DNA of 40,615 nt from a virus. Below the pieces are notes generated by a model, which did not search any database, had not been told where the DNA came from, and was given only the letters and a program-made list of their open reading frames with translations. How positions within the stretch are numbered: position 1 is the stretch's first letter; every line of letters starts with the position of its first letter. The stretch lies in IMG/VR virus record IMGVR_UViG_3300002460_000076, positions 1 through 40,615 of that record; one strand, 5' to 3'. Both the position numbers and the translations under genes were made by a program. Below, piece after piece: positions 1-40,615 of the stretch.

Positions 1-46
1 ATGCGGAATAAACTGCGGAATAAACTGCGGAATAAACTGATTTCAT
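1..46 (-). CDS. Tetrapeptide-repeat micro-ORF B, N-terminal part (runs off the window)
   Basis: The start codon at 46-44 overlaps the stop of the upstream repeat ORF (45-43) in an ATGA arrangement. The visible product begins MKSV and continues YSAV, YSAV, YSA before leaving the window at position 1. The ribosome-binding site AAAGGTGGG lies 5' of the ATG, inside the C-terminal codons of the preceding ORF. If position 1 is joined to 40615, the frame stays open to the stop at 40445-40443, giving 219 nt and a 72-aa peptide. That joining is inferred, not seen. Function is unknown. The conserved frame and start cassette argue for translation. Confidence 0.6.
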   Translation of the reverse strand, partial: MKSVYSAVYSAVYSA

Positions 47-63
47 TCTTCCCACCTTTCTAA
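35..63 (-). repeat. Translation-start cassette, copy 1
   Basis: A 29-bp element, identical at 35-63, 247-275 and 40435-40463. On the minus strand it carries TTAGAAAGGTGGGAAGA followed by ATG AAA TCA GTT. In this copy the first part also encodes LERWEE, the C-terminus of the upstream repeat ORF, so one sequence serves as coding end, ribosome-binding site and next start. Confidence 0.85.
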
Positions 64-258
64 TGGAACTGCGGAATCAACTGCGGAATGAACTGCGGAA
101 TGAACTGCGGAATAAAATGCGGAATAAACTGCGGAACGAACTGCGGAATAAACTGCGGAACGAACTGCGGAATCAACTGCGAAATTAACTGAGGAACCAA
201 CTGCGGAACCAACTGAGGAACCAACTGAGGAACTAACTGCGGAATAAACTGATTTCAT
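43..258 (-). CDS. Tetrapeptide-repeat micro-ORF A (71 aa)
   Basis: The product is MKSV, then fifteen tetrapeptides of the form X-S-A-V (a few are SSV or FAV), then PLERWEE. X is Tyr, Ser, Gly, Asn, Asp, Arg or His and is always encoded by an NRT codon. An in-frame GTG at 267 lies inside the ribosome-binding site, so the ATG at 258 is the better start: AAAGGTG sits about 6 nt upstream of it. The gene follows directly after the stop of the 272-649 gene and ends with its TGA overlapping the ATG of the next copy. No signal peptide or membrane segment is visible. I do not recognise a function. Regular small-residue repeats could form an extended or stacked structure, and a purely DNA-level role for the array remains possible. 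Confidence 0.65.
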   Translation of the reverse strand: MKSVYSAVSSSVGSSVGSAVGSSVNFAVDSAVRSAVYSAVRSAVYSAFYSAVHSAVHSAVDSAVPLERWEE

Positions 259-275
259 TCTTCCCACCTTTCTAA
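247..275 (-). repeat. Translation-start cassette, copy 2
   Basis: This copy is identical to the elements at 35-63 and 40435-40463. It lies between the TAG stop of the 272-649 gene and the first tetrapeptide-repeat ORF, and supplies that ORF's ribosome-binding site and MKSV start. Confidence 0.85.
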
Positions 276-649
276 TCTATTACTCTACGTTGTTCTTTTT
301 TAATGTGATCAGTTTCAAAAAGAGGTTGAATTAAATACAAACCTTTTTCAATAATTTGCTCAAGATGTTCAGCCTGCTCCATTGTTTTTAAATCTTTAAC
401 ATGACTTAAAATTGTATCATTTTTAACTGATACAAACGTATCTATTCCATTTGCATCAGGCTTATCGGTTTTAAAAATCTCAAACTTACCACCAAAAAGA
501 GCGTGACTATTAGTCGTACCTTTTAAAACTAAGCTCGTTTTTTGTTTCTTCGCATCCTTTGGAATCTTTTTTAAACCTTTTGCCGAGTTACTTTTTGCAT
601 ATCCAAGTCTTATTAGTATGCAGTCCCCTTGCGGATATATCTGTATCAT
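272..649 (-). CDS. Conserved small phage protein (125 aa) upstream of the repeat array
   Basis: Start ATG at 649, preceded by GGAGAGAAA. The N-terminus, MIQIYPQGDCILIRLG, suggests a beta-rich fold. A central TTNSHALFGG segment and a C-terminus reading GLYLIQPLFETD then QRRVID resemble, from memory, a family of small phage and plasmid proteins with a Gly-His-Ala-His-type centre and a Tyr-x-Val...Ile-Arg-Arg-Val-Ala-Asp-like end. I recall that family as often sitting beside low-complexity repeat proteins. This is an analogy and not a confirmed assignment. The stop abuts the ribosome-binding site of the tetrapeptide-repeat ORFs, so the two are probably co-translated and may work together. Function is unknown. 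Confidence 0.7.
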   Translation of the reverse strand: MIQIYPQGDCILIRLGYAKSNSAKGLKKIPKDAKKQKTSLVLKGTTNSHALFGGKFEIFKTDKPDANGIDTFVSVKNDTILSHVKDLKTMEQAEHLEQIIEKGLYLIQPLFETDHIKKEQRRVID

Positions 650-662
650 TTTCTCTCCTTTT

Positions 663-887
663 TTATAACAACTTGATTGCTGTTATTTTAATATAAATAG
701 GTTCATATCTTTCACGTCTTCGACTTTTTAACAAAAACCGATCTTCAATAATCTGACAATATCCCATAGCTTCGGCATATTCTCTAGCTTCTACCTTAGA
801 CTTAAACTCAATCACGTCGGTAGGTTCACCCATCTTAGTGTGCCACTTTAACGGTGTATTGTTTACAAAATCAATCAAGTGGTACAT
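663..887 (-). CDS. Hypothetical protein (74 aa)
   Basis: Start ATG at 887, inside the end of the upstream gene, with no strong ribosome-binding site, so translation probably depends on coupling. The product starts MYHLIDFVNNTPLKWHTK and has a basic stretch (KSRRRERYEP) near its end. The segment VEAREYAEAMGY looks like a short helix typical of small phage-encoded proteins. No catalytic motif, signal peptide or membrane span is visible. Its position within an early-type cluster of small genes suggests host interaction, but function is unknown. Confidence 0.65.
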   Translation of the reverse strand: MYHLIDFVNNTPLKWHTKMGEPTDVIEFKSKVEAREYAEAMGYCQIIEDRFLLKSRRRERYEPIYIKITAIKLL

Positions 888-1095
888 GAGTGTCTACTTT
901 CGTAGCAACTTCACTCGTCCTAAGTGTAATGCAATTGTTTACTTTATCAATTCGTTCAGTCAGATTATAAATCTTAGTCTGTATTGCTCGCTGTGCTTCG
1001 ATAGTGGCTTGATTACCGACTACCCCTTGCAATGACTTGCGCTTGTGAATCAAGATGCTGCGTAGGTCGTGTAGGACTTCTAGAATATCATCCAT
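871..1095 (-). CDS. Hypothetical helical protein (74 aa)
   Basis: Start ATG at 1095, with AAAGGATTAAACA upstream. It overlaps the end of the upstream gene by 8 nt and the downstream gene by 17 nt. The sequence is heptad-like (ILEVLHDLRSILIHKRKSL, then QRAIQTKIYNLTERIDKV), consistent with a short coiled coil or helical hairpin. No family is recognised. Overlaps on both sides show it is part of the minus-strand operon. Confidence 0.65.
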   Translation of the reverse strand: MDDILEVLHDLRSILIHKRKSLQGVVGNQATIEAQRAIQTKIYNLTERIDKVNNCITLRTSEVATKVDTHVPLD

Positions 1096-1411
1096 TGTTT
1101 AATCCTTTGGCAAGTAGTCGTTCTTTCATCTTACGAATATCTAGCTCAGTGTAAGATGTCGCATCTTTATAAAAATCATTGAGTAGCTCTAAAACTTCAT
1201 CTTTAGAAAGAGGTTCGATTTTCGGATCAGTCGCTAAAATAAAAACCTCTTGCGAATCTTTATAACCTATTTCAACCGGTTCACGCCGGGAATCTTTAAG
1301 CTTAATTTCCAAAGATGCGGCATTAACCATATAGACTGGGTTTTCTGGCCCTGGACTACTGATCGGTTCGATCATTATGTTCAAGCTTGTTAATATTGGA
1401 AATTCTTTCAC
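1088..1411 (-). CDS. Hypothetical protein (107 aa)
   Basis: The probable start is GTG at 1411, overlapping the stop of the 44-aa gene upstream (GTGA). AAGGAA lies upstream within that gene. The N-terminal half looks beta-rich (FPILTSLNIMIEPISSPG, then NAASLEIKLKD) and the C-terminal half helical and charged (SKDEVLELLNDFYKDA, DIRKMKERLLAKG). No known domain is recognised. The mixed fold and operon position fit a small early phage protein. Confidence 0.65.
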   Translation of the reverse strand: MKEFPILTSLNIMIEPISSPGPENPVYMVNAASLEIKLKDSRREPVEIGYKDSQEVFILATDPKIEPLSKDEVLELLNDFYKDATSYTELDIRKMKERLLAKGLNNG

Positions 1412-1542
1412 TTGTGTAATTCCTTCCAGTTTGCTCGATTTACAATTTGAGCACCTGTCATTAATAACTCATCACCCATTTCAAAAGTGACTAAGTGTAA
1501 ATGATCATCGAAAAACCATTGAATCTTTACTATTCTACCCAT
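1408..1542 (-). CDS. Small hypothetical protein (44 aa)
   Basis: This short ORF fills the apparent gap between two longer genes. Its ATG at 1542 overlaps the upstream TAA (TAATG), and its TGA at 1410-1408 overlaps the downstream GTG (GTGA). The product begins MGRIVKIQWFFDDHLHLVTF and continues with an amphipathic segment ending NWKELHK. Coupling at both ends is the best evidence that it is translated. Function is unknown. Confidence 0.65.
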   Translation of the reverse strand: MGRIVKIQWFFDDHLHLVTFEMGDELLMTGAQIVNRANWKELHK

Positions 1543-2042
1543 TACAGACCAAACCTTTCATCTTCAAATAATGTACCATTGAATAAATATCTATCATTTT
1601 CATCTTCTGACAATTCTATGCGTATCTCATCATTGGTCATTTTAACATCTTTACATAGTTCAGACTTGGCAGACTTAATCGCTAATTTCTGAGCATCTGG
1701 TTCAAGGTCTTTAAATTTGTACAAACCCAAAACAGTCATTGAGTCTTCAAGGTCTGCATATTCAAGAGCTTTGTAAATGTCCTCAGTCTCAAGCTTGTTA
1801 ATATCAAGACCAAGAAAGACCTCTGATAATATTACACTCGGATTATCACTGGAGCTCTTAATCCATTCTCTAATATCAAACTCACTGTTAAAATGTTCTT
1901 CGATATCATCATACATGTCAGTTAAGCATTCTAAATCATAGTCTGTCATATTGGCATTAAGTAACACTCTATTAAGTTGATCACTCGGTAGGTTTTTTAC
2001 TTCGCGTAATATCTTATTTAATTGATCTTGCTTCAGTTCCAT
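1542..2042 (-). CDS. Acidic hypothetical protein (166 aa)
   Basis: Start ATG at 2042, inside the 3' end of the upstream gene, with a purine-rich GAGAAAGTG upstream. The protein is strongly acidic, with many Asp and Glu residues (TDMYDDIEEHF, LETEDIYKALEYADLED, ELSEDENDRY). It is predicted to be helical and soluble, and the C-terminus ends with LFEDERFGL. High acidity is common among phage DNA-mimic anti-restriction proteins, but charge alone does not show that role. No motif is recognised. It is translationally coupled to the 44-aa gene downstream through TAATG. Confidence 0.7.
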   Translation of the reverse strand: MELKQDQLNKILREVKNLPSDQLNRVLLNANMTDYDLECLTDMYDDIEEHFNSEFDIREWIKSSSDNPSVILSEVFLGLDINKLETEDIYKALEYADLEDSMTVLGLYKFKDLEPDAQKLAIKSAKSELCKDVKMTNDEIRIELSEDENDRYLFNGTLFEDERFGL

Positions 2043-2196
2043 TTTTCACTTTCTCGACTCTTGTCGTACCGCATTTTACGCAGTTGTATAAATTCAGATC
2101 ATGCGTGATTCCCTTTTGAATACCGATGAATTTTACAGAGTAGGTAATACGCCGGTAGTTCTTCCAGCACATTTCACATTTAGTTGATAGTTTCAT
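2014..2196 (-). CDS. Small putative zinc-binding protein (60 aa)
   Basis: Start ATG at 2196, overlapping the upstream stop (ATGA) and preceded by GAGGTGA. Two CxxC pairs (CEMC near residues 7-10 and CVKC near residues 39-42) enclose a basic, beta-like segment, the usual layout of a small zinc ribbon. It may bind nucleic acid or a host protein. There is no further motif. It overlaps the downstream acidic-protein gene by 29 nt. Confidence 0.65.
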   Translation of the reverse strand: MKLSTKCEMCWKNYRRITYSVKFIGIQKGITHDLNLYNCVKCGTTRVEKVKNGTEARSIK

Positions 2197-2402
2197 AAAG
2201 GCTTCACCTCATTGCAGCAACCAGCCATGCTTAAGTCGGTTATTTTTAAAATTCTAACGTGTTCATGTGTTTTATAAACCTCTTGTACAATTTCGTCATA
2301 GGTTTTAATTGAGTCAAAAACATACGTTTTTTGTAGCTCATTAACTTGACCTATTGATCGGTTTAGTCTACCTATAAAATTGACTCTGTAAATTGTTTTC
2401 AT
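2193..2402 (-). CDS. Hypothetical protein (69 aa)
   Basis: Start ATG at 2402, overlapping the upstream TGA (ATGA), and its own stop overlaps the next ATG. The sequence starts MKTIYRVNFIGRLNRS, alternates hydrophobic and polar residues as in a small alpha-beta fold, and has a CC pair near the end (MAGCCNEV). It resembles small phage proteins of unknown function. No family is recognised. Confidence 0.6.
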   Translation of the reverse strand: MKTIYRVNFIGRLNRSIGQVNELQKTYVFDSIKTYDEIVQEVYKTHEHVRILKITDLSMAGCCNEVKPL

Positions 2403-2893
2403 TTTGATAACACCTTAAGTAATGGTTTGCGGTCCCTCATTGTTTTTGGTAATTTTACATTGAATTCTAATTCGATAAAAAGTTGCGATACCTCATTGTG
2501 ATTTGATTCAGCCATTGAAATAATAGACTCCATTTTATAATAACAGAACATATTAACCAAAGATTCGCATTTTGCATTTGCTACACGTTGAGCAATCACG
2601 TTTAAGTGATAATCATCTAATAGTTCAAAAGTAAATCCGAAACTTGCAAGTTCACTGTTAAACTTATGAAATTCGATTGAATTGTGTGAGTTTTTGTCTA
2701 AGATATCAGAACTTTTAAAACCAGCAAATTGTTCGCGTCTATTTCTTAAAAGTTGAGTTACTCGATTCTGCTCAAAACCGCCAACTGATTTTCGATAGTG
2801 ATTTAGTGCTAGTTCTTTGAATTGAGGCTTAAGCTCACGTTGTTGAACCATGTCGCCCGATTGATCATATATTACAGTCTTTAATGTGCTCAT
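2399..2893 (-). CDS. Hypothetical protein (164 aa)
   Basis: I chose the ATG at 2893 (product starts MSTLKTVIYDQSG), which lies just after the upstream stop. The longer reading frame from 2929 would overlap the upstream gene. The protein is basic in its N-terminal half (YRKSVGGFEQ, LLRNRREQF) and hydrophobic-helical later (SLVNMFCYYKMESIISMAE). It ends in a Lys/Arg-rich segment. No recognisable domain. It is one of the two largest genes in this small-gene operon. Confidence 0.65.
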   Translation of the reverse strand: MSTLKTVIYDQSGDMVQQRELKPQFKELALNHYRKSVGGFEQNRVTQLLRNRREQFAGFKSSDILDKNSHNSIEFHKFNSELASFGFTFELLDDYHLNVIAQRVANAKCESLVNMFCYYKMESIISMAESNHNEVSQLFIELEFNVKLPKTMRDRKPLLKVLSK

Positions 2894-2894
2894 A

Positions 2895-3068
2895 TTATGA
2901 CTCACTTTCTTTTTTAAGTATCTTTTCAAATAGTTCTTTAAGAGCTTCGATTGATTCTTTATTTAAAGTTATGTTGTTGGTTTTGTTTCCTGAATAGTCT
3001 GATATTTGAATGTTCACAACTTCAAGGTCTACAATCTTGTCTATTTGTTTTGTGTAATAGTTACTCAT
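2895..3068 (-). CDS. Hypothetical protein (57 aa)
   Basis: The ATG at 3068 is preferred because GAGG lies upstream, in the end of the previous gene. The frame from 3083 would start within that gene. The product begins MSNYYTKQIDKIVDLEVVNI and ends with the amphipathic helix SIEALKELFEKILKKE. Overlap with the neighbour and the lack of any intergenic space support operon membership. Function is unknown. Confidence 0.6.
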   Translation of the reverse strand: MSNYYTKQIDKIVDLEVVNIQISDYSGNKTNNITLNKESIEALKELFEKILKKESES

Positions 3069-3072
3069 AATC

Positions 3073-3381
3073 TTAAACCTCATCTTCTAGTTTAATGTTA
3101 AATACTTTAGCTAGTGCCTCAATGTTCCACTTGAATAAAAGTACATTATAATCAGGTCGATTATAGTTAGCTGCTATTGGCTTAAACTTACCGAACTTAA
3201 CCAAGTGCTTAAGAACCATTAAGTTGATATCAGACTCTGCATAATCAAAGCTGATATACTTGACACAAGGCTTGTCATTATTTCTATGTCTTAAATCGTA
3301 GGTCTTTAACTGCACTCTTGAGCCTCTGCTATTGGTCGGTGCAATATACTTAACTTCTATCATTGTGCTATTGTTTTTCAT
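3073..3381 (-). CDS. Hypothetical protein (102 aa)
   Basis: The ATG at 3381 overlaps the upstream TAA (TAATG). The longer in-frame start at 3423 would lie inside the previous gene. The product starts MKNNSTMIEVKYIAPTN and is basic and beta-like through its middle, followed by a helical segment (INLMVLKHLVKFGKF) and a C-terminus with LFKWNIEALAKVFNI. No motif is recognised. Confidence 0.65.
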   Translation of the reverse strand: MKNNSTMIEVKYIAPTNSRGSRVQLKTYDLRHRNNDKPCVKYISFDYAESDINLMVLKHLVKFGKFKPIAANYNRPDYNVLLFKWNIEALAKVFNIKLEDEV

Positions 3382-3656
3382 TATTGCACCACTATTTCTT
3401 GATTGTTTGCTATAAAATAACAAGTACCGTTATTCGAATAAATACGACAATAAACTCTGTAAAGCCTACTATTGTAGTTTATTTTATATTGAGTCGGCAG
3501 CTTAGATCCGTAGCCGGTTCGGGTTCTGACAGGCCCTTTAAACTCTGAAAATAACAAGTCAGAGTCCTTATCATTAATAACTATTTTTTTAAAGTCTGGG
3601 TATTTTTTTAAAACATCAGACACGACTTGGATATCTCTATATGTAAATGTTTTCAT
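3381..3656 (-). CDS. Hypothetical protein (91 aa)
   Basis: Start ATG at 3656, one base after the upstream stop. The sequence has an N-terminal helix (YRDIQVVSDVLKKYPDF) and a Tyr-rich, beta-like C-terminal part (YKINYNSRLYRVYCRIYS). It ends in TAATG coupling with the next gene. No family is recognised. Confidence 0.65.
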   Translation of the reverse strand: MKTFTYRDIQVVSDVLKKYPDFKKIVINDKDSDLLFSEFKGPVRTRTGYGSKLPTQYKINYNSRLYRVYCRIYSNNGTCYFIANNQEIVVQ

Positions 3657-3657
3657 C

Positions 3658-3879
3658 TTAGTTAATCCAATTCTGAGTTATATAGTTGTAATATAGTGAG
3701 CGCGGCGCAGGTATTTTTAATGCTTCTAAATGAGTTCTAACTTCGATGCGTTCTGCGTCTGTTAGTGTTTCGATATAATCAGTCAACGCATAGAATTCAG
3801 GAGTTTGCTCACCAAAATCCACTATTTTAGTTTGATCTACTTTGTAGTTGAGTTCTAAATACTTTTGAATTACTGACAT
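3658..3879 (-). CDS. First gene of the leftward operon, hypothetical (73 aa)
   Basis: Start ATG at 3879, with GAGAGAATAAG upstream. It is the first gene downstream of the control region. The product begins MSVIQKYLELNYKVDQ, is acidic in the middle (ALTDYIETLTDAERIE) and ends NYITQNWIN. It looks like a small helical soluble protein with no known motif. As the promoter-proximal gene of a minus-strand cluster that appears to run across the window ends, it is likely among the earliest expressed. Confidence 0.65.
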   Translation of the reverse strand: MSVIQKYLELNYKVDQTKIVDFGEQTPEFYALTDYIETLTDAERIEVRTHLEALKIPAPRSLYYNYITQNWIN

Positions 3880-3926
3880 CTTATTCTCTCAATCTCTCAG
3901 AGCCAATTAAGGACTGAGTATGTGTG

Positions 3927-3938
3927 ACACTTAAGTGT
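3927..3938. repeat. 12-bp perfect palindrome
   Basis: ACACTTAAGTGT is a perfect inverted repeat about 50 bp upstream of the first leftward gene. It could be an operator or a small hairpin in the 5' leader of the leftward transcript. Confidence 0.5.
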
Positions 3939-3949
3939 GTCGTTGTTCG

Positions 3950-3978
3950 TATATCTAGTATCGGTCAACAATGTTCAA
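3950..3978 (-). promoter_or_regulatory. Possible leftward promoter overlapping an operator
   Basis: On the minus strand, TTGAAC (3978-3973) is followed after 17 nt by GATATA (3955-3950). The -35 half overlaps the palindrome at 3965-3977, so a repressor bound there would block it. The -10 matches the consensus at only three of six positions. The placement, about 70 bp upstream of the first leftward gene, is sensible. Confidence 0.3.
3965..3977. promoter_or_regulatory. Operator-like palindrome 1 (imperfect)
   Basis: TCAACAATGTTCA differs from the consensus TGAACA-N-TGTTCA at one base of the left half-site. It is 30 bp from the next copy and overlaps the proposed leftward promoter. Confidence 0.5.
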
Positions 3979-3994
3979 AAGTAAAGGATTATTT

Positions 3995-4007
3995 TGAACA
4001 ATGTTCA
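3995..4007. promoter_or_regulatory. Operator-like palindrome 2
   Basis: TGAACAATGTTCA, a perfect 6-1-6 inverted repeat, one of six related copies confined to 3965-4733. Confidence 0.6.
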
Positions 4008-4050
4008 TATTTCTTTTTTTATTGCTATGATGTGTTATTAGGCAGGATTA

Positions 4051-4128
4051 CATGAGAATGCTCTACTCATAGAGACGAGACGAACTACGTGAGACTTCGT
4101 TGTCTCTCTATATAGAGATATATCTCAT
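4051..4128. repeat. Cluster of nested palindromes
   Basis: Two perfect palindromes overlap each other: TCTCTATATAGAGA (4105-4118) and GAGATATATCTC (4115-4126). Outer complementary pairs enclose them, AGAGAC (4071-4076) with GTCTCT (4102-4107) and ATGAGA (4052-4057) with TCTCAT (4123-4128). The segment could fold as alternative hairpins or a branched structure. It has no U-tract, so it is not a simple terminator. An origin or a structured RNA leader are possibilities. Confidence 0.55.
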
Positions 4129-4208
4129 GATATCATTTAACACTTTGAAAGTCAAGTCTAATATATTGCATATGGTCAATTGGATTTTATAGTAAATATA
4201 GAGAATGT

Positions 4209-4221
4209 TGAACATTGTTCA
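4209..4221. promoter_or_regulatory. Operator-like palindrome 3
   Basis: TGAACATTGTTCA, a perfect 6-1-6 inverted repeat. It is directly preceded by GAATGT, giving a possible additional half-site. Confidence 0.6.
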
Positions 4222-4327
4222 TCATTATGTTGCAGTTTTGGGATTTATAAGTGTTTAATCATCTACATCATCACGCTCATATTAATCAGTCGATCAGTTT
4301 TGACCGATCATATCATCATTGACAACA

Positions 4328-4340
4328 TGAACAATGTTCA
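4328..4340. promoter_or_regulatory. Operator-like palindrome 4
   Basis: TGAACAATGTTCA, a perfect inverted repeat placed 3 bp after a TTGACA hexamer (4319-4324). If that hexamer is a -35 box, the site lies in the spacer, a classical repressor position. No good -10 follows. Confidence 0.6.
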
Positions 4341-4404
4341 ACATCAGTGATAGATCATTGATCAAGTGCCGGTCTTCATTGGCTTACGATCAATATAATC
4401 AAGC

Positions 4405-4417
4405 TGAACAATGTTCA
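4405..4417. promoter_or_regulatory. Operator-like palindrome 5
   Basis: TGAACAATGTTCA, a perfect 6-1-6 inverted repeat. Confidence 0.6.
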
Positions 4418-4613
4418 TCACTAATAGCTCAACCGTTACACGATCAATCACACGCATCACATCATACAGACCGGGTCACGATCGCTCAACCTTGAGCCTT
4501 ATACGCTGCCGCTTTATTAAGCATGTGTATCATAATGAGGCATAGTTGATAAGAGCCTGTTATAAATTAGGTCAACTCTTAATGTTATGTTACATATGAT
4601 CAATAATGTTATA

Positions 4614-4636
4614 GGGGGTGCCAGGTGGGGGTAGGG
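4614..4636 (+). other. G-rich patch in an AT-rich region
   Basis: Runs of five, two, five and three G lie within 23 bp, in the middle of an AT-rich stretch. Only three runs have three or more G, so a stable three-layer quadruplex is unlikely, but a two-layer one could form. Confidence 0.4.
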
Positions 4637-4720
4637 TCAAGAATGTTTCAGGTTTTCCATATTTACGGATGTCCAACCTTCTCCACAATATAAAAAATTT
4701 TTATAATTATTAAACATAGT

Positions 4721-4733
4721 TGAACATTGTTCA
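4721..4733. promoter_or_regulatory. Operator-like palindrome 6
   Basis: TGAACATTGTTCA, a perfect inverted repeat just upstream of the 18-bp repeats and about 160 bp upstream of the proposed late promoter. Confidence 0.6.
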
Positions 4734-4763
4734 CCATCACTTCCCACCCTCTACTCTCCTTAT

Positions 4764-4868
4764 ATGAAACAAGGTCGTCATATGAAACAAGGTCGTCATA
4801 TGAAACAAGGTCGTCATATGAAACAAGGTCGTCATATGAAACAAGGTCGTCATATGAAACAAGTGTGA
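4764..4868. repeat. 18-bp direct repeats (five full copies plus one partial)
   Basis: The unit ATGAAACAAGGTCGTCAT starts at 4764, 4782, 4800, 4818 and 4836, with a partial copy at 4854. The full copies are identical. Each junction forms CATATG, a small palindrome. The repeats lie directly upstream of the proposed late promoter. They look like iterons or activator-binding sites. Both strands are open through them only because the unit contains no stop codon, and no ribosome-binding site precedes the ATG on the plus strand. Confidence 0.85.
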
Positions 4869-4891
4869 AAAACTTCGCGGGGCGTTAAAGG

Positions 4892-4919
4892 TTGCAATCA
4901 GGCTTTGGTCTTGTATAAC
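4892..4919 (+). promoter_or_regulatory. Sigma70-like promoter upstream of the late operon
   Basis: TTGCAA (4892-4897), a 16-nt spacer, then TATAAC (4914-4919). Each hexamer matches the consensus at five or four of six positions. A transcript from about 4926 would cross the structured RNA and terminator before reaching the terminase genes. The 18-bp repeats sit just upstream. Confidence 0.5.
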
Positions 4920-4925
4920 TGTGAA

Positions 4926-5097
4926 TGCATTCGTCACACCCTTTCACCGCAAGGTATCAGGAGAATTTCGGACCCAATGTGTGATAGGTTCCGACTCGAT
5001 TGAAGCGAGTCTAGCTAAAGCAGATGAGCGATACTTCAAAACTGCACTAACCCGAACGAATGATGAGGTGACTCTGAAATGACTTCGGGTTTTTTAT
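4926..5097 (+). ncRNA. Candidate terminated small RNA or leader (about 170 nt)
   Basis: Downstream of the promoter there is no ORF of useful length, but there is a clear structure. GACTCG and CGAGTC near 4992-5010 form a six-bp hairpin. A weaker GGACC/GGTTCC pair lies before it. The segment ends in a terminator at 5049-5097. The arrangement resembles the lambda pR' transcript, a short terminated RNA ahead of late genes that is extended when an antiterminator acts. No Q-like protein is recognised here, so this is inference from layout. Confidence 0.4.
5049..5097 (+). terminator. Rho-independent terminator before the late operon
   Basis: AACCCGAA (5049-5056) pairs with TTCGGGTT (5084-5091), followed by TTTTTATTT. 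The loop of 27 nt can form a small inner stem (GAG-GTGA-CTC). It would stop rightward transcripts ahead of the late genes. Confidence 0.7.
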
Positions 5098-5141
5098 TTG
5101 TCGCATTTGACACAATCACTACTTTGTTTCATTCTATATAA

Positions 5142-5303
5142 ATGGAAAAATGTCTAAGATGCTGCAAACAAGAATGTGAATGTACCAAAGATCAAATGAA
5201 AGATTTCTGCGATATGATGCTTAAACCGAAGTTCGCACCAGTGAAGAAGATTGTGAAGTCTTTACCTGTAAAACGAACTGTACCTAAAGGGATTCGCAGA
5301 TGA
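5142..5303 (+). CDS. Small cysteine-rich protein ahead of the terminase genes (53 aa)
   Basis: ATG at 5142. The stop TGA overlaps the ATG of the small terminase gene (ATGA). Six cysteines occur in the first 23 residues (C4, C7, C8, C12, C14, C23), giving CxxCC and CxC motifs suited to zinc binding. The C-terminal half is basic (PVKKIVKSLPVKRTVPKG) and could bind nucleic acid. No strong ribosome-binding site precedes it, and the sequence just upstream (TATATA) is AT-rich. It could act as a packaging accessory or late regulator. No family is recognised. Confidence 0.6.
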   Translation: MEKCLRCCKQECECTKDQMKDFCDMMLKPKFAPVKKIVKSLPVKRTVPKGIRR

Positions 5304-5974
5304 GTGAAGGTTGCCCGCTTCCACCCGGCGTAGTGATAGAGCCTGAAGAACCTATAAAAGGGATTCCGAAGCCTACAATTAGATTCATACTCGATAAGTG
5401 TCTGCATAAAGATCACCGGCAAGACCCAACAGTGCTTAGGTTCATTGACTCATATCTTCATACTTGGTCTGTGTCCGAAGCTTCACGTCTAGTAGGTATC
5501 ACTACGCCACAAGGTAACAACCTTAAGAAACGACCAGATATATTCGACGCTATAACACAACTCACTGATGTTGCAGTTGAGAAGTATGGGTACAATGCTC
5601 ACGAAGTAGTCGAGCGCGTGAAGGATGTTCTGAACTTCGATCCTATTGTTTTAGAAAACCCTGATGGGAGTTATAAGAACAAGCTCAGTGAGATTCCATT
5701 TGAACAACGTACAGCGATTAAGAAGTTCAAGGTTAAGAACTTATTTGGTATTGATGCAAACGGAATACGGACAGTTATTGGTGAGATTATTGAAGTAGAA
5801 CTGTATGACCGAATGAAGGCTGCTGAAATGCTTGGTCCTGAAAAGAACGTGTTTAAGCCTTCGGTTGATGTGAACACTAACATCAAGATTTCAATAACCG
5901 GCGCACTTGCTGCTGCTGAAGAGCGATTATTAAGCTCAAGAGACGTAACCCCGGAGATTACAGATGTCGAGTAA
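5300..5974 (+). CDS. terS: Terminase small subunit (224 aa)
   Basis: Packaging recognition subunit. The N-terminal third has an HTH-like region (HTWSVSEASRLVGITTPQG) expected to bind the packaging site. The C-terminal part contains LYDRMKAAEMLGPEKNVFK, the segment typical of small terminase subunits, where a tyrosine-rich helix ends in a leucine-glycine turn. It is coupled to the Cys-rich gene upstream and overlaps the large subunit by 11 nt. The length is normal for the family. The assignment rests on motif and context. Confidence 0.85.
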   Translation: MSEGCPLPPGVVIEPEEPIKGIPKPTIRFILDKCLHKDHRQDPTVLRFIDSYLHTWSVSEASRLVGITTPQGNNLKKRPDIFDAITQLTDVAVEKYGYNAHEVVERVKDVLNFDPIVLENPDGSYKNKLSEIPFEQRTAIKKFKVKNLFGIDANGIRTVIGEIIEVELYDRMKAAEMLGPEKNVFKPSVDVNTNIKISITGALAAAEERLLSSRDVTPEITDVE

Positions 5975-7526
5975 AGCGCAAATCATGTACTCTGGTGCAG
6001 AAGAAGAACAACTGATGGCGCGGATGTGGTCGCTTGACATTAAGGATAACCCTTACAACTACGTCATGTATGCATTCCCATGGGGGCAGAAAGGTACACC
6101 GCTTGAGCACTTTAAGGGGCCGAGGTCGTGGCAGAAGAAGTTACTACTCAAGATTGCAGATCAAGTTAGAACTAATAAGAACTTAGTAGCTTTAGGTCAG
6201 AAGCCTAAGCTATTCAAGGCTGCGCGTTCATCCGGTCGTGGTATCGGGAAGTCGTCACTTGTCGCATGGCTTAACTTATGGATGATGTCGTGTCACTTAG
6301 GGTCGACATGTATCAACACCGCTAACACTGAAGCACAGCTTAAGGATAAGACGTGGGCTGAACTTGGTAAGTGGCACACGCTTGCGATTAACTCTCATTG
6401 GTTTGATCGAACTACACTATCACTCACACCTGCATCGTGGTTTGAAGCACTTCTTAAGGATAGAACGCTGATGATCGACACTGGTTATTATTATGCTAAG
6501 GCTATTACATGGTCTGAAGATAACCCTGACTCATTTGCGGGTAATCACAACATGACAGGCATGCTTGTTGTGTTCGATGAAGCTTCAGGTATTCCAAAGC
6601 CGATATGGACTGTATCATCTGGTTTCTTCACAGAACCTACGATCTATCGGTTTTGGGTTGTGTTCTCGAACCCACGTAGGAACACTGGACCGTTCTTTGA
6701 GTGTTTTCATTCTCAGCGCGATTCATGGGAAAACGAATGCATTGACTCCCGTACTGTTGAAGGGACTGACGTAGATATTCTCAACCAGATCATCAAGGAT
6801 AATGGGATAGATTCAGATGAGGCGAAGATTGAGGTATATGGTCAGTTTCCAGAAACAGGTCAGATGCAGTTTATTGGTCGAACATTGATTAGAGAAGCAA
6901 CTGACCGAGCTGCTGAACATGAAGCAGCGAAGATCACTGACGACTATGCTGGACTTATTATGGGAGTAGACCCGGCGCGTGGAGGTGACTCGACTATCGT
7001 AAGGTTCAGACGTGGACGTAACGCCTGGGAGATTCCGTTCATTAAGATACTTGGTAATAACATGGACGTAGCAAACGAACTTGCGCACATTATCAACACT
7101 TACAGACCTGATGCGGTTTGCATTGACGCTGGAGCTGGTACAGGGATTATCGACAGACTTCGTGAGAAGAAGTTCAAGATCGAAGAGGTTTGGTTCGGTG
7201 CCAAGAGTAAGAAGCCGCAATGGGAGAATAAGCGTATAGAAATGTGGAATGATATGCGTGAATGGTTAAGTGGTGGAGGGATTGATAACTGCCCGACTTT
7301 GATCGACGACCTAGCAGGCCCAGAATATCAATGGACCGCTAGTGGTGATAAGCGAGTACTTGAATCGAAAGAATCAATGCTCAGTCGTGGGCTTGCTTCA
7401 CCCGATCATGGGGATGCGCTAGCTTTGACGTTTGCTGTAAAGGTGGCCCGAAAAGACTTATCAATCGTGAAGAACGATAAGAAGAAGGTCCGAATCGCTA
7501 TTGGTGCTGAAGATAGCATCTACTAA
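5964..7526 (+). CDS. terL: Terminase large subunit (520 aa)
   Basis: The packaging motor ATPase and nuclease. The Walker A-type motif is ARSSGRGIGKSS (about residues 87-98) and Walker B is MLVVFDEAS (about 200-208). The nuclease domain has GVDPARGGDS (about 333) with its first acidic residue, CIDAGAGTG (about 385) and DHGDAL (about 480), the usual three acidic positions of an RNase H-like nuclease. GGAGATTACAG precedes the ATG at 5964. All expected motifs are present, and the length is typical. Confidence 0.95.
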   Translation: MSSKAQIMYSGAEEEQLMARMWSLDIKDNPYNYVMYAFPWGQKGTPLEHFKGPRSWQKKLLLKIADQVRTNKNLVALGQKPKLFKAARSSGRGIGKSSLVAWLNLWMMSCHLGSTCINTANTEAQLKDKTWAELGKWHTLAINSHWFDRTTLSLTPASWFEALLKDRTLMIDTGYYYAKAITWSEDNPDSFAGNHNMTGMLVVFDEASGIPKPIWTVSSGFFTEPTIYRFWVVFSNPRRNTGPFFECFHSQRDSWENECIDSRTVEGTDVDILNQIIKDNGIDSDEAKIEVYGQFPETGQMQFIGRTLIREATDRAAEHEAAKITDDYAGLIMGVDPARGGDSTIVRFRRGRNAWEIPFIKILGNNMDVANELAHIINTYRPDAVCIDAGAGTGIIDRLREKKFKIEEVWFGAKSKKPQWENKRIEMWNDMREWLSGGGIDNCPTLIDDLAGPEYQWTASGDKRVLESKESMLSRGLASPDHGDALALTFAVKVARKDLSIVKNDKKKVRIAIGAEDSIY

Positions 7527-7594
7527 TCGTCCAGTCGCAAGATTGACACCATTGTATCACTGTGTAACGCTATGTATATTTGCGGAGGTTTATT

Positions 7595-7954
7595 ATGAGT
7601 GGTAATGGTTTAGTGGCAGATGTTAAAAGAGCTACAGGGCTAGAACTTGGTGAAAACATAATTAAAGAGGTCGGTGTAGGATTGACAAAACTATCAGGCG
7701 GTGTAAAAAAACAGCTAATTAAAGATACAGTCAGTGGTGCAGCAGGTCTTGTGACTCCCGGTACTAAAAAAAAAGGTGCAGAAGCAATCGAAACACCCGG
7801 AGCACCTCCAACACTAGACGATGCTAAGAAAAAAGTAGAACCACTTGGACCAAAGACTTATGGGAGAAGTGGGACAGTTAAGAATATCGGTGGTAAAAAA
7901 GGTCTAGCATCTTCGACTTTAAACCTTTCTAGTCAAACATTGACAGGCACATAA
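7595..7954 (+). CDS. Small structural or adaptor protein between terminase and portal (119 aa)
   Basis: The ATG at 7595 follows GCGGAGGTTTATT, so it is preferred over the upstream in-frame TTG at 7580. The protein is rich in Gly, Lys, Thr and Ala and looks largely disordered. Its C-terminal half, PPTLDDAKKKV then GRSGTVKNIGGKKGL, matches a pattern I recall in small proteins that sit before portal genes in podovirus genomes. Such proteins are usually annotated as virion components of unknown role. The stop overlaps the portal start (TAATG). Confidence 0.65.
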   Translation: MSGNGLVADVKRATGLELGENIIKEVGVGLTKLSGGVKKQLIKDTVSGAAGLVTPGTKKKGAEAIETPGAPPTLDDAKKKVEPLGPKTYGRSGTVKNIGGKKGLASSTLNLSSQTLTGT

Positions 7955-9558
7955 TGATTGAAAATCAAAAATATCGAAGCATTGTTGAAGATTGTGAAAA
8001 ATTAGCAAGTAATAGAGCTAACTTTAATTCTCAATGGAGTGAAATCGCAGAAGTGTGTGATCCTTCATCAAAGGGTTTATTTCAAGGCAATACTTCTCAA
8101 GGTGAAAAACGAAATCAGAGCGTTCTTGATTCAACACCAATAATTTCACTTCAGCGATTCGGCGCTATCTTAGATAGTTTACTGACTCCACGAAATCAAA
8201 AATGGCACAAGATTCAACCTTCAAACGATTATTTATTAAGAGATAGAGAGACGAGATTATATTTTGAACAGGCTAATAACATTTTATTCAAACTCAGATA
8301 TGCACCGATTGCTAACTTTCAATCACAAAATCAAAAAGATTACATTTCGCTTGGTGCTTATGGTACTAGCTGTATGTTTACTGATGAACTGCGCGGCGGT
8401 GTTGTAGGTTTTAGATATAAGTCGATTCACTTATCTGAGTTCTATTTTACTGAGAATCATCAAGGTATTCCAGATAAAGTCTATCGTAAGTTTAAAATGT
8501 CAGTTCGCCAAATGAAACAGCGTTGGGAAAATAAACTACCTGATAAGATTAAAGAAATGAAGGACACCTCTAAAGAATATGAAGTTGTCCACATTGTACA
8601 ACCTAATGAAGATATGGACCGCAATCGTGCAGATTATAAAGGTATGCCTTTTTATAGCTGTTACGTTCTCGTAGAGGGTGCACTAGCTTTAGAGGAAGGT
8701 GGGTTTACCTCATTCCCTTATGCTGTGAGTAGATACGAACAGTCACCAATTGAACTTTACGGCAGATCTCCTGCCATGAGCGCACTACCCGCAATTAAGA
8801 CTCTCAATGAGCAAAAGAAAACAGTATTAAAGCAAGGTCACAGAACTGTTGATCCAATATTACTGTTTGCTGATGATGGAATACTTGACGGGTTCAGTCT
8901 AAAGGCTGGTGCCATGAATGTTGGCGGAATATCTGCGGAAGGTAAAGAGTTAGTAAAGGCTTTACCCATTGGTCGTGTCGATGTAGGGCGCGAAATGATG
9001 GAAGATGAAAAGAACACTATTAAAGACGCGTTCTTAGTTTCGATATTCCAGATCCTTACAGAAAACCCTCAAATGACTGCAACTGAGGTAATGGAGCGTA
9101 CACGCGAAAAAGGTATCCTATTAGCCCCAACAGTAGGTCGTCAGCACACTGAAAAGCTTGGTCCTATGATTGAGCGCGAACTTGATTTAGCTTCAAAGCT
9201 CGGCCTATTACCTCCAATGCCGCAAGCATTAATTGAAGCACGTGGTGAATATAGAATCGAATACGACTCACCAATAAGTAGAGCACAACGATCTGAAGAA
9301 GCGGCGGGTGTTATGCGCTCTGTTCAGTCTGCTTTAGAAATCGTCAACGTGACTCAAAACCCAGAACCGCTTGATCATTTTAATTGGGACAGTATTATAC
9401 CTGAAGTATCTGATATTAACGGAACACCTTTAAGATGGATGAGGTCACTTGAAGATGTTCAACGAATCAGGGAAGGTAGAGCACAAGCGCAACAACAACA
9501 GCAAATGATTGACGCTGCCCCTGCTGCTGCCGGTATAATTAAAACTATGCAAAAATAA
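7954..9558 (+). CDS. Portal (head-tail connector) protein, T7 type (534 aa)
   Basis: Forms the dodecameric ring at the packaging vertex. The N-terminus has the family pattern NRANFNSQWSEIAEVCDP and ...RFGAILDSLLTPRNQKWHKI. The central part keeps GRSPAMSALPAIKTLNEQKK, the stretch typical of T7-like head-tail connectors. The C-terminus is Gln/Ala-rich. The length of 534 residues is as expected. It is coupled to the preceding gene by TAATG. Confidence 0.93.
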   Translation: MIENQKYRSIVEDCEKLASNRANFNSQWSEIAEVCDPSSKGLFQGNTSQGEKRNQSVLDSTPIISLQRFGAILDSLLTPRNQKWHKIQPSNDYLLRDRETRLYFEQANNILFKLRYAPIANFQSQNQKDYISLGAYGTSCMFTDELRGGVVGFRYKSIHLSEFYFTENHQGIPDKVYRKFKMSVRQMKQRWENKLPDKIKEMKDTSKEYEVVHIVQPNEDMDRNRADYKGMPFYSCYVLVEGALALEEGGFTSFPYAVSRYEQSPIELYGRSPAMSALPAIKTLNEQKKTVLKQGHRTVDPILLFADDGILDGFSLKAGAMNVGGISAEGKELVKALPIGRVDVGREMMEDEKNTIKDAFLVSIFQILTENPQMTATEVMERTREKGILLAPTVGRQHTEKLGPMIERELDLASKLGLLPPMPQALIEARGEYRIEYDSPISRAQRSEEAAGVMRSVQSALEIVNVTQNPEPLDHFNWDSIIPEVSDINGTPLRWMRSLEDVQRIREGRAQAQQQQQMIDAAPAAAGIIKTMQK

Positions 9559-9572
9559 CTTTGGAGAATTGA

Positions 9573-9869
9573 TTGAGTAATATTCGTGAGACTTTCAGAG
9601 AAGTAGTTATTCGCGCTAAAGATTTATTTCGCGAAAAGAAAATTGCATATTTAAGAGTTTTTAAACCCGATGAAGGATCAGTTCACTCTGATTCAGTTGT
9701 TGTTGTTTTAAAAGACTTAGCTAAATTCTGTAGAGCTAACAAAACTTGTTTCAATCCTGATCCAAGAGTTCACGCTAACCTTGAAGGTCGTCGTGAAGTT
9801 TGGTTGAGGATATTGGAACATCTAAATCTAACCCCCGATGAATATTGGGACAAGTATGGGAGAGAATAA
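9573..9869 (+). CDS. Bbp19-like phage protein (98 aa)
   Basis: Starts at TTG 9573, preceded by TTTGGAGAATTGA. There is no nearby ATG in frame. The sequence LKDLAKFCRANKTCFNPDP followed by EGRREVWLRILEHLNL is the signature of the Bbp19 family, small proteins encoded beside portal and scaffold genes in podoviruses. Their exact role in the virion is not established. The stop overlaps the scaffold ATG (TAATG). Confidence 0.8.
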   Translation: MSNIRETFREVVIRAKDLFREKKIAYLRVFKPDEGSVHSDSVVVVLKDLAKFCRANKTCFNPDPRVHANLEGRREVWLRILEHLNLTPDEYWDKYGRE

Positions 9870-10702
9870 TGTTTAGAAGAATAGCGCACTTGAAAATGGA
9901 CGAGTTACCCGGAGCTGGTGGCGGTGGTGCACCAATAGTCACACCACCTACTACAGATTGGACAACTGGATTGAACGAGTCGCATAAAGGTGTTGTAACT
10001 TCAAAAGGTTGGAAGGATGTGAACTCTGTAATGGATTCATACACTGGTTTAGAAAAATTACTTGGTGCACCTAAAGAAAAACTACTTCGCATACCAGATG
10101 ATTTTGGTGATGAAAAAGCAATGGGTGAAGTCTATGATCGTTTTGGTCGTCCTAAAGACTCAAAAGATTATGGATTCAAAGCAGAAGATGCGAACATGGA
10201 TAAGTGGGCACGTGATACATTTCATAAACTTGGTCTATCTGCAAACCAAGGTAAAGCACTAATGGAGAGTTATGCAGCATTAAATACTGCTGAAGGTACA
10301 AGACTTGCTGGTGAAATGAAAGTACAGAACGAACAAAAAATATCAGCTTTAAAAACTGAATGGGGAAGCGCATACGACCAAAATGTAAATGTAGCAAAGG
10401 CTGCTGCAAAACAATTCGGGATTACTGAAGATATGGTTAATAAACTTGAAGACTCTATGGGATTCGCTGACACGATGAAGTTCTTACAGACTGTCGGATC
10501 TAAAATAGGTGAAGCACCTTTTGTGTCTGGAAGTGGTGCATCTACAGGAAATGGAATTTTAACACCTGAACAAGCCAAACAAGAAATTGCAAACTTATCA
10601 AAGGATGCGGAATTCTTTAAAAAGCTAACTTCAGGTGACGTACAGTCGAAAAATAGATGGGAAAATCTTAATAAGATGGCAGTTTCAAGTTATAGTGTTT
10701 AA
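9869..10702 (+). CDS. Putative capsid scaffolding protein (277 aa)
   Basis: The ATG at 9869 has GGGAGAGAA upstream and is favoured over the earlier in-frame TTG at 9845. After a Gly/Pro-rich start there is a charged, mostly helical body with the pattern GFKAEDANMDKWARDTFHKL and repeated Lys/Glu-rich helices, as in podovirus scaffolds. It lies between the portal and major capsid genes, where a scaffold is expected. No enzymatic motif is present. The assignment rests on position and composition. Confidence 0.75.
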   Translation: MFRRIAHLKMDELPGAGGGGAPIVTPPTTDWTTGLNESHKGVVTSKGWKDVNSVMDSYTGLEKLLGAPKEKLLRIPDDFGDEKAMGEVYDRFGRPKDSKDYGFKAEDANMDKWARDTFHKLGLSANQGKALMESYAALNTAEGTRLAGEMKVQNEQKISALKTEWGSAYDQNVNVAKAAAKQFGITEDMVNKLEDSMGFADTMKFLQTVGSKIGEAPFVSGSGASTGNGILTPEQAKQEIANLSKDAEFFKKLTSGDVQSKNRWENLNKMAVSSYSV

Positions 10703-10767
10703 TATTTAGTCTAGGCGCGTAAATATTATTGACTTTCTTAAAGCGAAGATAAAGGATTGAGGTACAG

Positions 10768-11016
10768 ATGGAAAAAAGTTTACTAAAACTGGAATGTCTT
10801 AAGTTAGTGAAAACTCATTTAGGACCAGCGGAAGTAATCGCTCAAGCTGAACAATATGTTAAATATTGTTTGGGTGATGAAACAGTTCCATCGGTACTTG
10901 ATCCGATCAAGGACGTTCAGACGAGTACCAACTCAGACAACTCACCACCACCTTTACCGGGAGTAGTGAAGCCTGATGCCGGTGGGAAAGACCACAAAAA
11001 ATATTCGAAGAATTGA
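10768..11016 (+). CDS. Small hypothetical protein in the head module (82 aa)
   Basis: ATG at 10768, with AGGATTGAGGTACAG upstream. The N-terminal half is helical (LLKLECLKLVKTHLG, AQAEQYVKYCLG). The C-terminal half is disordered and Pro-rich (NSPPPLPGVVKPDAGGKDH). Small genes with this shape occur between scaffold and capsid genes in several podoviruses, but no function is known. Confidence 0.6.
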   Translation: MEKSLLKLECLKLVKTHLGPAEVIAQAEQYVKYCLGDETVPSVLDPIKDVQTSTNSDNSPPPLPGVVKPDAGGKDHKKYSKN

Positions 11017-11084
11017 CCCCTTAACTGGACAAGTCTTTTCGAGAAAACTAAGAGAACTTAAACTTACTTTTTTTGGAGGACTAT

Positions 11085-11972
11085 ATGTCTATAAATTTAC
11101 CTTCGCACTATGTGCAACAGTACGCATCTAATCTTGAATTACTTTTACAACAAACCAACTCGCGCTTTAGCGATAAAGTGATGAATTCTAGCCACACTGG
11201 TGAACAAGCAGCACTTGTTGATCAAGTGGCCGCAGTCGAAATGCAGACACCTGCTGGACGATTCGCACCAATCGGACGTGTTGACGCAGCAGTTGACAGA
11301 CGTTGGGTAGCACCAGAAGACTTCGATCTTCCTCAGTTAGTCGATAGTTTTGATAAGCTTCGATTGTTACTTGACCCAACCTCAACATATGTGAAGAACG
11401 GTGTTGCGGCTGTAAATCGTCGCTATGACCGATCAATTGTAGCAGCTTTCTTCGGAACATCATTGACTGGTAAAACTGGAACCACTTCAACAACCTTCTT
11501 AGCAGCGAATCAAGTAGCTGTAACGATGGGTGCAGCAGCAGCTACCGGAATGAACTTCAAGAAGTTACGTGAAGCGAAACGTATCTTAATGTCTTATGAT
11601 ATCGACATCGAAATGGAGCAAATTTTCTTCTCTGTAACAGCAAAACAGCACGATGAGCTGCTTGCCGAGAACCAAATCGTATCTTTAGATTATGCTGATA
11701 AAGCAGTTCTTGCTGAAGGTAAAATCGTAAGAGTTTTAGGTATGAACTTGGTACATACCGAGCTTAATAGCTTAGATTCAAATTCTTACAGACGTTGTCC
11801 AGTATGGTGTAAGTCTGGAATGGATTTAGGTAAATGGGGTGCACAAGTTACAGATATTGCGCAACGTAAAGATTTGTCAGGTTTACCTTATCAGGTTTAT
11901 CAGGCAATGACTTGCGGAGCGACTCGACTTGATGAGAAAAAAGTCGTAGAAATTAAGTGTTCTGAAGCATAA
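11085..11972 (+). CDS. Major capsid protein (295 aa)
   Basis: The ATG at 11085 follows TTTGGAGGACTAT, the best ribosome-binding site in the window, as expected for the most abundant virion protein. An upstream in-frame TTG at 11073 is unlikely. The sequence has the AAVDRRWVAPEDFDLPQLVD and GVAAVNRRYDRSIVAAFFG stretches and an E-loop-like N-terminal region seen in capsid proteins of this type of podovirus. A hairpin follows the stop. Confidence 0.88.
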   Translation: MSINLPSHYVQQYASNLELLLQQTNSRFSDKVMNSSHTGEQAALVDQVAAVEMQTPAGRFAPIGRVDAAVDRRWVAPEDFDLPQLVDSFDKLRLLLDPTSTYVKNGVAAVNRRYDRSIVAAFFGTSLTGKTGTTSTTFLAANQVAVTMGAAAATGMNFKKLREAKRILMSYDIDIEMEQIFFSVTAKQHDELLAENQIVSLDYADKAVLAEGKIVRVLGMNLVHTELNSLDSNSYRRCPVWCKSGMDLGKWGAQVTDIAQRKDLSGLPYQVYQAMTCGATRLDEKKVVEIKCSEA

Positions 11973-11977
11973 TAAAT

Positions 11978-11997
11978 AAGGGGCGTAAAAGCCCCTT
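11978..11997 (+). terminator. Hairpin after the capsid gene
   Basis: AAGGGGC and GCCCCTT enclose a GTAAAA loop. Only three T follow, so it probably attenuates transcription or protects the 3' end and does not fully stop transcription. Confidence 0.6.
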
Positions 11998-12023
11998 TAA
12001 CTAATTTTACATAGGAGTTTAAA

Positions 12024-12536
12024 ATGGCAGTAGTAGCAATTAAATCAAAAGCAATAACAAATAGAGACGCTTCACCAAAAGTAATCAATGATGCAGCTTA
12101 TGCGAAAGGTGCATTAAAATCATTTGTTGGTCAATGTGCAGTAACATCTGGAAATGATATCGCATCTAAGTATTTCTTTGGTCAAATTCCATCAAATGCA
12201 ATCGTTCACAGCTTACTTGTAAGCTCATCTGCTGACGCAGGTACGACTACAACAGGTCATTTGGGGCTTTGGAAGAAAACCGCAGATGATGGTACAGCCG
12301 GTGTGGTTGTCGATGCAGATTTCTTCAAGGCGACCTTATTATTGAATGGTGGAGCATTGACTGATGCAGAACATGCAAATGGTAACGTAATCACTCTTGC
12401 ACTTTCTGAAAAGAAAATCTGGGAGTTGTTAGGTTTAAGTTCTGACCCTAATCTGATTTATGATGTGATTTTACAACTTGATGCCGCTTGTGATGGTACA
12501 GCAGTTGTTCAAGTAAAGTGCATCTACGCAGAATAA
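12024..12536 (+). CDS. Putative capsid decoration or head protein (170 aa)
   Basis: ATG at 12024, after ATAGGAGTTTAAA. The product is a Ser/Ala/Val-rich, beta-type protein without cysteine-rich or enzymatic motifs, except for one region around AACDGTAVVQVKCIYAE at the end. It lies immediately after the capsid gene and is bracketed by two similar hairpins, suggesting its own expression level. A capsid cement or head-fibre role is typical of this position. Confidence in gene reality is high and in role moderate. Confidence 0.65.
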   Translation: MAVVAIKSKAITNRDASPKVINDAAYAKGALKSFVGQCAVTSGNDIASKYFFGQIPSNAIVHSLLVSSSADAGTTTTGHLGLWKKTADDGTAGVVVDADFFKATLLLNGGALTDAEHANGNVITLALSEKKIWELLGLSSDPNLIYDVILQLDAACDGTAVVQVKCIYAE

Positions 12537-12543
12537 TTAAACA

Positions 12544-12560
12544 GGGGGTGTAAAACCCCC
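12544..12560 (+). terminator. Hairpin after the putative decoration gene
   Basis: GGGGG and CCCCC enclose a TGTAAAA loop, followed by CCTTCTTTTTA. The loop shares GTAAAA with the hairpin at 11978-11997. It may be a partial terminator. Confidence 0.6.
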
Positions 12561-12580
12561 CTTCTTTTTAGGAGTCATAA

Positions 12581-12814
12581 ATGGCGACACGAAGATATAA
12601 GATTAATCCTGGTGAGCATAATGTAGACGCTGAAATTGTCTCTGAGGCAGGTGCAGCAGTTAATTCAAAAGGTATTGAAGTAACAGTAGAACTTGCCTCA
12701 AGTTTTGCATATGATGCCGCAGGAGCATTGAGACAAATCAATAAGCAAGAAGTTATTGATGGACTTCATGAGATTATTGAATATATTACTAATCGACAAT
12801 GGCCCCCAGCTTAA
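12581..12814 (+). CDS. Hypothetical protein in the head-tail module (77 aa)
   Basis: ATG at 12581, with TTTTAGGAGTCATAA upstream. The product is small and mixed, beginning MATRRYKINPGEHNVDAEIV and ending EIIEYITNRQWPPA. It lies between the head genes and tail tubular protein A. No family is recognised, and a structural or assembly role is only inferred from context. Confidence 0.6.
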   Translation: MATRRYKINPGEHNVDAEIVSEAGAAVNSKGIEVTVELASSFAYDAAGALRQINKQEVIDGLHEIIEYITNRQWPPA

Positions 12815-12841
12815 TATAAAATTCAAATTTAGGAGTGTTGT

Positions 12842-13414
12842 GTGGCAAGCGTAACTGAAATATGTAATCGGGCTGCTCAAAAACTCGGAGCAAAACGAAT
12901 AACTTCAATTGATGAAAATTCAATAACCGCAAAGTCTTGTCTTGCGTGTTATGCAGTTCTACGAGATTCAGAACTTATGATGCATCGTTGGAGTTTTGCG
13001 ATTAAGCGCGCAACACTAGCGGCAGATGTACCAGTACCAACATGGGGCAGAGCTAATAGTTTTACTCTACCTTCTGATTTTTTAAAACTTATACCACCTT
13101 ACGCAGAAGATGATGCTAACGATAGAGATTGGTTAATCGAAAATCGAAAAATAATCACCGACTATGCTGCACCTCTTTATATTAGATACATCGGTCAAAT
13201 TACAGATCCGAATGAAATGGACATTTTATTTCGAGAAGCTTTAGCAGCTCGAATGGCTTATGAAATGTGTGAAGAATTAACTCAATCTAATACTAAAAAA
13301 GCTGAACTTAAAGAAGAATACATGGATGCGATAAAAGCGGCACGAAAAGCTTCAGCAATTCAGAATGTTCCACAAGTTGGAGTCGAAGACTCTTGGATTA
13401 CAGTAAGGTTGTGA
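12842..13414 (+). CDS. Tail tubular protein A-like (190 aa)
   Basis: The start is GTG at 12842, with GGAGTGTT upstream. The N-terminus VTEICNRAAQKLGAKRITS, then AVLRDSELMMHRWSFAIKRA and a central FTLPSDFLKLIPPY, is the T7 gp11-like pattern of the adaptor ring below the portal. The length of about 190 residues is typical. The next gene is the gp12-like nozzle protein, as in T7-type phages. Confidence 0.88.
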   Translation: MASVTEICNRAAQKLGAKRITSIDENSITAKSCLACYAVLRDSELMMHRWSFAIKRATLAADVPVPTWGRANSFTLPSDFLKLIPPYAEDDANDRDWLIENRKIITDYAAPLYIRYIGQITDPNEMDILFREALAARMAYEMCEELTQSNTKKAELKEEYMDAIKAARKASAIQNVPQVGVEDSWITVRL

Positions 13415-13415
13415 A

Positions 13416-15923
13416 ATGGCAAAAGTTAGCCCACTAATTAATAATTTTTCATCTGGTGAATTTGGTCCACTTGCTTCAGCACGTGTCGATTTAGATCGTT
13501 ATGGGTCGTCTCTTGATACATGTTTGAATAATGTTCCAGTAATACAAGGTGGTGTGACTCGAAGACCTGGAACCAAGTATGTCGGTACTACTAAAACAAG
13601 TGGTGCTGCCCGACTTGAGAAGTTTATTTTTTCAAGGGATCAGGCATATGTTTTAGAATTTGGTGATTTATATGTCAGATTTTATACAGACAATGCGCAG
13701 ATATTAGATACTGGTGTACCTGTAGAAGTTGTCACACCTTATACAACTGCGCAACTGTTTGAAATAACCTTCACTCAATCGAATGATATTATTTATATTT
13801 TTCATGAAGATCATGCACCAAGGAAGTTGATAAGAATTTCTGATACAAATTGGATTGTTGTCAGTATTGTTTTTGAAGATGGACCATATGACTCAATTAA
13901 CCCTTCTGCAAATATTGCGAGACTAACTGCAAACAATGACATCACCCCACTTAGCGCAACAGGATCAAGTGTATCAGTTGTATCAGGGGTTGCGAGATTT
14001 GTATCAAATGCAGTATCTTATGGTGGTGAAATTAAAATCACAGAATCGGTAGCACAAGAAAGAGTAACAGGAGATAAGGTTCAAATAGGTAGTGTATTCG
14101 GGACAGTAGAGGCTAATGGTGATTGGACGATAGAGGTTATAGATACTACAAACTTTATTCTAAAGGGTTCTGTTTTTGTAAACGCATATACAGGGAGTGG
14201 ATCCATCAGACCTTGGCTATGGAATGCATCAGATGTGGGTCAACCTATAAGATTACTGACAGGTTCTACTTGGGGATGGGGAATAATAATACAGTATCTT
14301 AATAGTGCTTCTATATATGTGAATGTTCAAAAAACATTCACAGATATAAACCCTAAAACTACATGGAGACTTGGAGCATATGGGAGTAAGGGATACCCTT
14401 CTTCCGGTTGCTTTCATGAAGATAGATTGTTTATGTTTGGTCCTGGACAATATGTGGCAGGTAGTAAAGTGGGAGACTATGAAAATTTTTCCCCTAGTGC
14501 AATGGATGGTGCAGTTGTTTCTAGTAATGCTGTATCATTTGAACTAAACTCAAACTCCTCAAATAATGCAAAATGGATAGTATCAGATGAAAAAGGTCTA
14601 ATAGCTGGTACAGATGCTAATGAGTGGTTAGTTAGAGGTTCAACTTCAAACGATCCAATTTCACCAACATCTATCAATGCCAAAGAAGTTACATCTTATG
14701 GCAGTAAGAACGTATTCCCTGTGAAAGCTGGTAAAGCTGTATTATTCACTGAAACATCTGGTCGAAAACTTAGAGAATTTAATTACTTTTATGATGTTGA
14801 TGGTTTCAGGTGTACTGACCTGACGCAACTTGCACACCATGTATTACAATCAGGCGTTGTTCAGATGGCTCTGCAACGACAACCATATTCGCTTGTGTGG
14901 GCTTGTAGAACTGATGGTTTACTTGCATGTCTAACTTACGAAAGAGACGTTGAAGGTCTTAAGGTGGGCTGGCATAGGCATCAAATTGGTGGAGTGTCAG
15001 ACGCAGGCGGGACTAATGCTAAAGTTGAATCAGTGACAGTTATTCCCTCAAGTAATGGTGAATATGATGAACTTTGGATGGTTGTAAATAGACGAATAAA
15101 TGGAGCAACTGTTCGATATGTTGAATACATGACGAAATTCTTTGAAGAAGAAGATGAACAAGTTGATGCATTCTTCGTTGATTCAGGACTTACTTACGAT
15201 TCACCGAAGACCATTACCGCAATAACTAAAGCAAGTCCGGGAGTTGTGACATCAGCAGGGCATGGTTTTTCAAACGATGATCAAGTCGTAATTCGAGACG
15301 TATTAGGTATGACTGAAGTAAATGATAACGTCTACACATGTAAGAATGTAGCAGCAAATACTTTTGAACTTTACGATTCGACAGGTACAGCAATAAATTC
15401 GACAGATTTCACGACTTATGTCTCAGGCGGTGAAGCTAGAAAATTAGTCACAACAATCTCAGGACTTTCACACTTAGAAGGTCAAACAGTTAAAATGCTT
15501 GGTGATGGTGCAGTTTTAGAAGATGCGGTAGTAACTGCCGGTGCTGTAACACTGTCTTATAAATCGGCAACTGTACAGATCGGTTTAGGTTATAATTCAG
15601 ATCTTAAGTTACCAAGACTTGAGGCTGGTGCGCAAGATGGTACAAGTCTTGGTAAGAATAGACGAACTCATAGAGTGGGCGTTCTGATGCATAGAAGTCT
15701 TGGTTTAAAATATGGTCAAAACTTCACAGATATGACATCTATCGAATTTCAAGATGGTAACGACGAACTTGATCATTCACCGGATCTTTTCACAGGAATT
15801 GAATCAATGGAGTTCGCTGCTGATTACGATAAAGAAAATCAAATTTGTCTTAGACAAGACCAGCCTTTACCTAGTACAATTTTAGCTATAATGCCGCAGT
15901 TAGTAACTCAAGATAGAGGGTGA
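13416..15923 (+). CDS. Tail tubular protein B-like nozzle (835 aa)
   Basis: The T7 gp12-like tail nozzle. The N-terminus has the strongly conserved FSSGEFGPLASARVDLDRYG and GGVTRRPGTKYV motifs. A large beta-rich middle with a GYPSSGCFHEDRLFMFG segment follows. Around residues 605-685, ITKASPGVVTSAGHGFSNDD begins an FCCH-like beta domain, also seen in other phage tail proteins. The length is normal. It starts one base after the gp11-like stop. Confidence 0.9.
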   Translation: MAKVSPLINNFSSGEFGPLASARVDLDRYGSSLDTCLNNVPVIQGGVTRRPGTKYVGTTKTSGAARLEKFIFSRDQAYVLEFGDLYVRFYTDNAQILDTGVPVEVVTPYTTAQLFEITFTQSNDIIYIFHEDHAPRKLIRISDTNWIVVSIVFEDGPYDSINPSANIARLTANNDITPLSATGSSVSVVSGVARFVSNAVSYGGEIKITESVAQERVTGDKVQIGSVFGTVEANGDWTIEVIDTTNFILKGSVFVNAYTGSGSIRPWLWNASDVGQPIRLLTGSTWGWGIIIQYLNSASIYVNVQKTFTDINPKTTWRLGAYGSKGYPSSGCFHEDRLFMFGPGQYVAGSKVGDYENFSPSAMDGAVVSSNAVSFELNSNSSNNAKWIVSDEKGLIAGTDANEWLVRGSTSNDPISPTSINAKEVTSYGSKNVFPVKAGKAVLFTETSGRKLREFNYFYDVDGFRCTDLTQLAHHVLQSGVVQMALQRQPYSLVWACRTDGLLACLTYERDVEGLKVGWHRHQIGGVSDAGGTNAKVESVTVIPSSNGEYDELWMVVNRRINGATVRYVEYMTKFFEEEDEQVDAFFVDSGLTYDSPKTITAITKASPGVVTSAGHGFSNDDQVVIRDVLGMTEVNDNVYTCKNVAANTFELYDSTGTAINSTDFTTYVSGGEARKLVTTISGLSHLEGQTVKMLGDGAVLEDAVVTAGAVTLSYKSATVQIGLGYNSDLKLPRLEAGAQDGTSLGKNRRTHRVGVLMHRSLGLKYGQNFTDMTSIEFQDGNDELDHSPDLFTGIESMEFAADYDKENQICLRQDQPLPSTILAIMPQLVTQDRG

Positions 15924-15924
15924 A

Positions 15925-16353
15925 ATGATTGAAATTGTTCCTTTCAAAGCAGAACATGTTTTAGAAATCGAACAACAAGAACAACTCTTGAATGAGCTTG
16001 CACATGTTCCTCAAGAATATTACAAGCGGTTAGAACTTAAAAAATGGCAGTATACGATTAAAATTCATAATAAAATTCAAGCGTGTTGTGGGGTAGTGGA
16101 ATTCTGGAAGAATAGGGCCGAATGTTGGGCCATGATTGATAAGTGTTCGGGGTCTACATTTCTACCATTGACTCGCACCATTTTGAAAATCTATGATTCG
16201 ATAGATTGTGACCGCATAGAAGCTACAGTAAGATGTGATTTTAAAGCGGCAAATAGGTTTGCTAAATTGTTAGGTTTTAATTTGGAAGTGAATGAAATGA
16301 AAAAATACGGCGTAGATGGTTCAAGTTACGCATTATATGCGAAGGTGAGATAA
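15925..16353 (+). CDS. GNAT-like protein at the gp13 position (142 aa)
   Basis: The fold pattern resembles a GNAT acetyltransferase: a hydrophobic strand, then IQACCGVVEFWKNRAECWAM, a helix and RFAKLLGFNLEVNEMKKYG near the C-terminus. It occupies the position of the T7 gp13-type internal protein, where GNAT-like proteins are often found in this virus group. The acetyl-CoA-binding loop is not clearly conserved, so enzymatic activity is uncertain. It starts one base after the nozzle gene and is coupled to the next gene by TAATG. Confidence 0.75.
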   Translation: MIEIVPFKAEHVLEIEQQEQLLNELAHVPQEYYKRLELKKWQYTIKIHNKIQACCGVVEFWKNRAECWAMIDKCSGSTFLPLTRTILKIYDSIDCDRIEATVRCDFKAANRFAKLLGFNLEVNEMKKYGVDGSSYALYAKVR

Positions 16354-16793
16354 TGTCTATACTCGGTGGTTTAATATCAGCAGGCGGTGAATTACAAGCA
16401 GGTGAGGCGGCGCAACGTGCTTACAACACCAATGCTGATATTGCTGACGCAAACGCAGGACAAGCTCTACTCTTATCTGCACAAGAGGAACGTCAGCAGC
16501 GCATCATTGGACGAAAAGCTATTGGAGATATTCGAGTCGCTTATGGTGCAAGTGGTGTGACGATGGAGGGTTCTGCAATGGATGTCTTAGCTGAATCAAC
16601 TGCTGCTGCTGAACTTGACGCATTAAATATAAAATATAAAGGTGAAACACAAGCCATGAACTTAAGAAATCAGGGACGAGTTTTAAGAACTGAAGGTGAA
16701 CAAGCTCGAAGATCTTCTCAAACCCGCGCTGCTGCAACAGTATTAAGTAGTTTTGCTCAAACTGGTATGCAACTTTCAGGTATGGGAGGATAA
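16353..16793 (+). CDS. Internal virion protein, gp14-like (146 aa)
   Basis: Small and Ala/Gly/Gln-rich. It starts with a hydrophobic, Gly-rich segment (MSILGGLISAGGELQAG), followed by a long helical region (IGRKAIGDIRVAYGASGVTM; YKGETQAMNLRNQGRVLRT). This matches the gp14-type ejection protein that lines the outer-membrane part of the channel. The position between the GNAT-like gene and the two large internal proteins fits. TAATG couples it on both sides. Confidence 0.8.
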   Translation: MSILGGLISAGGELQAGEAAQRAYNTNADIADANAGQALLLSAQEERQQRIIGRKAIGDIRVAYGASGVTMEGSAMDVLAESTAAAELDALNIKYKGETQAMNLRNQGRVLRTEGEQARRSSQTRAAATVLSSFAQTGMQLSGMGG

Positions 16794-18262
16794 TGCCTCA
16801 AATCAAAGAATACACACAACGAACTTCACCCGAAGGTGGTTTTAGTACAGTACAGATTAGTCCTGAATCTGCTGCGCAAGAAGGTCGAGCGATTGCACAA
16901 CTCGGTCAAGCTGTTAGTGGCGTAGCAGAAGCAGGCGTAAAAGCGTATCAAACTTCACAATTAACTGACGCGAGTGTGAGGCTTTCAGAATTTAACTCTG
17001 CACAAACCATTAAACTCAAAGAATTATCTGAAAAAGGCGAAGTTGATCCTGACAAATTCATTCAAGAGTATAATGAAGATGCTCAGAAAATGTCTGAGGA
17101 TTTTGGCGGTCCTGCTAAAAATTATTTAACAAAGGGTATTGCTCAATCTAAAGCGCACCTTACTGAGTATTCTCATGCTGCTAAAGCTGAACAAACCGCT
17201 ACCAAAATAAAAGAAGATGCAGGAAAACGATTATCGGCAGACTCGTCACGACTGATGAATGACTATACTGCATATCCTTCAGTGATGAATGACTATAATA
17301 ACTTTGTAGATACATTACAGTTACCGCCTAAGATAGCCTCTAAACTTCGTCAAGAAGGTCAAAAAGATTTAGCAGTAGGTGCAATCAGAGGACAATATCG
17401 ACTTGACCCTATCGCTACAAGAAAGTCTTTAGAAAAAGGTAACTGGAACGGAATTCTTGATAGTGATCAAATCAAGTCGATGATTGGTGAAACAAATGCT
17501 GAATTATCAGCAAGAGAGGCCGAAGCTGCAAGATCTACTAGACTTCAGAAAGAACAAAAAGAAGCTGTTGAAGATGCTTCGATGAATAAATATTTAGTGG
17601 ATGTCGCTGCTGGATCTGGAAAATATTCAAGACTCGATCTGATGCGTGATCCTACGATTGCACCTGAAAAGAAAATGTCACTCACTAACTTCATGACATC
17701 CCTTGATAAAAAGACAAAAGCAGTATCAGTGAAATCTTCAATGAATGAAGCATATAGAAAAATAATATTACCCGATGGTGATCCAAATAAGATCATTACA
17801 CTTGATCAATTAAAACCATATACTGAAGACTTGGATGCAAAAGACACCCAATGGCTTGTTGGAAAACTTACAAGTTCTAATACTCCTGAAGAAAAAGTAA
17901 ATGCGCGTTTAAAAGCTACATTTTATAATGCTGCCAAATCTGCACTTGGTATTGATCCACTCAGTAAAGTTCAAGACCCTGAACGCGATGCTCAACTTTC
18001 AGCACTAACTGTAGAATTTGAGACACAGTTTGCTAAAAAACGACAAGAAGGATTAACACCTGCTGAACTTTTAGATGCTAATTCTAAAAACAGCATGTAT
18101 CCAATGATTAATAATTATCGACGCAGTTTAAATGAAAGACTTGCTTCATCTGTTAAAAATTTACAAGGCTCTAAAGGTGCAGTAAAACAACCACCAGTAG
18201 ATGAAGCTGGTAAAAAATTACCACCTGCTGAATTTCTTAAAAAGAAAAAAGAGAATAAATAA
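16793..18262 (+). CDS. Internal virion protein, gp15-like (489 aa)
   Basis: A long, helical, Ala/Lys/Glu-rich protein with no transmembrane span and no enzyme motif. The N-terminus contains a SAAQEGRAIAQLGQAVSGVA segment seen in tail or ejection proteins of podoviruses. Size, composition and place between gp14-like and gp16-like genes point to the second ejection protein. Coupled by TAATG at both ends. Confidence 0.75.
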   Translation: MPQIKEYTQRTSPEGGFSTVQISPESAAQEGRAIAQLGQAVSGVAEAGVKAYQTSQLTDASVRLSEFNSAQTIKLKELSEKGEVDPDKFIQEYNEDAQKMSEDFGGPAKNYLTKGIAQSKAHLTEYSHAAKAEQTATKIKEDAGKRLSADSSRLMNDYTAYPSVMNDYNNFVDTLQLPPKIASKLRQEGQKDLAVGAIRGQYRLDPIATRKSLEKGNWNGILDSDQIKSMIGETNAELSAREAEAARSTRLQKEQKEAVEDASMNKYLVDVAAGSGKYSRLDLMRDPTIAPEKKMSLTNFMTSLDKKTKAVSVKSSMNEAYRKIILPDGDPNKIITLDQLKPYTEDLDAKDTQWLVGKLTSSNTPEEKVNARLKATFYNAAKSALGIDPLSKVQDPERDAQLSALTVEFETQFAKKRQEGLTPAELLDANSKNSMYPMINNYRRSLNERLASSVKNLQGSKGAVKQPPVDEAGKKLPPAEFLKKKKENK

Positions 18263-21200
18263 TGCTAGAACAACTTTCAGGATGGCAAAAAGACGAAAAT
18301 GATCTAAGAGAGAATAATTACTCTGATGAAGATGTCGCACTTGAACAACAAAGGCAAATGATAGAACTTCAACAAGGTGGTTATGAGCAAAAAGAGATAG
18401 ATGAATATTTCGGAATAAAACAACCTGAAACAGATCCGATGAAAAAACTCGTCGAATCTAACTATCAAAAATATATCGTAAATGGTGACAAAGATGTGAA
18501 AGACTTCTTTGATTTTTTTGATCGTGCAGTAATGGGTAAAAATAGAAACACTCCTAACCCTGCTGATAATGTTGGATTGAAAGAGGCATTTAAAGAAGGT
18601 CTTCAAGAATCTGTACCAGTCATGCAATATAAAGCGCGACATGGTGATTCAGTTATTCCGAGTGAACAACTACCTCCTGAATATTTCGATTCGTTTGATC
18701 GCGCTGCGAAAATGGCAGGAACAGTGGCCGGTGATTTACCATATATGATAGCAGGTGCAGCAGGGGCGACTGCTATTACAGCAGCAGCTATTGCATCGGC
18801 ACCAGTGACAATACCAACAGGAATTGCAGTAGGTGCGGGTATATTTGCGGCAGGTGCAGGCGCTAATGCTTTACCAGCAGCACTTAGATCACATCTTATG
18901 AACTTCTATGAAAAGGGTGAAATCAAAGACTTCTCTGACTTTTGGGAGCGTCTCACAGCAGTTGTCGTTGATACAGGCAAAGAAGGTGCAATTGGTGGAA
19001 CTGCTGAAGTTGTTGGTGGTAAAGTCGGAGCAAAGATAGCATCTAAAGGCGCAGGATACTTAGCACAACGTGCAGGTGCGGCAGGTTCAGAACTTGCGAC
19101 AATGATCGGAATGAAGTCAGCAATCGAAGGTGAAGTTCCGAATCTTCAAGAGTTTAATGATACTGCAATATTATTGACTGGTATGATGGGGTCGGTATAT
19201 GTTTCAAAAAAATTATTCAATATTTATAAAGATACAGGAGTTCGCCCAAATAAGGTTTTAGAACAGGCTCAAAAAGATCCTGCATTAATGGAAGAAATGC
19301 TGACAAACTCTGAAGAAATTCCTGCAAGATTTGAAGCACAAATTACAGATGTTCAAGAATCATTAGACGTGACTAAGATTGTAGAACCTGAAGTAAAGCC
19401 TGACAATCTAGTCGAGCTTACCGATACTGAAAAAACTGCACAATCAATTCAAGAATCTATCGGTGTGAAAGAAAAGACCATCACTGAAAAAGCTAAAGAA
19501 TTTTATAGCGATGTAACTAATCCTAAAATAATCAAAGATAAAGCTAAAAGCTTTTATGCAAGATACGTTAATAGATTTCATCCAATTAGTGAGGTTTCTA
19601 AAAAAGCACATACGGAGTTCAAACTTCTTTCAGGTTGGTCAGGTAAAGTAGAAACATTCGTCGATAAGGGTGTTGTTGATTTTAAATCAGGTACAATTGT
19701 CAGTGAAGGTTTAAAGGATATAATTGCGCCAATAAGTAAAGATATTAAAGGGTTTGAGACATACCTTGTAGCTAGTCGAATAAAGGAACTTAGAGGTAGA
19801 GGAATAACTCAAAAGTCAGATTTATCAATTGAACAATTAAATTCCTACATTAAAGAAAATTCAGGCAAGTTTCAAGAATATGCTAATAAGTTTTATAAGT
19901 GGAATGATGGAGTTGTTCAATACTTGGTAGATGCTGGTCGTGTTTCAGTTGAAGAAGCTGGTAAAATACGAGATTTAAATAAAGCTTATATCCCATTAAA
20001 GAAATATGTCGATGTCGATGATCCTGAGTTTAAAAAGGGATCTAGAAATACACTAACTCGCAAGATTGGTAGTTCTGATTTACAGATGCGACAACCATTG
20101 ATTTCAAGCATTGAGCACACTGAGGCTATGATTAAAATAGCTGAAAAGAATAATGCATACATGTCACTGGTGAATGAATTTTATACTAATCAGGGTAAAA
20201 TTAAAAAAGGCTCTCTTGGTGTTGAAATTGATTCACCTATCCGAAAAATATCAGCACCCCGAAAACCAATTAAAATAACTGATGAAGAATTCAGAGCGCA
20301 ACTAAGAGAACAAGGGCTTGACGATACAGATATTGATTCAGATGTTGCAGGATTTACAATATTCAGAGCTGAAAAAACAGAACTTGCACCAAATCAGTTT
20401 GAAGTATATCGCAAAGGTAAACGTGAAGTTTATGAAGTTTTAGATGAAGACCTTGCAGGATCTCTTGCAAGTTTTGAAGGTAATCAGTTATCAACTCATC
20501 CAGTCATGAAAGCTATGAGACTTGCAACAACAGCTTTTAAAATCGGTACAACTGGTACGCTTGAGTTTTTAACTGCTAACGTGTTCAGGGATCAGTGGGC
20601 CAGAATGGTTAAGACTTTCGATTATAAGAAATTACCTGATAGCTTAAGTCATGAGACAGTAACTTCAGCTTTTAAAATGAACATGCAGGCAATCGGCGCG
20701 TTAGTTAAAAAGAATGACTTGTATTATCAATACCTTACTGATGGTGGTAAAGGTTCTGGTTGGGCCGATGCTGAAGCATATATGGCTAATGTCAGTGAAA
20801 ACAACTACTCAGGTAAAGAATATGGCGAAATCCGAAGTAAGGTTAGAAATGTAGTTAAAACTGCAAAAGAATATTACTCACTTGTACAACTCTTATCAGA
20901 ACACAGTACAAGGATAATGGAATATCGTAAACAACTCGAAGCTGGTAAATCGCGTAAAGAAGCAGGTGTTGCAGGTAAAAATATTACTTTAGACTTCTCA
21001 CAGCGCGGGTATGATAAAACCCTAGCGAATTACTCAGCAGTAACAGCTTTTCAAAATGTAGCAATTTTAGGTGTTGATGATTTAGTCAAAACGATTGGTA
21101 AGAATCCAAAACAAGTGACCGCAGCAAGTCTTGCGCTTTTAACGATACCTGCTGTAACTCTTTGGTTAGCGAACAAAGACGATGAAAGATATGCTGAAAT

Positions 21201-22263
21201 CCCTGAGTGGGAAAAGCATACTAACCTTCACGTAATTACTGACGACTGGCAACCTGCTACAACTACAGGAGATTTCGCAATTGCCAATTCATTACTTGGT
21301 CTTGAAAAACATGATAACCAAGTTAAGCGCATGGAAGATGGAAGACTTTATATTAATAAAGGAGTGATTCATAGATTACCTATACCTCAAGGGTATGGCG
21401 CAATTTTCGCCACCTTACCTGTTTTCTTATTGGATAAATTCTTTGCAGAAAACCCTCATGATATGGATGAATTTAGAAAGAGTGTATTTTCTAATATGGT
21501 ACCTTCTGTAATCCCAACTATCGCAACACCTGTGATCGAGCAAGCAATGAATCAATCAATCTTCACAGGTGGTAAACTTATACCGTTCACAATGGAGTCT
21601 TCAAATGGTGGTAAGGTTCTACCGAATCTTCAATATACTGAGTTTACAAACCCTTCGGCTAGAGCACTTGGTAAACTTATTGGTAATATGCCATTTTTAG
21701 GTAAAACAGCAGACGAGCTAAATATCACAAGTCCTATAATAATTGAAAACTACGTCAGACAGTGGACAGGTCAAATGGGAGTGTACGCTTTAGAATTAGC
21801 AAGTAAGGCTACACCTCAATCGGTTTATCAGGACTATGACATCAAAGAGAATTTCGATAAGCCTGCATCAACTTTGTCAGATATTCCAATAGTTAAAAAA
21901 TTCGTGAGTCGCTATCCAAATGCTAAAAGTAAGTCAATTGCTGATTTTGAATTAATATACGCAAAATATAGTCAACTTGATAAGTCAGCAGAAATTGAAC
22001 GATCAAGATGGAACTTTGAGAATTTCAGCGTACTCAAGCAGCAACAACTCGATTCATTTGCGCCAATAAAAGGTATAGCAGATGCGATTAGGAATCAATC
22101 AGCACTTGTACATATTACTTACAAACGTCCAGATTTAAACGCTACAGAAAAAAGACAACTGATAGAGTCTACCTATTTTCAAATGATTGCACTAGCTCAG
22201 GCGGGTCTTAAAATGTCTAGACAATTCGATAAAGATAACCAACAATTAGATGAGGGGAAATAA
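18262..22263 (+). CDS. Internal virion (DNA ejection) protein, gp16-like (1333 aa)
   Basis: The largest gene in the window. A hydrophobic Ala/Gly-rich stretch around residues 155-205 (PYMIAGAAGATAITAAAIAS and onward) could insert in the inner membrane during ejection. The C-terminal third has DFSQRGYDKTLANYSAVTAF and a short hydrophobic segment near LALLTIPAVTLWLANKDDE, a pattern seen in large polyvalent phage proteins. No lytic transglycosylase motif is visible, although T7 gp16 has one. Any cell-wall activity during ejection would have to come from another protein. Confidence 0.8.
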   Translation: MLEQLSGWQKDENDLRENNYSDEDVALEQQRQMIELQQGGYEQKEIDEYFGIKQPETDPMKKLVESNYQKYIVNGDKDVKDFFDFFDRAVMGKNRNTPNPADNVGLKEAFKEGLQESVPVMQYKARHGDSVIPSEQLPPEYFDSFDRAAKMAGTVAGDLPYMIAGAAGATAITAAAIASAPVTIPTGIAVGAGIFAAGAGANALPAALRSHLMNFYEKGEIKDFSDFWERLTAVVVDTGKEGAIGGTAEVVGGKVGAKIASKGAGYLAQRAGAAGSELATMIGMKSAIEGEVPNLQEFNDTAILLTGMMGSVYVSKKLFNIYKDTGVRPNKVLEQAQKDPALMEEMLTNSEEIPARFEAQITDVQESLDVTKIVEPEVKPDNLVELTDTEKTAQSIQESIGVKEKTITEKAKEFYSDVTNPKIIKDKAKSFYARYVNRFHPISEVSKKAHTEFKLLSGWSGKVETFVDKGVVDFKSGTIVSEGLKDIIAPISKDIKGFETYLVASRIKELRGRGITQKSDLSIEQLNSYIKENSGKFQEYANKFYKWNDGVVQYLVDAGRVSVEEAGKIRDLNKAYIPLKKYVDVDDPEFKKGSRNTLTRKIGSSDLQMRQPLISSIEHTEAMIKIAEKNNAYMSLVNEFYTNQGKIKKGSLGVEIDSPIRKISAPRKPIKITDEEFRAQLREQGLDDTDIDSDVAGFTIFRAEKTELAPNQFEVYRKGKREVYEVLDEDLAGSLASFEGNQLSTHPVMKAMRLATTAFKIGTTGTLEFLTANVFRDQWARMVKTFDYKKLPDSLSHETVTSAFKMNMQAIGALVKKNDLYYQYLTDGGKGSGWADAEAYMANVSENNYSGKEYGEIRSKVRNVVKTAKEYYSLVQLLSEHSTRIMEYRKQLEAGKSRKEAGVAGKNITLDFSQRGYDKTLANYSAVTAFQNVAILGVDDLVKTIGKNPKQVTAASLALLTIPAVTLWLANKDDERYAEIPEWEKHTNLHVITDDWQPATTTGDFAIANSLLGLEKHDNQVKRMEDGRLYINKGVIHRLPIPQGYGAIFATLPVFLLDKFFAENPHDMDEFRKSVFSNMVPSVIPTIATPVIEQAMNQSIFTGGKLIPFTMESSNGGKVLPNLQYTEFTNPSARALGKLIGNMPFLGKTADELNITSPIIIENYVRQWTGQMGVYALELASKATPQSVYQDYDIKENFDKPASTLSDIPIVKKFVSRYPNAKSKSIADFELIYAKYSQLDKSAEIERSRWNFENFSVLKQQQLDSFAPIKGIADAIRNQSALVHITYKRPDLNATEKRQLIESTYFQMIALAQAGLKMSRQFDKDNQQLDEGK

Positions 22264-22266
22264 ACC

Positions 22267-23124
22267 ATGAGCCTATCAACGACCACAGATAGAGTAGCAT
22301 ATTCAGGTAATGATGTAACTACTGCGTTTTCATTCCCTTATAAGTTCTTCGCTGAAGCCGATCTTGTAGTAATTCTTAAAGTTGATTCAACAGGTGTAGA
22401 AACTGTCAAAACTTTGACAACTCATTACACAACTACTGGTGCAGGTATTGAAGCTGGTGGAACTGTAACAATGCTGACTGCACCTGTTACAGGTGAAACT
22501 CTTATATTATATCGTGATAAGTCAGCAATTCAAGAACTCGAACTGACTGAGAATGGTAAAATACCAAGTGATAATCTAGAGAAGCAACTTGATAAACTTG
22601 CAATGATGGTTCAACGAATTAAAAATACTCTCGCACGATCTGTAAGACTGCCTGAAGGTTACACAGGTTCGCTGAATCCGAAACTTCCGGCAGTACCTGT
22701 AGCCTCATCACTTTTAGCATTTGATGCAGACGCCTTGAATTTGGTAAATGGTCCGACAGTAACAGCTATTGCGACTGCTGTATCTGGTCAAGGTAAGACG
22801 ATAGTAGGTACTCGCGCAGTTCCGACAGATGTTGTTGCTGCGACAGGTATCGTGTTCTCGGCAGTTACATGGACGACTACGAATTTTATTCAAGGTAGCG
22901 GAGGTGCAGTTGTAGTAACTGCCGCACCTAGAATTCAGGCAGGCACAATCGTTGGACAGAGATTAGAACTTATAGGTCGATCTGATGCAAGTTATGTCGA
23001 TCTTTCTGATGGCAATGGGATTATTACAGGTGGGCAAACTATTAGATTTGTGGCGAACACTATTGCGGTATTTATTTGGGATGGTACAAATTGGGTTTTA
23101 GAATCAACCAACGGATTAATGTAA
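22267..23124 (+). CDS. Tail fibre or adaptor with T7 gp17-like N-terminus (285 aa)
   Basis: ATG at 22267, preceded by GAGGGGAAATAAACC. The first 130 residues match the T7 tail-fibre N-terminal domain: VAYSGNDVTTAFSFPYKFF, then LILYRDKSAIQELELTENG and LEKQLDKLAMMVQRIKN, which attaches the fibre to the tail. The rest is a beta-rich segment of about 150 residues. At 285 residues it is shorter than T7 gp17 and probably acts as an adaptor for the following fibre proteins. Confidence 0.85.
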   Translation: MSLSTTTDRVAYSGNDVTTAFSFPYKFFAEADLVVILKVDSTGVETVKTLTTHYTTTGAGIEAGGTVTMLTAPVTGETLILYRDKSAIQELELTENGKIPSDNLEKQLDKLAMMVQRIKNTLARSVRLPEGYTGSLNPKLPAVPVASSLLAFDADALNLVNGPTVTAIATAVSGQGKTIVGTRAVPTDVVAATGIVFSAVTWTTTNFIQGSGGAVVVTAAPRIQAGTIVGQRLELIGRSDASYVDLSDGNGIITGGQTIRFVANTIAVFIWDGTNWVLESTNGLM

Positions 23125-23132
23125 AGGATGCT

Positions 23133-24395
23133 ATGAGAAAAATTATATATTTATTAGGCTTTTTATTCACGGTAACAACACTAGGGGCTACTAAGTACCT
23201 GCAAGGTGATGCGGTTAAATCGCTTGATCTTAGTAAGACTTGGACATTCCCTGCTGCAACAGCAACACTTGCACCAGTTGCATCACCAACATTTACAGGA
23301 ACTGTAACTGCATCAGGCGACTTTACTGCGAGTGGGTCAACAGTTTTAGGTGATGCAGGATTTGAATCAACTGACATAAGTATTGATGGTACGCTTTATC
23401 AGTCAACTTTTAAAGTTACTGATATTGATGGAACTAACTATGCTCAAACAATTTTACATCGACACTCCACGACTTTAGAGCCGCTAATTGTCGGCGCTAG
23501 AACTAACTCAGACACAACTGCACACGCAAACGTGACAGCGGGGCAAAATTTATTTTCGGTTTATGGGGCTGGATATGCCGGAAGCGATTATAAACTTTTC
23601 GGTGTTATAAATATCGCGGCATCATCCAGTGGCACTATTTCAGGGGATTCTTCACCGGGCAAGATAGTATTAAGTACGACCCCGAATGGATCTAAGACAC
23701 CTGTTGCAGCGGTGACAGTTGAGAGTAGTGGTGACGTTACACTGGCTGTACCTTTGAAGCTATCAAGCGGTGGAGCTAATAAAAGCTTAACAGCATCAGC
23801 AGGTTCAATAGCTTACTCGGACGCAGACTCGTTAGAATTTACATCAGTCGGGTCGAATGGTCAGCTCTTGCAAAGTGCTGGAACAGGTACTCCAGTATGG
23901 TCGTCTACACTCGTTAGCCCGACAAGCTCAGGAGACTTAACTCTAAGCAATGGCGGCATAAAATTTCCAGCTACTCAGGTTTTAAGTGCTGATGCTAATA
24001 CTCTGGATGATTATGAAGAAGGAACTTTTACGCCGACAATATCTGGTGGAACTACAGCAGGAGCAGGAACATATTCCATTCAAGTCGGTGACTATGTTAA
24101 GATAGGAAGGAAAGTAACTTGTCGGGTATATATTGGAATTACCGCACATACTGGCACTGGTATAATTTTACTAAGTGGTTTGCCGTTTACTTCCGCAACA
24201 ACTGGTATTTTAACCTCTATTTATGTCGGTATTGTTGAAAATCTATCCTACACTGCGGGATCTACTGTTGCTGGGTATCTCAGTGATGCTTCAACTAGTA
24301 TAATAATGATACAATCAGCACCAGCGGCGTCTGGTGCTGCCGTTTCGATGGACACTGCTTTTTCGCTTTCGTACACGATAACCTATTTTATTTAA
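23133..24395 (+). CDS. Tail-fibre-like protein with a signal-peptide-like N-terminus (420 aa)
   Basis: The start at 23133 follows AAAGGATGCT. The frame is also open from 23076, but that start lies inside the previous gene. The N-terminus MRKIIYLLGFLFTVTTLGA looks like a Sec signal peptide or membrane anchor. The rest is Ser/Thr/Gly-rich and beta-type. It contains the segment SADANTLDDYEEGTFTPTIS, which I recall as common in phage fibre or spike tips. A signal sequence on a virion fibre is unusual and would route it to the membrane. Confidence 0.75.
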   Translation: MRKIIYLLGFLFTVTTLGATKYLQGDAVKSLDLSKTWTFPAATATLAPVASPTFTGTVTASGDFTASGSTVLGDAGFESTDISIDGTLYQSTFKVTDIDGTNYAQTILHRHSTTLEPLIVGARTNSDTTAHANVTAGQNLFSVYGAGYAGSDYKLFGVINIAASSSGTISGDSSPGKIVLSTTPNGSKTPVAAVTVESSGDVTLAVPLKLSSGGANKSLTASAGSIAYSDADSLEFTSVGSNGQLLQSAGTGTPVWSSTLVSPTSSGDLTLSNGGIKFPATQVLSADANTLDDYEEGTFTPTISGGTTAGAGTYSIQVGDYVKIGRKVTCRVYIGITAHTGTGIILLSGLPFTSATTGILTSIYVGIVENLSYTAGSTVAGYLSDASTSIIMIQSAPAASGAAVSMDTAFSLSYTITYFI

Positions 24396-24408
24396 AAGGA
24401 GATTATAA

Positions 24409-24738
24409 ATGCTAGATAAAAGAAAAGTATTAGCGATTTTTATAGTTTTGGTTTTGTCAGATTCAGCAAAATCTCAAGTTTTTAGTGAAGTTAAAAAATA
24501 TTCAGCGCGAAGTACTGAGTTAGGATTTTGCGAAATTAAAGAGAAAACAATTCTCTTAAAAAATGGTGCAGAATACTCAACTAAAAATCACAGATGGACT
24601 GTTGATCCGGGTGGTGATCTTGGTCAATTTGATTCGAGAGTTAAGGCAGTTTGTAAGGCAGGGGTCACTCCTGAATTGATTGCTAAATTTAAAGACAAAC
24701 AGAAAAAAGATTTAGAGTTCTTACTCAGAAATAAATGA
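24409..24738 (+). CDS. Secreted small protein (109 aa)
   Basis: ATG at 24409, after AAAAGGAGATTATAA, a strong ribosome-binding site. The N-terminus (DKRKVLAIFIVLVLSDSAKSQ) is a probable signal peptide, with cleavage expected near the Ala-Lys-Ser-Gln stretch. The mature part is charged, with two cysteines (GFCEIKEK and AVCKAG) that could form a disulfide in the periplasm. Function is unknown. Its place among fibre and membrane genes suggests envelope interaction, lysis or superinfection control. Confidence 0.65.
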   Translation: MLDKRKVLAIFIVLVLSDSAKSQVFSEVKKYSARSTELGFCEIKEKTILLKNGAEYSTKNHRWTVDPGGDLGQFDSRVKAVCKAGVTPELIAKFKDKQKKDLEFLLRNK

Positions 24739-24745
24739 GGCGCAT

Positions 24746-25000
24746 ATGAATCAAATTACGCTAACTGTTCCAGAGATTGTATTATTAGTGTCAATAGTTG
24801 CGTGGTTTGTTCGGCTTGAAGCCAAGGTGCTTTTTCAAGGTAAAGATCATGGAAAACTTGAAGAAGTTGTAAAGGCTAAAGATAAGTTATTATGGGAAAA
24901 ATTTGACAGTTTAAGATTAGACGTAACCAAAATATTAGAAGCTGTTTCGTTTTTAAAGGGTCAATCAGCGCAAAGGGAGCAGCATGAAAAAACTATTTGA
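24746..25000 (+). CDS. Single-span membrane protein with coiled coil (84 aa)
   Basis: ATG at 24746, with GAGGCGCAT upstream. A hydrophobic segment (VPEIVLLVSIVAWFVRL, about residues 8-24) is followed by a charged helical region (LEEVVKAKDKLLWEKFDSL). This layout fits a small lysis-associated membrane protein such as a spanin-like or holin-accessory protein, but no family is recognised. It overlaps the next gene by 17 nt. Confidence 0.65.
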   Translation: MNQITLTVPEIVLLVSIVAWFVRLEAKVLFQGKDHGKLEEVVKAKDKLLWEKFDSLRLDVTKILEAVSFLKGQSAQREQHEKTI

Positions 25001-25178
25001 TCGCAGAATGTGTGGGTTTATTTTAGTCGAATTTCTTATGTTCGCTGCACTTTCACAAATAGAAGACCCTATTCAAAAATCATCAATTGTGAGTATGTTT
25101 TTCAATATATCTTTGGCAATGTTCATAGCATTAATTGGTGGAAACGTGATCGAGAAGGTGAAGGTTCCAAGTGTTTAA
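24984..25178 (+). CDS. Two-span membrane protein, possible holin (64 aa)
   Basis: ATG at 24984, with GGGAGCAGC upstream. Two hydrophobic segments, about residues 11-24 (GFILVEFLMFAALS) and 36-55 (SIVSMFFNISLAMFIALIGG), are joined by a short acidic loop. The N-terminus is basic. Size and two-span shape are those of a small class II-like holin. The endolysin is not adjacent but at the end of the minus-strand operon, so the assignment is tentative. Confidence 0.55.
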   Translation: MKKLFDRRMCGFILVEFLMFAALSQIEDPIQKSSIVSMFFNISLAMFIALIGGNVIEKVKVPSV

Positions 25179-25656
25179 AATACATATAGCTTACCTGATT
25201 GTTGGTGCTCTAATAGGATCGTTCATTCATGCTCGATTTATACCAGATCCAAGACCTCAACCTTCAACTCCTCAAATTATTGAAGTGATAAAATATGTTA
25301 AAGATACAAGCAGTTCTAAGGCTCTAAAAAAAAGTGTTGCGAAAGAGTTCAATTGCAACAATGGTGCATTGTCGAAGGAAACGACAACAGACGTAGAAAT
25401 CGAAAGCTCAAGCGTAAAAGAGACAAGCGATACAAATCGAAAAACAGAAGAATTAATCATCGACAAGAAGCAGTTAATGCTATTCGCCGGTCTTGGTGCA
25501 CAATTAAATATTGAAAAATTCTCTGATTTCAATTTAGATAAGCTAAAGGGTCAACTTGCAATAGGTGTTGAATACGATGGATATGCCTCATTTGTAGCAA
25601 GTGACTTTAACAAAAATCATAACGGATATATTTTTAAATCTTGGAGGTTTAAATGA
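25171..25656 (+). CDS. Membrane-anchored protein, possible spanin-like (161 aa)
   Basis: The start is GTG at 25171 (no nearby ATG in frame), overlapping the previous gene by 8 nt. One N-terminal hydrophobic segment (IAYLIVGALIGSFIHARFI) is followed by a long hydrophilic domain with a central charged, Ser/Thr-rich part. Two proline-rich turns follow the membrane span. One-span, helical-ectodomain proteins at this position can be inner-membrane spanins. No family is recognised. Confidence 0.55.
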   Translation: MFKIHIAYLIVGALIGSFIHARFIPDPRPQPSTPQIIEVIKYVKDTSSSKALKKSVAKEFNCNNGALSKETTTDVEIESSSVKETSDTNRKTEELIIDKKQLMLFAGLGAQLNIEKFSDFNLDKLKGQLAIGVEYDGYASFVASDFNKNHNGYIFKSWRFK

Positions 25657-26297
25657 AAATGATACAGGTATTTTTATTGGTCGCTTTATTTACGGTATTA
25701 GTTCACGCTGAAACGAATAACTATACGTATACTCAGGCTGGAACAGCTTATGCAACGAGTGAAAATGGTGGATATGGTGTAGTATTGGCAATTACCAACT
25801 CTGCACCTGCTGCTGGGGCGTTTGTAGCGTCAAGCGACGACACACTTACAGATGCAGATCATGGGTTCTTAACAGGACTTAAAGGTCAAGTTTCCACCAC
25901 TACAACTTTACCGGGTGGACTAAGTGCAGCTACGGATTATTTCGTAATTTATCAATCATCATCGGTATATAAACTTGCAACTTCTCTGGTTAATGCTTTG
26001 GCAGGGACCGCTATAAATATTACTGATGCTGGGACAGGTACGCACACATTCACACCTACATCATTAGCTGGTGCCTCTGTGAAGCTTCAATGTTCAATGG
26101 ATGGTTCGGCATACGCAGACATGCCAATTCGTGCCACAGGAGATGTTACAAAATCAGCATCAATCACAGCGACAGGTAATGTATATCTGCATGAAGAAGG
26201 TTTAGCGTGTAATTATGTAAGGCACTATGTGACGATTACAGCAGGACAACTTTCGATTGTCTCACTTGGAAAAGTTAAGGCTAAAGTAGTCCCTTAA
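25653..26297 (+). CDS. Secreted beta-rich protein with FCCH-like domain (214 aa)
   Basis: ATG at 25653, with TGGAGGTTTAA upstream, overlapping the preceding stop (ATGA). The N-terminus (KMIQVFLLVALFTVLVHAE) is a convincing signal peptide with an Ala-x-Ala-like cleavage region. The body contains LTDADHGFLTGLKGQVSTTT and LATSLVNALAGTAINITDAG, a pattern typical of phage beta-sandwich domains that resemble FCCH. Two later cysteines (KLQCSMDG, GLACNYV) could form a disulfide. A surface or virion-associated protein is likely, though a signal peptide is unexpected for that. Confidence 0.65.
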   Translation: MKMIQVFLLVALFTVLVHAETNNYTYTQAGTAYATSENGGYGVVLAITNSAPAAGAFVASSDDTLTDADHGFLTGLKGQVSTTTTLPGGLSAATDYFVIYQSSSVYKLATSLVNALAGTAINITDAGTGTHTFTPTSLAGASVKLQCSMDGSAYADMPIRATGDVTKSASITATGNVYLHEEGLACNYVRHYVTITAGQLSIVSLGKVKAKVVP

Positions 26298-26382
26298 TTG
26301 GTCTAGGTATCTTTTCAAACTGTCAGAATTTGATACTCTGTTTGTGAGTGTGCTCTGGCTGGAAAACCGAAGTTCTACACTT

Positions 26383-26412
26383 AACCCTGTGTCAAAGCAG
26401 GGTTTTTATTTT
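26383..26412 (+). terminator. Terminator of the late operon
   Basis: AACCCTG (26383-26389) and CAGGGTT (26398-26404) enclose an 8-nt loop and are followed by TTTATTTT. It lies at the meeting point of the late operon and the convergent minus-strand operon. Confidence 0.75.
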
Positions 26413-26815
26413 ATGGTTTAAAGAACCTTTTCTCTGATGCTGGTGGATTAATCTGAAAGTGTAACCATGTTGGAGTGTACTCGAAAGCTTCACACCACAA
26501 TCCAACACTTTCAAGAAGTGGTACATTTAATCTAACCCATGCTTTAAGTTTACCATCCGCATCAGCAATATCAACTGCACAACCTGAAAGATGTTGCGAC
26601 CTCATTGGTATTTTATGCTCATCTGTAATACCTTTTTCGGCGTATATTCTTAAATGATCTTCCATGCTGCGAAATCCTGAAGTTACAGTCATTGGTTGCG
26701 CATACGTTTCTCTAATGACATTGATTCGATCAACAAGTATGTCGAGATTGTCTTGTATTTTTTGTGATAGTGATTCGTAGTCTGTACCTTTAAGAATTTC
26801 AGATAATTTAATCAT
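26411..26815 (-). CDS. Peptidase M15 family endolysin (134 aa)
   Basis: Cell-wall peptidase that would cut peptide bonds in peptidoglycan. The zinc-site pattern is visible: SQHLSGCAVD gives H75 and D82 (the SxHxxGxAxD motif), and TWLHFQI gives H119. FRSMEDH and related residues form the usual M15 active-site surroundings. There is no signal peptide, so export would depend on a holin. It is the last gene of the minus-strand replication operon, away from the holin candidates. Its ATG overlaps the end of the lipoprotein gene. Confidence 0.88.
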   Translation of the reverse strand: MIKLSEILKGTDYESLSQKIQDNLDILVDRINVIRETYAQPMTVTSGFRSMEDHLRIYAEKGITDEHKIPMRSQHLSGCAVDIADADGKLKAWVRLNVPLLESVGLWCEAFEYTPTWLHFQINPPASEKRFFKP

Positions 26816-26969
26816 ATTCTACACACACACTTTTAGGGTAATATTGCCATTGTCGTATTTGATTATTATAATAAGTTTCATAAAATAATTCGGCCCGCAC
26901 ACATCTTTTAGGTTTCTCAGGTGCGCAAGATATCATGAACAGTGATAGAAGGATGAATAGTAGTTTCAC
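26808..26969 (-). CDS. Small lipoprotein, possible outer-membrane spanin (53 aa)
   Basis: Starts at GTG 26969, overlapping the stop of the upstream gene (GTGA), and ends within the start of the endolysin gene. The N-terminus MKLLFILLSLFMISC has a hydrophobic core and a lipobox ending in Cys15. The mature part is short, with further Cys residues at 23 and 49 and several Tyr. Its place directly upstream of an endolysin fits an o-spanin-type lysis protein, but superinfection-exclusion lipoproteins look similar. The ORF is supported by the coupled overlaps on both sides. Confidence 0.65.
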   Translation of the reverse strand: MKLLFILLSLFMISCAPEKPKRCVRAELFYETYYNNQIRQWQYYPKSVCVEYD

Positions 26970-27226
26970 TTTTCATCCTCAATCCACACAGTTTTGCCAC
27001 CACGACCAAGACCCTTACTATTGATCGACCATGATAGTTTATTATATCTGCACTTCTTATTAATGTTTAAAACCGCGCCACTCATTATCGCATTTGGATC
27101 AATCGGTTTAGGTTCATCATTATAGAACTTTTCAGCAATTTCAGTAATAGTTAATTTCTTTTTGGTAGCTCTCATAATTTTTAAAATCTGTTTTTCAGTA
27201 GGGCTGAACATTTTTAAATTATCCAT
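26966..27226 (-). CDS. Winged-helix-like DNA-binding protein (86 aa)
   Basis: ATG at 27226, preceded by AAAGGAAACAAA. The longer frame from 27289 overlaps the 52-aa gene and has no ribosome-binding site. The sequence FSPTEKQILKIMRATKKKLT followed by EIAEKFYND and SGAVLNINKKCRYN is a winged helix-turn-helix pattern, with a wing near GLGRGGKTVW. It is a likely transcription regulator, perhaps of early or late promoters. Exact targets are unknown. Confidence 0.7.
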   Translation of the reverse strand: MDNLKMFSPTEKQILKIMRATKKKLTITEIAEKFYNDEPKPIDPNAIMSGAVLNINKKCRYNKLSWSINSKGLGRGGKTVWIEDEK

Positions 27227-27377
27227 TTTGTTTCCTTTCTTGTTTTTGCAGTTGACGATTACGTTTCTCACGACTTCGGCGTTCTGCACGATTGAGAGGT
27301 TTGGTTAAGTTGACCAATCGCTTTTGTTCTTTTTCAGGTAGCTTCTCAAATTCTTCCATTGTCGGTAATTCAGTCAT
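27219..27377 (-). CDS. Small basic hypothetical protein (52 aa)
   Basis: ATG at 27377, overlapping the DNA polymerase stop (ATGA), and ending 8 nt into the next gene. It has an acidic N-terminal third (PTMEEFEKLPEKEQ) and a very basic C-terminal half (NRAERRSREKRNRQLQKQER) that could bind nucleic acid. The overlapping arrangement on both sides argues for translation. Function is unknown. Confidence 0.6.
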   Translation of the reverse strand: MTELPTMEEFEKLPEKEQKRLVNLTKPLNRAERRSREKRNRQLQKQERKQNG

Positions 27378-29374
27378 ATTAATAAATCCTTAATCTGTTC
27401 AACATAGTATGAATAGTCTAAGTCATTCCAGTCAAACTCTTTTGCATTGTTACATTGTTTTATTTTCCAACCAGATTCGATTGAAGTATGAACTTCTTTA
27501 TAAACCGATTTATTGCCGGTATGAATTTTTGGATTATGCTGATGTCGTACAATCTGTACACCTTCAGGAGTCGTAAAATATTCGGTAGGGGTGTCAGATA
27601 ATACCTTGTTGAAGTACTCATCTTTGAGTTTATTAGCCCTGCAAAAGTGATATTGGTCTCCTCTAGGTGGGGAGATTTTCTTCATTGATTCACCTGTTTT
27701 GGATATATAATACCTAACAGTTTTAGAAACTTCTTTATCACCGATATAAATCTTAGATGCCCCTGTCGCTTTATAACGCATCATGAAATCAAACTTATCG
27801 TGAACCATGCGAACCATTGCTTCAGGGTTCCAGCCATTGATCAGAGCTTCACTAGCAACTTTGGCCACAACCATCATGCCGAAATCTTTACTCCAAACCC
27901 CATCATAGTCTTCATCTTTTTCAGGATACCAATAAGCACCTTTACGCTTAATTTTACCATCAATAGATAATGCTAGATAATTGTTCACATCCCTGACCCA
28001 CATCTTTTTATATTCGACACTTTCAAGTTTAAGACCTGTTTCATTTTCCCAAATCATTTTCCATAGATCGACAAGATATTTCAACTTGCGCGGATAGCGC
28101 GAAGTAATGCCATCTGTATTAGCTTGAATCATCTTAAGTCCGGGAATTAGATCGAGCATTTCAACCATTTGTAAGATTGATAGCTGGCAGTTAATCGTAC
28201 ATTGTTTTGCGTATTTAGGATCGTAGAAACAACTGTATTTGTTATCGGCATTACCAAAGATGGCATTGCCTGATAATTTAAAAGTTGTATTCATTGAAGT
28301 ACCTTTTTTATATCTCGCACGTTCAACTGGTAACTGCTTATAGAATGTAGGGAAATGATCTTTAAGGTGCTCAGGTGAAAATTCATTAACAATTGCAGTA
28401 GCGACATATGCGCCTGTAATATCTATATCTTCAACAATCCAATCTTTATCAGACTCGAACACTTGTCTATCGACTGACCCATGTATACCACCTGCGCCAA
28501 ATGTAATATCAAGATCTGCAAGTTTTACAGCTAGTGTGGGATTTTTATCTTCAACAGTGTACTTTACTTGCTGCATGAACCAATCGAGTACTTCTTGATA
28601 TGGTTCAGTTCTGAAGTGTATTTTTGGTAGTATAACTTCAGAATACACAACTTTATCTCTAAAGGTCTTTTTAGCTTTATTACCCGGTAAAAAGCAGTTA
28701 GACCTGCCAATCTTGGTAATGAGATATTCTGTGCCTATTTTAACATCTGAGAAGTTTAATACATCACCCTTAAGCGTACCTGTTTCGAGAAGTTCTTGTC
28801 TGAGCTGAATTTGCGCTTTGTTCTTTTTCAGGAACTTCTCAGTCTCGGTCACATCGAGAGTGTTGTAAGTTATCGTTAAGTCCATTTCTTCAGAAGTGAG
28901 CCATTTATCAAATGGGAAAGGTAAATCCATAACTAGATCAGACCGCATTGCGAACTCTAAAGCTTTTAGTGAAGTTCTTTTATTGGCGTTATCGAAGTGA
29001 TTCATCTTGTAAGAGTCAAATTGCGGAATTATGCGCTCTTGAAATTTAACACCGATGAAGTTACCACCTTCGCCAAACTTCTGAGTATTGATAATCGTTT
29101 GAGCATGGTTATAGGCTGACTCAAACGTGAAAGTATAAGGATTATTTAACAGTTCATGAATAATGACATAGTCAAAACCAAGGTTATTAAAACCATGCAT
29201 GATTACGCCACAGTTCTTAAGATAGTTAAGATGTGAGAGTAGTTCAGTACGTTGATTTTTGCGTGAAGATATTTCAAACGTGTAGATTTCAGGACGATCT
29301 TCAAATTTACCTGTGAATAAGAACAGGTTCTTCATTGTTTCAATGTCGTACGTATAGAAGTTCAATTGAGTCAT
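27374..29374 (-). CDS. Family B DNA polymerase (666 aa)
   Basis: Replicative polymerase with 3'-5' proofreading. Exonuclease motifs are visible: D10-I-E12 (Exo I), N64-x-x-F67-D68 (Exo II) and Y170-xxx-D174 (Exo III). Polymerase motifs follow: D318-xxxx-Y323 (motif A), KLSGNAIFGN with K366 (motif B) and NTDGI with D421 (motif C). GAGGIHG near 293-299 lies between the two domains. Only about 48 residues separate motifs A and B, leaving no room for the TPR1 insertion of protein-primed polymerases. T7-like phages normally use family A, so this is notable. Confidence 0.92.
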   Translation of the reverse strand: MTQLNFYTYDIETMKNLFLFTGKFEDRPEIYTFEISSRKNQRTELLSHLNYLKNCGVIMHGFNNLGFDYVIIHELLNNPYTFTFESAYNHAQTIINTQKFGEGGNFIGVKFQERIIPQFDSYKMNHFDNANKRTSLKALEFAMRSDLVMDLPFPFDKWLTSEEMDLTITYNTLDVTETEKFLKKNKAQIQLRQELLETGTLKGDVLNFSDVKIGTEYLITKIGRSNCFLPGNKAKKTFRDKVVYSEVILPKIHFRTEPYQEVLDWFMQQVKYTVEDKNPTLAVKLADLDITFGAGGIHGSVDRQVFESDKDWIVEDIDITGAYVATAIVNEFSPEHLKDHFPTFYKQLPVERARYKKGTSMNTTFKLSGNAIFGNADNKYSCFYDPKYAKQCTINCQLSILQMVEMLDLIPGLKMIQANTDGITSRYPRKLKYLVDLWKMIWENETGLKLESVEYKKMWVRDVNNYLALSIDGKIKRKGAYWYPEKDEDYDGVWSKDFGMMVVAKVASEALINGWNPEAMVRMVHDKFDFMMRYKATGASKIYIGDKEVSKTVRYYISKTGESMKKISPPRGDQYHFCRANKLKDEYFNKVLSDTPTEYFTTPEGVQIVRHQHNPKIHTGNKSVYKEVHTSIESGWKIKQCNNAKEFDWNDLDYSYYVEQIKDLLI

Positions 29375-29391
29375 TGAAGAACCCTTTCTTT

Positions 29392-30303
29392 TTACTGTCT
29401 TGGGGCACCTGGTGGCATTGGTGGGCCAGCAGGTGCTTGGTTAAATTGTGGTACAGGTGCAGCAGGTGTTGGTGGTGCATATTGCTGCTGTTGAGCCTGT
29501 GGATGGAACTGTTGCGGTACAACATCGTAATGAGGCTGTACAGGTGCAGCAGGTGTTGGTGGTGCATATTGCTGTTGTTGCATTGGTGCTGGTGCTGTTG
29601 GCATTTGAGCCATCTGACCCATGTGCGGAGCTGTATCAGGTACAACTTGTGCCCCAATTGGTGCAGCAGGTTTAACACTACCAAATATATCTTCACCATC
29701 TTGTTGACTGACAATCGCTTGACCATAATCTAAGAACAAAACAGATAATGGGTTGTTATACATCCCCGGCTTACCCATTGAACCATCTTGTGACTTCATT
29801 GGAGGATGGGCGACAATATTCAATTGCACCTGAACATAATCTCCAACCTTGATACCTTCACTGATCAGTGTTGGTTTTGTTTCACCCGGTAAGAACTTGT
29901 AAAACGCAATGTTTAAGTTCGTAGTACAAGGTAAAACGATGTGACCTGCATAACCTTCTTTAGTGCTCCACATGCGACCAGTTTCATCACTGTCAGTATC
30001 TCCATCAATGCGCTTCCATGCGAAGTTTTTAGGAATTACTCTATCTGGATAAAGTGTCCACGCTTCTTCGTACATGGCGTTCCAAAACTCACCGACTGCT
30101 CCCGGATTTAAATTAGCAGGATCTTTAAAAATATCCTTATGAACTGCTAAACCAAATCCGCGATTGACCATTGGGTTGTTATTTTTATCAAGTTTCGGCT
30201 GTTTTGTCATTTTGTCGAGTACTGGTTTACCTTTGAATGGTGAACCACCGACTGCCCAAATTATTCTACCTTGCACCATGATTGTGCGACCTTTTAATGC
30301 CAT
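29392..30303 (-). CDS. Single-stranded DNA-binding protein-like (303 aa)
   Basis: The N-terminal 200 residues have the OB-fold-like pattern of phage SSB proteins related to DUF2815/Enc34: MALKGRTIMVQGRIIWAVGG, a Lys-rich loop and NPLSVLFLDYGQAIV. The C-terminal third is a Pro/Gln/Ala-rich tail with a duplicated segment (QQQQYAPPTPAAPV). It sits between the DUF2800-type nuclease and the DNA polymerase, consistent with replication or repair. No acidic C-terminal tip, common in bacterial SSB, is seen. Confidence 0.7.
   Translation of the reverse strand: MALKGRTIMVQGRIIWAVGGSPFKGKPVLDKMTKQPKLDKNNNPMVNRGFGLAVHKDIFKDPANLNPGAVGEFWNAMYEEAWTLYPDRVIPKNFAWKRIDGDTDSDETGRMWSTKEGYAGHIVLPCTTNLNIAFYKFLPGETKPTLISEGIKVGDYVQVQLNIVAHPPMKSQDGSMGKPGMYNNPLSVLFLDYGQAIVSQQDGEDIFGSVKPAAPIGAQVVPDTAPHMGQMAQMPTAPAPMQQQQYAPPTPAAPVQPHYDVVPQQFHPQAQQQQYAPPTPAAPVPQFNQAPAGPPMPPGAPRQ
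29451..29493. repeat. 43-bp direct repeat, copy 1
   Basis: Copies at 29451-29493 and 29538-29580 differ at one base and lie 87 bp apart, a multiple of 3. They encode the duplicated tail segment of the SSB-like protein. Both strands are open through the region because of its composition. Confidence 0.9.
29538..29580. repeat. 43-bp direct repeat, copy 2
   Basis: Second copy of the repeat at 29451-29493, with one mismatch. It duplicates the Gln/Pro-rich tail segment of the SSB-like protein. Confidence 0.9.
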
Positions 30304-30304
30304 C

Positions 30305-31429
30305 TTACATTCCTCCTGTTAGTTTGTTTTTGAAAATTTCGGCACCGACCTTCGATGCATCTTTTTTAATTATCTTCTCACCTACGAAAAATCTCTCAGT
30401 ATAAAACTCTGTAATTTCTTTAGGTACACCAAGCTTAATTGCTTGTGCTGGTGTAACCATTTCAGTTTTTACAATCTTAATACCTTTAGTCATTGCTGCA
30501 ATAACTTCAGGACTGACGTTTTTCTTCCATTTTCGATTACCATAAGTCTTCTCGCTGACGTAACCCGGTATAATCGCACCACTTTGAACACGATGAACCG
30601 CTAACTGATTAAGTGAGCCTGTCATAGTATCAATGATTTTTTCAGCTCTTGCGACCATGTCAAGATGTTGAGCCAGTTCATTATTATTAATATCATCTTT
30701 TTGGTGATGATACATAATATAATCAAACGCTGAATAAAATGCACGTTTGAAGGCTGGACAAGACCCTGAAGCATGAGGGCAGTATTTACACTGTGAACCT
30801 GTACGAAGCTCTTTAGACCCATTTTTAATATCCATCATCACAGTTTCAACTTGTTCAGCATAGTTCCACAATTGCTGCACTGTGATTCTGAAGCTACGAA
30901 CAATCCCTTCTTCATGGTGTGGTCGTGGTTGAATAATCTTAAGTGTGACATGCGTAACTGCTGGATTCTTAGCTTTCATTTCACAAACTGCATAGCCTAA
31001 TAGTTGCCAATTAGGAGTATATGAACCATCTAGTTGTTCTTCTTTAGCATCTACAATATTCCAGCCATACTTATAATCTTCAATTATTAGATCAGTACCA
31101 ACAACATCAGATGCATCAGGGTGTCCGATTAATACAATACCTGAACGAGTTTGCCATCTAAGTTCATGTTCACATTTCGCAGTAGGTGAAAAATAAGGTA
31201 GACACTCATTCGCATGAAATTTCATATCATCATCGAACTCAATACCATTTGAAGCATGTGTCCCTGGTGTAGTCTTTTCAATTAAATGTCTAACATATTC
31301 ACCTGCTGCCGTACCTTCAGCAGCAGCAGGGTGTGGTGGGAATTCTGGACTGATAAGGGAGGGGCGACCTTTACACTTCATCAGATTGCCAAGTCCAGAA
31401 ATTCTAAAACTATTAGTGTCTAATCCCAC
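30305..31429 (-). CDS. DUF2800-type PD-(D/E)XK nuclease with probable Fe-S cluster (374 aa)
   Basis: The likely start is GTG 31429, because AGAAGG precedes it just after the upstream stop. An ATG at 31456 would overlap that gene. The nuclease core has IGHPDAS, then DLIIEDYKYGW with the D/E-x-K pair, and a QLLGYAV helix. One Cys near the N-terminus (LMKCKGRPS) and three in SQCKYCPHASGSCPAF match the four-cysteine arrangement of Cas4/AddB-like nucleases. It probably trims or resects DNA during recombination. The family assignment is by pattern. Confidence 0.78.
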   Translation of the reverse strand: MGLDTNSFRISGLGNLMKCKGRPSLISPEFPPHPAAAEGTAAGEYVRHLIEKTTPGTHASNGIEFDDDMKFHANECLPYFSPTAKCEHELRWQTRSGIVLIGHPDASDVVGTDLIIEDYKYGWNIVDAKEEQLDGSYTPNWQLLGYAVCEMKAKNPAVTHVTLKIIQPRPHHEEGIVRSFRITVQQLWNYAEQVETVMMDIKNGSKELRTGSQCKYCPHASGSCPAFKRAFYSAFDYIMYHHQKDDINNNELAQHLDMVARAEKIIDTMTGSLNQLAVHRVQSGAIIPGYVSEKTYGNRKWKKNVSPEVIAAMTKGIKIVKTEMVTPAQAIKLGVPKEITEFYTERFFVGEKIIKKDASKVGAEIFKNKLTGGM

Positions 31430-31431
31430 GA

Positions 31432-32217
31432 TTAACCTTCTACTCTTGTGATCCAACCAGCTTTGACAAATATGTTGAACATTTCAATACACTGAATTTC
31501 ACTACCTAAAATATTCCAAATATTTTTAACTTGTGGATTAGTCTTAGCGAAATATGTAACTAATTGATCAACATACTCCTGCGTGATTTTACCCTCATTA
31601 ATAAACTGCGCGAATACATCCATCAGATTATTTTTAAAAGTAATCAATGAGTGTGCAGGTTTTCCAAGTGGTAGAGCTGGTGCAGGTGTAATCTCTGATT
31701 GTATAGCAGTCGATACTACTGTTGGAGCTTGAACCACAGGTGCTTGAACTGGTTGAGGTACTGCGAATGTTGGAGCCTCATTAACCATTGATGTAGTCGG
31801 TGGAAGTGGTGCAGGGGGTAACACCGTTGCAACAACCGCAGGTGCAGCACCTTTTAACTCTGATTCAATTTGAGTAATTACGGCTTTATCAATACCGCGC
31901 TTATTGCGCCATGATCCATCTTTATTTTTAGAACCTTCCATTGAGTGAATTCGTGTATCATGCGGAATACCACGACAGTCACGTTCTTGTCCGGTGGTTG
32001 ACCCTAATACGTGAATATTGGTAGGTGCTGTAACTTGCTCAACTACTGGACATGCGACAGATGCATTAACCGTAACATCTACTTCAGGCGCAAGACCTGG
32101 AATAAATTCCTGACAGTCTTTCAAACTATCATCCTTCTGTACCTCTGCAAAAGCTACTGCGATTTTGCTTTTCATTTCTTCAAAGCTATTGGCGACTAAT
32201 TCTAACTTTAATAACAT
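31432..32217 (-). CDS. Conserved phage protein with DTRIHS/GSWRNKRG motif (261 aa)
   Basis: The ATG at 32217 is preferred (AGGAG about 7 nt upstream). Earlier in-frame starts lie further up. After a helical N-terminus, IPHDTRIHSMEGSKNKDGSW and RNKRGIDKAVITQIESELK form a motif common in phage proteins encoded near SSB and DUF2800 genes. A Pro/Ala/Val-rich linker follows, then a helical C-terminal domain. The role is unknown. Its co-occurrence with replication genes suggests a part in recombination or replication. Confidence 0.75.
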   Translation of the reverse strand: MLLKLELVANSFEEMKSKIAVAFAEVQKDDSLKDCQEFIPGLAPEVDVTVNASVACPVVEQVTAPTNIHVLGSTTGQERDCRGIPHDTRIHSMEGSKNKDGSWRNKRGIDKAVITQIESELKGAAPAVVATVLPPAPLPPTTSMVNEAPTFAVPQPVQAPVVQAPTVVSTAIQSEITPAPALPLGKPAHSLITFKNNLMDVFAQFINEGKITQEYVDQLVTYFAKTNPQVKNIWNILGSEIQCIEMFNIFVKAGWITRVEG

Positions 32218-32281
32218 GTTCATTCTCCTATTCGTTTTGTGTTCGGTCATGATTAATGATAATTTTAAAAGAATCAAGAAA

Positions 32282-32309
32282 TAAATAAAAGAATGTAAGT
32301 ATGTGTCAA
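32282..32309 (-). promoter_or_regulatory. Leftward promoter of the replication operon
   Basis: On the minus strand, TTGACA (32309-32304), a 16-nt spacer, then TATTTA (32287-32282). The -35 is perfect and the -10 is partial. It lies about 65 bp upstream of the first replication gene. Confidence 0.5.
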
Positions 32310-32323
32310 AAACTCAGACCATG

Positions 32324-32352
32324 TTGACAAAAGTCTATAAGTTCTTAAAGAT
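32324..32352 (+). promoter_or_regulatory. Rightward promoter of the helicase operon (weak -10)
   Basis: TTGACA (32324-32329), a 17-nt spacer, then AAAGAT (32347-32352). The -35 is perfect and the -10 is weak. The predicted transcript start is at or next to the helicase ATG, and no ribosome-binding site is visible, so a leaderless message is possible. Confidence 0.4.
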
Positions 32353-32358
32353 CGTCGG

Positions 32359-34023
32359 ATGTCGATGATTTTACGTCCTTACCAAATTGAAATGAAACGT
32401 CAAATATATGAACAATGGGATAATGGTGTCAATACTGTAATGCTCCAATTACCTACAGGAATGGGTAAAACGAAAACTTTTAGCTCTATTATAATAGATA
32501 AGGCAGTTAGTGCTCCACCTGCTCAAAAATTACCTACTGCTGTAATGGTACACAGGAAAGAATTAGTACAACAGATTAGTCTTACTCTTTCTGAAGAAGG
32601 TGTTGAGCACAATATAATAGCTCCACGAAATATAGTACTTGGAATAATCGCAGCACAGCGCCAATTATTAAAGCGTCAGTATTATAACCCCAATGCAAAC
32701 ATTACAGTTATATCAGTGGATACTTGGAACTCTAGAGTAGAAAAACACTATTTAAAACTTGCTGCCGGTATAAGACTTTGGATCGTTGATGAAGCTGCTC
32801 ATTTACTTAAAGGTAACAAGTGGGGTAAAGCAGTTTCATATTTTAAAAATGCTAAAGGTCTTGGAGTTACTGCAACACCTGAAAGGCTTGATAAGCGTGG
32901 ATTAGGTTCTCACGTTGATGGAGTGTTTGATGTAATGGTGCAAGGCCCATCGACAAGGTGGGGTATCGAAAATGGCTTTCTCAGTCGATATAAAGTGGTT
33001 GTACCTAAGTCTAACTATCAAGAATATTTAAAAGAAGCTAACGGTGATTCAGATTATTCAAGTGCTGCGTTAGCTTTTGCAGATGAAAACTCTACTATTA
33101 TCGGTGATGTTGTAAAGAATTACATTGAGTTTGCGAATAAAAAACAAGCTATCGTATTTGCATCATCTACAAGTGCAGCGTTTAAAATGGAAAAGGAATT
33201 TCTCGAAGCTGGAATATCTGCGAAAACTTTAACAGGTGATACAGATGATAAAATAAGACTTCAAACATTAATTGATTATCGTTCTAAAAAAATTCAAGTG
33301 TTGATTAATGTCGATTTGTTCGATGAAGGTTTAGATGTTCCAGGTATCGAATGTGTAATTATGGCAAGGCCAACAATGAGTCTTGGTAAGTATTTACAAA
33401 TGGTTGGTCGGGGTTTAAGACCAATGAAAGATAAAGAATATCTGATATTAATTGATCATGTTGGTAATATTGGAAGTCATAAAAACCCTAAACATGGACT
33501 ACCAGACAATCATAGATTTTGGAGTCTTGACAGAGTTAAGCGTAGAAAAAAGAAAATCAATCTTGTACGTATTTGTCCGAACCCAGTATGCAATACCCCA
33601 TTTGATCGAATGTTATTACAGTGCCCTTATTGTAATTATAAAGATGAACCGGGCGTAGGTGGCGGTGGTGCAGGTCGTGTACCTTTAGAACAAGTCGATG
33701 GTGACTTAGTCATGCTTGATCCTGAAACACTTAGAGAGCTTCAAAGTAAGATTAACTTAGAGAACCCTGCCGATGTTGCAAGGCGTGTGGATTTTGCAGG
33801 TGGTAGTGGTGTTAGAGCTATGGAAAATCAAATAGCGCGAATTGCTTCACAAAAGCAACTTGCTGACACTATTGCAAAGTGGGCTGGTCAACAACGTGAG
33901 CAAGGTTATTCAGATCGTCAGATTAATAAATTATTTTATGCAAAGTTCGATTTTACAATATGGGATGCCTTAGCATTCCCGAAAACAGAAATGGAGAATG
34001 TGATGGGAGAGTTAGAGGTATGA
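32359..34023 (+). CDS. DEAH-type superfamily 2 helicase (554 aa)
   Basis: An ATP-dependent helicase acting on phage DNA. Walker A is LPTGMGKTK (residues 31-39), motif II is VDEAAH (about 144-149), motif III-like TATPER follows (about 171), and motif VI is QMVGRGLRP (about 345). A four-cysteine zinc site, CPNPVC and CPYC, lies near residues 406-430. The gene opens the rightward early operon. Two closely spaced ATG codons (32359 and 32365) are possible starts. The stop overlaps the next start (ATGA). Confidence 0.9.
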   Translation: MSMILRPYQIEMKRQIYEQWDNGVNTVMLQLPTGMGKTKTFSSIIIDKAVSAPPAQKLPTAVMVHRKELVQQISLTLSEEGVEHNIIAPRNIVLGIIAAQRQLLKRQYYNPNANITVISVDTWNSRVEKHYLKLAAGIRLWIVDEAAHLLKGNKWGKAVSYFKNAKGLGVTATPERLDKRGLGSHVDGVFDVMVQGPSTRWGIENGFLSRYKVVVPKSNYQEYLKEANGDSDYSSAALAFADENSTIIGDVVKNYIEFANKKQAIVFASSTSAAFKMEKEFLEAGISAKTLTGDTDDKIRLQTLIDYRSKKIQVLINVDLFDEGLDVPGIECVIMARPTMSLGKYLQMVGRGLRPMKDKEYLILIDHVGNIGSHKNPKHGLPDNHRFWSLDRVKRRKKKINLVRICPNPVCNTPFDRMLLQCPYCNYKDEPGVGGGGAGRVPLEQVDGDLVMLDPETLRELQSKINLENPADVARRVDFAGGSGVRAMENQIARIASQKQLADTIAKWAGQQREQGYSDRQINKLFYAKFDFTIWDALAFPKTEMENVMGELEV

Positions 34024-34151
34024 TGAAGCTTTTATGTTGGTTGATGGGTCATAGATTTTGCTATTTCGATTCAGAGAGTTTTAATAAATTACCACTGAGT
34101 GAAGTATATTGTATTGATTGTAAAATTAAGCACAATGAGGTGTATAAATGA
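34020..34151 (+). CDS. Small putative zinc protein (43 aa)
   Basis: The ATG at 34020 overlaps the helicase stop and has GAGGT upstream. The sequence begins MMKLLCWLMGHRFCY and later has CIDCK. Three or four Cys and one His form a compact metal-binding pattern like many small phage proteins. It is coupled to the next gene by ATGA. Function is unknown. Confidence 0.6.
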   Translation: MMKLLCWLMGHRFCYFDSESFNKLPLSEVYCIDCKIKHNEVYK

Positions 34152-34462
34152 GTAACACAGGTGTTTTAATATATTTTAAACAATATCATTCAGGTGATGG
34201 GAACGCTTTACAATTCCCTCCAAATATTCAAGGTTTTGGTTTATTATTAGCAGGTATTCAAAAAGATCAACCACCTCCTGATCAGTTAGCAATTGATCAT
34301 TTACTCGCAAGTGCTGCGATTTATAGATTTGAGATTATTATGAAGGCTCTGAATCTTGATGAACCTGCTGCACTTGAGTTAGTCGAAAAGATTAAAGTGG
34401 TGTTGGAAACTAAACCAGTCGAAGAATCACTAATCATTAAGCCAAAGTTGACACTTGTATGA
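34148..34462 (+). CDS. Hypothetical protein (104 aa)
   Basis: ATG at 34148, with GAGGTGTATAA upstream and the previous stop overlapping (ATGA). The product is mixed, with a Pro-rich loop (QKDQPPPDQLAI) and helical segments (YRFEIIMKALNLDEPAALEL; LVEKIKVVLETK). No family is recognised. Its position within the replication gene group suggests an accessory function. Confidence 0.6.
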   Translation: MSNTGVLIYFKQYHSGDGNALQFPPNIQGFGLLLAGIQKDQPPPDQLAIDHLLASAAIYRFEIIMKALNLDEPAALELVEKIKVVLETKPVEESLIIKPKLTLV

Positions 34463-34857
34463 ACATGAAAATGCTTGAAGACGAAGTAAGTCAGCGAGTA
34501 ATAATTCATGCTGCTGAATGTGGTACATTTTTGTTACGTAATAATTCAGGAGTGTTGAAAAATCGTGAAAATACACCTGTTCGATATGGTTTAGGTAATG
34601 TCAGCCAGAAACAAAATGAAAAATTCAAAAGCTCTGATCAGATTGGTATAACTCCAATAGTTATAACTCAAGACATGGTTGGTCAAACTGTTGGAGTTTT
34701 CACAGCAATCGAAATGAAAAAAGAAGGTTGGAAGTTTAGCGTAAACGATGAAGCTGCTGTTGCTCAAGAAAACTTCATAAAGTGGGTGACTGCGCGTGGT
34801 GGTAGGGCTGGATTTTGTCAAAGTATTGACGACTTTAATAAAATAATGGGATTATAG
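34459..34857 (+). CDS. VRR-NUC nuclease (132 aa)
   Basis: A short endonuclease of the VRR-NUC family, often involved in Holliday-junction resolution in phages. The pattern includes SDQIGITPIVITQDMVGQ, then VFTAIEMKKEGWKFS with the acidic and lysine residues of the PD-(D/E)XK fold, and FIKWVTARGGRAGF near the end. The length is typical of phage VRR-NUC proteins. The ATG overlaps the previous stop. Confidence 0.85.
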   Translation: MNMKMLEDEVSQRVIIHAAECGTFLLRNNSGVLKNRENTPVRYGLGNVSQKQNEKFKSSDQIGITPIVITQDMVGQTVGVFTAIEMKKEGWKFSVNDEAAVAQENFIKWVTARGGRAGFCQSIDDFNKIMGL

Positions 34858-34956
34858 ATATTCGTTTTGTGGGATAGATGTCGGTAGCTCCGATATTGAC
34901 AAGGTTTCGTCGCTTTCCCATGAGACACTTAAATAGACGACTTGAAAGAAGACGAC

Positions 34957-35604
34957 ATGAAGACAAAAATAACAAGAGAAAAAATTTTAGAACGCTTTAA
35001 TTATATTCCCGATTTTGGGGTTTTGACTTATAAAAAGCTACCACATCAACAAGGCGGGGTGAAATTAGGTAGTGTAGCTGGTAGTGTGAATAATGGCAGA
35101 TTTATTATTTCAATTTATGGAAAAACTTACCCGATAAGCAATATTATTTGGTTTTTAGAAAAGGGTTTTTGGCCTTATGGGGTTACTTATAATGATAAAA
35201 ATAAATTCAATAATGTAATTTCAAATCTGAAAGAATTGAAGTATAGAGATTGCCCAAATAGAAAGATTTGTAAGTATTTAAAAGGAGTGAGCTATAATAT
35301 TAAGTGTTCAAAATTTAGAGCAGATTGTTCACATAATGGCGTAAATGTTTATATTGGCCTATTTAAAACTGAACAAGAAGCACATGATGCGTATTTGAAG
35401 GTGGTAGAAAACATCAAAAAAGGTAATAAAAATCTTGAGATTAGTTTAAAAAAATTTAAGTACTTAAAAGGAGTAAATAAATTAAAACATACTAGTAAAT
35501 GGAAAGCTGGAATATGTATAAAGGGTAAAAGGATTCACTTGGGCATGTTTGACACTGAACAAGAAGCGCACGAAGCGTATTTGAAAGCTGTAAGTAAATT
35601 ATGA
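34957..35604 (+). CDS. Degenerate HNH-type protein with two AP2 domains (215 aa)
   Basis: ATG at 34957. An in-frame TTG at 34942 is less likely. The N-terminal part resembles an HNH-3 homing endonuclease (SIYGKTYPISNIIWFLEKGF, then WPYGVTYNDKNKFNNVISNL). The positions normally holding His in related proteins read Ser and Tyr, so catalysis may be lost. Two AP2-like repeats follow (about 105-155 and 170-215), each ending FDTEQEAHEAYLKAV or similar. Its stop overlaps the primase start (ATGA), so it has become part of the operon. Confidence 0.7.
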   Translation: MKTKITREKILERFNYIPDFGVLTYKKLPHQQGGVKLGSVAGSVNNGRFIISIYGKTYPISNIIWFLEKGFWPYGVTYNDKNKFNNVISNLKELKYRDCPNRKICKYLKGVSYNIKCSKFRADCSHNGVNVYIGLFKTEQEAHDAYLKVVENIKKGNKNLEISLKKFKYLKGVNKLKHTSKWKAGICIKGKRIHLGMFDTEQEAHEAYLKAVSKL

Positions 35605-37547
35605 ACTTTAAAATTGCACCTGGGATGTTGACTCACGATAGACAAAAAGTGCCAATCTTTAGCGGTTGGCAAAAAGATGCGACAACAGATCCAAAACTTA
35701 TTCAAGACTGGCAAACTAAACTCGGTCCTAAATTAACTCATTGGGTGGTTCCATGCGGTACGACTAATGATATTCTCGTTCTCGATATTGATATAAAATC
35801 TAATGGTTGGCAGACTATTCGTGATCTTAATTTACAAATACCTGATACTTTTTCGCAAAAAACTCTATCGGGTGGTACACATTTCATTTTTAAATATCCT
35901 AAAGATGGACGAAAATATCCAAATCGTGTAGGTTTTTTACCAGGATTAGATATACGCTCAGAAGGCGGTTACATATTCTGGTACGGTGTTGAAGTAAATA
36001 ATAAACCAATACTCGATGCTCCACAGTGGCTACTTGAAAAAATACGCAAAGAAGATAAACCGATTGTCGAAGGTGCTCCATTCAGTATCAGTGCACCGAT
36101 TGCTCAAGTGATGCTTGATAACTGTATCAATGTGATTCGTAATGCTCCTGAAGGTCATGGTAATGACACACTTAATACTGAAGCTTTCAAAGCTGGTCAA
36201 CTTGTCGCATCTGGTGCGTACACTCGCGAACATATTGAAAAAGTTCTTTATGATGTCGCACGTGAACGTGGTCGTCCAGAATACGAGTGTCGCGCTACAA
36301 TAGAATCAGGTCTTAATGGGGGTGTAAAAGCTCCTCTCGTTTCACCATTCACAGAACAACCTGCAATCAATATACCAATCTCTGCACCGTCACCGCCTGA
36401 ACCTGCTGGCAGATGGACTCCACGATTAATGACCGCTGAAGATATGATCAACACCTCTAAACTTCGCAAGCCTCAATTGTTTGAAAACTGGTCAACTGAA
36501 GATATACAAATTACGACTGCCGATGGTGGTACAGGTAAATCAACTCTGAAGCTGTACGAAGCAATTTGTTTGGCTTTGGGTGATCGTTTCTTAGGGTTTG
36601 AAAACAAGCAGCGTGGTAAGACTTTATTCATCACTGGTGAGGATACTGCTGAAAAATTAATGGCAATGACAGGTCAAATTGCTAGGCAAATGGGATTATA
36701 TGACCCACTTCCAGGGAATGCGGAAAAATTACAAATTATCAGAGATTCAATACTTATTAAAAAAGATGATGATTTATGCCTCATATCCAAAGATAAGCAG
36801 GGGTTTTTATTTCTCAATCCTGAAGCACTCAGAAAAGTTAATGAGGCCATCGAAGATATAAAACCTAAAATGATAGTGTTCGACCCGATCAGTTCATTTT
36901 GGGGTTCTGAATCACAGCTTAACGATATGAATAAAGTTGTTACAAAATTTATGAGCCGGATTGCTGAACGTGGGATCTGTACCGAAATGATAAACCACAT
37001 GGGTAAATCAAGCAGTGCGAACAAAGATATGTCACAGTTCGCAGGACGTGGGGGTTCTGGTTTACCGAGTAATTCCAGGGTGTCCAGGGTGCTGCGGTCG
37101 TTAACTCCTGAAGAATTTTTAGATATGACCGGCACTGAGCTTGTACATGACACTTCTGCAATACTTTGCAACGTGAATAAATTTTCAGATGGTTCAACAT
37201 TGTTTAACAAACCGTTCGTGATTATCAGGGACAACTATTTATTTAGAAAAATTGCATTAACCAGTAAGAAGGTTAAAGAACTTGAGCAAAAAATGACCGA
37301 CAACGAACGAGTTTTCGAATTCGTGAAGTTAGAGCGCGAAGCCGGCCGCAATCCGACAATACCGATTGTGATAAATCACTTTAAAAATAACGGTAACCCG
37401 ATTGCTAAAACTAATACAGAGGCAGCAATCAACTGGCTACAGTATGAAGGTTTCATGGGTGAAAGATTTAAGCTGGTACCAAATAGCGATCTGTCAGTTC
37501 GACAGCAGATGTTAATAATTTTAGATGTTGAGGGGAATGAGATATGA
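35601..37547 (+). CDS. Primase-polymerase/RecA-like helicase fusion (648 aa)
   Basis: The N-terminus is a primase-polymerase domain: LVLDIDIKSNG (DxD, about 55-60), LSGGTHFIFKYP (about 88) and LDIRSEGGYIFW (about 110). The C-terminal half is RecA-like: Walker A is ADGGTGKST (about 305-313), LFITGEDTAE follows, and Walker B is MIVFDPISSF (about 423). A final His-containing loop is INHMGKSS. This one protein could prime and unwind at the fork. The start overlaps the previous stop, and its own stop overlaps the next gene. Confidence 0.88.
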   Translation: MNFKIAPGMLTHDRQKVPIFSGWQKDATTDPKLIQDWQTKLGPKLTHWVVPCGTTNDILVLDIDIKSNGWQTIRDLNLQIPDTFSQKTLSGGTHFIFKYPKDGRKYPNRVGFLPGLDIRSEGGYIFWYGVEVNNKPILDAPQWLLEKIRKEDKPIVEGAPFSISAPIAQVMLDNCINVIRNAPEGHGNDTLNTEAFKAGQLVASGAYTREHIEKVLYDVARERGRPEYECRATIESGLNGGVKAPLVSPFTEQPAINIPISAPSPPEPAGRWTPRLMTAEDMINTSKLRKPQLFENWSTEDIQITTADGGTGKSTLKLYEAICLALGDRFLGFENKQRGKTLFITGEDTAEKLMAMTGQIARQMGLYDPLPGNAEKLQIIRDSILIKKDDDLCLISKDKQGFLFLNPEALRKVNEAIEDIKPKMIVFDPISSFWGSESQLNDMNKVVTKFMSRIAERGICTEMINHMGKSSSANKDMSQFAGRGGSGLPSNSRVSRVLRSLTPEEFLDMTGTELVHDTSAILCNVNKFSDGSTLFNKPFVIIRDNYLFRKIALTSKKVKELEQKMTDNERVFEFVKLEREAGRNPTIPIVINHFKNNGNPIAKTNTEAAINWLQYEGFMGERFKLVPNSDLSVRQQMLIILDVEGNEI

Positions 37548-38266
37548 GTTTAATTTGGGGTGACTGTTTAGAGAAAATGAAGATGATTGCGCCGAATTCC
37601 ATTGATCTCATTTTAACTGACCCTCCCTATGGAACAACTCAATGTAAATGGGATGTGGTAATACCTTTTGTACCTATGTGGCAACAAATAGAAAGAGTCA
37701 GAAAAGAGTCTGCTGCGGTTTTACTTTTTGGATCTGAACCATTCTCAAGTTTTCTTCGATGCAGTAATATTAAAAACTTCAAATATGACTGGATCTATGA
37801 AAAAACAGAAGCTAAAGGTCACTTAAATGCCAAAAAACAACCACTGAGGGCACACGAAATTATATCCGTATTTTATAAATCATCATATTCACCGATAAAA
37901 ACACAAGATTGCAAACTTAAAGAAGCTAAAAATGTGAATAGGGCAAGTAAACAAAGTGAATTATATGGTGAACAAAAAACAGTAACTTCATACTCATCAA
38001 CTGAGCGTTATCCGAGGTCGGTAATTAAATTTAAAACTGATAAACAAAAACAGAACTTTCATCCGACTCAAAAACCAGTAGCTCTTTTAGAATACATGAT
38101 TAAAACGTACACGAAAGAAAATGATACAGTTTTAGATTTCACAATGGGGTCAGGTTCGACAGGTGTTGCGTGTAAGAAATTAAATCGAAAATTTATAGGA
38201 ATTGAAAATAATTTTGAATATTTTATAATCAGCAATGAAAGAATATTTCACACAAGTATCGGATAA
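37544..38266 (+). CDS. DNA adenine/N4-cytosine methyltransferase, beta class (240 aa)
   Basis: Motif IV is TDPPYGTT near residue 26-33, ahead of motif I (FTMGSGSTG near residue 198), the beta-class order. DPPY makes N6-adenine the more likely target base. A target-recognition region lies between them. No restriction endonuclease partner is encoded nearby. It is coupled to the primase gene (ATGA) and followed by a cytosine methyltransferase, suggesting protection against host restriction. Confidence 0.85.
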   Translation: MSLIWGDCLEKMKMIAPNSIDLILTDPPYGTTQCKWDVVIPFVPMWQQIERVRKESAAVLLFGSEPFSSFLRCSNIKNFKYDWIYEKTEAKGHLNAKKQPLRAHEIISVFYKSSYSPIKTQDCKLKEAKNVNRASKQSELYGEQKTVTSYSSTERYPRSVIKFKTDKQKQNFHPTQKPVALLEYMIKTYTKENDTVLDFTMGSGSTGVACKKLNRKFIGIENNFEYFIISNERIFHTSIG

Positions 38267-38281
38267 CGAAGGGGGTGAGAT

Positions 38282-39301
38282 ATGAGTGTAGTTGTATCAC
38301 TGTTCGATGGTATGTCATGTGCTCAAATTGCCTGTGAACGCGCTGAAATTCCTGTCACAAGTTATTACGCTTCAGAACTTGATAAATATGCAATCGCAGT
38401 AACTCAGAAAAATTATCCGAAAACAATTCAATTAGGTGATGTTACTAAAATTGATTTTCACAGACTACCAAGACCAAAAATTCTCGTGGGGGGGTCACCT
38501 TGTCAGGGGTTTTCAACTGCTGGACTTGGTTTAAATTTTAAAGATCCTAGATCGAAATTATTTTTTAATTATTTTACAGCCAAAGAGCAATTAAATCCTG
38601 AATGGTTCATATTGGAAAATGTACGAATGAAACAGGAACATCAGGATGTGATAAGTAATTTACTCCAAGTTAAACCTATAATGATTAACTCTGCATTATT
38701 ATCGGCACAGAATCGCATTCGTTTATATTGGACAAACATTCCCGGTATCACTCAACCTGCGGATCGTGGTTTACTTTTAAAAGATATTATAAATTCAGGT
38801 GAACCAACCAGAGGTAAAGCGTTTTGTTTAGACGCAAATTATTACAAAGGTGGTAACGCCTCCGGGTCGAGTTCACAATCGAATCAGAGATTAGTTGTGA
38901 ACGAATATGTTGATCGAGACAAATCATATTGTCTCGATGCGAATTACTGGAAGGGTGGTGGCGCCGATTACATGATGAAGCTTTACAAAAATAAAGCGAA
39001 GCGACAGATCATATTTCAGATTAACCCAGATAAGTCAGCCGGTGGAAAACAACCACATATGCAAGATCGAATTTACTCCATAGAAGGTAAGAGTGTCGCT
39101 CTTACTAGAGGGTTTGCGAATAGGTTAAATATAGGACATGAACTCACTTGTAGAAAACTATCAGTCGTTGAGTGTGAGCGATTGCAAACTGTACCGGATG
39201 GATATACCGAAGGTGTTTCAAACTCTCAGAGATATAAGATGTTAGGTAATGGTTTTACAGTCGATGTAATTGCGTGGATTCTTTCACACATACCAAAATA
39301 A
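38282..39301 (+). CDS. DNA cytosine-5 methyltransferase (339 aa)
   Basis: Motif I is SLFDGMSCAQIA, motif IV is GGSPCQGFS with the catalytic Cys, motif VI is ENV, motif VIII is QNRIRLYW, and the C-terminal motif X-like region is MLGNGFTVDVIAWIL. The target-recognition region repeats a CLDANYYKGG-type segment twice. AAGGGGGTGAG precedes the ATG. This is a solitary phage methyltransferase, so its likely role is to protect phage DNA or alter its expression. Confidence 0.92.
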   Translation: MSVVVSLFDGMSCAQIACERAEIPVTSYYASELDKYAIAVTQKNYPKTIQLGDVTKIDFHRLPRPKILVGGSPCQGFSTAGLGLNFKDPRSKLFFNYFTAKEQLNPEWFILENVRMKQEHQDVISNLLQVKPIMINSALLSAQNRIRLYWTNIPGITQPADRGLLLKDIINSGEPTRGKAFCLDANYYKGGNASGSSSQSNQRLVVNEYVDRDKSYCLDANYWKGGGADYMMKLYKNKAKRQIIFQINPDKSAGGKQPHMQDRIYSIEGKSVALTRGFANRLNIGHELTCRKLSVVECERLQTVPDGYTEGVSNSQRYKMLGNGFTVDVIAWILSHIPK

Positions 39302-39322
39302 AAAACCCGACATAGAGTCGGG
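39297..39322 (-). terminator. Terminator of the leftward small-gene operon
   Basis: On the minus strand, CCCGAC (39322-39317) and GTCGGG (39311-39306) enclose a 5-nt loop and are followed by TTTTTTATTTT. It is a standard terminator for the minus-strand genes. On the plus strand no U-tract follows it. Confidence 0.8.
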
Positions 39323-39330
39323 CGAATTAC

Positions 39331-39372
39331 CTATTTCTTTTTAGGTTTTACTTTTGCTTTCTTCTTAGCCAT
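39331..39372 (-). CDS. Lysine-rich 13-residue peptide
   Basis: The product is MAKKKAKVKPKKK. The ATG at 39372 has a perfect GGAGGTG ribosome-binding site at the end of the preceding gene. It is the last gene before the terminator. The length is far below normal gene-calling limits. Strong initiation signals and position support expression, but function is unknown. Highly basic peptides could bind nucleic acid or membranes. Confidence 0.55.
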   Translation of the reverse strand: MAKKKAKVKPKKK

Positions 39373-39373
39373 G

Positions 39374-39664
39374 TTACACCTCCTTATTAACTGTTACTTG
39401 TAGTTTTCCAAATTCGATAAGTACGGTTATTGCATCAAATTTAATCTTGTCAAGTTCTGAATAATTTACATCTTTAAAACTATCAGAAGTTTTACCTATA
39501 GCTGCATTAGTTAAACCATTAACTAGTAAATTAAACATGCGTCTTAATTTTTCATTTTCAGAAATTAAATTACAATTTCTAAGATGAATAATTTGATGTG
39601 CTGATTCCAGCTCATTATTGCGATCTCTAAGGTTATTCATTTCTACTTTATCCTTTTTAGTCAT
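39374..39664 (-). CDS. Coiled-coil hypothetical protein (96 aa)
   Basis: The product begins MTKKDKVEMNNLRDRNNELE and is helical with heptad-like Leu/Ile (LISENEKLRRMFNLLVNGL). It ends with QVTVNKEV, and the last codons hold the ribosome-binding site of the 13-aa peptide. No domain is recognised. It lies next to an XRE regulator and may modify it, but that is only a guess from position. Confidence 0.65.
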   Translation of the reverse strand: MTKKDKVEMNNLRDRNNELESAHQIIHLRNCNLISENEKLRRMFNLLVNGLTNAAIGKTSDSFKDVNYSELDKIKFDAITVLIEFGKLQVTVNKEV

Positions 39665-39665
39665 A

Positions 39666-39878
39666 TTAAAACTCCTTCATTAAATCTGGTTTACGAATAA
39701 ACATTTTAATCAATCTAACAGTTGTCTCAGGTACTCGGCGCTGACCATTTTCCCACAATTGTACAGCTTGAGGGGTTACACCTATTAATTCAGCAAACTG
39801 TTTTCCATCCATACCCCAATCGGTACGGAATTTTATAAGTTCTTCGGGTTTCATTATCGGTTCCATTATCGGTTTCAT
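39666..39878 (-). CDS. XRE-type HTH regulator (70 aa)
   Basis: The helix-turn-helix is GKQFAELIGVTPQAVQLWEN, a typical XRE/Cro signature, in a single-domain protein of 70 residues. The ATG at 39878 overlaps the upstream stop (ATGA). Two further Met residues (positions 5 and 9) could also be used. It is the only clear XRE protein in the window and so the simplest candidate to bind the TGAACA-N-TGTTCA palindromes, although there is no direct evidence. Confidence 0.8.
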   Translation of the reverse strand: MKPIMEPIMKPEELIKFRTDWGMDGKQFAELIGVTPQAVQLWENGQRRVPETTVRLIKMFIRKPDLMKEF

Positions 39879-40366
39879 TTTGCCGCCTTATCTCTGTTTT
39901 CTTGTTTTACAGCTCTATAATATCTGTACGTTTTTTCATATTTATATTCTGAACGACTTGGATAAAATCCTTCAATCATTCCACTATCTAACAATTCTCT
40001 AAAACCATGCAAGAATAATTCGTTATTATTTATACCTATTTCTTGCTTGAATAATAAAAGTGAATCAAGTCCAAGACCATAGGGTATTTTCTTTAAAAAA
40101 TCATAAATACTTACAGCTTCATTAGCATACGCATTTTTTACAAATTCACCAGTCGGTAAACTCGCGTCAAACTCAAATGCGTCAGACCTCATTGACTCCT
40201 TATCGACTGCAAAAGATAATATTTTGCTCACTGGTAAACTTTGCCTATCTGAATGAAATCTTAGTTTAGACATCATTGATTTTGGTAAGAAGACAGTGAA
40301 TTTTTCATATACGTTTTCTTCAGTAGTGACTGTAAACCTCTTATATTTCGGTTTTCTTGGAATCAT
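39875..40366 (-). CDS. Possible ribbon-helix-helix-like protein (163 aa)
   Basis: The ATG at 40366 overlaps the stop of the 26-aa repeat ORF (TAATG). A GTG at 40375 lies inside the ribosome-binding site and is less likely. The N-terminal segment TVFLPKSMMSKLRFHSDRQS with VSKILSFAVD has a ribbon-helix-helix look. The C-terminal part is helical and Tyr/Arg-rich (YEKTYRYYRAVKQENRDK). A DNA-binding role is possible. No family is confirmed. Confidence 0.6.
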   Translation of the reverse strand: MIPRKPKYKRFTVTTEENVYEKFTVFLPKSMMSKLRFHSDRQSLPVSKILSFAVDKESMRSDAFEFDASLPTGEFVKNAYANEAVSIYDFLKKIPYGLGLDSLLLFKQEIGINNNELFLHGFRELLDSGMIEGFYPSRSEYKYEKTYRYYRAVKQENRDKAAK

Positions 40367-40446
40367 TACTCCCACCTTTCTAAACGAACTGCGGAATAAA
40401 CTGCGGAATAAACTGCGGAATCAACTGCGGAACGAACTGATTTCAT
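40366..40446 (-). CDS. Tetrapeptide-repeat micro-ORF C (26 aa)
   Basis: The short member of the repeat family: MKSV, RSAV, DSAV, YSAV, YSAV, then RLERWE. The ATG at 40446 overlaps the TGA of the preceding repeat ORF. Its own TAA overlaps the ATG of the next, unrelated gene. The ribosome-binding site for that downstream gene is formed by its final codons (AGG TGG GAG). This shows the array is wired into the operon's translation. Confidence 0.65.
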   Translation of the reverse strand: MKSVRSAVDSAVYSAVYSAVRLERWE

Positions 40447-40463
40447 TCTTCCCACCTTTCTAA
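40435..40463 (-). repeat. Translation-start cassette, copy 3
   Basis: Identical to the copies at 35-63 and 247-275. It encodes the LERWEE end of one repeat ORF and starts micro-ORF C. Confidence 0.85.
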
Positions 40464-40615
40464 ACGAACTGCGGAATTAACTGCGGAATCAACTGCGGAA
40501 TGAACTGCGGAATCAACTGCGGAATAAACTGCGGAACGAACTGCGGAACTAACTGCGGAATAAACTGCGGAATTAACTGCGGAACTAACTGCGGAACTAA
40601 CTGCGGAACTAACTG
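40443..40615 (-). CDS. Tetrapeptide-repeat micro-ORF B, C-terminal part (partial)
   Basis: The frame is open from the right edge and ends in RLERWEE at the stop 40445-40443. Twelve complete units are visible, with X residues Ser, Ser, Ser, Asn, Tyr, Ser, Arg, Tyr, Asp, His, Asp and Asn in translation order. It is probably the remainder of the ORF that starts at 46, because joining the window ends preserves the frame. Function is unknown. Confidence 0.55.
   Translation of the reverse strand, partial: VSSAVSSAVSSAVNSAVYSAVSSAVRSAVYSAVDSAVHSAVDSAVNSAVRLERWEE

Follow-up and report, generated by a model that had tools for sequence, protein, structure and literature searches.

The two ends of a 40,615-base virus record (the window, which is the whole stretch of DNA analyzed here) fall inside an array of 12-bp repeats that reads, on the minus strand, as successive short open reading frames. 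These micro-ORFs are very probably real genes of a phage module linked to the protein domain DUF6745. The explanation that we favor, and that is probably correct, is that the array is a set of translationally coupled micro-genes for mostly helical XSAV proteins, where X is variable. These would be a free-standing form of the repeat that other phages carry inside DUF6745 proteins, and would act as a rod or spacer, most likely in counter-defense or superinfection conflict.

RESULTS AND DISCUSSION

Head-to-tail micro-ORFs at the ends of a viral contig

Three short ORFs lie head to tail on the minus strand, each of the form MKSV-(X-S-A-V)n-(P/R)LERWE(E). Micro-ORF1 (positions 43–258) encodes 71 amino acids, MKSV-(XSAV)15-PLERWEE. 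Micro-ORF2 is interrupted by the contig end: its 5′ part (1–46) carries MKSV and three units, and the 3′ part of this ORF or of a later copy (40443–40615) carries 12 units and RLERWEE. The two parts make a single ORF, spanning 46–1 and 40615–40443, only if the record is circular. Micro-ORF3 (40366–40446) encodes 26 amino acids, MKSV-(XSAV)4-RLERWE. No unit contains a stop or a frameshift, and every copy retains intact, nearly identical terminal caps and ribosome-binding sites.

A Shine-Dalgarno sequence precedes each micro-ORF on the minus strand. The one before ORF1, AAAGGTGGG (263–271, identified by sequence and duplex energy), overlaps the stop codon region of the 125-aa gene (272–649, minus strand) immediately upstream. 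The site before ORF2 (51–59) lies within the LERWEE codons of ORF1, such that the end of a micro-ORF holds the Shine-Dalgarno sequence of the following ORF. A duplex-energy scan located the site before ORF3 (40451–40459) and an identical cassette (40371–40379) before the 163-aa gene (39875–40366, minus strand), for which no relatives were found and whose function is unassigned. All three micro-ORF starts and the start of this next gene share AGAAAGGTGGGA, whose duplex with the anti-Shine-Dalgarno sequence (−7.7 kcal/mol) is among the strongest 1% when compared with random positions in the window, a value typical of the other genes there. Starts and stops overlap along the array as ATGA, ATGA, and then TAATG into the 163-aa gene. 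The original prediction had described at least three such ORFs (71 aa, one split, and 26 aa), in one frame, with good ribosome-binding sites and starts overlapping stops, directly downstream from the 125-aa gene in a minus-strand operon. The sequence agrees on each of these points.

A terminator-like site (39305–39323, minus strand) marks the end of the operon, and none was found around the array. The sole PADLOC match was a low-complexity one, lying in the repeat itself. Two other repeats were observed on the record. At 39847–39879, farther downstream in the same operon, a 12-bp repeat encodes the repeated MEPIMKP-like N terminus of a 70-aa HTH (MqsA/HTH_3-like) gene. At 4762–4863, between early minus-strand genes and the terminase operon, there is a perfect 18-bp tandem repeat, ATATGAAACAAGGTCGTC, of 5.7 copies that can be read on the minus strand as LFHMTT repeats.

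What the window reveals about its repeat unit

The 12-mer unit is GTT-NRT-TCC-GCA, and its variation is almost confined to the first two bases of the X codon. Across the 33 units in the window, X takes seven identities (Y, S, D, R, G, N, and H). Cysteine (TGT) is absent where 3.9 occurrences are expected, a deficit whose P value of 0.002 assumes independent units, which they are not. Of the six frames, only SAVX is free of stops across ORF1. However, one other minus-strand frame and one plus-strand frame of the bare 12-mer also lack stops, so the openness of the frame proves little. Changes outside X are few and exclusively nonsynonymous, with no synonymous change present; thus the window alone shows no protein-level selection. 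Moreover, the start cassettes, being duplicates of each other, do not represent three independent events. For these reasons, the case for translation must rest on relatives of the array. The earlier claim of translated, expandable repeat peptides is well supported by that comparison, but it is not demonstrable from the window alone.

We also considered a structured-RNA role for the array. This found no support, as the region folds less stably than its shuffled counterparts (z +1.9).

Related repeats reside in phage DUF6745 proteins

A protein-level pattern search (NRT-S-A-V, four units, with synonymous codons left free) matched 23 viral stretches, and a looser pattern matched 119. In many of these the array lies inside a protein of ∼350–900 amino acids with a C-terminal Pfam DUF6745 domain (PF20530). 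In most phage DUF6745 proteins, the repeat sits between the N-terminal region and the domain, in the same frame as in the window. Other unit types found in DUF6745 proteins are X-S-Q-L, X-S-A-T, X-S-G-I, X-N-A-V, X-G-A-V, X-S-S-L, and X-D-Q-L. Wherever an array was examined, variation in X falls on the first two codon positions, the third base being mostly fixed (as T, C, or G in different phages); outside X, the unit hardly varies or has one further variable residue. The S, A, and V codons differ synonymously between phages while the tetrapeptide stays the same.

Arrays with a variable X adjoin DUF6745 or its usual small neighbor gene in 28 of 36 viral loci, versus 19 of 87 loci with a monotone array or no variable-X AV-type array (Fisher P = 1e-8). 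The eight exceptions include two loci (L046 and L113) with DUF6745 elsewhere on their records, one (L027) that represents the opposite end of the contig of L031, and one (L041) whose repeat gene also occurs in the DUF6745-bearing L081. Among 71 bacterial loci matching the pattern, none has a variable-X array or is linked to DUF6745; these are single-residue microsatellites and were rejected as relatives.

The closest described counterparts are phage DUF6745 proteins such as prophiGD102-1 gp38 and UOF77368 of MW202476, which share with the window the 12-bp unit, the in-frame tetrapeptide array with a hypervariable first residue, and the small neighbor. They differ in that the repeat is part of one protein of 350–900 amino acids, whereas the window record has separate short ORFs and no DUF6745 domain was matched when the record was searched. 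The break in the contig falls within the array, leaving an unsequenced gap between the contig ends. This gap could hold a DUF6745 gene, because in one relative (L215) that gene lies between two runs of micro-ORFs.

The locus prophiGD102-1 gp37–gp38 (L218:2722–4555) belongs to an annotated mycobacterial prophage with the same gene pair and W/R/G-(D/G)-Q-L repeats; both products are annotated only as hypothetical proteins. Another phage has two DUF6745 genes (L085:2432–5089 and 8355–9692), each with its own neighbor, one with XGAV-like and one with ARDAL-like repeats. Adjacent DUF6745-like genes occur at L103:5706–6479 and 6514–7158, one with XSQL repeats and one without repeats.

The exact repeat of the window has no match in IMG/VR, no close relatives of the 125-aa or 163-aa genes were found, and tblastn with the 71-aa ORF found nothing, for which low-complexity filtering is the probable cause. 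Relatives of the terminase (two loci) and portal (80 loci) carry no array, DUF6745, or partner gene in the stretches scanned. PHROG 22557 and 13877, to which no function is assigned, match the repeat weakly and only as low-complexity sequence. Neither sequence nor fold comparison connects DUF6745 to any PDB entry, and its significant fold matches are limited to other phage proteins, of which two bear the name DUF6745. The literature searched, from which subscription papers were mostly absent, yielded nothing on this domain.

The repeat may form a rod. AlphaFold2 predicts one continuous helix for ORF1 (residues 2–63, pLDDT 88). The repeat inside DUF6745 proteins is likewise predicted as helices, at pLDDT of only 35–45, between two confidently folded parts. 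These predictions are weak evidence because Ala-rich repeats are easily called helical.

The 125-aa gene resembles a conserved neighbor of DUF6745

A small protein of ∼100 amino acids (RQGDVL...GExTGHAHR...HEEH.TI...QREY...D) is usually encoded adjacent to the repeat-bearing DUF6745 gene. When the 125-aa protein was compared by hhalign with an alignment of seven such neighbors (A1), it aligned over its whole length with a probability of 93% (E = 3e-7). It also matches an HMM of the family (E = 0.003). Judged by these profile comparisons, the 125-aa gene is a diverged homolog of the small QGD/GHAH/HEEH protein, and thus the window has a neighbor-type gene beside its repeat. The GHAH and HEEH motifs, whose His and Glu residues are near-invariant in A1 (L018, L019, L028, L013, and others), look like a metal site in sequence. 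The histidine motif is largely lost in the window copy.

Pattern searches with XSAV impose the residues S, A, and V on their results, and only a search seeded with the neighbor is free of this bias. Because the DUF6745 alignment and the seven-member neighbor alignment were too diverged for scanning, a four-member neighbor alignment was used. In IMG/VR, 221 stretches match the motifs of the partner gene alone, and 213 encode a relative of it. The neighbor-only search returned 80 loci, with DUF6745 in 47, tetrapeptide repeats in 61, and neither in eight; one or both features therefore accompany the neighbor in 72 of the 80. A contig end lies ≤1.2 kb from the neighbor in 32 of the 80 loci (L299–L378), and 25 of these 32 have repeats, which is the same breakage seen in the window. 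Since contigs with this gene often end in the repeat, the genes involved are probably under-reported in metagenomes.

Free-standing arrays occur in other phages

Arrays of at least two adjacent short ORFs with constant caps, each starting on or near the preceding stop, are found in the window and in at least four other phage lineages (L213, L214, L215, and L080 type), whose unit sequences and end caps differ from those of the window. In L213, five ORFs of 57–107 amino acids have the caps MTKEYE...RELDND and each overlaps the next by 8 nt; DUF6745 and the neighbor are 7 kb away. L214 has the neighbor gene, a DUF6745 gene without internal repeats, and then MSVHNAV... ORFs that start on the preceding stops. 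The order in L215 and L026 is neighbor, about nine micro-ORFs, DUF6745, and about eight more micro-ORFs. These ∼17 ORFs grade from clean XSAV repeats to strongly diverged versions, many of which retain a hydrophobic residue at every fourth position. In L080 and its relatives, a DUF6745-like gene without repeats, which scores below the Pfam cut-off, is followed by MKQIN-(XSQL)n-LQNT ORFs. These relatives keep the frame and the start-on-stop or closely spaced start cassettes, an outcome that favors the original prediction, which would have been refuted by relatives with the DNA motif but without the frame or cassettes.

In L214 and L080, the repeats are missing from the DUF6745 gene and micro-ORFs are present downstream instead. 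Repeats that are fused to a domain in one phage and separate beside it in another are a classic sign of functional partnership, and we infer from these gene arrangements that such a partnership exists. The free-standing products might bind the DUF6745 protein or the small partner.

Evidence for selection on the protein, another of the proposed tests, is mixed. In the A and V columns of L026 there are 25 synonymous versus 15 nonsynonymous changes (P = 1.5e-4), and 54 of the 61 units have Val in the V column. The same A and V test was not significant for L213 and L214, where the V column is nearly always hydrophobic. Together with the gene arrangements, these observations suggest that the micro-ORFs are translated in vivo.

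Comparison with other variable phage repeats

Mycobacteriophage Tweety gp54 has ∼48 tetrapeptides encoded by 12-bp units that vary at codon positions 1 and 2 with the third fixed (PMC2884959), as in the window. Escape mutants with more or fewer of its repeats overcome a prophage defense (PMC9262239, PMC8549241). Unlike the window ORFs, whose caps are 4 aa at the start and ∼7 aa at the end, gp54 is a single long ORF with unique N- and C-terminal regions that are absent from the window ORFs, and it has a reported counter-defense function. It was rejected as a DUF6745 homolog, since no DUF6745 is detectable in it. Variable region 2 of bbp36 in Bordetella phage BMP-1 is a coding repeat of variable number in a gene said to be dispensable, as cited in PMC2884959; going by that citation, its element is 24 bp, versus the 12-bp unit of the window. 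The original view that no described system has this architecture needs qualification, given the widespread DUF6745 module and Tweety gp54. Free-standing tetrapeptide micro-ORF arrays themselves were not found described in the literature searched.

Alternative explanations

The 12-bp repeats might instead act as DNA, for example as origin iterons, a centromere-like site, or another protein-binding array, with the open frame arising incidentally from a unit length that is a multiple of three. The near-identity of the window units in DNA, their lack of synonymous variation, the additional stop-free frames of the bare 12-mer, and the location of the array in a region of negative GC skew within the minus-strand operon all fit this idea. 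We nevertheless consider it unlikely, since unrelated arrays built from unrelated DNA repeatedly have starts, Shine-Dalgarno sequences, and starts that overlap stops, other phages join a Pfam domain to this same reading frame, and the S, A, and V codons change between phages while the tetrapeptide is kept. Also, no replication initiator was recognized beside the array among the genes scanned. If the short ORFs were leader peptides, then translation through a variable number of units would set expression of the 163-aa gene. This would account for the TAATG overlap and for the ribosome-binding site that this gene shares with the micro-ORFs. However, ORFs in relatives reach 107 aa (L213) and 289 aa (L081), some runs end without such a downstream partner, and RNA structure is below that of shuffles, making this reading very improbable.

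A decaying remnant of a DUF6745 gene that has lost its domain, leaving micro-ORFs without function, would explain why the record has the usual neighbor but no DUF6745. Intact caps, ribosome-binding sites, and units argue against decay, as does the presence of similar micro-ORFs in phages with intact DUF6745 domains, and we judge this scenario decidedly unlikely. That matter aside, the contig break beside the neighbor gene in the window matches the picture in contigs of relatives. Breaks of this kind, at both ends of the record and at the arrays of many relatives, could also hint at an assembly artefact, in which repeats of several phages collapsed into a chimera at the contig ends. Such an artefact is very improbable, because unique flanking genes anchor cassettes 1–3 on either side and arrays of this kind occur in mid-contig in relatives.

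A possible role in phage conflict

The favored explanation, coupled micro-genes belonging to the DUF6745 module, can be extended to a mechanism. The products would be short, mainly α-helical tetrapeptide-repeat proteins with a variable X, a free-standing form of the hypervariable DUF6745 repeat found where it usually lies, next to the small partner gene of the QGD type. Length and X composition may change through unequal recombination between 12-bp units. Duplication of a whole start-repeat-end cassette would yield additional genes, and the C-terminal codons of each would contain the ribosome-binding site for the gene that follows. Inside the infected cell, the repeat could serve as a variable rod or spacer acting with, or in place of, the DUF6745 protein. 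Its role would most likely be in counter-defense or superinfection conflict, where the number of repeats and the identity of X would tune its effect, as reported for Tweety gp54. This functional step rests on analogy because gp54 is not detectably homologous to DUF6745, and a counter-defense role for the array in the window is only tentatively suggested. A more speculative extension, which we regard as doubtful, is that DUF6745, the small partner, and hypervariable-X rods, fused or free, constitute a widespread, unnamed diversifying module. Recombined rods would then match or decoy changing host or prophage defense proteins, and repeat number and X would form a readable specificity code.

The repeat arrays account for the breakage of many of these phages' contigs at this site. 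Starting from the micro-ORFs, one reaches a large, unstudied family of hypervariable phage repeat proteins, for which the only reported function comes from one nonhomologous example, Tweety gp54, where copy number retunes counter-defense. A single variable residue per unit with fixed third codon positions is unusual, and points to diversifying selection or reassortment of units. In its free-standing form the module is reduced to its variable part, which makes the role of the repeat itself directly testable.
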